IMG/VR virus record: IMGVR_UViG_3300043434_000753
Coordinates: 1 to 23,622 of that record
DNA from: a virus
Strand: one strand, 5' to 3'
Length of the DNA: 23,622 nucleotides
A model generated the notes under the pieces. That model made no database searches. It was not told the DNA's origin and saw only the letters and a list, made by a program, of their open reading frames with translations. Both the position numbers and the translations under genes were made by a program. This document shows, piece by piece, positions 1-23,622 of this stretch. Numbering within the stretch: position 1 is the stretch's first letter; the number at the start of each line of letters is the position of its first letter.

Positions 1-153
1 ACTAAAGGTGAATTTATTACCATTCCCATTGGTTAACGGAACTCTGGAACAGAAACCACTGTCACTACTATTAAATCTCAGGCTTCTAGAAATTTCGTAA
101 CCGCCGCCAGCACCGGCATCTAAAAAGAAAGGATTGCCTACTAAAACGCTCAT
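1..153 (-). CDS. LamG/ConA-lectin-like tail protein, N-terminal fragment
   Basis: This is the first 51 codons of a leftward gene that runs off the window at base 1. The ATG at 153 is preceded by GAGG with an 8-nt gap. The translated start contains the pattern GNPFFLDAGAGGGYEISRSL followed by RFNSSDSGFCSRVP. It matches the opening of LamG or concanavalin-type lectin modules that I recall from many aquatic phage tail proteins (usual form SLRFNSADSAYLSRTP followed by a WTFSGWVKR-like strand). Such modules probably bind surface glycans or act as adhesive fibre domains. It is the last of five co-directional fibre-region genes and lies 10 nt after the upstream one. Everything beyond the first strands is outside the window, so total length and further domains are unknown. 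Confidence 0.7.
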   Translation of the reverse strand, partial: MSVLVGNPFFLDAGAGGGYEISRSLRFNSSDSGFCSRVPLTNGNGNKFTFS

Positions 154-163
154 TTATCCAGCC

Positions 164-832
164 TCAAGCGACGGTGCCAGAACCGTAGTTTAAAGTAGCA
201 ATAGTGTTAATTCGGCTGGGATTTACAACATAGTACGCGAGTACATCCACGCCGCTTGCTGTAGTAGTCAGAGTTGGCGCCGTATTACTCTGGAAAGCCC
301 AGGCACCGCTGTAAACAAGCAAACGCGAACCAGTATTATCTTGACGAATCGTGATCGTACCAGTCTGGCCGCCGCTGGCGTTGACCGGAGAAGCAAGAGT
401 CTGCGTGCCGCTAGTTAGTGTCACCTCAAAGTTATTCCCTGCGCCAAAATTCAGAATGACAACGCCAGAAGCTTCTACAGTCGTAGGCGAGCCAATGGCT
501 TGGGATTGAACGACTACGGGGCCGCTGATGGGGCCGCCGGTTTTGTCGTACTTGTTGGCGAGGGAGCTAAGAGCCGCGTTACCAGAAGCCTGGGCGGTCG
601 CAGCGCTAAGAAGGGCAGCGTCACCCGACGCGAGAGCAGTGGTGCCCGAAACTAAAGCAGCGTTAGCCGTTGCTTGAGCGGCGGATCCACTAGCAGCCGA
701 GGTATATCTAACATCCAGAACTCCAACTTCAACACGTTTGTTGGTAGTACCGGAAGCCTGAATTACAGGAAAATAATCACCGCTAGCCAGCGTTGTGATC
801 GCTGTAAATTGCGATATCTTTTGGCTGGCCAT
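164..832 (-). CDS. Tail-fibre-like structural protein (222 aa)
   Basis: The N-terminus (MASQKISQFTAITTLASGDY, then FPVIQASG) resembles the particle-attachment start of phage tail-fibre proteins, which typically read KISELPA..L...D.VPVV. Residues about 45-95 form an Ala/Ser/Gly-rich repetitive stretch with repeated ASG and TALASG units, probably an extended coiled or fibrous shaft. Residues about 100-222 are beta-rich, with IGSPTTVEASG, a GQTGTITIRQDN strand and a LLVYSGAW turn, as in small fibre tips. The ATG at 832 lies directly after the stop of the upstream 158-aa gene and the next gene starts 11 nt downstream, so it sits inside one transcription unit. There is no catalytic motif. A structural fibre role is inferred from composition, the N-terminal pattern and neighbours; the exact position in the tail is unknown. 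Confidence 0.7.
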   Translation of the reverse strand: MASQKISQFTAITTLASGDYFPVIQASGTTNKRVEVGVLDVRYTSAASGSAAQATANAALVSGTTALASGDAALLSAATAQASGNAALSSLANKYDKTGGPISGPVVVQSQAIGSPTTVEASGVVILNFGAGNNFEVTLTSGTQTLASPVNASGGQTGTITIRQDNTGSRLLVYSGAWAFQSNTAPTLTTTASGVDVLAYYVVNPSRINTIATLNYGSGTVA

Positions 833-834
833 TT

Positions 835-1311
835 TTACGCGATCTCTAAGTCAATTGTAGACCCATCTTCCTGCAGGATAGCATCCAAAATAACCCCAGC
901 ACTCGTTTCCATGATCAAAACAGAAGTTGGGTTAACAATAAACAACGGTTTATTAACCTCAATTTCCACGCTGGTGGTTGAGGTTGCGCGCCCAATATTA
1001 GTTAAATAAGCGCCTTCGTACGTTGTAGAACCTAGTTGAGAAGCCCAAGTAGCGTACGGGACATGTTGACCTGAAGCTAAAACAGAAAGATACCGATATT
1101 CGCCGGGTGTAACGCCGCTTGCACTCGGGTAAACCGAATCGCAGTTGACACGTACGAGGGAACCAGCAAAACCAGCGTCGATAGCGACGCCGACAACAGA
1201 GGCTTGATCAAACAGAAGCGCTGAAGCTTTATATAGATAACCTGTTGAACTTACGTAAACAAGATCGCCGGCCGAAATGGCTTCACCTGCTTTAAAAGAA
1301 GTAACAGCCAT
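835..1311 (-). CDS. Small virion/decoration-like protein (158 aa)
   Basis: The start (MAVTSFKAGEAISAGDLVYV, then SSTGYLYKASA) and the following VVGVAIDAGFAGSLVRV resemble the short beta-barrel modules of phage decoration proteins and fibre-associated proteins, where K.GE.I..GD.V is followed by .G.a......G..v.v. The second half (VNKPLFIVNPTSVLIMETSA) is hydrophobic and beta-rich. The ATG at 1311 has AAGG five bases upstream. It lies between a 41-aa basic gene and a 222-aa fibre-like gene, all leftward and nearly contiguous. A capsid-decoration or tail-accessory role is inferred; nothing points to an enzyme. ASG tripeptides occur here as in neighbouring fibre proteins. Confidence 0.65.
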   Translation of the reverse strand: MAVTSFKAGEAISAGDLVYVSSTGYLYKASALLFDQASVVGVAIDAGFAGSLVRVNCDSVYPSASGVTPGEYRYLSVLASGQHVPYATWASQLGSTTYEGAYLTNIGRATSTTSVEIEVNKPLFIVNPTSVLIMETSAGVILDAILQEDGSTIDLEIA

Positions 1312-1335
1312 TTCGACCTTTTAGATAAATTCAGT

Positions 1336-1461
1336 TTAGCGTCCCTGACCGCGCAATTTCTTGCGGCCACGGCGGGCTGGGCGCGAGTTAACGCCTTGCC
1401 CGATAGAGGTGGTCTTAGGTTTGGATTCGATTTTGTTCTGAACGCCTTTGGGCTTGGCCAT
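1336..1461 (-). CDS. 41-aa strongly basic protein with RGQGR C-terminus
   Basis: A short reading frame from the ATG at 1461 to TAA at 1336 encodes 41 residues: MAKPKGVQNKIESKPKTTSI, then a C-terminal part rich in Arg and Lys ending GRKKLRGQGR. About a third of the residues are basic and almost none are acidic. I recall very small proteins with an Arg/Lys-rich ending of the form RGRKK.RGQG from marine phages, usually among structural genes; their function is not known to me. Binding to nucleic acid or to an acidic virion protein is possible. The gene fits exactly in the gap between the 304-aa fibre protein (ends 1487) and the 158-aa protein (starts 1311), which supports it. No strong ribosome binding site was seen. 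The longer overlapping frame at 1251-1517 is a shadow. Confidence 0.7.
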   Translation of the reverse strand: MAKPKGVQNKIESKPKTTSIGQGVNSRPARRGRKKLRGQGR

Positions 1462-1486
1462 GGTTGCGGTTGAAGGCAGCTAGATA

Positions 1487-2401
1487 CTAAGCCTGGACCC
1501 AGGTTGTGCCAGTCCAAACTCGAATATGTTGATTAGCTGTGTCATACCAACCAGCACCCGGAGTGCTTGTATTAGCAGGCTCTGTAGGACCGTACGCAAA
1601 AGATCTAGAAGGTCCTGTTTCGTACCATCCGCTTGTAGTAGCGTCATATACGAACAAGTTACCCATAAGGGTATTGAACCAAAGCAGACCGTCACGAGGA
1701 GGTGCGTTGAGGTTCGATCCAGAAGGCGGAGTCTCTCCTTTAAGAACAAGAGCTTCAGCGTTGGTTTGATACCACGCGGGCGAAGAAACCCCGTTGCCGC
1801 TGGCATAAACAAACAAACGACCTTGATTTGTATCAAACCAGAGCGAACCGGTGGAATATCCGCCGTCGGGTGCTCCAGAAACTGTTATAGATGTTCCCCC
1901 GGTAGAACCAGGGGTTCCGCTCAACAGCGCATAATTGCCGCTATAAGTAATCGAGACAGAGCCCTGAGGCAGAAGATGCCCAGAAACAGAGTTCTGGAAT
2001 ACAGCGTTGTAGTCAGTGTTAAACCGAGTTCCGCCGTCAGAAAGATAAAGCCCAGATCCGGCTGTGTAAATAATGCCGGAGGCGCTTGTGACTGTCGCGT
2101 TGATGACCTGAAAAACGCCGCTCTCAGTTATATAGATACCGGAACCGCCAACGATACCGCTAGCCGAACCGCCGCCTCCCCCTTGAATACCGCTAACTGT
2201 AGTATTTAAATCCTCTAAAGCCCGGACAACACCCTCAAAGTTCCAGGGATAACCTACGGGACACCTGGAGTAGCTTGTAGTTCCCACGACCCCAGAAATG
2301 GTGAGGATGATGTTATCGATTACCTCCACAATTCCACGGAAATTGTGCTCATGAAGAGCACGGTAAGTACTTCCGTGAGTGGGGCAAGGAGCTAGTGTCA
2401 T
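1487..2401 (-). CDS. Modular tail-fibre protein with internal repeats (304 aa)
   Basis: The N-terminus contains an approximate internal duplication. Residues 6-37 (CPTHG...NFRGIVEVIDNIILTISG) and 47-71 (CPVGYPWNFEGVVRALEDLN, then TTVSG) share Cys-Pro, Asn-Phe-x-Gly and a terminal SG. A Gly/Ser hinge (residues 73-83) follows, then a beta-rich shaft with many x-SG tripeptides. The C-terminal part carries three copies of a tryptophan/aspartate motif at about residues 187-200, 239-253 and 284-301 (LWFDTNQGRLFVY, LWFNTLMGNLFVY, GWYDTANQHIRVWTG). Similar GDLWFDT...W modules occur in phage fibres, and a fourth relative lies in the 185-aa protein at 10337-10894. The ATG at 2401 has AGGAGG about 19 bases upstream, an unusually long distance. 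It is the first of the five left-end fibre genes. A role in host recognition or fibre assembly is inferred. Confidence 0.78.
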   Translation of the reverse strand: MTLAPCPTHGSTYRALHEHNFRGIVEVIDNIILTISGVVGTTSYSRCPVGYPWNFEGVVRALEDLNTTVSGIQGGGGGSASGIVGGSGIYITESGVFQVINATVTSASGIIYTAGSGLYLSDGGTRFNTDYNAVFQNSVSGHLLPQGSVSITYSGNYALLSGTPGSTGGTSITVSGAPDGGYSTGSLWFDTNQGRLFVYASGNGVSSPAWYQTNAEALVLKGETPPSGSNLNAPPRDGLLWFNTLMGNLFVYDATTSGWYETGPSRSFAYGPTEPANTSTPGAGWYDTANQHIRVWTGTTWVQA

Positions 2402-2471
2402 CTAGTAAGTCTTCAGCTAGCCTCCTACTCCCGATTCTACATCCTGCAGGGATTAAGATCGGATATTAGAC

Positions 2472-2828
2472 CTATTTTACTTTCGGCGTAAGGGGAACGG
2501 GAGCGTTCTTCTTATGCCGAGCAGAAACACGTTTAACTGCTGAGATCGAAATATTCAAAATCTCAGAAACCTGCCGGCAGTTGTTGCCTGCATCCAGAAG
2601 ATTGCAGACTTCTTTAGCTCGCCACGTGTTCATGCAGCGGTTATCAATTCGGCGGCGCAGTTCCTTTAGCTGACTGTCGCTAACCCCGGAGTGCAGGACT
2701 TGGCGAACACGCTCAGCGCTGAGATTAAAGATGGCGCCAAGTTCACGGTATGACTTTCCCTCCATATACATCTCGTACATTTGCTGAAAACGATGCTCGC
2801 GTTCAGCCGCAGTCAGCGTTTCTGACAT
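2472..2828 (-). CDS. Tandem helix-turn-helix DNA-binding protein (118 aa)
   Basis: Two HTH-like segments can be read. Residues 27-45 (YRELGAIFNLSAERVRQVL) look very like the sigma-70 region 4 recognition helix pattern. Residues 84-103 (CRQVSEILNISISAVKRVSA) look like a LuxR or resolvase-type HTH. The tail is basic and proline-containing. The protein is far too short to be a full sigma factor, so a transcription regulator acting on phage or host promoters is most likely; a sigma-mimic role is possible but unproven. It is leftward, downstream of a 54-aa gene, and upstream of the fibre genes by a 70-nt gap that includes CCTGCAGG. The ATG at 2828 has no clear Shine-Dalgarno (A/T-rich leader). The divergent control region at 3027-3386 may set its expression. 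Confidence 0.7.
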   Translation of the reverse strand: MSETLTAAEREHRFQQMYEMYMEGKSYRELGAIFNLSAERVRQVLHSGVSDSQLKELRRRIDNRCMNTWRAKEVCNLLDAGNNCRQVSEILNISISAVKRVSARHKKNAPVPLTPKVK

Positions 2829-2861
2829 TTTTAAAAATTCAAGTTGATGTCGGTGTGAAGC

Positions 2862-3026
2862 CTACCCTCTACGAGTGTGACCGTCAAGGGCGGGATGCTG
2901 AAAACCCTCCTCAGCAAGTTGCCAAGCGGGTATGTTCCACTCTAAGGCACGTCTACGGCACTCAGCCCAAAATTCGGCATCAGGGATCTCGTTTGCAGCA
3001 GGGGACACGTCAGGCAGGGTAGTCAT
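2862..3026 (-). CDS. Hypothetical 54-aa protein
   Basis: A leftward frame from the ATG at 3026 to TAG at 2862 encodes 54 residues beginning MTTLPDVSPAANEIPDAEFW, with a helical-looking middle (AECRRRALEWNIPAWQLAEE). Three tryptophans and an alternating charge pattern look like real coding sequence rather than noise. It is the first leftward gene after the divergent control region and lies 33 nt before the tandem-HTH gene. A perfect 13-bp palindrome (3032-3044) sits immediately before the start codon, which suggests autoregulation. I do not recognise the family. The competing rightward 90-aa frame across the same bases lacks a ribosome site and looks basic and disordered. Confidence 0.5.
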   Translation of the reverse strand: MTTLPDVSPAANEIPDAEFWAECRRRALEWNIPAWQLAEEGFQHPALDGHTRRG

Positions 3027-3031
3027 CAGGA

Positions 3032-3044
3032 ACACCTAAGGTGT
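3032..3044. repeat. 13-bp perfect palindrome, candidate operator
   Basis: ACACCT-A-AGGTGT is an inverted repeat with 6-bp arms and one central base. It lies 6 bp upstream of the leftward start codon at 3026. The location suits a dimeric HTH repressor; the tandem-HTH protein two genes downstream is an obvious candidate, by inference only. Confidence 0.45.
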
Positions 3045-3300
3045 GTTATGCACAAATATTAACACCAATCATTAAGACTTACCAAAAACGCCGGAAACCA
3101 CGTCGGTTCCGTGCTGAGCTGGGCGGAAAAAAACTTGTCGAAAGCTAGGATTTAACAAGAATTGCGTGTTAGCTGGTATTTATAAATATATTTAAAATTA
3201 AATTAGTAAATACTACGCGCACCCGAACTGCACCCTAATTAATACGTTTAGCTAAGCGAACACCCTGAGACTCATCTGCGACAGGCAAGTTGCGTTAAGT

Positions 3301-3363
3301 AGCCCTCTTAAGAGAAAAAGTAAATACAGAGGGCTGGGTTCACCGTGCTATCCTTGGGTGAAC
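3301..3363 (+). promoter_or_regulatory. Paired hairpins and direct repeat before the rightward island
   Basis: AGCCCTCT (3301-3308) pairs with AGAGGGCT (3328-3335) across a 19-nt A-rich loop. GTTCACC (3338-3344) pairs with GGTGAAC (3357-3363). The octamer CACCGTGC occurs at 3341-3348 and again at 3363-3370, 22 bp apart, so the second hairpin is framed by a direct repeat. The structures end just before the likely ATG at 3387 and would sit in the 5' leader of the mRNA. They could be an attenuator, a protein-binding leader or an operator pair; no U-tract follows either hairpin, so they are not standard terminators. Confidence 0.45.
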
Positions 3364-3386
3364 ACCGTGCAACTAGATGTGAATCT

Positions 3387-4046
3387 ATGTTCAACCCCAT
3401 ACTGGTCTCAGTGCTGGGCTTGCTAGTCCAGACGCCGGTTGAGGCCCCAACACGCCCTGTCTCAAAGCTTTACACCTTAGACTCATTCCGCGTCACGGAA
3501 CACGGGGACGTCGCCAAGCTCGATTGCAAGTGCGGTCGTCACGAAACCATCCACGTGGCTACGAGCGATCTCGAACGGGCACACCCGGTCCTAGGCGTAT
3601 ACGCCTGCCCGATCTGCCTCGAAGAGCTTCGCGCTGCCCGTAGCCCATCCGACAAGGTCGCCGTGTGGTTCAAGCAGAACCGCCTAGCCTTGACGCCCGA
3701 TCAGCACATCTTCTTACCCTGCAGCTTCGCCCGTCTGGTCGATTCTACAGATAAGACTATTATGAGACCTCGGCGATTCGTGTACGCCAAGTTCCACAAC
3801 GTGGCACTTTCTGACGCCGATAAAATCCTGACGACTTGCGGAGAACCTGAATGTGTTAATCCGTATCACATGATGCTGACGGCGAGTCCAGCAACTAAAG
3901 TCACTCCTGAAATGCGAGAGGATGTAAAAACATGGGTAGCCCGCAAGGTACGCAACAAAACAATTCAGGAACTTTTAAAAACCAAATACAACCGCAGCCT
4001 TTCGCTACGGACGATCACGAATATAAAAAAATCTGTGCTTGCATAA
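3387..4046 (+). CDS. HNH-like zinc-binding protein, catalytic His not seen
   Basis: From the ATG at 3387 the product is 219 aa; a GTG at 3345 would add 14 residues but lies in the hairpin region, so ATG is preferred. A zinc knuckle is visible as CKC and CPIC (about residues 47-77). Near the C-terminal third is CGEPECVNPYHM (Cys151, Cys156, Asn158, His161), the zinc/Asn/His end of HNH_3-type homing endonucleases, normally H.CdnplCvNPeHL. At the two positions where the family has catalytic histidines (HR before the hairpin, H before the first Cys) this protein has Arg-Arg and Thr-Thr. It is therefore probably a DNA-binding relative or an inactive enzyme. The C-terminal 45 residues (TPEMREDVKTWVARK...LRTITNIKKS) look like a HTH. 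A second, shorter relative lies at 4686-5111. The first 480 bases look richer in G+C than the rest, so the gene may be a mosaic. Confidence 0.65.
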   Translation: MFNPILVSVLGLLVQTPVEAPTRPVSKLYTLDSFRVTEHGDVAKLDCKCGRHETIHVATSDLERAHPVLGVYACPICLEELRAARSPSDKVAVWFKQNRLALTPDQHIFLPCSFARLVDSTDKTIMRPRRFVYAKFHNVALSDADKILTTCGEPECVNPYHMMLTASPATKVTPEMREDVKTWVARKVRNKTIQELLKTKYNRSLSLRTITNIKKSVLA

Positions 4047-4264
4047 GGCATTACTCAGATTTAATCGGTCTGCTAGTATCAGACCAACCGTTGTCGTCAA
4101 CAGACCTAATCGCGAATCTCGGAGCTTCAAAGCTTAGGATTTTACGAGATTTAAATCGACTGATTAAATACGATTTGGTCGTTAAAACTTCATTTGAACA
4201 CCACGTGCTGTACTGCGTCAACGGCAGCTTCAACACACTTATTTATCAGATTTTGGACTTATGA
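3932..4264 (+). CDS. Winged-HTH-like protein (110 aa), starts inside upstream gene
   Basis: The ATG at 3932 lies inside the HNH-like gene and has GAGAGG about 10 bases upstream, so translation from there is credible and gives a 115-bp out-of-frame overlap. Residues 1-28 (in the overlap) are Gln/Asn-rich and probably disordered. The body (IRHYSDLIGLLVSDQPLSST, then DLIANLGASKLRILRDLNRL and IKYDLVV) reads as a winged helix: helix, HTH with LRILRDLNRLI as recognition helix, then a beta wing around VKTSFEHHVLYCV. The stop overlaps the next ATG as ATGA (4261-4264), indicating coupling. No other in-frame ATG exists after the upstream stop, which favours the overlapping start. A DNA-binding regulator is likely; its target is unknown. 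Confidence 0.6.
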   Translation: MGSPQGTQQNNSGTFKNQIQPQPFATDDHEYKKICACIRHYSDLIGLLVSDQPLSSTDLIANLGASKLRILRDLNRLIKYDLVVKTSFEHHVLYCVNGSFNTLIYQILDL

Positions 4265-4689
4265 CCGTTACTGCTCCAACAAAACCCAGTCTTTGGGACT
4301 CTAAATACGTAATCGAGAATCTCCCCGCGTGGATTTACTCGGACAACAAACAACCCGAAACTCTAGAGGAGTGTAAAGCTAAGATTTCCTCCGCTGAATA
4401 CACAATTCGGGATATTGATCTCCAAATTGAGATCCGAGAACTGGAGTTAAAAACCGGTAGTAGTCGCCACAACAGCAGTTTTGACTTCGATCGCTGGAAA
4501 ACCCAAGCACTACGGGCAAAACAGACGCATTTGTACTTATTAAATGCGCATAAATATTGGTTAGCTTTAAACGAAAACAACGCTGAGCACGATTCTCAGA
4601 AAGAATTAAAACGAACCCTAACCAAAGTAATCGAACTGCTTATCGAGGAGCCGAAAGATTTCATTACGCAGCTAGAAAATCTGCTGTGA
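4261..4689 (+). CDS. Hypothetical coiled-coil protein (142 aa)
   Basis: The ATG at 4261 overlaps the previous stop (ATGA), and the TGA at 4687-4689 overlaps the next start (GTGA), so it is translationally coupled on both sides. The first 35 residues contain LWDSKYVIENLPAWIYSDNK. Residues about 36-68 (CKAKISSAEYTIRDIDLQIE, then IRELELK) form a clear heptad-like helix, and residues about 82-142 are again helical and acidic at the end (VIELLIEEPKDFITQLENLL). There are no cysteine clusters, catalytic motifs or membrane segments. I do not recognise the family. Its place between two putative DNA-binding proteins suggests a partner or accessory subunit, but this is guesswork from position. Confidence 0.65.
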   Translation: MTVTAPTKPSLWDSKYVIENLPAWIYSDNKQPETLEECKAKISSAEYTIRDIDLQIEIRELELKTGSSRHNSSFDFDRWKTQALRAKQTHLYLLNAHKYWLALNENNAEHDSQKELKRTLTKVIELLIEEPKDFITQLENLL

Positions 4690-5111
4690 GCTGCATAAAG
4701 AACGAAGCTCACCTTAAATCAGATACGGTCTGTGCCGAATGCCTTAAAGCTATCGACGCAGATCCTGTTTTCCCCTGTTTAGACGAAGTCAAACCAGAAT
4801 TAAGAGCATTACTAGCGCAACTAACACTGCAAAATCAAGATTTATATAAGTGCTGGAAGTCTGCCTATACGCATCTGACAATAGAAGGTAAAAAACTAAA
4901 AATAGAGAACGTATACTATGCATTTTTTAAAGCAGATATCGGTAATAACACTCTAAAACGAACCTGCGGCACTATAGGTTGCGTTAACCCTTACCACCAC
5001 AGGTCACGTTTCGAGGCCAGCGACATCAAACAAAAAGTGCGAAGCGGTTTTAACAATAAATTAAAACCCATAGAAGATTTATCTAATGCAGAATGGTTGA
5101 GACTTCCTTAG
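4686..5111 (+). CDS. Second HNH-like zinc protein (141 aa)
   Basis: The GTG start at 4686 overlaps the upstream TGA. A CAEC pair lies at residues 16-19, and CGTIGCVNPYHH at 94-105 gives Cys94, Cys99, Asn101 and His104. The arrangement of Cys pair, spacer, aromatic strand (VYYAFFKA) and C-x4-C-x-N-P-x-H matches the larger protein at 3387-4046, so the two are likely distant paralogues. As there, the catalytic histidines expected for HNH_3 nucleases are absent: the residue before the first Cys is Arg-Thr and no HR precedes the strand. It lacks the C-terminal HTH of the larger protein and ends with NAEWLRLP. A DNA- or RNA-binding role is more likely than cleavage, but a divergent nuclease cannot be excluded. 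Confidence 0.6.
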   Translation: MSCIKNEAHLKSDTVCAECLKAIDADPVFPCLDEVKPELRALLAQLTLQNQDLYKCWKSAYTHLTIEGKKLKIENVYYAFFKADIGNNTLKRTCGTIGCVNPYHHRSRFEASDIKQKVRSGFNNKLKPIEDLSNAEWLRLP

Positions 5112-5164
5112 ACTCAACGTGCTGCGTACGGTAAGAACGGCCCTCACGCAGTATCTTGGGAGGT

Positions 5165-5193
5165 AGTCGTAGTTTTTGTCGTTTCCTACGGCT
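5165..5193 (+). other. Stem-loop in intergenic gap
   Basis: AGTCGTAG (5165-5172) pairs with CTACGGCT (5186-5193) over 8 positions with one G-U wobble and a 13-nt T-rich loop. It lies in the only real gap within the rightward island (5112-5225). No U-tract follows, so it is a weak terminator candidate at best; it may be a processing or regulatory hairpin. Confidence 0.3.
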
Positions 5194-5211
5194 TGTAAAC
5201 GAACCGCATTG

Positions 5212-5223
5212 CCGGGCGCCCGG
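5212..5223. repeat. 12-bp G/C-only perfect palindrome
   Basis: CCGGGCGCCCGG is a perfect palindrome made only of G and C, directly upstream of the GTG/ATG starts of the next gene (5223 and 5226). In its A/T-rich surroundings it stands out. It could be an operator or an mRNA hairpin that hides the start codon; with no loop bases, a protein-binding site is the simpler reading. Confidence 0.4.
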
Positions 5224-5225
5224 TG

Positions 5226-5588
5226 ATGGGGCGGCCTCCCTACTATTTCCTCATGACACCCGACCTTTCAAAAGACTTTAAAAAACTCATCGACGTTCTC
5301 ACCAACATCGACACCAGTCTCCAAATCATTTCAAATGCAAAAGCGAGCAAGGTCACCACGGCGTTTGTTAGTAAGAAGGCTGTTGCTGCACGCCTCAACG
5401 TCGCTCCTGTGGTTGTCGATAAACTTATTCATACTGGCATTGCGAGCGGCGGCACTGCTGGTCTGGTTGAAGGTATTCATTACTGCAAACTGGATCCGTC
5501 GGAAACCAATACCTCCGCATTTCTCTTTGATGCGACTAAAGTCATGGAATCAGCGTGGCAGAACTTCGCGAACTATCAAAATGGCTAA
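5226..5588 (+). CDS. HTH-like DNA-binding protein (about 120 aa)
   Basis: Starts are possible at GTG 5223, ATG 5226 or ATG 5253; none has a clear Shine-Dalgarno, and the last would remove only the first nine residues counted from ATG 5226 (MGRPPYYFL). Residues about 50-75 (VSKKAVAARLNVAPVVVDKL, then IHTGI) form a HTH of the kind used in excisionase and MerR-type proteins, and the following GLVEGIHYCKLDPSE stretch with a short acidic strand could be the wing. The N-terminal third is helical (DFKKLIDVLTNIDTSLQIIS). The gene follows a 12-bp palindrome and begins a second sub-cluster of the rightward island. Its stop overlaps the next ATG by 8 bp. The product is probably a small regulator; the family is not firmly identified. 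Confidence 0.6.
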   Translation: MGRPPYYFLMTPDLSKDFKKLIDVLTNIDTSLQIISNAKASKVTTAFVSKKAVAARLNVAPVVVDKLIHTGIASGGTAGLVEGIHYCKLDPSETNTSAFLFDATKVMESAWQNFANYQNG

Positions 5589-6003
5589 TTCCAAGGAACT
5601 CGATAAGCTTGCCAAAAACCTGTTTGGTAAATCAGAGGTCAAAAACCGTATCGGTTTGAATACGGCCAAGATGATCACAGGAGATATCGTTACGCTGTAT
5701 CAAGAGTTCCGTAAAGCTTCAGGAGCAGGAGCACTCTGCTTTAATCCGGCTAAACCAGATAAAAGCATCTACATGACGGTGCCCGATTTGAAAGTCGACA
5801 TGGCACTAGCTGAGGAAATGTGCGACAAAGAAACCTCTGCATTCTTAGCGAAAACAATTGAACTGGTGCAGAAAGTTTCCGAAAAAGACGACAAAGCTCT
5901 GGTGCTTCTTACGTCTTCGCATGGAATCAGTGCCCACGTGATCGATCTGGATGAAGCTAATTCACGCTTAGACGGAATAGCTGATGCCGCAAGTCGCGAC
6001 TGA
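5581..6003 (+). CDS. Hypothetical protein (140 aa)
   Basis: The ATG at 5581 overlaps the stop of the HTH-like gene (ATGGCTAA), which fixes the start; the longer open frame from 5335 reads an Arg-rich shadow of that gene. The product starts MANSKELDKLAKNLFGKSEV. It has a mixed alpha/beta middle (MITGDIVTLYQEFRKASGAG, then ALCFNPAKPDKSIYMTV) and an acidic helical region (VDMALAEEMCDKETSAFLAK). The end is LVLLTSSHGISAHVIDLDEA. No known motif is recognised. It overlaps the following methyltransferase-like gene by 20 bp, so the two are coupled and may act together. Confidence 0.65.
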   Translation: MANSKELDKLAKNLFGKSEVKNRIGLNTAKMITGDIVTLYQEFRKASGAGALCFNPAKPDKSIYMTVPDLKVDMALAEEMCDKETSAFLAKTIELVQKVSEKDDKALVLLTSSHGISAHVIDLDEANSRLDGIADAASRD

Positions 6004-6562
6004 TTTTGTATCGCCTCCGGAGATTGTTGGGGTAACCTCCGCTTTCTTCGGCGGCCGTATCGATTTAGACCCAGCTTCCAGCAAATTCGCCAACACGCTT
6101 ATCAACGCGGATCGCTACTTTACTGCAGACGATAACGGATTAAGACAAACCTGGAAAGCTAAGAACATCTACTTGTACCCTCCCAGGGATTCGCTCACCT
6201 ATGACGAGCAACCCCCGGATACCGGAGTATTCAGGCGGAAAAAAAGGTTCGTAAAATCAGCCCAGCGAGTGTGGCTGGAAGAATGTTATCGCCAGTATGT
6301 GAGGAACAACTTCGAAGAAGCAATTGTTTTCTTGACTTCAACTGAAGTTGCTCTGATAACCACGCAAAAAATTGGCTTAGATTTTCCGATCTGTGTTTTG
6401 CGGGAAAAACCCGCACTTCATTTAGATCAGCCGGATCTACCGAAGATCTCAAACACAAGATGCTACGGTTTTATCTTATATATGCCAGAATCAACTAATC
6501 CTGATAAAAGAATCAGGGATTTTTTTGAATTCTATAGTCCTCTGGGGCGCGTATATTGCTGA
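5984..6562 (+). CDS. Phage Dam-type N6-adenine methyltransferase relative, altered catalytic motif
   Basis: The N-terminal half follows the phage Dam-like methyltransferase family. It has SPPEIVGVTSAFFGG, then IDLDPAS (residues 26-32, SAM-pocket strand) and ADRYFTADDNGLRQTW (42-57). The next position should carry the catalytic (D/N)PP(Y/W/F) motif, as in NPPY; here it reads YPPR (65-68). The rest (EEAIVFLTSTEVALITTQKI, then a strand with GFILYMP) fits the family's C-terminal half, and 192 aa is a usual length. Loss of the Asn/Asp and the aromatic residue suggests an inactive or repurposed enzyme, perhaps a DNA-binding decoy; an unusual active variant is possible. The ATG at 5984 overlaps the upstream gene by 20 bp. 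The 3' end contains a terminator-like hairpin and overlaps the convergent gene at 6513-6827 by 50 bp. Confidence 0.7.
   Translation: MPQVATDFVSPPEIVGVTSAFFGGRIDLDPASSKFANTLINADRYFTADDNGLRQTWKAKNIYLYPPRDSLTYDEQPPDTGVFRRKKRFVKSAQRVWLEECYRQYVRNNFEEAIVFLTSTEVALITTQKIGLDFPICVLREKPALHLDQPDLPKISNTRCYGFILYMPESTNPDKRIRDFFEFYSPLGRVYC
6500..6526 (+). terminator. Rho-independent terminator inside the last rightward gene
   Basis: CCTGAT (6500-6505) pairs with ATCAGG (6512-6517) over an AAAAGA loop; a GA then leads into seven T (6520-6526). The stem can be lengthened by AT pairs with one bulged G. It ends the rightward island but lies about 35 nt before the stop of the methyltransferase-like gene, so transcripts ending here would lack the last codons. 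The stop codon of the convergent leftward gene is in the same hairpin. Confidence 0.5.
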
Positions 6563-6827
6563 GGAATCGGGTTGTCCCGAAAGTATCGCTAGGACCGTAG
6601 GAATCCCTGTCCGCAAAACCTAAACCAACAGGACCTGACTTAGATTTACCCGACAAACGCTCGCGCTCTAAACGCTGACGCCTTTCGGAAGGTCCTTCCG
6701 CCCAAACTTTTCCAGCCATGCGAATAACATCACGGCTGCGATAACGATAATCGTGCTTGGCAAAAGGTGCCTCGCCGTGGAATCTAACCTTGCGTTCGTG
6801 CTGAGATTCCCTTATATCGTCAGACAT
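6513..6827 (-). CDS. Hypothetical small charged protein (104 aa)
   Basis: The ATG at 6827 overlaps the stop of the upstream 177-aa gene by 8 bp, so the two are coupled. The product is very rich in Arg, Glu, Asp and Lys: MSDDIRESQHERKVRFHGEA, then RYRSRDVIRMAGKVW and a run ending ERRQRLERERLSGKSKSG. The C-terminal part (DRDSYGPSDTFGTTRFLSNI) is polar and probably unstructured. It resembles minor virion or assembly proteins that sit beside phage internal proteins, but no family is recognised. Its last 50 nt overlap the convergent methyltransferase-like gene. It is last in the leftward lysis and virion sub-operon that begins at the muramidase gene. Confidence 0.6.
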   Translation of the reverse strand: MSDDIRESQHERKVRFHGEAPFAKHDYRYRSRDVIRMAGKVWAEGPSERRQRLERERLSGKSKSGPVGLGFADRDSYGPSDTFGTTRFLSNIRAPEDYRIQKNP

Positions 6828-7353
6828 TGTAGGTGTACAGCTGCTTCATCGACTCCACGTCGCTAGTAACCGTGGGAGGATTCGAAGCGTAAGACATAAA
6901 AGTGCTATCAAGTAAGTTATTAAAGGCGGGATCGTTAGCTATAGCTTGGAACTGAGTAATAGGAGCTGATAAAGCCGCATACAAACGAGCACTACCAGCT
7001 TGACTAGCTTTGTTGAGTCGGTCGGTGTAATCAGTCAGACTTGCCGACAGCGCACCAGCAAAACGCTTAGCGGACTGGGACGCTAGCAAGTTTGGATCGT
7101 AAGCAGATAACTGCGTACTGTATTGCTTACCGATATCGCCGATAGTTTTATAAAAATCTTCCGAAAACTGAGTAGTAGCTTCCTTCGTGCTTTGAGGCAC
7201 TAAGCTGCTTATTTTTTCTTGCTGGACGTTAGTCCGCTTACGAAGATTTTTATTTTGCCGCCGAAGTGCGCGAATGGTTTTCTTCTGGATACCACGTGCA
7301 GTATCGACAGCGGACTGGGCGCGCTCAGCGGGGCTAGGACCGAATAAACCCAT
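6820..7353 (-). CDS. Alpha-helical virion-associated protein (177 aa)
   Basis: The product starts MGLFGPSPAERAQSAVDTAR and continues with a long basic helix (KKTIRALRRQNKNLRKRTNV) and further helical Ala/Ser/Gln-rich sequence (SAKRFAGALSASLTDYTDRL). The pattern of helices with regular Ala and Leu and no Cys is typical of phage internal virion or adaptor proteins. The ATG at 7353 overlaps the stop of the muramidase gene (TAATG), which indicates coupled translation and possibly a shared particle location. No catalytic motif, signal peptide or membrane helix is seen. A role as an internal or tail-associated protein is inferred from context only. Confidence 0.6.
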   Translation of the reverse strand: MGLFGPSPAERAQSAVDTARGIQKKTIRALRRQNKNLRKRTNVQQEKISSLVPQSTKEATTQFSEDFYKTIGDIGKQYSTQLSAYDPNLLASQSAKRFAGALSASLTDYTDRLNKASQAGSARLYAALSAPITQFQAIANDPAFNNLLDSTFMSYASNPPTVTSDVESMKQLYTYNV

Positions 7354-8726
7354 TATCCGAAAGGTGCTTTGCCTTTTTTAATTCTATCAGCAACGATATC
7401 TCTTATCCGCAGGATTTCTGGACTCGCTGTTGTGCTTCCTGGATCATAGAAATCCATGGAAATATGCGGTCCGGTTGCGCGGCCAGTTGTTCCCTGAATA
7501 CCTAAAGGAGTACCGGCAGCCAGTCGCATACCGGGCTTCAGATTGGGATTCAATTGATTGAAGTGCGCAATCAGAGCATCAAACGGTTTTCCTTCAGGCG
7601 AAACGCCGCGAAGTTCTACGTAGTTCCCGTAACCACGGCCTCCGGGACCGCGATTTTGCTGATTAGATTCCCTTACAACTTTTAAAACTTGCGCATTAAA
7701 AGGCGTTGCAAACATAGCTTTATCGCCTCCCGGAAGCGCAAAATCCAACCCAGGCTCACCCGTGGCATCGACGGCAGAGGTGACAACAGCATTCGGGTAA
7801 GCGATTCCGCCTCCAGTTTGCGCGAAACCTTGCCCAGGCTTGGCTCCTGTTTGAGTGTTCACACCGACAGCCTGTGCAGATAGCCCGGTAGCTACATCAT
7901 TTAAACTTTTCTCGATTCGAGACGCTTCGGCGTTATAAGCCAGTTGCTGCTGCCTCAGATCGAGAATATTTTTAGCCAGCGTTGATGGATCCAGCCCGAT
8001 TTGCTGAGTAGACTGGACTAACTTACTAATCGACTGGGATTCGAGAACATCAGCTTCTTCTTCATATCCTGCTTCCGCTAATTCATTAGCTTGATTTTGA
8101 AGCTGCAGCGCTTCGGCTGTATTTCCTGTTGTTCCGAGACCCTGAACGGCGGACTTTAAAAGAAGACCTTTAAGCGCATTCTGCAAATCAAACTTAGGAA
8201 GTTGAATGCGCTGCGCTGCGTTAGCGGGTGCGGCTGAGTTAGGCACAGATGCAGCCGGAGTACCAGTCTGCAGGAAAGGGCGCTCCTTAGCTAAAAATTG
8301 CTGAAGCTGTCCGAAGCTTTTAACAGGTTGTCCGTAATAGCTTTTACCCTGCAGAGTTGGGAAAGATGCCCATTCCGGAGCTAACTTTGCGACAGTCTCA
8401 GGAGTGATGGGATCTCGTTGCGGATCGACCCCACGCTGCCTAATCAGTTGGAGCGCAGCTCGATCTTGAGCCTGTGGACCGAAATCACGCAACCCTAATT
8501 TCTTTGCGGCACCAGCCCAGGTCCCCGGCATGAACTGGTAGGCGCCCGCAGCTCCGCTGGTGTAACCACCGGACGTTACTGTTCCGCCTGGATGCTGAGC
8601 CAGACTCGGAATCTTACCGCCGCCGAAACGAATGTTGTACTGAGGACCTTTACCGGGCGCATAAGTCCCTTCGGCAAAACTAATGGCAGCGAGCCACTGT
8701 TTTTCTTGGGGAGTTAAAGGCGCCAC
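7353..8726 (-). CDS. Virion-associated muramidase with degenerate M23-like domain (457 aa)
   Basis: The N-terminus (residues 7-145) resembles lambda-type and GH104 muramidases. It has FAEGT with Glu19 as the likely catalytic acid, YNIRFGGGK, the signature SGAAGAYQFMPGTW (57-70) and QDRAALQLI. The centre (170-300) is helical and Gln/Ala-rich. Residues 320-430 resemble an M23 LytM-type peptidase fold (GLDFALPGG, GYGNYVELRG, GPHISMDFYDPG). However, the zinc ligands look wrong: the first His is replaced near Glu324, Asp328 is present, and the final HxH reads HIS (421-423). The peptidase is therefore probably inactive. The length and linker suggest a tail- or particle-borne wall-cleaving protein rather than a simple endolysin. 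The GTG start lies in a 17-base sequence shared with the gene at 15103-15723. The stop is coupled to the next gene as TAATG. Confidence 0.75.
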   Translation of the reverse strand: MAPLTPQEKQWLAAISFAEGTYAPGKGPQYNIRFGGGKIPSLAQHPGGTVTSGGYTSGAAGAYQFMPGTWAGAAKKLGLRDFGPQAQDRAALQLIRQRGVDPQRDPITPETVAKLAPEWASFPTLQGKSYYGQPVKSFGQLQQFLAKERPFLQTGTPAASVPNSAAPANAAQRIQLPKFDLQNALKGLLLKSAVQGLGTTGNTAEALQLQNQANELAEAGYEEEADVLESQSISKLVQSTQQIGLDPSTLAKNILDLRQQQLAYNAEASRIEKSLNDVATGLSAQAVGVNTQTGAKPGQGFAQTGGGIAYPNAVVTSAVDATGEPGLDFALPGGDKAMFATPFNAQVLKVVRESNQQNRGPGGRGYGNYVELRGVSPEGKPFDALIAHFNQLNPNLKPGMRLAAGTPLGIQGTTGRATGPHISMDFYDPGSTTASPEILRIRDIVADRIKKGKAPFG

Positions 8727-8761
8727 GATATTTGTTTGTTTTACTCAGTTTAAACGGTCCT

Positions 8762-9016
8762 TCAATCTTCCTTCAGTTCTTCGTCGTCAAACAATTTCAT
8801 GTTTGTGTCTACCGCTATCCCCACTTCAGCCATAACTGTCTTATAAGCTCGTTCCCGGCAAATCAACTTAAAAACTTTATCCCAAAGATAGTTATCTCGA
8901 TCCTTATTATGAAGTGAGTGTGCTTTTGTGCGAATCCGCGTAAGCACAAATTCGTCCTCCAGGGTCAGGCCGCAAGATAAATTCCCTGCGTTGTCGGAAT
9001 CACGCTTGGAGGCCAT
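8762..9016 (-). CDS. nblA: NblA-like phycobilisome degradation protein (84 aa)
   Basis: NblA proteins are about 60-aa adaptors that bring phycobilisomes to Clp protease in cyanobacteria; some freshwater cyanophages carry them. From residue 17 this product reads LTLEDEF, then 30 residues, then RERAYKTVM. The family as I recall it has LSLEQQF, 30 residues and REATYQELL, so the match needs no gap. The helix-turn-helix hairpin shape (acidic start, a basic middle, KVFKLICRER) also fits. The extra 16 N-terminal residues and the acidic tail (LFDDEELKED) are not typical. If correct, the host has phycobilisomes. It is leftward, between the GDPNM-type gene and the muramidase gene. No ribosome site was obvious. 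A general cyanophage small-protein family is the main alternative. Confidence 0.6.
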   Translation of the reverse strand: MASKRDSDNAGNLSCGLTLEDEFVLTRIRTKAHSLHNKDRDNYLWDKVFKLICRERAYKTVMAEVGIAVDTNMKLFDDEELKED

Positions 9017-9126
9017 GTGCCGGCTGCCGATACTAAAAGTCTAACTCCCGCCGACCTCTTATCACATTCTCTCCAAAATTAGAAGGTTTCGCTATGCGTT
9101 TAAAGTTATTTGGTGCGCTTTAAGTG

Positions 9127-9375
9127 TCACCAGGCTCTACAAGACCAATATCCAGGGGTTAGTTTGCTCTTCTTCTCGTCGCAACTGTGGCGCGACCGAA
9201 AAGCTCGACGTCGATCTGGGTCATCACTACGGTTTTCCATATTGGGATCGCCGAAGCGCACTAAACGAACGGTATCGCCTTCTTTGGCCGCCACGGAGTA
9301 TTCCTTACCGCTCTGAACATCACGTTTGGGTACATTGTAGTTTTTAAATATCTCTCCAGCTATGCGGATAGTCAC
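9127..9375 (-). CDS. Small conserved viral protein of FGDPNM/RARH/YWSCRAW type (82 aa)
   Basis: The product has a strongly recognisable pattern: FGDPNMENRSDDPDRRRAFR (41-60), then SRHSCD and TPGYWSCRAW (73-82). I recall the same string, usually FGDPNM...R..P.RR.NFRARH.C...... YW.C..W, from marine phages and large DNA viruses, alone or fused to other domains. Its function is not known to me; the Cys, His and Trp arrangement (His63, Cys65, Cys79) could bind metal. The only start in frame before the domain is GTG at 9375. It is the first leftward gene after the divergent gap 9376-9524, followed by the NblA-like gene, and has no overlap with either. Confidence is high that it is a real gene and low about its role. 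Confidence 0.75.
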   Translation of the reverse strand: MTIRIAGEIFKNYNVPKRDVQSGKEYSVAAKEGDTVRLVRFGDPNMENRSDDPDRRRAFRSRHSCDEKKSKLTPGYWSCRAW

Positions 9376-9524
9376 GGGAGCCCTGAATCTAAGAATATTT
9401 TAAAGAATACTGCGCTTTACCGATCGCAACAGAAACCTTAAGAGTACGTAAACTCCTCCACACATCGCTACGCAGAGCAGAAAAGGCCCTATAGTTTCCT
9501 CTGTAATTCATCTTCTATATCGTC
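9376..9524. promoter_or_regulatory. Divergent intergenic region between the GDPNM-type gene and the HTH/Dps pair
   Basis: This 149-bp gap drives leftward and rightward transcription. AAGAATA occurs twice, at 9391-9397 and 9403-9409, exactly 12 bp apart, in an A/T-rich patch that could bind a regulator or hold the leftward promoter. CTATAGT at 9490-9496 resembles a -10 element for the rightward HTH gene, but no -35 of good quality precedes it. No strong Shine-Dalgarno is present before 9525. Confidence 0.4.
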
Positions 9525-9791
9525 ATGCCTGACGACAAGAATCTTCTGACAATCGCAGAAACTGCTGAATTTCTGAACTGCAGCTCTGGTTTTGTGCGTA
9601 AGCGTATCGCTCTGACCGAATCCAATCAGCCTGGTGGTTGGCCCAAGCAAATCTTCGTTAACTTGCAACCTAATGGCGCTAAGTCGCTGTACCGCGTAAA
9701 CAAAAACGCACTCGAAGAGTACCTGAAGACTTCGTCTGCAGCTAAAGTAGAAACTGCAGAGCCCGCAACTGCGGCTGCTTGCTCTTTCTGA
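9525..9791 (+). CDS. Excisionase/MerR-type HTH DNA-binding protein (88 aa)
   Basis: Residues 7-28 (LLTIAETAEFLNCSSGFVRK, then RI) form the opening helix-turn-helix of the excisionase-like (HTH_17) fold. The wing follows as PKQIFVNLQPNGAKSLYRVN, and KNALEEYLKTS gives the closing helix (56-70). The Ala/Glu-rich C-terminal tail is probably disordered. With no integrase in the window, it is more likely a transcription regulator than a recombination factor. It is immediately upstream of the Dps-like gene (9 nt gap), so it may control that gene or share its transcript. The ATG at 9525 has no clear ribosome site. The dedicated pair lies inside an otherwise leftward genome, which suggests a separately regulated or acquired cassette. 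Confidence 0.7.
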   Translation: MPDDKNLLTIAETAEFLNCSSGFVRKRIALTESNQPGGWPKQIFVNLQPNGAKSLYRVNKNALEEYLKTSSAAKVETAEPATAAACSF

Positions 9792-9800
9792 TAACTAAAA

Positions 9801-10340
9801 ATGACGTTCTCCGGTTCTTTTAGTACCACGCCTGCGCCGCAAGAGGCTCTAGAGCAAGTGCTTGAAGCACCGGAATTGGAGGAAGAGGGACCCAAGGCAT
9901 CAGTCCAGGACTTGATTTCTGGACTGGTGTCTTTATCTTCTTATTTACACCAGCTTTATGTTCAGAGCCACCTTCTGCATCTGAACGTTGAAGGACCTCT
10001 GTTCCTTCCTATTCACGAATTTTTAAAAGAACAGTACGAGGCACACATTCAGCAGTTCGATCAAATTGCTGAGTTTGTCCGCACGATGGACTTCTTGATG
10101 CCGATGTGCGAGCGCGGTTTGCTCAGCGCTTACAAAGGATTCAAGCATGTCAAGTCTTACGAAACCCGCGAGGGCCTTACGATTTACTTAAAGAATCTGG
10201 AGGCTTGCGGAATGTCTTCAAAGGATCTTCAGAAGATCGCGAAGGAAGTCGACGCACCTGACATTGAGAACTACCTGGCGGAACTGGTCGGCGCCATGTT
10301 CAAAGCCTCGTGGTTCTTGAAGAGCACCCTGCGTCCTTAA
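9801..10340 (+). CDS. dps: Dps-like ferritin (DNA protection / iron oxidation), 179 aa
   Basis: Dps proteins form 12-subunit cages that oxidise Fe(II) with peroxide and shield DNA. After a 35-residue acidic leader, the four-helix bundle starts (SVQDLISGLVSLSSYLHQLY, then VQSHLLHLNVEG). The ferroxidase residues known from E. coli (His51, His63, Asp78, Glu82) align with His60, His72, Asp87 and Glu91 here, in LHLN, IHEF and FDQIAE. The usual Trp after the first His (AHWN) is Leu61, and the Asp near the second His (HEMLD) is Lys76. The last helix (DIENYLAELVGAMFKASWFL) matches the Dps C-terminal helix. The acidic leader replaces the basic tail that lets some Dps bind DNA. It ends on a TTAA that is shared tail-to-tail with the 185-aa gene. 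A cage role in oxidative stress is inferred. Confidence 0.85.
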   Translation: MTFSGSFSTTPAPQEALEQVLEAPELEEEGPKASVQDLISGLVSLSSYLHQLYVQSHLLHLNVEGPLFLPIHEFLKEQYEAHIQQFDQIAEFVRTMDFLMPMCERGLLSAYKGFKHVKSYETREGLTIYLKNLEACGMSSKDLQKIAKEVDAPDIENYLAELVGAMFKASWFLKSTLRP

Positions 10341-10894
10341 GTCAGGAGCCACGTGTCTGTCGCCCGCACGTAAAGACCGGCGGCGAAAACACCCGACGAT
10401 TGAATCTGGTAAACCAGAGTTCCTGATGGGTTTGACGCTGGGCTCGGTAGTCCACTCAAAACTACAGTTGAACTCTGGATTGCTCCAGACGCCAAAATAG
10501 CTCCAGACGCTAATGCAGCTGTACCGGCCTGGGTGGCGAACGTTGCGTTAGTGGCGGTCGTCGCCGTCGAAGCTGAGTCAGCAAAGCCTGCGCCGATTTT
10601 TTGCCAGGTTCCGCCGGTCCAAACTTTTAAATAGTAGTTTGAGGTTGAACTGTCGCTCCACAGCTCGCCGACAGAGTTACCCGCTAACCCAACTGGGCTT
10701 GAGTTTGGTGCAGTTGCGCCGTAGTGCGAAGGACCAATTTTCCTGATGGCTCCCGCTGAATCTTCGAAATACAGACCAGGGTCTGCTGCACCTACAGCGA
10801 TAGCCAATTCGCCGTTCTGAACAACACTGGTCTGAGGACGGTCGGAAGCCTGACCGGATCGCTTCAGAAGAAGGATGACTGGTGTTGAAGTCAT
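10337..10894 (-). CDS. Small tail-fibre/attachment protein (185 aa)
   Basis: The N-terminus (PVILLLKRSGQASDRPQTSV, then VQNGELAIAVGAADPGLYFE) fits the particle-binding start of phage tail fibres, often KRS......L..GELA.N.....L...D. A repeat unit GELWSDSSTSNYYLKVWTGG (about 76-95) is related to the LWFDT...W units of the 304-aa fibre at 1487-2401. The centre is an Ala/Thr/Ser run (ASTATTATNATFATQAGTAA), a likely flexible shaft, followed by ALASGAILASGA. The ATG overlaps the stop of the 510-aa gene by one base (TAATG). A fibre or spike-anchoring role is inferred. It is the last leftward gene before the Dps island, which it meets tail to tail. Confidence 0.7.
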   Translation of the reverse strand: MTSTPVILLLKRSGQASDRPQTSVVQNGELAIAVGAADPGLYFEDSAGAIRKIGPSHYGATAPNSSPVGLAGNSVGELWSDSSTSNYYLKVWTGGTWQKIGAGFADSASTATTATNATFATQAGTAALASGAILASGAIQSSTVVLSGLPSPASNPSGTLVYQIQSSGVFAAGLYVRATDTWLLT

Positions 10895-12426
10895 TAATAA
10901 ACCCCGCCGTTGATCAACGAAGGGAAACCCGCTGGTGGCACTATAACTCCATTTAGGTATTGGCCCCCATCAAAAATGTTTGTAGGTTGACTAACTAAGA
11001 CGCCGTTTTCATACCGCCCGCCGTCGTATGTGTTAACCACAAAGGATGCCGGGTCGAAGGGATTGAACTCGTCAATCGTAAACATTGCAAAGCTATTGCC
11101 TTGCAGTGTATTTGGACCAGATAAACCTCCGGCATTCAGCGTCTTCGTCATCATATTGTACATATCCGGGTACATCATGTGTGTCGGCATATCGTCTTTT
11201 GCCGGGCTGTATCGTTGCCACCAAACCAGATCTTTCTCGCGCTTCAGGAATGTGGTCTGGCGCTCTAACTCCCTCTCAAAGTATTCGCGGTAATACTCAT
11301 TAAGAGGTTCATCCGTGGGCTGAGGTAACCAGGGTCCAGTCGCAACGCCCTGGTCGTATGCTCGCTGCATATCCCACATCGATGCGTAGATGTGCTTACA
11401 CCATTTAGGTTGGTAGTAATAGAAGTTAGGGTCTGAATAAGTGGCTTCAGAAAAACTAGGAATGTTGTAAATCTGATTTATATAAATAAAACCAAAGGTT
11501 CGAGCAAAACCAGGGTTATCGGAAGACTCAACTAATCGCGGAGTACCGTCAACACCAGCGTCGTAGTAACCCGGATCAAAGTTCTGAGGGCGCGTACGCG
11601 GATACTTGCGGCGGATAGAAGCTTCGTAAAGGTTAAAGTTCTCCCGCGCAAGGAAATCTGCGCACGTACACTGAGAGCGCATCTCCGTGGTGAGATATTC
11701 ACCCACGGCTGGCGGACCTGTTGCAGGTATAGACAGAGTGTTTGCATCTACAACACTCCAGCTTGTTGTCTCTCCGTGAGACAAAAAAAGCGTGTCAAAG
11801 ATGGGGGCGTAAGAAGGATTTACCGGAACATTATTGATACCTACAGCAACAACGGTGTAGTTATTAAACCCGTATTCTTTATCAGTACCATCAGCTCTGA
11901 ATCGATTAGAAAGAACTTCGCCAGCGAAGAACGATATAGGAGCTCCGAACGTGGAGCTTAACTTAACCGCATACGTAGTGTCGTCGTAATCAACTACAGA
12001 AACAATAGAGTAACCAAAGTTAAGGAAGTTAAAAGAATCGCGGGGTCGAATGCCAACCATATGCATGCGCATATCCGTCCGCGTGGTCGGATACATGAAG
12101 CACATGCCCGGTAGGAATACACCGAGACCCGGTGTACCGGACACAAAGTATTTAAACGAATATGTAAGACCGCCGTAAGCCTGCTGAGAGTACATACTCA
12201 GCTCATAACCTCGGCGCCAGCGGACCCACAAAGAAGCGTAATCGTATTCGCTGGTTAAACTAAAGTCCTTTGTATTTAAAGCAGGACGAAAACGCCTCTT
12301 AAAAGGCAGCGGAGAATTTAACTCTTTTGTGTTATCAGAACCTTTAACAGTTTTAGGCAGCTCAATATTATTTGTCGGCTTGAATGCCCGAAAATTGAAA
12401 TCATCCGAGCCTCGTCGCCTAGACAC
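10894..12426 (-). CDS. Large virion protein with split SWIM-like Cys/His motif (510 aa)
   Basis: The start is GTG at 12426, 4 nt after the upstream stop. The first 60 residues are basic and polar, and the centre is aromatic-rich (YDYASLWVRWRRGYELSMYS). A CTC pair (Cys253, Cys255) and a later CKH (Cys343, His345; KWCKHIYASM) give C-x-C-x87-C-x-H. This matches the SWIM zinc finger pattern (C-x-C-x(6-25)-C-x-H) but with a much larger insert. Two copies of a short unit, YDGGRYENGVLVSQP (467-481) and FDGGQYLNGVIVPP (485-498), lie near the C-terminus and resemble one in the 248-aa protein. Size and position between capsid-associated and fibre genes suggest a tail or head-tail component; an enzyme function is not visible. 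Confidence 0.65.
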   Translation of the reverse strand: MSRRRGSDDFNFRAFKPTNNIELPKTVKGSDNTKELNSPLPFKRRFRPALNTKDFSLTSEYDYASLWVRWRRGYELSMYSQQAYGGLTYSFKYFVSGTPGLGVFLPGMCFMYPTTRTDMRMHMVGIRPRDSFNFLNFGYSIVSVVDYDDTTYAVKLSSTFGAPISFFAGEVLSNRFRADGTDKEYGFNNYTVVAVGINNVPVNPSYAPIFDTLFLSHGETTSWSVVDANTLSIPATGPPAVGEYLTTEMRSQCTCADFLARENFNLYEASIRRKYPRTRPQNFDPGYYDAGVDGTPRLVESSDNPGFARTFGFIYINQIYNIPSFSEATYSDPNFYYYQPKWCKHIYASMWDMQRAYDQGVATGPWLPQPTDEPLNEYYREYFERELERQTTFLKREKDLVWWQRYSPAKDDMPTHMMYPDMYNMMTKTLNAGGLSGPNTLQGNSFAMFTIDEFNPFDPASFVVNTYDGGRYENGVLVSQPTNIFDGGQYLNGVIVPPAGFPSLINGGVY

Positions 12427-12429
12427 GAT

Positions 12430-12984
12430 TTAATAGAAACCGCCTTGGCTCCAAATGGTGATACCGGAAGGACTTAAACCACCAGAAACTGCAGTGCTGC
12501 CGTTGCCGATGTAGCCCACGGCAAGGATGTAGCCCTTCTCTAAATACAGACCTTCCGACTTACCGACCTGAATAGGTGCTTGGAGGGCAGTGTCACCGAC
12601 CTGAGGGGTAGGCGCATTGCAGGCAAACAGCTGCACGCTCTGCGGAATACCGCGAGTCGAGCCGCTCAGACCCACCTCAACACGGCCCACCATCAAAGCA
12701 GCGGACGTGGAAGGAGCGGCTTGGTTAGGCGCATACACATAGAGGCCCAAATCAACGGACCGACGGCCGCTGTTATCGGGATAGCCTTCGTTGCTGACAA
12801 TTGTGATGTCTTCAACTAAAGCAGCGTCTTCTGAAGGCAGATCTCCAACTCGAACTAACTGAATCAAATCAGTGAGGTTCGGATTTGTTGGGTTACAAGT
12901 CGTCGTCGCACTGGTGATACGAGCGCCCCGGAGAAAAGGGCGATCAATAAGGCAGGGTTGTTTGTTAGTGCTAGTTGAAGCCAT
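12430..12984 (-). CDS. Structural protein (184 aa), virion or tail component
   Basis: The product starts MASTSTNKQPCLIDRPFLRG and is beta-rich throughout (ALMVGRVEVGLSGSTRGIPQ, then SVQLFACNAPTPQVGDTALQ). It ends in a Gly-rich strand region (AVSGGLSPSGITIWSQGGFY). The sequence is well balanced in codon use and lacks long disordered stretches, resembling abundant virion proteins such as a tail tube or decoration protein. No enzyme motif or membrane segment is present. The ATG at 12984 follows a GAG-containing leader. It lies between the 143-aa Gly-rich protein and the SWIM-like protein and is co-directional. I do not recognise a named family. The assignment as structural rests on composition and position. 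Confidence 0.6.
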   Translation of the reverse strand: MASTSTNKQPCLIDRPFLRGARITSATTTCNPTNPNLTDLIQLVRVGDLPSEDAALVEDITIVSNEGYPDNSGRRSVDLGLYVYAPNQAAPSTSAALMVGRVEVGLSGSTRGIPQSVQLFACNAPTPQVGDTALQAPIQVGKSEGLYLEKGYILAVGYIGNGSTAVSGGLSPSGITIWSQGGFY

Positions 12985-13025
12985 TTGATGCGCTCAGTGC
13001 GATTGTTAGACGGTCTGAAAAAGGA

Positions 13026-13457
13026 TCAGATATTCAGTTTTTCTTGATCCCCTGTATCCAATTTAAAGGAGATTATGCCACTGTCCTTAAGAGCTCGAAG
13101 AGCCTTTGTTAAAGAAGATTCTTCGCTCTCATCTTTATCTCCGGTTTTATCCTGAAAATAACTAGATAAAAGCTGACCCGCCATCGGCATGTCCCCACGA
13201 GCGGCGGCAATGCCGGCTCCAAGTCCAGCGCCAAGCTTCCCTACGCCGCTCAAAAGATCGGCCCACTGTTTCCCCCAGCCGGATTCAGCTCCGGGTTTTG
13301 CGGGACTAGGAGCCGAAGCCGGACTCAGACCAGGCACCTCATCAATTACGTTGCCGAAATCTGCTTTAAAACCTTGAAGACTGGGTAGCACTGGCGGATT
13401 AGTCCAATCAAACCCGTTCAGAGAAGGAGGGGCCTTGAAAAAGTCATTGGTTGCCAT
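13026..13457 (-). CDS. Small virion-associated protein (143 aa)
   Basis: The ATG at 13457 is preferred because AGGAGG ends 8 bases before it; an upstream ATG at 13478 would overlap the neighbouring gene and has no such site. The product begins MATNDFFKAPPSLNGFDWTN and is Pro/Ser-rich in the first third. It then has a Gly/Ala-rich helix (GKLGAGLGAGIAAARGD) that could pass a membrane or insert in a channel, and ends in an acidic stretch with TKALRALKDSGIISFKLDTG. The layout (disordered start, small hydrophobic helix) fits internal or ejected virion proteins, but no family is recognised. It is 17 nt downstream of the 530-aa gene. Confidence 0.6.
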   Translation of the reverse strand: MATNDFFKAPPSLNGFDWTNPPVLPSLQGFKADFGNVIDEVPGLSPASAPSPAKPGAESGWGKQWADLLSGVGKLGAGLGAGIAAARGDMPMAGQLLSSYFQDKTGDKDESEESSLTKALRALKDSGIISFKLDTGDQEKLNI

Positions 13458-13474
13458 CTGGTTTTCCTCCTGTA

Positions 13475-15067
13475 TCAAGCAAAGGGAACGGTAGGAATAG
13501 GACCTCTCGGATCGACGTAAAAGCCGCCGAGTGGAACACGTTTAAGTTCAGGTTTGAGTAAAGGACGGGTTGCGTCGGTAAGGTCATCTGCTCCGGCAGA
13601 ACCATCTACCGCAGAAGCAGCACTAGAAGCACCGTAACCAGCTGCGTTTCTAATCGAATCATCACCTAATTGAGATCCAATCTTCGTAGTAACAGGCTGA
13701 GGCGTCTGTTGACTAGGCAAAACAGTAGAACCGGTTGCTTTGCGAAGTAATTCGTAAGCAAGAGTCGGATTTTGTTGGGCCCACTGCTGCAACTCGGGCG
13801 TGTCTAAAATATTGCGTTTCGAAAGCTCGGATACGATTTCGGTTGCATGAGCAGGGAATCGAGCATAAGCTTCCCGTCCGCTATAGTAATCTCGCAGGGT
13901 TTTCTGCGGCTTAGTGTACTGTTGCTTAGCTGCCGTGAGGGCCTCATTCCTACCACGGGTGGTAATTACGGTCTGACCGTCTGCCCCGCGATAAGTTGCT
14001 GGGGGAAGCTTTGCTCGGGCAGCCGCATCCATATCAGCTGCTAGTTGCTGAACAGTTCTTTGCTGCCGTTCTTGCTGAACCTGCGGATCGTTAACAAGAC
14101 CGCCGGCATCGACACTTTCGCTAACAGGACCCATGTTTTTAGGTATCTGGGTCTCGCCAGACATCAAGCTGTAACCAACAACCGCGGCAGGAGGAACAGC
14201 GCCGGCTGCAAGTCCGGCAGCCAAACGAGGGTTATTTCGAATAACTTCGGCGATATTACCGATGTTACTTTTCAGCAAATTACGGGCTTGGTAGACGCCA
14301 AAATCAACTGGACCCGAGAAAAATCCGGTTCCTTGTGGAATCGAAGAACCGTATAGTTCATCCGCGATACTCGCTCCAGGGCGCATGGTCTGCCTCAGAG
14401 ATTCTTGAAGTAAGACGTCTTCATCCACTCCAGCAGAAGCTAGGAAAGGCTGACCGCCGCGAGTTCTCAATCCGCGGATAAATTCGGTTCCCTGGCGTTC
14501 GCCAGAAATGTCGGCAGGATTAAAAGTAACGCCTCCAACTTTTACGCCTTCAGCAGTAGTCGCGCCAGCTGGGTAGCGAAGCCGGTTAAAACCGGAAAAC
14601 ATATCCATCTGGCGCCCTTCTAAAGGGACGAAAGGCGCTGCGGGAGCTGCAGGGGCGGCTGGAGGTGCTGAGGGAACAGAAGCAGCAGGTGCTGGTGCGC
14701 GCTCGGCAGTAATAGCTCGCTGTAACGGTTGGTTAGAAGAACGAACAGCAGGTTGAGAAGGGGCCTGAAAAACACCGGCCACGGGGGGTTCCGCCCGCCG
14801 CACTCGGGGAGCTTGAGACGTAGCTTCCGCAGCTAAATTTACCCGTTGAGCGGGGCCTTGAAGAGAAGCAGGTTTGGTTCCTGGCTTAAATATTCCGGCA
14901 GACTCAGCCGCGGCTTGTCGAGGTGTCAGCGGTAAGAGTCCTGCACGACGAAGAGCATTAACGCCTTCTTCCCCGGTAGCACCTAGAAAAGTCGTCAAGG
15001 CGCGAACAGCGGTCGCAGCATCCGGAGCTTGTTGCGCACCCTTGCCTAGTAAACTTAAAAGACCCAC
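13475..15067 (-). CDS. Large low-complexity virion protein (530 aa)
   Basis: The start is GTG at 15067 (MGLLSLLGKGAQQAPDAATA); no strong Shine-Dalgarno is visible. The sequence is rich in Ala, Pro, Gln and Arg. An Ala/Pro-rich disordered region spans about residues 75-150, and a Gly/Ala hydrophobic segment (LAAGLAAGAVPPAAVVGYSL) could insert in a membrane. There is a Gln-rich helical region (QQRTVQQLAADMDAAARAKL), with further helices around TEIVSELSKRN. No enzyme signature is seen. Size, the hydrophobic segment and location between the connector-like and small virion genes fit an internal virion or ejection protein. This is inference; there is no named family match that I recognise. Confidence 0.6.
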   Translation of the reverse strand: MGLLSLLGKGAQQAPDAATAVRALTTFLGATGEEGVNALRRAGLLPLTPRQAAAESAGIFKPGTKPASLQGPAQRVNLAAEATSQAPRVRRAEPPVAGVFQAPSQPAVRSSNQPLQRAITAERAPAPAASVPSAPPAAPAAPAAPFVPLEGRQMDMFSGFNRLRYPAGATTAEGVKVGGVTFNPADISGERQGTEFIRGLRTRGGQPFLASAGVDEDVLLQESLRQTMRPGASIADELYGSSIPQGTGFFSGPVDFGVYQARNLLKSNIGNIAEVIRNNPRLAAGLAAGAVPPAAVVGYSLMSGETQIPKNMGPVSESVDAGGLVNDPQVQQERQQRTVQQLAADMDAAARAKLPPATYRGADGQTVITTRGRNEALTAAKQQYTKPQKTLRDYYSGREAYARFPAHATEIVSELSKRNILDTPELQQWAQQNPTLAYELLRKATGSTVLPSQQTPQPVTTKIGSQLGDDSIRNAAGYGASSAASAVDGSAGADDLTDATRPLLKPELKRVPLGGFYVDPRGPIPTVPFA

Positions 15068-15102
15068 GGGGATACAGCGTACCTTTTAATTAAATATAGC
15101 GT

Positions 15103-15723
15103 CTATCGCCAATTCGCGTAAAAGTACAAACGGTCTGCACGCGACGTATCCGGAGGCCCAGGAATGGCTTGGATAAACTCACCTCCACTGCGCTCGAAAC
15201 GATAACGAGCAGTTACGGGGTCCCGGTAATTAGGGACATAAAGCATATGAGCCAACCTGTCGCACTCATATAGATAATTTTCCCTCCAGATTTTCGCTGT
15301 CTCTCTCTTATCTTGAATATTGATAGAACGGCTGACGTCACCTAAAATAGTCTCTTGACGGCTTGTGGCCCGACCAGTCGCAAGCTCAGTTAAACGCTCA
15401 GCTTCTTCGCAACGTTCAACCTGTTGAACAATCTTGTCGAAATAAAATTCACTGGGTACAGAATTACACGCTTCAATCAGTCGAGCGTAATCGCCCGCAG
15501 GCACTGTCGCAATGTTATACCCAAGATGATAAGCAACACGACTAAAATTATAATCATCTAATTTATACCCGAAAACCTGAGCAGGGTTTCGAGTTATCTG
15601 ATTAATTGCAGCGTATACAACCTCACGCTTCGTAGCGTCAGTTGTATCAGGCTGGAAAACGACGCCCTGCTGAGATAGATAGCTCTGGATTTGCTCCAGT
15701 TCTTGAGGAGTTAAAGGCGCCAC
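15103..15723 (-). CDS. Head-tail connector-like protein (206 aa)
   Basis: The GTG start lies in the motif GTGGCGCCTTTAACTCC, shared with the muramidase gene, so both proteins begin MAPLTPQE. The sequence is mostly helical and charged, with KIVQQVERCEEAERLTELAT, SINIQDKRETAKIWRENYLY and a C-terminal RADRLYFYANWR. Such compact, Glu/Arg-rich helical proteins just downstream of capsid genes are commonly connectors or neck proteins in phages; this is inferred from position. The tryptophan/tyrosine-rich end may contact the portal. A direct sequence match to a named connector is not claimed. It follows the SH3/HhH-like gene by 22 nt. Confidence 0.55.
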   Translation of the reverse strand: MAPLTPQELEQIQSYLSQQGVVFQPDTTDATKREVVYAAINQITRNPAQVFGYKLDDYNFSRVAYHLGYNIATVPAGDYARLIEACNSVPSEFYFDKIVQQVERCEEAERLTELATGRATSRQETILGDVSRSINIQDKRETAKIWRENYLYECDRLAHMLYVPNYRDPVTARYRFERSGGEFIQAIPGPPDTSRADRLYFYANWR

Positions 15724-15745
15724 GTCTCAGCAGAACTTCTTTACA

Positions 15746-16180
15746 TCATTCTACGTACACATTTCCATCTTCCAGAACCTCATCCCAATTAATACCCTTA
15801 ATTGACTTCAGTTGATCGAGCTTAGTGAAACGTTCGCCAGGCATACTTTGCTGCAGCTCTTTAATGTCTGAAGCAGTTTTAATTCCGACGCCTTTCAACA
15901 CCTGAGTCAATAACTGAGGAGGAGCGGTATTAATGTTGACGCGATTAAACGCAGGAACTTCAGGCTTGACTAACTGGCGGCCACGGCGCTGTTTGGTGGG
16001 AGCGGACTCAGCTTCGGCTTCCCGTACTTCTTCAGAAACTTGATTCCGGTGCGCAAAAAACACCTTGCCCGTAGTTATAGACCGAACCATCATGTACTCG
16101 CCATCATCGTGAGTACTCACAATTTCAATCTTAACCCCGTTAGGGGTGTAAGTGAACTCTTTAACCTGAGTCACAGTCAT
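15746..16180 (-). CDS. SH3-like plus helix-hairpin-helix protein (144 aa)
   Basis: The ATG at 16180 is the first that follows the terminator; a TTG at 16225 would add 15 residues (SNFYVKIPGDTVHI) that also look like a beta strand, so the true start may be there. Residues 1-50 (MTVTQVKEFTYTPNGVKIEI, then EYMMVRSITTGKVFFAHRNQ) read as a small beta-barrel. Residues 80-144 match a ComEA-type helix-hairpin-helix: VNINTAPPQLLTQVLKGVGI, KTASDI, and GERFTKLDQLKSIKGI. HhH domains bind DNA without sequence preference. After the capsid genes, a DNA-contacting packaging, neck or completion protein is plausible. The first frame, overlapping the 291-aa gene up to 16453, is a shadow. Confidence 0.65.
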   Translation of the reverse strand: MTVTQVKEFTYTPNGVKIEIVSTHDDGEYMMVRSITTGKVFFAHRNQVSEEVREAEAESAPTKQRRGRQLVKPEVPAFNRVNINTAPPQLLTQVLKGVGIKTASDIKELQQSMPGERFTKLDQLKSIKGINWDEVLEDGNVYVE

Positions 16181-16226
16181 TATGTGAACAGTATCTCCGG
16201 GTATCTTAACGTAAAAATTCGACAAT

Positions 16227-16250
16227 AAAAAACCCCCTCCGAAGAGGGGG
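16227..16250 (-). terminator. Strong Rho-independent terminator with UUCG loop
   Basis: On the minus strand CCCCCTC-TTCG-GAGGGGG (16250-16233) forms a 7-bp stem with an UUCG tetraloop, followed by six T (16232-16227). It lies 27 nt after the stop of the 291-aa gene (16278) and would end the capsid transcript before the SH3/HhH-like gene. Confidence 0.85.
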
Positions 16251-16277
16251 CCGTCCGCCGACATCCGATTAAGTTTA

Positions 16278-17153
16278 TCAGGCGGAGGGAGTGGTGCTGG
16301 TGTAGATGGAAGACTCCACAACACCGGCAGGCTGAAGTGCCACGTCGGAGCGCTTGGGGGGCTCGTCGGGAACAAGCCAGCAAACTTCGCAGATTGCCAG
16401 AGCTTTGTCCTTACCGATAAGCTTGCCGGTTTTTGCACGAGGATCGTACACACCGGAAGCCTGTGCCAGACCCGAAGCAGCAGCGCCGCCGAGGTTACGG
16501 ACAGCAGACAGCTTATAGGTGGTGTCAGCAGTCACAGCGTGCATGTTCGCATCGTTCCAGGCGTTGCTGGAATTGAACGAACCGTTTTCGATGCGGCTGT
16601 TGGAACCAACAATAGTGGCGAAGAAGCCACTGGGGCTGGGGGTGGTGTTCAGACCCACGCTCAGAGCGGGGCCGAGACCCAGGGTAGGAGTGGCGGAACC
16701 GCCGCCCACACCGCTGGAAACCACATCGCCGCCGTCAAGACGCAGACCCACGCGGTACACATAGGCACCGGAAGGAACGGTAATGCCGTTGGCGATATCG
16801 GAGCGGATGTCCTTGTGATAATCCGGCGAGGGGATGATCACGTTGGCAGTGGTGAAGGGAACGTTGTCCCCGTTCAGACCAGAGCCATAAGGAGTGGTGT
16901 AGTACTCCAGCTGGTTGACGGAACCGAGGGCCTGGTAGGACAGGTCCACGTAACCGACGGCTTGCTGAGCAATCCAGCCGGGACGGAAAATAACGCCAAC
17001 AGGACCGCCAATCGGCTGATTGGTGAGGGTCTCGCTGGTGCCGTTTTCGTTCAGGAAATCAACGGACTTCGACTCGTGCCAGTAACGAAGAACGTTGGTG
17101 TAGTTACCAGGATAGATCTTGGTAACGGAGATCTGGTTAGGGTTGATGGCCAT
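16278..17153 (-). CDS. Abundant virion protein next to the major capsid (291 aa)
   Basis: The ATG at 17153 has GGAGG with a 9-nt gap, an excellent ribosome site as expected for a highly made virion protein. The product starts MAINPNQISVTKIYPGNYTN, is beta-rich (GYVDLSYQALGSVNQLEYYT), and has a Gly/Ser/Pro-rich middle (VSSGVGGGSATPTLGLGPAL) that could be a flexible linker. The C-terminal part includes LAICEVCWLVPDEPP and ends SIYTSTTPSA. It follows the major capsid gene by 14 nt and is closed by a strong terminator. A capsid decoration, second capsid or tail-tube protein is likely. I cannot choose among them from the sequence. Confidence 0.65.
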   Translation of the reverse strand: MAINPNQISVTKIYPGNYTNVLRYWHESKSVDFLNENGTSETLTNQPIGGPVGVIFRPGWIAQQAVGYVDLSYQALGSVNQLEYYTTPYGSGLNGDNVPFTTANVIIPSPDYHKDIRSDIANGITVPSGAYVYRVGLRLDGGDVVSSGVGGGSATPTLGLGPALSVGLNTTPSPSGFFATIVGSNSRIENGSFNSSNAWNDANMHAVTADTTYKLSAVRNLGGAAASGLAQASGVYDPRAKTGKLIGKDKALAICEVCWLVPDEPPKRSDVALQPAGVVESSIYTSTTPSA

Positions 17154-17167
17154 CGTTAGTTACCTCC

Positions 17168-18283
17168 TCAAGCGTTAAATGAGTAGGCGATGGTCGCGAA
17201 GTCAGCGTTCAGAAGTTCGAAACCTGCGTACAGGCTCCAAATCATCATGATAAAACGGCTGAAATCGTCGTTGTTGTTCAACAGCACCTGAGCATTGTTG
17301 CCGCCGATGCCGACGCCCACGCTCTGGGGACCGAAGAACATACCAATGGCGCTCTCGTAAGACTTAGACGTGCCGCCGATGGTGGCAGTCTGGCTCTGAG
17401 AAGGCATGTTGGTGGATTCGAAGAAGCGAACGCCTTCGAACACAAAACCCGTGGGCATGATCGGCTCGCCTGCCACAAAGGTGGCTTGACCGAAGCCCTG
17501 ACCCATGTAGATGGCAGCGTTAGGCTGCATCGAGGACATGAGGGGGTTGATCTGACCGTTGCCGGGGTAACGAGCAACTTCGCGGAAGTCGCTGTTTTGG
17601 CGCAGGTGCATCAGGAAGGTCGGATCGCAAACGCAGCGATAGAAACCGTCCTGGTAGGTGGGGGTGTTCCGCTTACGCAGGCTCTTCACCACGCGGAGCA
17701 GGTCATCCTTAACGTCGAACTTGGCTTGCTCGGCGTTGGCGTAGGTGAGGCTACCAACGGCAAGATCACCGGGGTAGTAGTAACCACCTTGGCTGTCAGA
17801 GGCTTGACCCTTGGAAACAGCTTTCAGGAGTTCGTTGATGAACACCCGATCGCGCCAACGACGATAGTCGTCGAGCAGAGTCAGAGAACCGATGGACTGG
17901 TGGAAAGCGGTGAGGTTACCGGTATCCAGCAGCAGACGCTGAGCGGTGATCAGGGTCTCGCGAGCAATCTTGAAGGTGCTCGGCTGAGTGGGATCACTCG
18001 GGTCAGCAGGACCAGTGTACTCGCGGAGGGTCACGAGCACTTTGTCCTTAACAATGTTGCGGCTGTTAGCCGTGCCGATGGTTTGCTCGGCAGTGCGCTC
18101 CCGGCTTTCTTTCGAACCAGGATTGCCCCAGAAGCGATACCGGTCTAACTGAACAGTCTGGCCGGGTTGCTTCGAGAAATCGTGCACAACCACGGGCTCA
18201 GCTGCCATCTCCACCACATACGCGGGGTGAGGACGGTATAATTCAGCGCCCAGCAGCTTCGGGAAGTCATTATCGACGAACAA
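17168..18283 (-). CDS. Major capsid protein, HK97-fold candidate (371 aa)
   Basis: The start is TTG at 18283 with GGAGG eight bases upstream, an excellent ribosome site for a TTG start. The product has the size, composition and layout of HK97-fold capsid proteins. It has a helical N-terminus (MFVDNDFPKLLGAELYRPHP), an E-loop-like region with NSRNIVKDKVLVTLREYTGP, and a P-domain helix with FINELLKAV. The A-domain strand YRCVCDPTFLMHLRQNSDFR and a conserved GMFFGPQSVGVGIGG element follow. A Gly/Asn-rich C-terminal region ends LLNADFATIAYSFNA. There is no other capsid candidate as good in the window. It lies between the scaffold-like and decoration-like genes, as in many tailed phages. The assignment is by composition and order, not by a database hit. 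Confidence 0.75.
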   Translation of the reverse strand: MFVDNDFPKLLGAELYRPHPAYVVEMAAEPVVVHDFSKQPGQTVQLDRYRFWGNPGSKESRERTAEQTIGTANSRNIVKDKVLVTLREYTGPADPSDPTQPSTFKIARETLITAQRLLLDTGNLTAFHQSIGSLTLLDDYRRWRDRVFINELLKAVSKGQASDSQGGYYYPGDLAVGSLTYANAEQAKFDVKDDLLRVVKSLRKRNTPTYQDGFYRCVCDPTFLMHLRQNSDFREVARYPGNGQINPLMSSMQPNAAIYMGQGFGQATFVAGEPIMPTGFVFEGVRFFESTNMPSQSQTATIGGTSKSYESAIGMFFGPQSVGVGIGGNNAQVLLNNNDDFSRFIMMIWSLYAGFELLNADFATIAYSFNA

Positions 18284-18364
18284 AGCGTCAACCTCCGAAG
18301 AACTACATACTTAATTTAACTAGAAAACAAGCTGAACAAAATCAGTTTGTCGCATTTTTAGCGT
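18284..18364 (-). promoter_or_regulatory. Leader of the major capsid gene with strong ribosome site
   Basis: This 81-bp A/T-rich gap upstream of the capsid start carries GGAGG (18293-18297 on the minus strand), 8 nt before the TTG codon. Upstream T/A-rich sequence with TTGTTC and TTAAAT-like elements may hold a promoter for the capsid pair; the spacing is not convincing, so this is only a candidate. Confidence 0.4.
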
Positions 18365-19111
18365 TTACACAGATTTTTGATTACTCGAATTCACAGTAGG
18401 CGAGTAGGTACGCACCATAGAACGAACACCTTCAGGCAGCTGATGGTAAATAGCCGCAAAATTAGAGACATACGTACCGGCTTTACCCCGGTAGATGTAG
18501 CGAAGCGCCGTGGACATCAGACCTGGCGAGGTACTGCGTACGGTCTCAGTAAAAGTGCGGCAGTAAACCGGGGGATTGTATATCCACGAGGCGCGAGACC
18601 CTGAAGTGTCGTTAGTTGGGTTTGTGAGGATGCCTCCCTCGTACCGACCGTGAGTAACACCCCCGCCGGTATATCCCTGAGCGGCGGTGTTGTCGTCAGG
18701 AGTGTTATACGGTGTGTATGCCTGGGATGCGGGGGCTAACCCGTTGAAATACGTGGATTGGCCGACTGTCCGTACGCCGTATTGCGGACCATAGGCTGTG
18801 GAGACCTTAGCGTTCGCAATTGTTGAGACCCCGAGGGGTCGATAACCGACGTAGCTGCTTAAAGCACCGCTCGGAGCGTAATCAACGTCGGAATAGTCAG
18901 TCCAGTAGCCCGAAACAGCGCGCGGAACAGCGCGCCAATCGTCGGTGTTGTACCAGAGGCCGCTATTAGGGGCACCGGGAGTAACAATTCCGGTATCAGC
19001 TCCCGTATCGACAATTCCAGAGCTAACCACGATGTAACCCTCGTGGTTTGGACCGCTCTGAACCCTGTGGAGGCCGTTGTCGTACCGCCAATTACTTAAC
19101 GGCGTATACAT
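18365..19111 (-). CDS. Tail/virion protein with GRYEGG-type motif (248 aa)
   Basis: The ATG at 19111 has AGAGG about 6 nt upstream. The sequence is rich in Gly, Tyr, Ser and Thr (MYTPLSNWRYDNGLHRVQSG), consistent with an extended virion protein. At residues 149-167 it has GGGVTHGRYEGGILTNPTN, which resembles the repeats of the 510-aa protein at 467-498. The end (AGTYVSNFAAIYHQLPEGVR) is helical. Its position before the capsid gene suggests a virion or assembly protein, and the shared motif suggests it interacts with, or is related to, the 510-aa protein. No catalytic motif is seen. Confidence 0.6.
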   Translation of the reverse strand: MYTPLSNWRYDNGLHRVQSGPNHEGYIVVSSGIVDTGADTGIVTPGAPNSGLWYNTDDWRAVPRAVSGYWTDYSDVDYAPSGALSSYVGYRPLGVSTIANAKVSTAYGPQYGVRTVGQSTYFNGLAPASQAYTPYNTPDDNTAAQGYTGGGVTHGRYEGGILTNPTNDTSGSRASWIYNPPVYCRTFTETVRSTSPGLMSTALRYIYRGKAGTYVSNFAAIYHQLPEGVRSMVRTYSPTVNSSNQKSV

Positions 19112-19152
19112 AACAGCCTCTGAGAGTTACATATAGTATAAAACTTTTAAAA

Positions 19153-19329
19153 TCAGCCTTCTACAGGCGTTGAAGTCTCGACTTTTGCGCTCAAAGCCTG
19201 CATATCCGCGCTGATATTCTGCATATCTTGGATATACAGCTCACGAAGAGCGGCAAGTTCGGCTTGAAGGGCCGCAATCGATTCAGAAGGAGTTGAAGCT
19301 GCCTTAGAACGGCGATTTAAATTAGCCAC
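19153..19329 (-). CDS. 58-aa coiled-coil protein
   Basis: The GTG start at 19329 overlaps the TAA of the 68-aa gene (GTGGCTAA), so the two are coupled. The product is MANLNRRSKAASTPSESIAA followed by a helix LQAELAALRELYIQDMQNIS with a leucine heptad pattern, and ends TPVEG. Such tiny coiled-coil proteins in capsid regions can be scaffold helpers or decoration anchors. I do not recognise a family. The gene lies 41 nt before the 248-aa gene, and the sequence is clearly amphipathic, which supports it. Confidence 0.65.
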   Translation of the reverse strand: MANLNRRSKAASTPSESIAALQAELAALRELYIQDMQNISADMQALSAKVETSTPVEG

Positions 19330-19528
19330 GCTTGGTTTCCTCGCGCTTTTTCGCGAATTTCTGGGCTTTTTGCTTAGCTTTCATCATGGATTCTTTATTT
19401 TTGACGCGCTCAGGGAGGTCACCTTTGGTTTCCTCTTCGTATTCTTTAACTTTGCCCTTCGAAATCTCGCCACGTTCGGCCATGGCGTAGAACTTGCGGC
19501 GCTGAGCCTCACTGCGAAACGGGGCCAA
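19322..19528 (-). CDS. 68-aa basic protein of FRSEAQRRKFYAM type
   Basis: The product begins MAPFRSEAQRRKFYAMAERG and then EISKGKVKEYEEETKGDLPE. I recall small phage proteins with the same FRSEAQRR.FYAM...GEIS..TVK.WE..T...LPERV pattern in virion regions; their role is not established. The start appears to be TTG at 19528: the frame is closed by a stop at 19546-19544 and no ATG or GTG lies between. The C-terminal half is Lys-rich (KQKAQKFAKKREETKRG). It follows a terminator, so it should have its own promoter between 19529 and 19562. It overlaps the next gene by 8 bp. Confidence 0.7.
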   Translation of the reverse strand: MAPFRSEAQRRKFYAMAERGEISKGKVKEYEEETKGDLPERVKNKESMMKAKQKAQKFAKKREETKRG

Positions 19529-19562
19529 AACTATACGGTATATCTAAAAGTAGTTTAACAAT

Positions 19563-19588
19563 AAAAAACCCCGCCTAACAGACGGGGT
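19563..19588 (-). terminator. Rho-independent terminator after the scaffold-like gene
   Basis: On the minus strand ACCCCG (19588-19583) pairs with CGGGGT (19573-19568) around a 9-nt loop, followed by TTTTTT (the T tract reads as A 19563-19568 on the plus strand). It lies about 30 nt after the stop of the 305-aa gene and should separate portal/scaffold transcription from the capsid unit. Confidence 0.8.
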
Positions 19589-19616
19589 CACCGGAGTCCC
19601 TACGGGGGATCCTACA

Positions 19617-20534
19617 TCAGGCGTTATCCAGGAAAAGCAGCTTGCTACGCAGTGCCTCGGGGCTCATCTGGGACAGGTAGCGCCAGGCTTGCTCAGGATT
19701 CTGATCCATGGTCTGGTTGAAACCATTCCACTGGGACTCGGCGTCCACACCGCGAGCGCCGCCGGTAACGGCAGCAGGCACAGCGGGCATCTGATCGTAC
19801 TGAGGCTGGTACTGCTGGCTGTAACCGTAATCAGTTTCGTCGTCCACGGGGTAGACCTCCGTGAAGAAACGATTGGTGTAATCAGCCAGTTGATCAGGAT
19901 CAGTCAGAATGTGCTCCATGGCGCCAGCTCGCAGAGCGAGGGCTTCCATGTTTTCGTTCTGCTGGATCAGAGCGTCTTCCAGAGTAACGGCGTACTCATT
20001 AAGAATCGCCGGAGCTTCGATACCGAAGTGGTTAACTACGGCGCTTGTTTCCTCGCTTAGTTGTGCGGGTTGCGTTGCCGTAGAAGTCGGATAGGAAGTC
20101 TGGGTTGTAGACGCGCTGTTGTACGAGATCTGCTGATCCGTAGGCGCTTGGTACTGCCAGGGTTGGGCCTGTAAATTCTGACTGTACTGTTGAGTATCCT
20201 GCGGCACCATTTGGTACTGAGGATACTGTTGTGCCTGGCTGGGGGACGGGGAGATCCGTGAAACCACCCGGTCCAGGCTGGTCAGCGCTGCTTCCCACGG
20301 GTTGGACGGGGAGGAGGCTGACGGAGACTGGTTGTACTGGTTGTTGGTAGAAGGGGCCGTAACCGGTGTTGCCGGCGACTGCACTTGGGGCATAGCCACC
20401 GAAGGCACCCCCTGGGTATTGGCTACCCACTGCGGGTAGGCTGTTGAGCCCATATCCGCCGAGGGCGCTGCCTGAGGGGCCGCTACCGCCGGGGAGACCG
20501 GGCTCGGGATCGAAGCTGGGATCTGCTGGCTCAT
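19617..20534 (-). CDS. Scaffold-like protein overlapping the portal gene (305 aa)
   Basis: The ATG at 20534 lies inside the portal gene and is read in the +1 frame for 503 nt. The first ~160 residues are rich in Pro, Gln, Ser and Thr (MSQQIPASIPSPVSPAVAAP...; several QQYPQYQ-like units). The portion after the portal stop is structured: LSEETSAVVNHFGIEAPAIL, then helices with LEDALIQQNENMEALALR and LADYTNRFFTEVYPVDDETD, ending SPEALRSKLLFLDNA. Composition, helicity, size and position between portal and capsid match phage scaffold proteins. No protease triad was seen. Later in-frame Met codons (residue 28 and onwards) could be real starts, which would shorten the overlap. Identity as scaffold is an inference from order. 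Confidence 0.6.
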   Translation of the reverse strand: MSQQIPASIPSPVSPAVAAPQAAPSADMGSTAYPQWVANTQGVPSVAMPQVQSPATPVTAPSTNNQYNQSPSASSPSNPWEAALTSLDRVVSRISPSPSQAQQYPQYQMVPQDTQQYSQNLQAQPWQYQAPTDQQISYNSASTTQTSYPTSTATQPAQLSEETSAVVNHFGIEAPAILNEYAVTLEDALIQQNENMEALALRAGAMEHILTDPDQLADYTNRFFTEVYPVDDETDYGYSQQYQPQYDQMPAVPAAVTGGARGVDAESQWNGFNQTMDQNPEQAWRYLSQMSPEALRSKLLFLDNA

Positions 20535-22263
20535 AGCTGCCCGAGTAAGTCAGTTCTTGCGCAAGGTGATCGAACGTCCTGTATAACAGGCCGGTCAGGT
20601 TTAGCCGAGGGTCAGCCGCTAAGGGTTGGTTCGGCGCAAGCGGATGTGGCGTCTGCAACATCTGACTTAATAATACTAAAAATTGCTGGAATGCGCCTTG
20701 CGTTTGTTGAATCATGCGGAAAGGGAATCCCTTCAGCATCTCACTACGCTCTGCATCCGTCTTATCGGGGAACAGATACTTCAGAGCTTCAACGCTATCT
20801 ACACCAAGCTCCTGCAAGTTTCTGACAACGATCGATTTCTGGTTGATGTCGTACGCGGTGTCTTCGTAAACATCTCCTTGGAAACGATACGTAACATCAC
20901 GATCACCATCAGGCGGCAGACCGTATACGCCAGGAGGGACATTGTTGGCCTCTAAAGCCTCTCGAATAGAAGTTTCGACCTTGGCTTTAAACCTGCCGGA
21001 AGCGACTTGATATTTTTCGATTGCTTCGGCGGTTTCCTCTTTAGGAGGCTTAGGCTGTTTGAGACCGCTTACGGCAATAAAGCTTTCCCGGAAGATCTCC
21101 TCCTGGTGGAAGATAATCATTTCCAGCAAACGACAAAAACCGTATGTAAGAAAACTTTTATTTTTACGCAGAGCAGTCGCCTGAGCGCGACCCATTAGAC
21201 CTTTAATTTCTGTTGCAGTCGCACCAGCCGAAATCGAAATCTCATCGACACCGCCTAAAGCCGTACGAATTTCTTCACGAAGAAGAAGGGCGTATCGGTT
21301 CATATCCCCGTTTACGGGGTCGGGCGTCATATAGCCCACACGGTCATTCGGCTCGATGTTCGCGATGACGCGCGGAACTTTCAGACCGCCGAGAGTCGAA
21401 GCAGATCCGAATGGCTCTGAAACTCGGGTCGAGGGGGTGTCACGTCCCGCAAATCCGCTCTGACTACTAATAGTCGGACGGAAGGTACGACCTTCATCTG
21501 CAGCTTCGACCAGATCGCTACGTGGGCGAGAACTGATGAGCGTCGGATTGCCAAAAAACTCAATGTTTTTGGCGATGTTACGCATCATCTGATCATGAAG
21601 CACGATCTGCTCCATGAACGGCTCGAACTCACCCTCGCCTTCAGTGCCGCTGCTGTTGGGTTTGTTTAAAACCTCTACAGCTGGGATGAATCCGAGGGTA
21701 TTCGGGCGGCTGTTTTTAGGAGTTAGAACCGCTCCGGGCTCTAATTCAAAACTGAGCTCAGTGTTAGCCTCGAATTCGTCAATACGATCGTTAGTTATCG
21801 AGATTCGAACGTAACGTTCGTTCATCCCATAGCTGTCAGAAGGCAGCCCTAACGTTGTATTACGAACCTTATAGCTGTAAATAATTACAACTTCTTCTAT
21901 GTTGCCGTTAATGTCGTGATAAACGCGGTACTGATCTTTAGTGAAGAAATAAATCTGATACTTCAGCTTCGGATCAGGCCGAAAATAGAACAATCCACAG
22001 CCGTCGATCAGAAAATTCCTGATAATGGCAGGAAAACGGATGTCGAGCTTGTTTAAATCAATAAGATCTTGTAAAAACTTTGTTCGAGCTCGGTAAGTAT
22101 CCTGTTCGCAATAAAAAAACAGACCCTTCTTAATCATCAGAAGGGTCATTTGCTGAAGATGGCCCAAAACGACCATCGTGGCAGCCTGACGCGAGCGATC
22201 CTGCGTACGAGATGCTTCGAGAATCTCGATAAACCGTTGTCGGACGCCGAGTGTATCTGCCAT
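20032..22263 (-). CDS. Portal-like protein with long Gly/Pro-rich tail (743 aa)
   Basis: Portal proteins form the ring through which DNA is packaged. The sequence has the alpha/beta layout of the family: an N-terminal helical region (RQAATMVVLGHLQQMTLLMI), a wing with strands such as YFFTKDQYRVYHDINGNIEE, and a helical stem near SISAGATATEIKGLMGRAQA. A clip/crown region follows (VYRFQGDVYEDTAYDINQ-like strands). Residues 577-743 are Gly/Pro/Ser/Gln-rich, unlike the rest, and form the part that overlaps the 305-aa gene. The ATG at 22263 is clear. The gene lies between an Ala-rich protein and the scaffold-like gene, the usual portal-scaffold-capsid order. Confidence 0.75.
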   Translation of the reverse strand: MADTLGVRQRFIEILEASRTQDRSRQAATMVVLGHLQQMTLLMIKKGLFFYCEQDTYRARTKFLQDLIDLNKLDIRFPAIIRNFLIDGCGLFYFRPDPKLKYQIYFFTKDQYRVYHDINGNIEEVVIIYSYKVRNTTLGLPSDSYGMNERYVRISITNDRIDEFEANTELSFELEPGAVLTPKNSRPNTLGFIPAVEVLNKPNSSGTEGEGEFEPFMEQIVLHDQMMRNIAKNIEFFGNPTLISSRPRSDLVEAADEGRTFRPTISSQSGFAGRDTPSTRVSEPFGSASTLGGLKVPRVIANIEPNDRVGYMTPDPVNGDMNRYALLLREEIRTALGGVDEISISAGATATEIKGLMGRAQATALRKNKSFLTYGFCRLLEMIIFHQEEIFRESFIAVSGLKQPKPPKEETAEAIEKYQVASGRFKAKVETSIREALEANNVPPGVYGLPPDGDRDVTYRFQGDVYEDTAYDINQKSIVVRNLQELGVDSVEALKYLFPDKTDAERSEMLKGFPFRMIQQTQGAFQQFLVLLSQMLQTPHPLAPNQPLAADPRLNLTGLLYRTFDHLAQELTYSGSYEPADPSFDPEPGLPGGSGPSGSALGGYGLNSLPAVGSQYPGGAFGGYAPSAVAGNTGYGPFYQQPVQPVSVSLLPVQPVGSSADQPGPGGFTDLPVPQPGTTVSSVPNGAAGYSTVQSEFTGPTLAVPSAYGSADLVQQRVYNPDFLSDFYGNATRTTKRGNKRRS

Positions 22264-22310
22264 CTCTTATAAAAAAATGCGGTTGGGATACCTAGATACC
22301 GAGTATACGA

Positions 22311-23030
22311 TCAAGCTGCATTAGGTTTAGATTGGCTTCCGGTTTGGCGAGCGTTGCGCTTAGAAATCTGTTTTTTAGCCAGATTCTTCGCTTGACGCTT
22401 TTTGGATTCCGAAGAGGCTGAGGAAGTTGAAGAAGTTTCCGACACTGTCGGAGTTTTGACCGGAGCTGCAGTTTCCGCAGCCGTGCCGGCTTGAGTAGGA
22501 GCAGCGTAACCACCTTCGGTAGGAGCCGCAGTCTCCATGTTGCGGAGAACCTGACGAGGCATAACTACCGGCGTGTACTGGGTAGTACCGTCTACTTCCC
22601 GTGCCGTGCTTCCGAGATACACGCCGCCTTTAGGCATACTCAGGCCACGGAGGGGTTCCAAAGTCTGAAGCGCTTTCGAAACAGCGCGGGACTGTCCGGG
22701 AACAACCCCGTAATTTTGGAAGAGAGCCGCTCCGGGTCCCGAGTAAAAAGTAGGGCCTAACTTGCCTTTGTTGAACTGGTTAATCAAGCCAGCTCCCAGC
22801 CCAACTCCTTGCTGAGTCGCCGAACTCAAAACCTGGGCAACCGACTTACCGGTTTCCTTAGCGATTCCGCGAGCTTCTCGCTTAGAAAGAACCTGACCGG
22901 CCTGCTTTAACGCAAATTTCGCACCACGTCCGGCAATGCGCTGACGAAACGTTGCGGGTTGGGTTACGTCTGTACCGAGAACGCTGGAAGCAACGTTAGC
23001 AGGCGTGGTATTAGTTGTTTCAGAGCTCAC
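22311..23030 (-). CDS. Basic, low-complexity protein (239 aa)
   Basis: The GTG start at 23030 overlaps the stop of the glycosyltransferase gene (GTGA), so the genes are coupled. The N-terminal part is helical and basic (FRQRIAGRGAKFALKQAGQV), followed by LSKREARGIAKETGKSVAQV, a Gly-rich loop (TQQGVGLGAGLINQFNKG) and a beta-like middle (GGVYLGSTAREVDGTTQYTP). The C-terminal third is Ala/Thr/Ser-rich and ends in a Ser/Lys/Arg tail (ASSESKKRQAKNLAKKQISK). No known family is recognised. As a neighbour of the portal gene it may be a small virion or packaging helper; its basic tails could contact DNA. Confidence 0.55.
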   Translation of the reverse strand: MSSETTNTTPANVASSVLGTDVTQPATFRQRIAGRGAKFALKQAGQVLSKREARGIAKETGKSVAQVLSSATQQGVGLGAGLINQFNKGKLGPTFYSGPGAALFQNYGVVPGQSRAVSKALQTLEPLRGLSMPKGGVYLGSTAREVDGTTQYTPVVMPRQVLRNMETAAPTEGGYAAPTQAGTAAETAAPVKTPTVSETSSTSSASSESKKRQAKNLAKKQISKRNARQTGSQSKPNAA

Positions 23031-23622
23031 GGTAACAGATAGTTCTTCACTCTCTCAAGTTTAAACAACTTTTCAGGCAAAAGTTCGTGAGGATAAGGAA
23101 CTAGGACGTGATCGCAACGACCTAAAGGATCCGTACCGCCAGCTTGTGCTTTATAGGATTCCAAGTGAGACAACATCTCAGCGCTGTCAGCAGGTGCTAC
23201 AGCGTTAGGGATAACGTCATAACAATGGGAGAACGAAGTAACTTTTCGTTTCATACGCTGAGCGTCGCCCATCCAACTAAAGTGCCAGCCCGCATCGCAA
23301 TCACCAACAACAAGATCATTGGGATTCATTCGAATTTGAGACGGAGTCTGATCTAGGTGCTCGTGGAGAACCACGGTGCCGCATGTCCAGTTAGTGGGGG
23401 CTTTACTGGGGTCTCCCTCCGGATCGATGACACGAAGATCAGCGCGCCCGTAGAACATAGGCATCGATAACCGAACGCAGCGAGAGGGATCCGCTTTCGC
23501 AAGATCAACCGCTTCCAGCAGTGCTTCTGGTTTAGGAATCTCGTCAACGTCGCTGAAGAAAAACACTGAATCAGGAGGAGTCATGCGCATGCCGACCCCA
23601 AGAGCATCACGCTGCGCGTACT
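23027..23622 (-). CDS. GT17-type glycosyltransferase, start outside the window
   Basis: The open frame runs off the right edge: residues upstream of the first visible Met (23590) read YAQRDALGVG, which fits the family (QRNA or QRDAL before the first loop). Then comes FFFSDVDEIPKPEAL, the DxD-type sugar-nucleotide/metal motif of GT17 enzymes, and CGTVVLHEHL. Another family-like element is DCDAGWHFSWMGDAQRMKRK, which aligns with the conserved HFSW-G motif. About 198 residues are visible, so the N-terminal part of the nucleotide-binding domain is missing. It may glycosylate a virion protein or modify host surface sugars. It shares a transcript with the 239-aa and portal genes (GTGA overlap). Confidence 0.8.
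   Translation of the reverse strand, partial: YAQRDALGVGMRMTPPDSVFFFSDVDEIPKPEALLEAVDLAKADPSRCVRLSMPMFYGRADLRVIDPEGDPSKAPTNWTCGTVVLHEHLDQTPSQIRMNPNDLVVGDCDAGWHFSWMGDAQRMKRKVTSFSHCYDVIPNAVAPADSAEMLSHLESYKAQAGGTDPLGRCDHVLVPYPHELLPEKLFKLERVKNYLLP

Follow-up and report, generated by a model that had tools for sequence, protein, structure and literature searches.

A phage Dps-family mini-ferritin with a lost site-B acid and a conserved in-frame mRNA hairpin

Does a phage ORF resembling Dps encode a working iron-oxidizing cage, and is it an unusual acquisition or an established gene of its lineage? We examined these questions for a window of 23,622 nucleotides, comprising an entire 23.6-kb IMG/VR record. 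One of its ORFs had previously been interpreted without database searches (the sequence-only reading) as a phage-borne Dps-like ferritin with intact ferroxidase residues. The features of the locus are listed in Table 1.

Table 1. Features of the dps locus in the window
Feature	Coordinates	Strand	Basis or context
dps, 179-aa Dps-family mini-ferritin	9801-10340	+	ORF (ATG to TAA), profile and structure comparisons
Acidic N-terminal tail of about 34 codons, predicted to be disordered	9801-9902	+	Sequence, pLDDT
17-bp hairpin within the dps ORF, on the sense mRNA	9894-9933	+	Consensus scan, folding, covariation
88-aa HTH protein, putatively an Xis/AlpA-like winged helix	9525-9791	+	Directly upstream of dps
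Intergenic leader of the HTH-dps pair	9376-9524	+	Probable promoter region
Pair of convergent genes next to dps (10337-10894; 10894-12426)	10337-12426	-	Flank dps in relatives

The dps product matched the Pfam Ferritin model PF00210, which takes in ferritins as well as Dps (E 3.4e-10, 40.4 bits; curated cut-off 24.5), PHROG 3636 (E 1.9e-27), and many solved Dps proteins in a sequence search. These two E values, together with at least 310 IMG/VR stretches encoding this Dps, exclude a chance match. An AlphaFold (AF2) monomer model built from 49 family members (mean pLDDT 81, pTM 0.73) contained helices at residues 35-62, 68-95, 104-110, 122-149 and 153-177, forming a four-helix bundle with a short BC helix (104-110) and without a fifth C-terminal helix, which is the Dps arrangement. 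The best Foldseek matches of the model were all Dps, and VIA-align superposed it on Bacillus subtilis MrgA (2chp; Z 21.3, 1.6 A over 144) and Thermosynechococcus Dps (2c41; Z 21.2). A non-Dps fold was ruled out by the AF2 model, Foldseek and VIA-align. The product is a genuine Dps-family protein, and the sequence-only reading was upheld on fold and family: the structure prediction and homology search that it proposed returned a four-helix Dps bundle and Dps/ferritin family matches, and not a non-ferritin fold.

The ferroxidase residues were assigned by a phmmer alignment of residues 49-93 with residues 20-64 of the Listeria innocua Dps chain (1qgh). His60, His72, Lys76, Asp87 and Glu91 were equivalent to Listeria His31, His43, Asp47, Asp58 and Glu62, respectively. 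The alignment is gap-free, which rules out a misaligned Lys76. The protein retains the site A ligands His60, Asp87 and Glu91 and the site B ligand His72, while Lys76 stands where the site-B carboxylate is expected and Leu61 where Trp is expected. The four ligands were invariant in 73/73 distinct phage proteins. Residue 61 was Leu, Phe or Ile and never Trp, and residue 76 was Lys in 64 proteins, Gly in four, Asn in two, Gln in two and Arg in one, with no Asp or Glu; residue 77 was likewise Lys in 22/73. A set of proteins reached via the upstream HTH gene, partly overlapping the 73, gave the same four ligands in 61/61 and never an acid at residue 76.

Cyanobacterial Dps sequences for comparison were the top matches in 386 genomes, supplemented with Nostoc-type loci that were fetched with the solved Nostoc Dps4 sequence as the query. 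Among these 42 sequences, the position equivalent to residue 76 was Glu or Asp in 34, and His82 (71/73) and Cys103 (73/73) were specific to the phage proteins by comparison. The phage family is a Dps variant in which the site-B acid has been lost, usually to Lys. The four ligands named in the sequence-only reading are thus an exact match to those of Listeria, and its Trp-to-Leu and Asp-to-Lys calls extend to the whole family; its description of the ferroxidase residues as intact is correct for four of the five canonical ligands, but the site-B carboxylate is gone throughout. By equivalence with the residues that make up the inter-subunit ferroxidase centre of 1qgh, the ligands would lie at the dimer interface, as had been expected. 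One cyanobacterial Dps (L237) has the motif HLNV, in which Leu takes the place of Trp, and carries Met instead of the site-B acid; both losses therefore occur in cells too.

Comparison with the known types of Dps centre placed the phage family in neither of the two subclasses considered. It shares with canonical Dps (1qgh, 2chp and Thermosynechococcus elongatus 2c41) the BC-helix fold and the four ligand equivalents, but identity is about 20%, Trp32 and Asp47 are replaced by Leu61 and Lys76, and His82 and Cys103 are phage invariants; without Asp or Glu at the residue 47 position (E. coli 67), it is not a member of the canonical-centre subclass. The His-type centre, known from Nostoc punctiforme Dps4 and T. 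elongatus DpsA, is defined by His replacing Asp at position 78 (PMC6675082), and the phage family, with Asp87 at this position in 73/73, is not a member of it either. No equivalent of His164 of the His-type proteins was evident near Trp171 of the phage protein. The phage and His-type proteins are nevertheless alike in that neither has a functional residue-67 acid or the Trp, for which the His-type proteins have Phe, and Dps4 is still active: its Asn67 binds no metal, yet Fe(II) is oxidized with O2 (PMC6675082). In Listeria Dps, a single iron was observed per centre, and the di-iron site was proposed to be transient (PMC7762939). We infer from the retained ligands that the phage centre is a site-A-centred ferroxidase, and Dps4 is a precedent for activity in the absence of the residue-67 acid.

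The N-terminal tail of about 34 residues contains seven Glu and one Lys (net charge -6), and its first 30-34 residues or so are predicted to be disordered (pLDDT about 42 in the AF2 model). The protein therefore lacks the basic N-terminal tail of E. coli-type DNA binding. The acidic leader noted earlier holds in the HTH-bearing relatives, where the complete tails listed have charges of -2 to -8, but not in the S-EIV1-type relatives, where the charge flips to +1 to +3 (except in the divergent L040, whose tail is acidic). A tail of this composition speaks against DNA coating and would remove the usual DNA-binding route.

To what lineage does the gene belong? The capsid and portal proteins of the window are 68% and 42% identical, respectively, to their counterparts in Synechococcus phage S-EIV1, and from this relationship only, the host would be a photosynthetic, cyanobacterial cell. 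S-EIV1 (KJ410740) encodes a Dps (AHV82153.1, annotated 'DNA-binding ferritin-like protein') with 54% identity to ours over the core and a common ligand set. Unlike the window, it has a net-positive N-tail and Gly at residue 76, lacks the HTH partner and the mRNA hairpin, and carries a sulfate adenylyltransferase gene directly downstream of dps. The two genes overlap in S-EIV1 (L042, 19890-21910), and of the other loci fetched just two have a sulfate adenylyltransferase gene, L035 directly downstream of dps and L110 about 2 kb downstream.

The dps gene was found at the same place in all 23 contigs that contained the 510-aa neighbour and enough sequence, a count outside which fall four contigs ending too early and an ambiguous one (L267). 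In every relative whose sequence extends far enough, dps is flanked by the two minus-strand neighbour genes; dps lies on the strand opposite to the structural genes, and the late genes converge on it. This fixed place in all 23 informative contigs indicates a syntenic gene of the lineage rather than occasional cargo. In a phylogenetic tree, a branch with full support separated all phage Dps from cyanobacterial Dps, and the HTH-minus S-EIV1-type sequences grouped together (support 100/98) inside the HTH-bearing phages. A profile of the phage Dps gave a best E of 1.9e-14 against 386 cyanobacterial genomes, and a scan of genome contigs with phage patterns found no close cellular relatives; the phage family is therefore far from host Dps.

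The HTH gene is immediately upstream of dps in 105/122 fetched dps loci (duplicate contigs included), the remainder being the S-EIV1-type clade and contig ends; conversely, 80/80 HTH loci carry dps on the same strand. The 88-aa protein is extremely conserved among relatives. It scored below the cut-offs of TIGR01764 (24.5 bits; cut-off 28.8) and PF12728 (23.9; cut-off 27), and its best Foldseek match was a weak one to RdfS (8dgl, E 0.037, above 0.01). With weak profile and fold similarity to Xis/AlpA winged helices, including RdfS and Pukovnik Xis (4j2n), it looks like an excisionase/AlpA-like winged helix, which we treat only as a lead; no integrase was identified in the window. As to the earlier description of dps as having its own HTH regulator, the pairing is conserved, while regulation itself is a further claim about a protein that looks excisionase/AlpA-like. 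Across the family of this protein, Cys19 of the HTH is invariant and a second Cys usually lies near the C-terminus; these cysteines could be redox- or metal-related. The leader is a probable promoter region: AAACCTTAAGA-like and TANNNT-like stretches are conserved by eye across relatives, and a consensus scan of it found no sigma-70 consensus site, including a consensus -35.

An mRNA hairpin was found inside dps, where a consensus scan flagged it as terminator-like. Over 69 nt, its folding energy is -29 kcal/mol, with a z of -5.0 relative to dinucleotide shuffles. In 58 distinct sequences of the HTH clade, codons 29-51 gave a mean z of -4.0 against synonymous codon shuffles, with 90% below -2, while z was near zero almost everywhere in the rest of the gene. 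At the same site, mean z was -0.3 in 14 HTH-minus sequences (synonymous shuffles) and -0.66 in 40 cyanobacterial dps genes. The signal was repeated in 19 further sequences reached via the HTH gene and outside the discovery set (mean z -3.5, 89% below -2). Related sequences are not independent of each other, which applies to all of these statistics.

Covariation was tested in 28 sequences sharing the pairing of the window, with shuffled and slid-register controls. Cells altered on both sides yet still pairing numbered 40, against 18.7 +/- 3.7 in shuffled alignments (0/500), and all slid registers scored below the true register on both the compensatory-change count and the covariation score. On 28 sequences, RNAalifold predicted no single consensus structure for the hairpin, as the register of the pairing differs from subclade to subclade, and it gave only a weak one in the KEA subclade; what is kept is thus the shape of the hairpin rather than its sequence. 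No Rfam covariance model matched at gathering score anywhere in the window. A few HTH-bearing sequences (L096, L100, L102 and L083) lack the hairpin. The S-EIV1-type clade differs threefold, being without the HTH gene, with a net-positive tail (except L040) and without the hairpin; this linkage is suggestive only, because it represents one evolutionary event. On this sequence evidence, codons ~31-47 appear to form a conserved sense-strand mRNA element in HTH-bearing phages, adding a putative post-transcriptional element. Strong in-frame folding was also seen in the portal gene (20032-22263, minus strand) at about nt 81 (z -4.9) and in the capsid gene (17168-18283, minus strand) at about nt 279 (z -4.4), both against synonymous shuffles.

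Two other accounts of the hairpin were weighed. It could be an intrinsic terminator or attenuator that fixes the proportion of HTH protein to Dps, or it could terminate an opposing late transcript, as suggested by the consensus scan and by the late genes converging on dps. We consider this quite unlikely, since T residues show no excess after the stem (3.21 in 8 nt against a synonymous expectation of 3.16 in the 58 sequences); at least five T in these 8 nt occur in 11/58, and the copy in the window does satisfy the loose consensus used for the scan. The sense strand also folds better than the antisense in 51/58 sequences, a bias that points to an mRNA element rather than to a DNA palindrome or antisense terminator. 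That the hairpin is a functionless by-product of coding is improbable: other genes of the window do hold single windows with z below -4, so that a z from one genome is not decisive, but the signal recurs at one place across the HTH clade and again in the further sequences, is near absent from the HTH-minus clade and cyanobacterial dps, and is accompanied by compensatory changes exceeding both controls.

For the protein, the main alternative is that fast ferroxidase activity has been lost, with Lys76 filling site B and leaving a slow iron/zinc binder or a structural or nucleoid-associated cage. A Lys76 salt bridge to a carboxylate could weaken or abolish metal binding, the acid and the Trp are always absent from the phage proteins while most cyanobacterial Dps keep the acid, and the phage-only His82 and Cys103 suggest another selected property. 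We nevertheless regard this loss as unlikely, because invariance of the other four ligands over strong divergence would be hard to expect without metal use, and because Dps4 remains active although its residue 67 is not an acid. A role in the virion or in packaging, as a capsid- or DNA-associated component rather than a metabolic enzyme, would fit the fixed place of the HTH-dps pair inside the structural-gene region and the Dps domains of BFVD proteins named prohead protease. It has little probability in our view, given the strand of dps opposite to the structural genes, the distance of S-EIV1 dps from the portal and capsid genes, and the acidic tail of the HTH-bearing clade. BFVD holds many phage Dps folds, and the prohead protease proteins, from uncultured Caudovirales phages (A0A6J7WPK9, A0A6J7XDU5 and A0A6J7WIS1), hint that some phage Dps are capsid-linked.

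Our preferred reading, with a probability of about 0.68, is that dps encodes a Dps-type mini-ferritin cage that oxidizes Fe(II) at site A and lowers iron and peroxide. Extrapolating from the monomer model, twelve subunits would assemble into the cage, and Fe(II) would bind at the dimer interface to site A, formed by His60 of one subunit and Asp87 and Glu91 of its partner, while His72 and water may form a weak or transient site B. The iron would be oxidized, probably with H2O2, and then stored inside the cage. Free iron and peroxide would thereby be lowered in the infected photosynthetic cell, protecting phage DNA and the enzymes of the lytic cycle. Expression would probably be set by the upstream promoter and the HTH protein, with the hairpin as a putative post-transcriptional addition. 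In a bolder version, which is doubtful though conceivable, an undescribed RNA element within the ORF, inherited together with the HTH gene and the acidic tail, controls the output of a Lys-substituted, site-A-only ferroxidase. This RNA element would possibly respond to iron or redox state.

The description of dps as an unusual auxiliary gene found no support in these comparisons, given its synteny, the annotated homologue in cyanophage S-EIV1, and published phage Dps. The latter are found in Lactobacillus plantarum phages (PMC6669764), Gratiaviridae gut phages (PMC8008677) and the Proteus phage Privateer, where Dps is likewise a tailed-phage gene, proposed to lower iron/peroxide stress in the host, but the sequences are distant (about 26% identity for Privateer), with other hosts and gene neighbourhoods. 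Our literature search found no paper on the function of a cyanophage Dps. While viral Dps genes are already known, the distinctive features here are the lost site-B acid and the conserved in-frame hairpin. Cyanobacteria are iron-rich, peroxide-generating hosts, and the fixed place of dps across a broad cyanophage-related lineage suggests that control of iron or peroxide is part of the infection programme and not an occasional extra. The family offers a natural test of the need for the site-B acid in Dps chemistry, and the hairpin is a concrete RNA element in a phage ferritin mRNA.

Elsewhere in the window, the plus-strand ORF at 5984-6562 encodes a relative of Dam-like methyltransferases, scoring under the Pfam cut-off, and the minus-strand ORF at 2472-2828 encodes a small protein that matches sigma-70 region 4/HTH.

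Follow-up and report, generated by a model that had tools for sequence, protein, structure and literature searches.

A conserved two-frame overlap joins the portal gene to a putative scaffold gene in relatives of Synechococcus phage S-EIV1

Does a single stretch of phage DNA encode both the end of a portal protein and, in another frame, the beginning of a second head protein, and if so, how is that second protein started and what might it do? The question arises in the window analyzed here, a 23,622-base virus fragment related to Synechococcus phage S-EIV1 (KJ410740). An earlier note on this DNA had described two same-strand frames that stay open together for 503 nt at 20032-20534. The open reading frame list reproduced these coordinates exactly and placed both genes on the minus strand, which the earlier note had left unstated. 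We refer to the second, scaffold-like gene as S. The features of the locus, in window coordinates, are:

20032-22263, minus strand: portal protein gene (743-aa ORF, 22263 to 20032)
20550-20552, minus strand: S-frame stop codon, five codons before the S ATG (TGA in 63 and TAA in 18 of 81 clade 1 sequences)
20532-20534, minus strand: S start codon ATG, falling at portal codon 577
19617-20534, minus strand: S, the scaffold-like gene (305-aa ORF, 20534 to 19617), in the +1 frame of the portal gene
20032-20534, minus strand: region of 503 nt, almost certainly dual-coding, spanning portal residues 577-743 and S residues 1-167/168
20253-20300, minus strand: predicted S helix, residues 79-94, with an invariant P-W-E, inside the overlap (alignment of 44; low-confidence model)
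19617-20031, minus strand: C-terminal part of S outside the overlap, mostly predicted helical (low-confidence model; dN.071, dS.531)
17168-18283, minus strand: major capsid protein (MCP) gene, downstream of S (phrog_1357, E 2.2e-22; 67.8% identity to S-EIV1)

The gene order portal, S, small genes and MCP is found both in the window and in S-EIV1, the sole record with relatives in the phage collection (portal 46.3% identity, AHV82224.1; MCP 67.8%), and S residues 159-303 are 32.2% identical to their S-EIV1 counterpart. Elsewhere in the window, a second same-strand overlap of 176 nt at 16278-16453 (ORFs 16278-17153 and 15746-16453, the latter with a GTG start) may reflect a wrong start, and the ORF at 7353-8726, a candidate lysis or tail enzyme, matches Peptidase_M23 slightly below the Pfam cut-off (28.4 vs 28.7 bits).

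The assignment of the 743-aa protein as a portal, made in the earlier note, is supported by profile and model comparisons. The protein matched phrog_20475 (virion structural protein, head and packaging; E 1.7e-161) and, over residues 61-243, the portal family PHROG_64 (E 5.7e-8). Foldseek ranks 1-33 against the PDB all carried titles of phage portals, portal/tail/neck complexes or infection-stage T7 particles (best E 1.7e-6), at TM-scores of 0.10-0.28 and from a poor query model (mean pLDDT 38.8). A Pfam search returned no match, a PDB sequence search nothing under E 0.3, and hhalign against a two-sequence T7/Syn5 portal profile was not significant (Prob 0.4, E 0.15). In the same low-confidence model the last portal helix covers residues 553-573 and no structure is predicted beyond it; the S ATG at codon 577, where the overlap begins, follows directly. 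The 167 residues encoded within the overlap are dominated by Gly, Pro and Ser (G27 P23 S19), and P674, P676, G677, T679, P700, G709, A711, D712, L713 and Q716 are invariant across 26 sequences of clades 1 and 2. Change in the tail is faster than in the portal body (dN/dS of the body.048 in clade 1 and.064 in clade 2), yet far from free.

Of the 407 records judged among the matches listed, 405, counting the window, had both frames open with S in +1 (80 + 80 + 58 + 34 + 11 + 142; two exceptions make up the rest). With length taken as the distance between the first open S codon and the portal stop, the overlaps are 449-677 nt long and comprise 321 distinct sequences, a count made because some contigs were fetched twice, and the relatives sampled extend down to portal local identities of 39-52% to that of the window. 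Both ORFs are present in 80/80 of the listed window relatives in clade 1 (L003-L082), where one portal runs off its contig, and in 81/81 of those listed in clade 2 (S-EIV1 and L083-L162), where one is truncated; the S frame is +1 in all 81 sequences of clade 1, window included, and in all 81 of clade 2. A motif-based sample contributed 79 loci; in 60 of them the contig holds both the end of the portal and S, and 58 of these 60 overlap in +1 by 400 nt or more; another 38 motif-sample loci comprised 34 complete cases, all overlapping, and four that run off the contig. The lowest portal identity to the window within this sample was 39% (L198). Overlaps of 485-545 nt were present in 11/11 phage-like contigs from bacterial or archaeal MAGs, whose portals are 43-52% identical to that of the window, except for the S-EIV1-like L283 at 75%. 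The MAGs holding these contigs (L280-L290) are labelled Euryarchaeota, Bacteroidetes, Rhodobacteraceae and others, which probably reflects binning contamination. Groups C and D (L291-L450) showed the overlap in 142/142 complete cases; left unjudged were 15 portals that run off or stop at the end of the contig before any S is seen, and three that run off while S is still open.

The earlier note had named a stop in either frame among relatives as evidence against a functional overlap. Such stops were absent from the 405 records, and the two exceptions are flawed contigs: L169, an IMG/VR contig, has frameshifts throughout the portal gene that scatter the portal over three frames and look like uncorrected sequencing errors, and in L228 the portal stop lies 12 nt from the contig end. 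With hundreds of contigs keeping both frames, sequencing or assembly error was ruled out as the source of the overlap.

How surprising this openness is depends on what is held constant. Over 20,000 trials that kept the portal protein and drew synonymous codons from the portal body, the +1 frame came out open in 2.3% for the window and 0.3% for S-EIV1; when the portal codons of the overlap were shuffled instead, the figure was 0.03-0.04%. From the other side, keeping S and resampling its codons left the portal frame open in 0.005% (window) and 0% (S-EIV1), and shuffling the S codons in 2.7% (window) and 4.7% (S-EIV1). The dual openness of a single sequence is thus only moderately unusual, and it is conservation that decides.

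Conservation was therefore read in both frames. In clade 1 (41 nonredundant sequences), mean mismatch at portal codon positions 1, 2 and 3 was.161,.078 and.518 in the body and.209,.118 and.218 in the overlap. In the overlap, the third base of a portal codon is the second of an S codon, and the first portal base is the third S base, with no free wobble base in either frame; because neither position is free, one protein alone cannot account for the pattern. We then classed changes by their effect in each frame, using sequence pairs that share no member (20, 24, 26 and 20 pairs in groups 1, 2, C and D; 19, 20, 20 and 16 for S outside the overlap). These groups are named by query (window, S-EIV1, L280 and L287) and not by tree, so that independence is not implied. 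Changes silent in the portal and altering S occurred in the overlap at rates of.096,.100,.144 and.150, against.962,.845,.900 and.966 in the portal body read in a fictional +1 frame. Changes silent in S and altering the portal occurred at.110,.209,.197 and.212, against a dS of.531,.512,.622 and.594 in S outside the overlap. Doubly silent changes were the fastest class in the overlap (1.23, 1.05,.74 and.68), measured on few sites (27-72 per group), and reading the overlap in the +2 frame as a control lowered this class to only.20-.31. In the portal body the doubly silent class was faster still (1.68, saturated, 1.13 and 2.37), so some further constraint or slower mutation may act in the overlap.

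Omega values agreed with these rates. Across groups 1, 2, C and D, portal omega was.27 (.19-.37),.56 (.41-.74),.44 (.37-.52) and.48 (.40-.59), weakest in clade 2, and S omega was.24 (.18-.31),.27 (.21-.35),.33 (.27-.40) and.34 (.28-.42), with every bootstrap interval below 1. The portal body, which has no S frame, gave a ratio (NN/NS) of.68-.78 in the fictional-frame control run for S omega; as this control is not 1, S omega alone would overstate the constraint, and the case rests on the one-frame-silent comparisons. The omega and change-class rates differ slightly, as the change-class analysis keeps changes to S-frame stops. Codon usage gave no direction for frame age: neither overlap frame correlates well with the portal body (r -.28 to.16), and the groups disagree.

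Taken on these sequence comparisons, the overlap is almost certainly dual-coding, with purifying selection in both frames. The two-frame constraint that the earlier note had raised is borne out by the strong depression of both one-frame-silent classes in four groups, and the synonymous-site comparison it had suggested came out clearly positive in the same four groups of relatives. That only one frame is translated while the other stays open through stop-avoiding composition is extremely improbable: Ser/Gln/Pro/Ala and Gly/Pro/Ser codons do seldom give out-of-frame stops, and the portal frame survives 2.7-4.7% of S-codon shuffles, but this reading is already contradicted by the one-frame-silent classes in all four groups and by the 405 of 407 judged records, among the matches listed, that keep both frames open.

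Upstream of the S start, too, synonymous change is reduced. The portal synonymous rate in clade 1 is mildly low over about 190 nt (window 20538-20727; O/E.54-.87), falling to.20 next to the S ATG, and in clade 2 over about 265 nt, with a highly conserved block at -265 to -244 (O/E 0.16). A third ORF was ruled out as the cause, since only the portal frame is stop-free there; perhaps an internal promoter or RNA element lies behind the depression. It is hardly credible that such a DNA or RNA element (packaging site, promoter or RNA fold) explains the conservation in place of a second protein, since, for all that the mildly low upstream rates in clades 1 and 2 and the slower doubly silent sites in the overlap would suit it, an element would account neither for a +1 frame stop-free over 449-677 nt in all groups nor for doubly silent sites that change several times as fast as one-frame-silent ones.

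Start codons and the sequence before them bear on how S would be made. In clade 1 the S ATG is present in 81/81 and an S-frame stop lies five codons before it in 81/81 (the S-EIV1 row set aside). In clade 2, also with an ATG in 81/81, the S frame opens one codon before the ATG, and AAAAGGAG precedes the start in 81/81 (duplex with the 16S tail -11.0 kcal/mol), a Shine-Dalgarno built from the portal's own Lys-Glu codons. Group D has a GTG two codons into the open frame in 66/68, the stop-to-start distance being six codons in the other 2, with AAGGAG near the S start in 67/68 (median duplex -7.7). Group C has an ATG one codon into the open frame in 68/77, the stop-to-start distance in the remainder being two codons in 1, five in 5, nine in 1 and sixteen in 2; AAGGAG was absent near the S start in all 77, and the duplex reached only -4.7. 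The window's own clade 1 showed no Shine-Dalgarno (duplex -2.5). Random sites in the window's portal gene gave a median duplex of -4.0, with 5% at -10.3, so only the clade 2 energy stands out: group D at -7.7 lies inside the background, and clade 1 is weaker than the median. Relative to a portal motif of two Tyr codons four apart, the clade 1 start lies 12 nt downstream of that in clade 2. RNA structure at the window's S start is weaker than over most of the portal gene, with structure no stronger in 19% of body stretches (47%, 9% and 6% for three other sequences); we therefore rejected weak structure as a special feature of the S start, as it is not unusual against the portal body.

These patterns point to internal initiation of S rather than frameshifting, because a conserved start right after a same-frame stop leaves few codons for a shift. 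In the window's clade, initiation might depend on coupling to portal translation or on low structure. The earlier note had offered a frameshift fusion as an alternative. A +1 shift of ribosomes on the portal codons that lead up to 20534, yielding a portal-S fusion with S alone never started, would be in keeping with the near-invariant DNA at this site in clade 1 (synonymous O/E 0.2 over the 8 codons before the ATG) and with the missing Shine-Dalgarno there. We nonetheless regard it as very unlikely: in nearly all sequences one to five codons separate the same-frame stop from the conserved start (five for clade 1, one for clade 2, two for 66/68 of group D and one for 68/77 of group C), start codons are conserved even though they stand 12 nt apart between clades 1 and 2, and clade 2 has a strong Shine-Dalgarno.

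The internally started S would have two dissimilar parts. The 167 residues within the overlap are rich in Ser, Gln, Pro and Ala (S27 Q27 P23 A22), and a low-confidence model (mean pLDDT 44.1) places coil up to residue 78, a helix at 79-94 and then coil again, followed on the C-terminal side by helices between 161-224 and between 265-304. The earlier description of both overlap products as low complexity holds for composition but misses that S has, besides the predicted helix 79-94, five invariant residues in the overlap (P79, W80, E81, A83 and S92 in 44 aligned members of clades 1 and 2). Its suggestion that structured S begins at the portal stop fits the model, where the helical part is predicted from 161, near S residue 167/168.

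The function of S was approached through homology and gene order. S matched no PHROG, searches of Pfam and the PDB gave no scaffold-family match, hhalign found no homology to the T7/Syn5 scaffolds (Prob 0.2, E 0.35), and a fold search with the S model gave nothing below E 0.39, which is uninformative at pLDDT 44. Weak Pfam CCDC53 matches in 21/43 S members (best 2.3e-4) were taken as coiled-coil noise, because in the window member they sit on a predicted long helix. The position of S between portal and MCP, as in T7-like phages, makes a capsid scaffolding protein its most likely identity, so that the earlier term scaffold-like is plausible by gene order and finds no counterpart in homology to scaffold families. 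It is rather unlikely, but deserves a hearing, that S is real and dual-coded and yet serves as an internal virion, portal-associated core or head-completion protein. The empty scaffold searches and the long, disordered Ser/Gln/Pro-rich N-terminus would suit such a role; against it, the order portal, S, small genes and MCP fits T7 genes 8-9-10 and Syn5 37-38-39, and no other scaffold candidate was recognized between portal and MCP, where the 248-aa ORF was searched in PHROGs and Pfam and the 68-aa ORF in PHROGs.

Altogether, we consider it quite probable that the locus is a true and old tail-to-head overlapping pair of a portal and an internally started S, the latter most likely a scaffold. Ribosomes reading the portal frame would make the 743-aa portal with a flexible Gly/Pro/Ser tail of about 167 residues, while others would initiate internally, directly behind the codons for the portal core, and translate the +1 frame into a 305-aa S whose Ser/Gln/Pro N-terminus is disordered and whose C-terminus is helical. 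Both proteins are probably made, and S would act as a capsid scaffold whose synthesis the overlap may tie to that of the portal. The portal C-terminus faces the capsid interior; if this holds here, portal tail and S would share one compartment, and the overlap would keep them in step. Excerpts of two reports (PMC10275583, PMC3224144) describe the portal of known phages as the presumed nucleator of assembly, acting with the scaffold. More tentatively, the overlap might be a family-wide out-of-frame gene joining, in which a portal C-terminal tail and a scaffold N-terminal arm, both flexible and one of them born by overprinting in a tailed dsDNA phage, are encoded by one piece of DNA and meet in the procapsid, so that the two initiators of head assembly would be hard-wired to be expressed and to evolve together.

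S-EIV1 itself has the same gene pair, its open S frame overlapping the portal by 554 nt; with the portal motif as reference, its S start is placed 12 nt upstream of the window's. Its GenBank record annotates only the last 133 aa of S (AHV82225.1), from a start after the portal stop, so that 192/325 residues are missing; AHV82225.1 (L002:8315-8716) looks like a truncated call of S, and annotation can evidently miss such overlaps. In the same record, the MCP gene (KJ410740 60859-62010; 383-aa ORF, GTG start) is not annotated as MCP: an opposite-strand ORF, AHV82227.1, lies over much of it, and only the C-terminal 156 aa are annotated (AHV82228.1).

Among better-studied phages, phiX174 is a tiny ssDNA phage whose B gene lies inside A; the partner of B is a replication protein rather than a portal. 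Overlapping genes as such are well known, and phiX174 (Microviridae) already provides a scaffold encoded in this way: according to an excerpt of PMC3003669, the internal scaffold B occupies a different frame of the overlapped gene A, which is its likeness to the window. T7 and Syn5 resemble the window in the order portal-scaffold-MCP (genes 8-9-10 and 37-38-39), and T7 also in portal fold and in the size of its scaffold gene (924 nt with stop, thus 307 aa). They differ in that S is not homologous to their scaffolds by hhalign and in that portal and scaffold do not overlap in T7, where 99 nt lie between them, or in Syn5; in S-TIP37 the overlap is 8 nt. In lambda, gene Nu3 has its start inside the head gene C that precedes it, in the frame of C, and overlaps it; in the window the two frames are different and the overlapped gene encodes the portal. 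The lambda assembly initiator is made up of portal, C protease and scaffold Nu3, as an excerpt of PMC3224144 describes.

A literature search conducted mostly below full-text level, with the S-EIV1 genome paper (doi 10.1038/ismej.2015.24) excluded, found no published report of the portal-S overlap. Across 12,609 virus reference genomes, +1 overlaps have a median of 14 nt (IQR 8-26), some in ssRNA viruses exceeding 2,000 nt (excerpts of PMC8903798), and 84% of viral overlaps are below 50 nt (excerpt of PMC7017920). At 449-677 nt, and kept throughout a broad group of tailed phages, the dual-coding block described here is far outside the usual lengths of +1 overlaps; it connects a portal tail to a putative scaffold in a testable way, and its hundreds of natural variants can be used for studying two-frame constraint.
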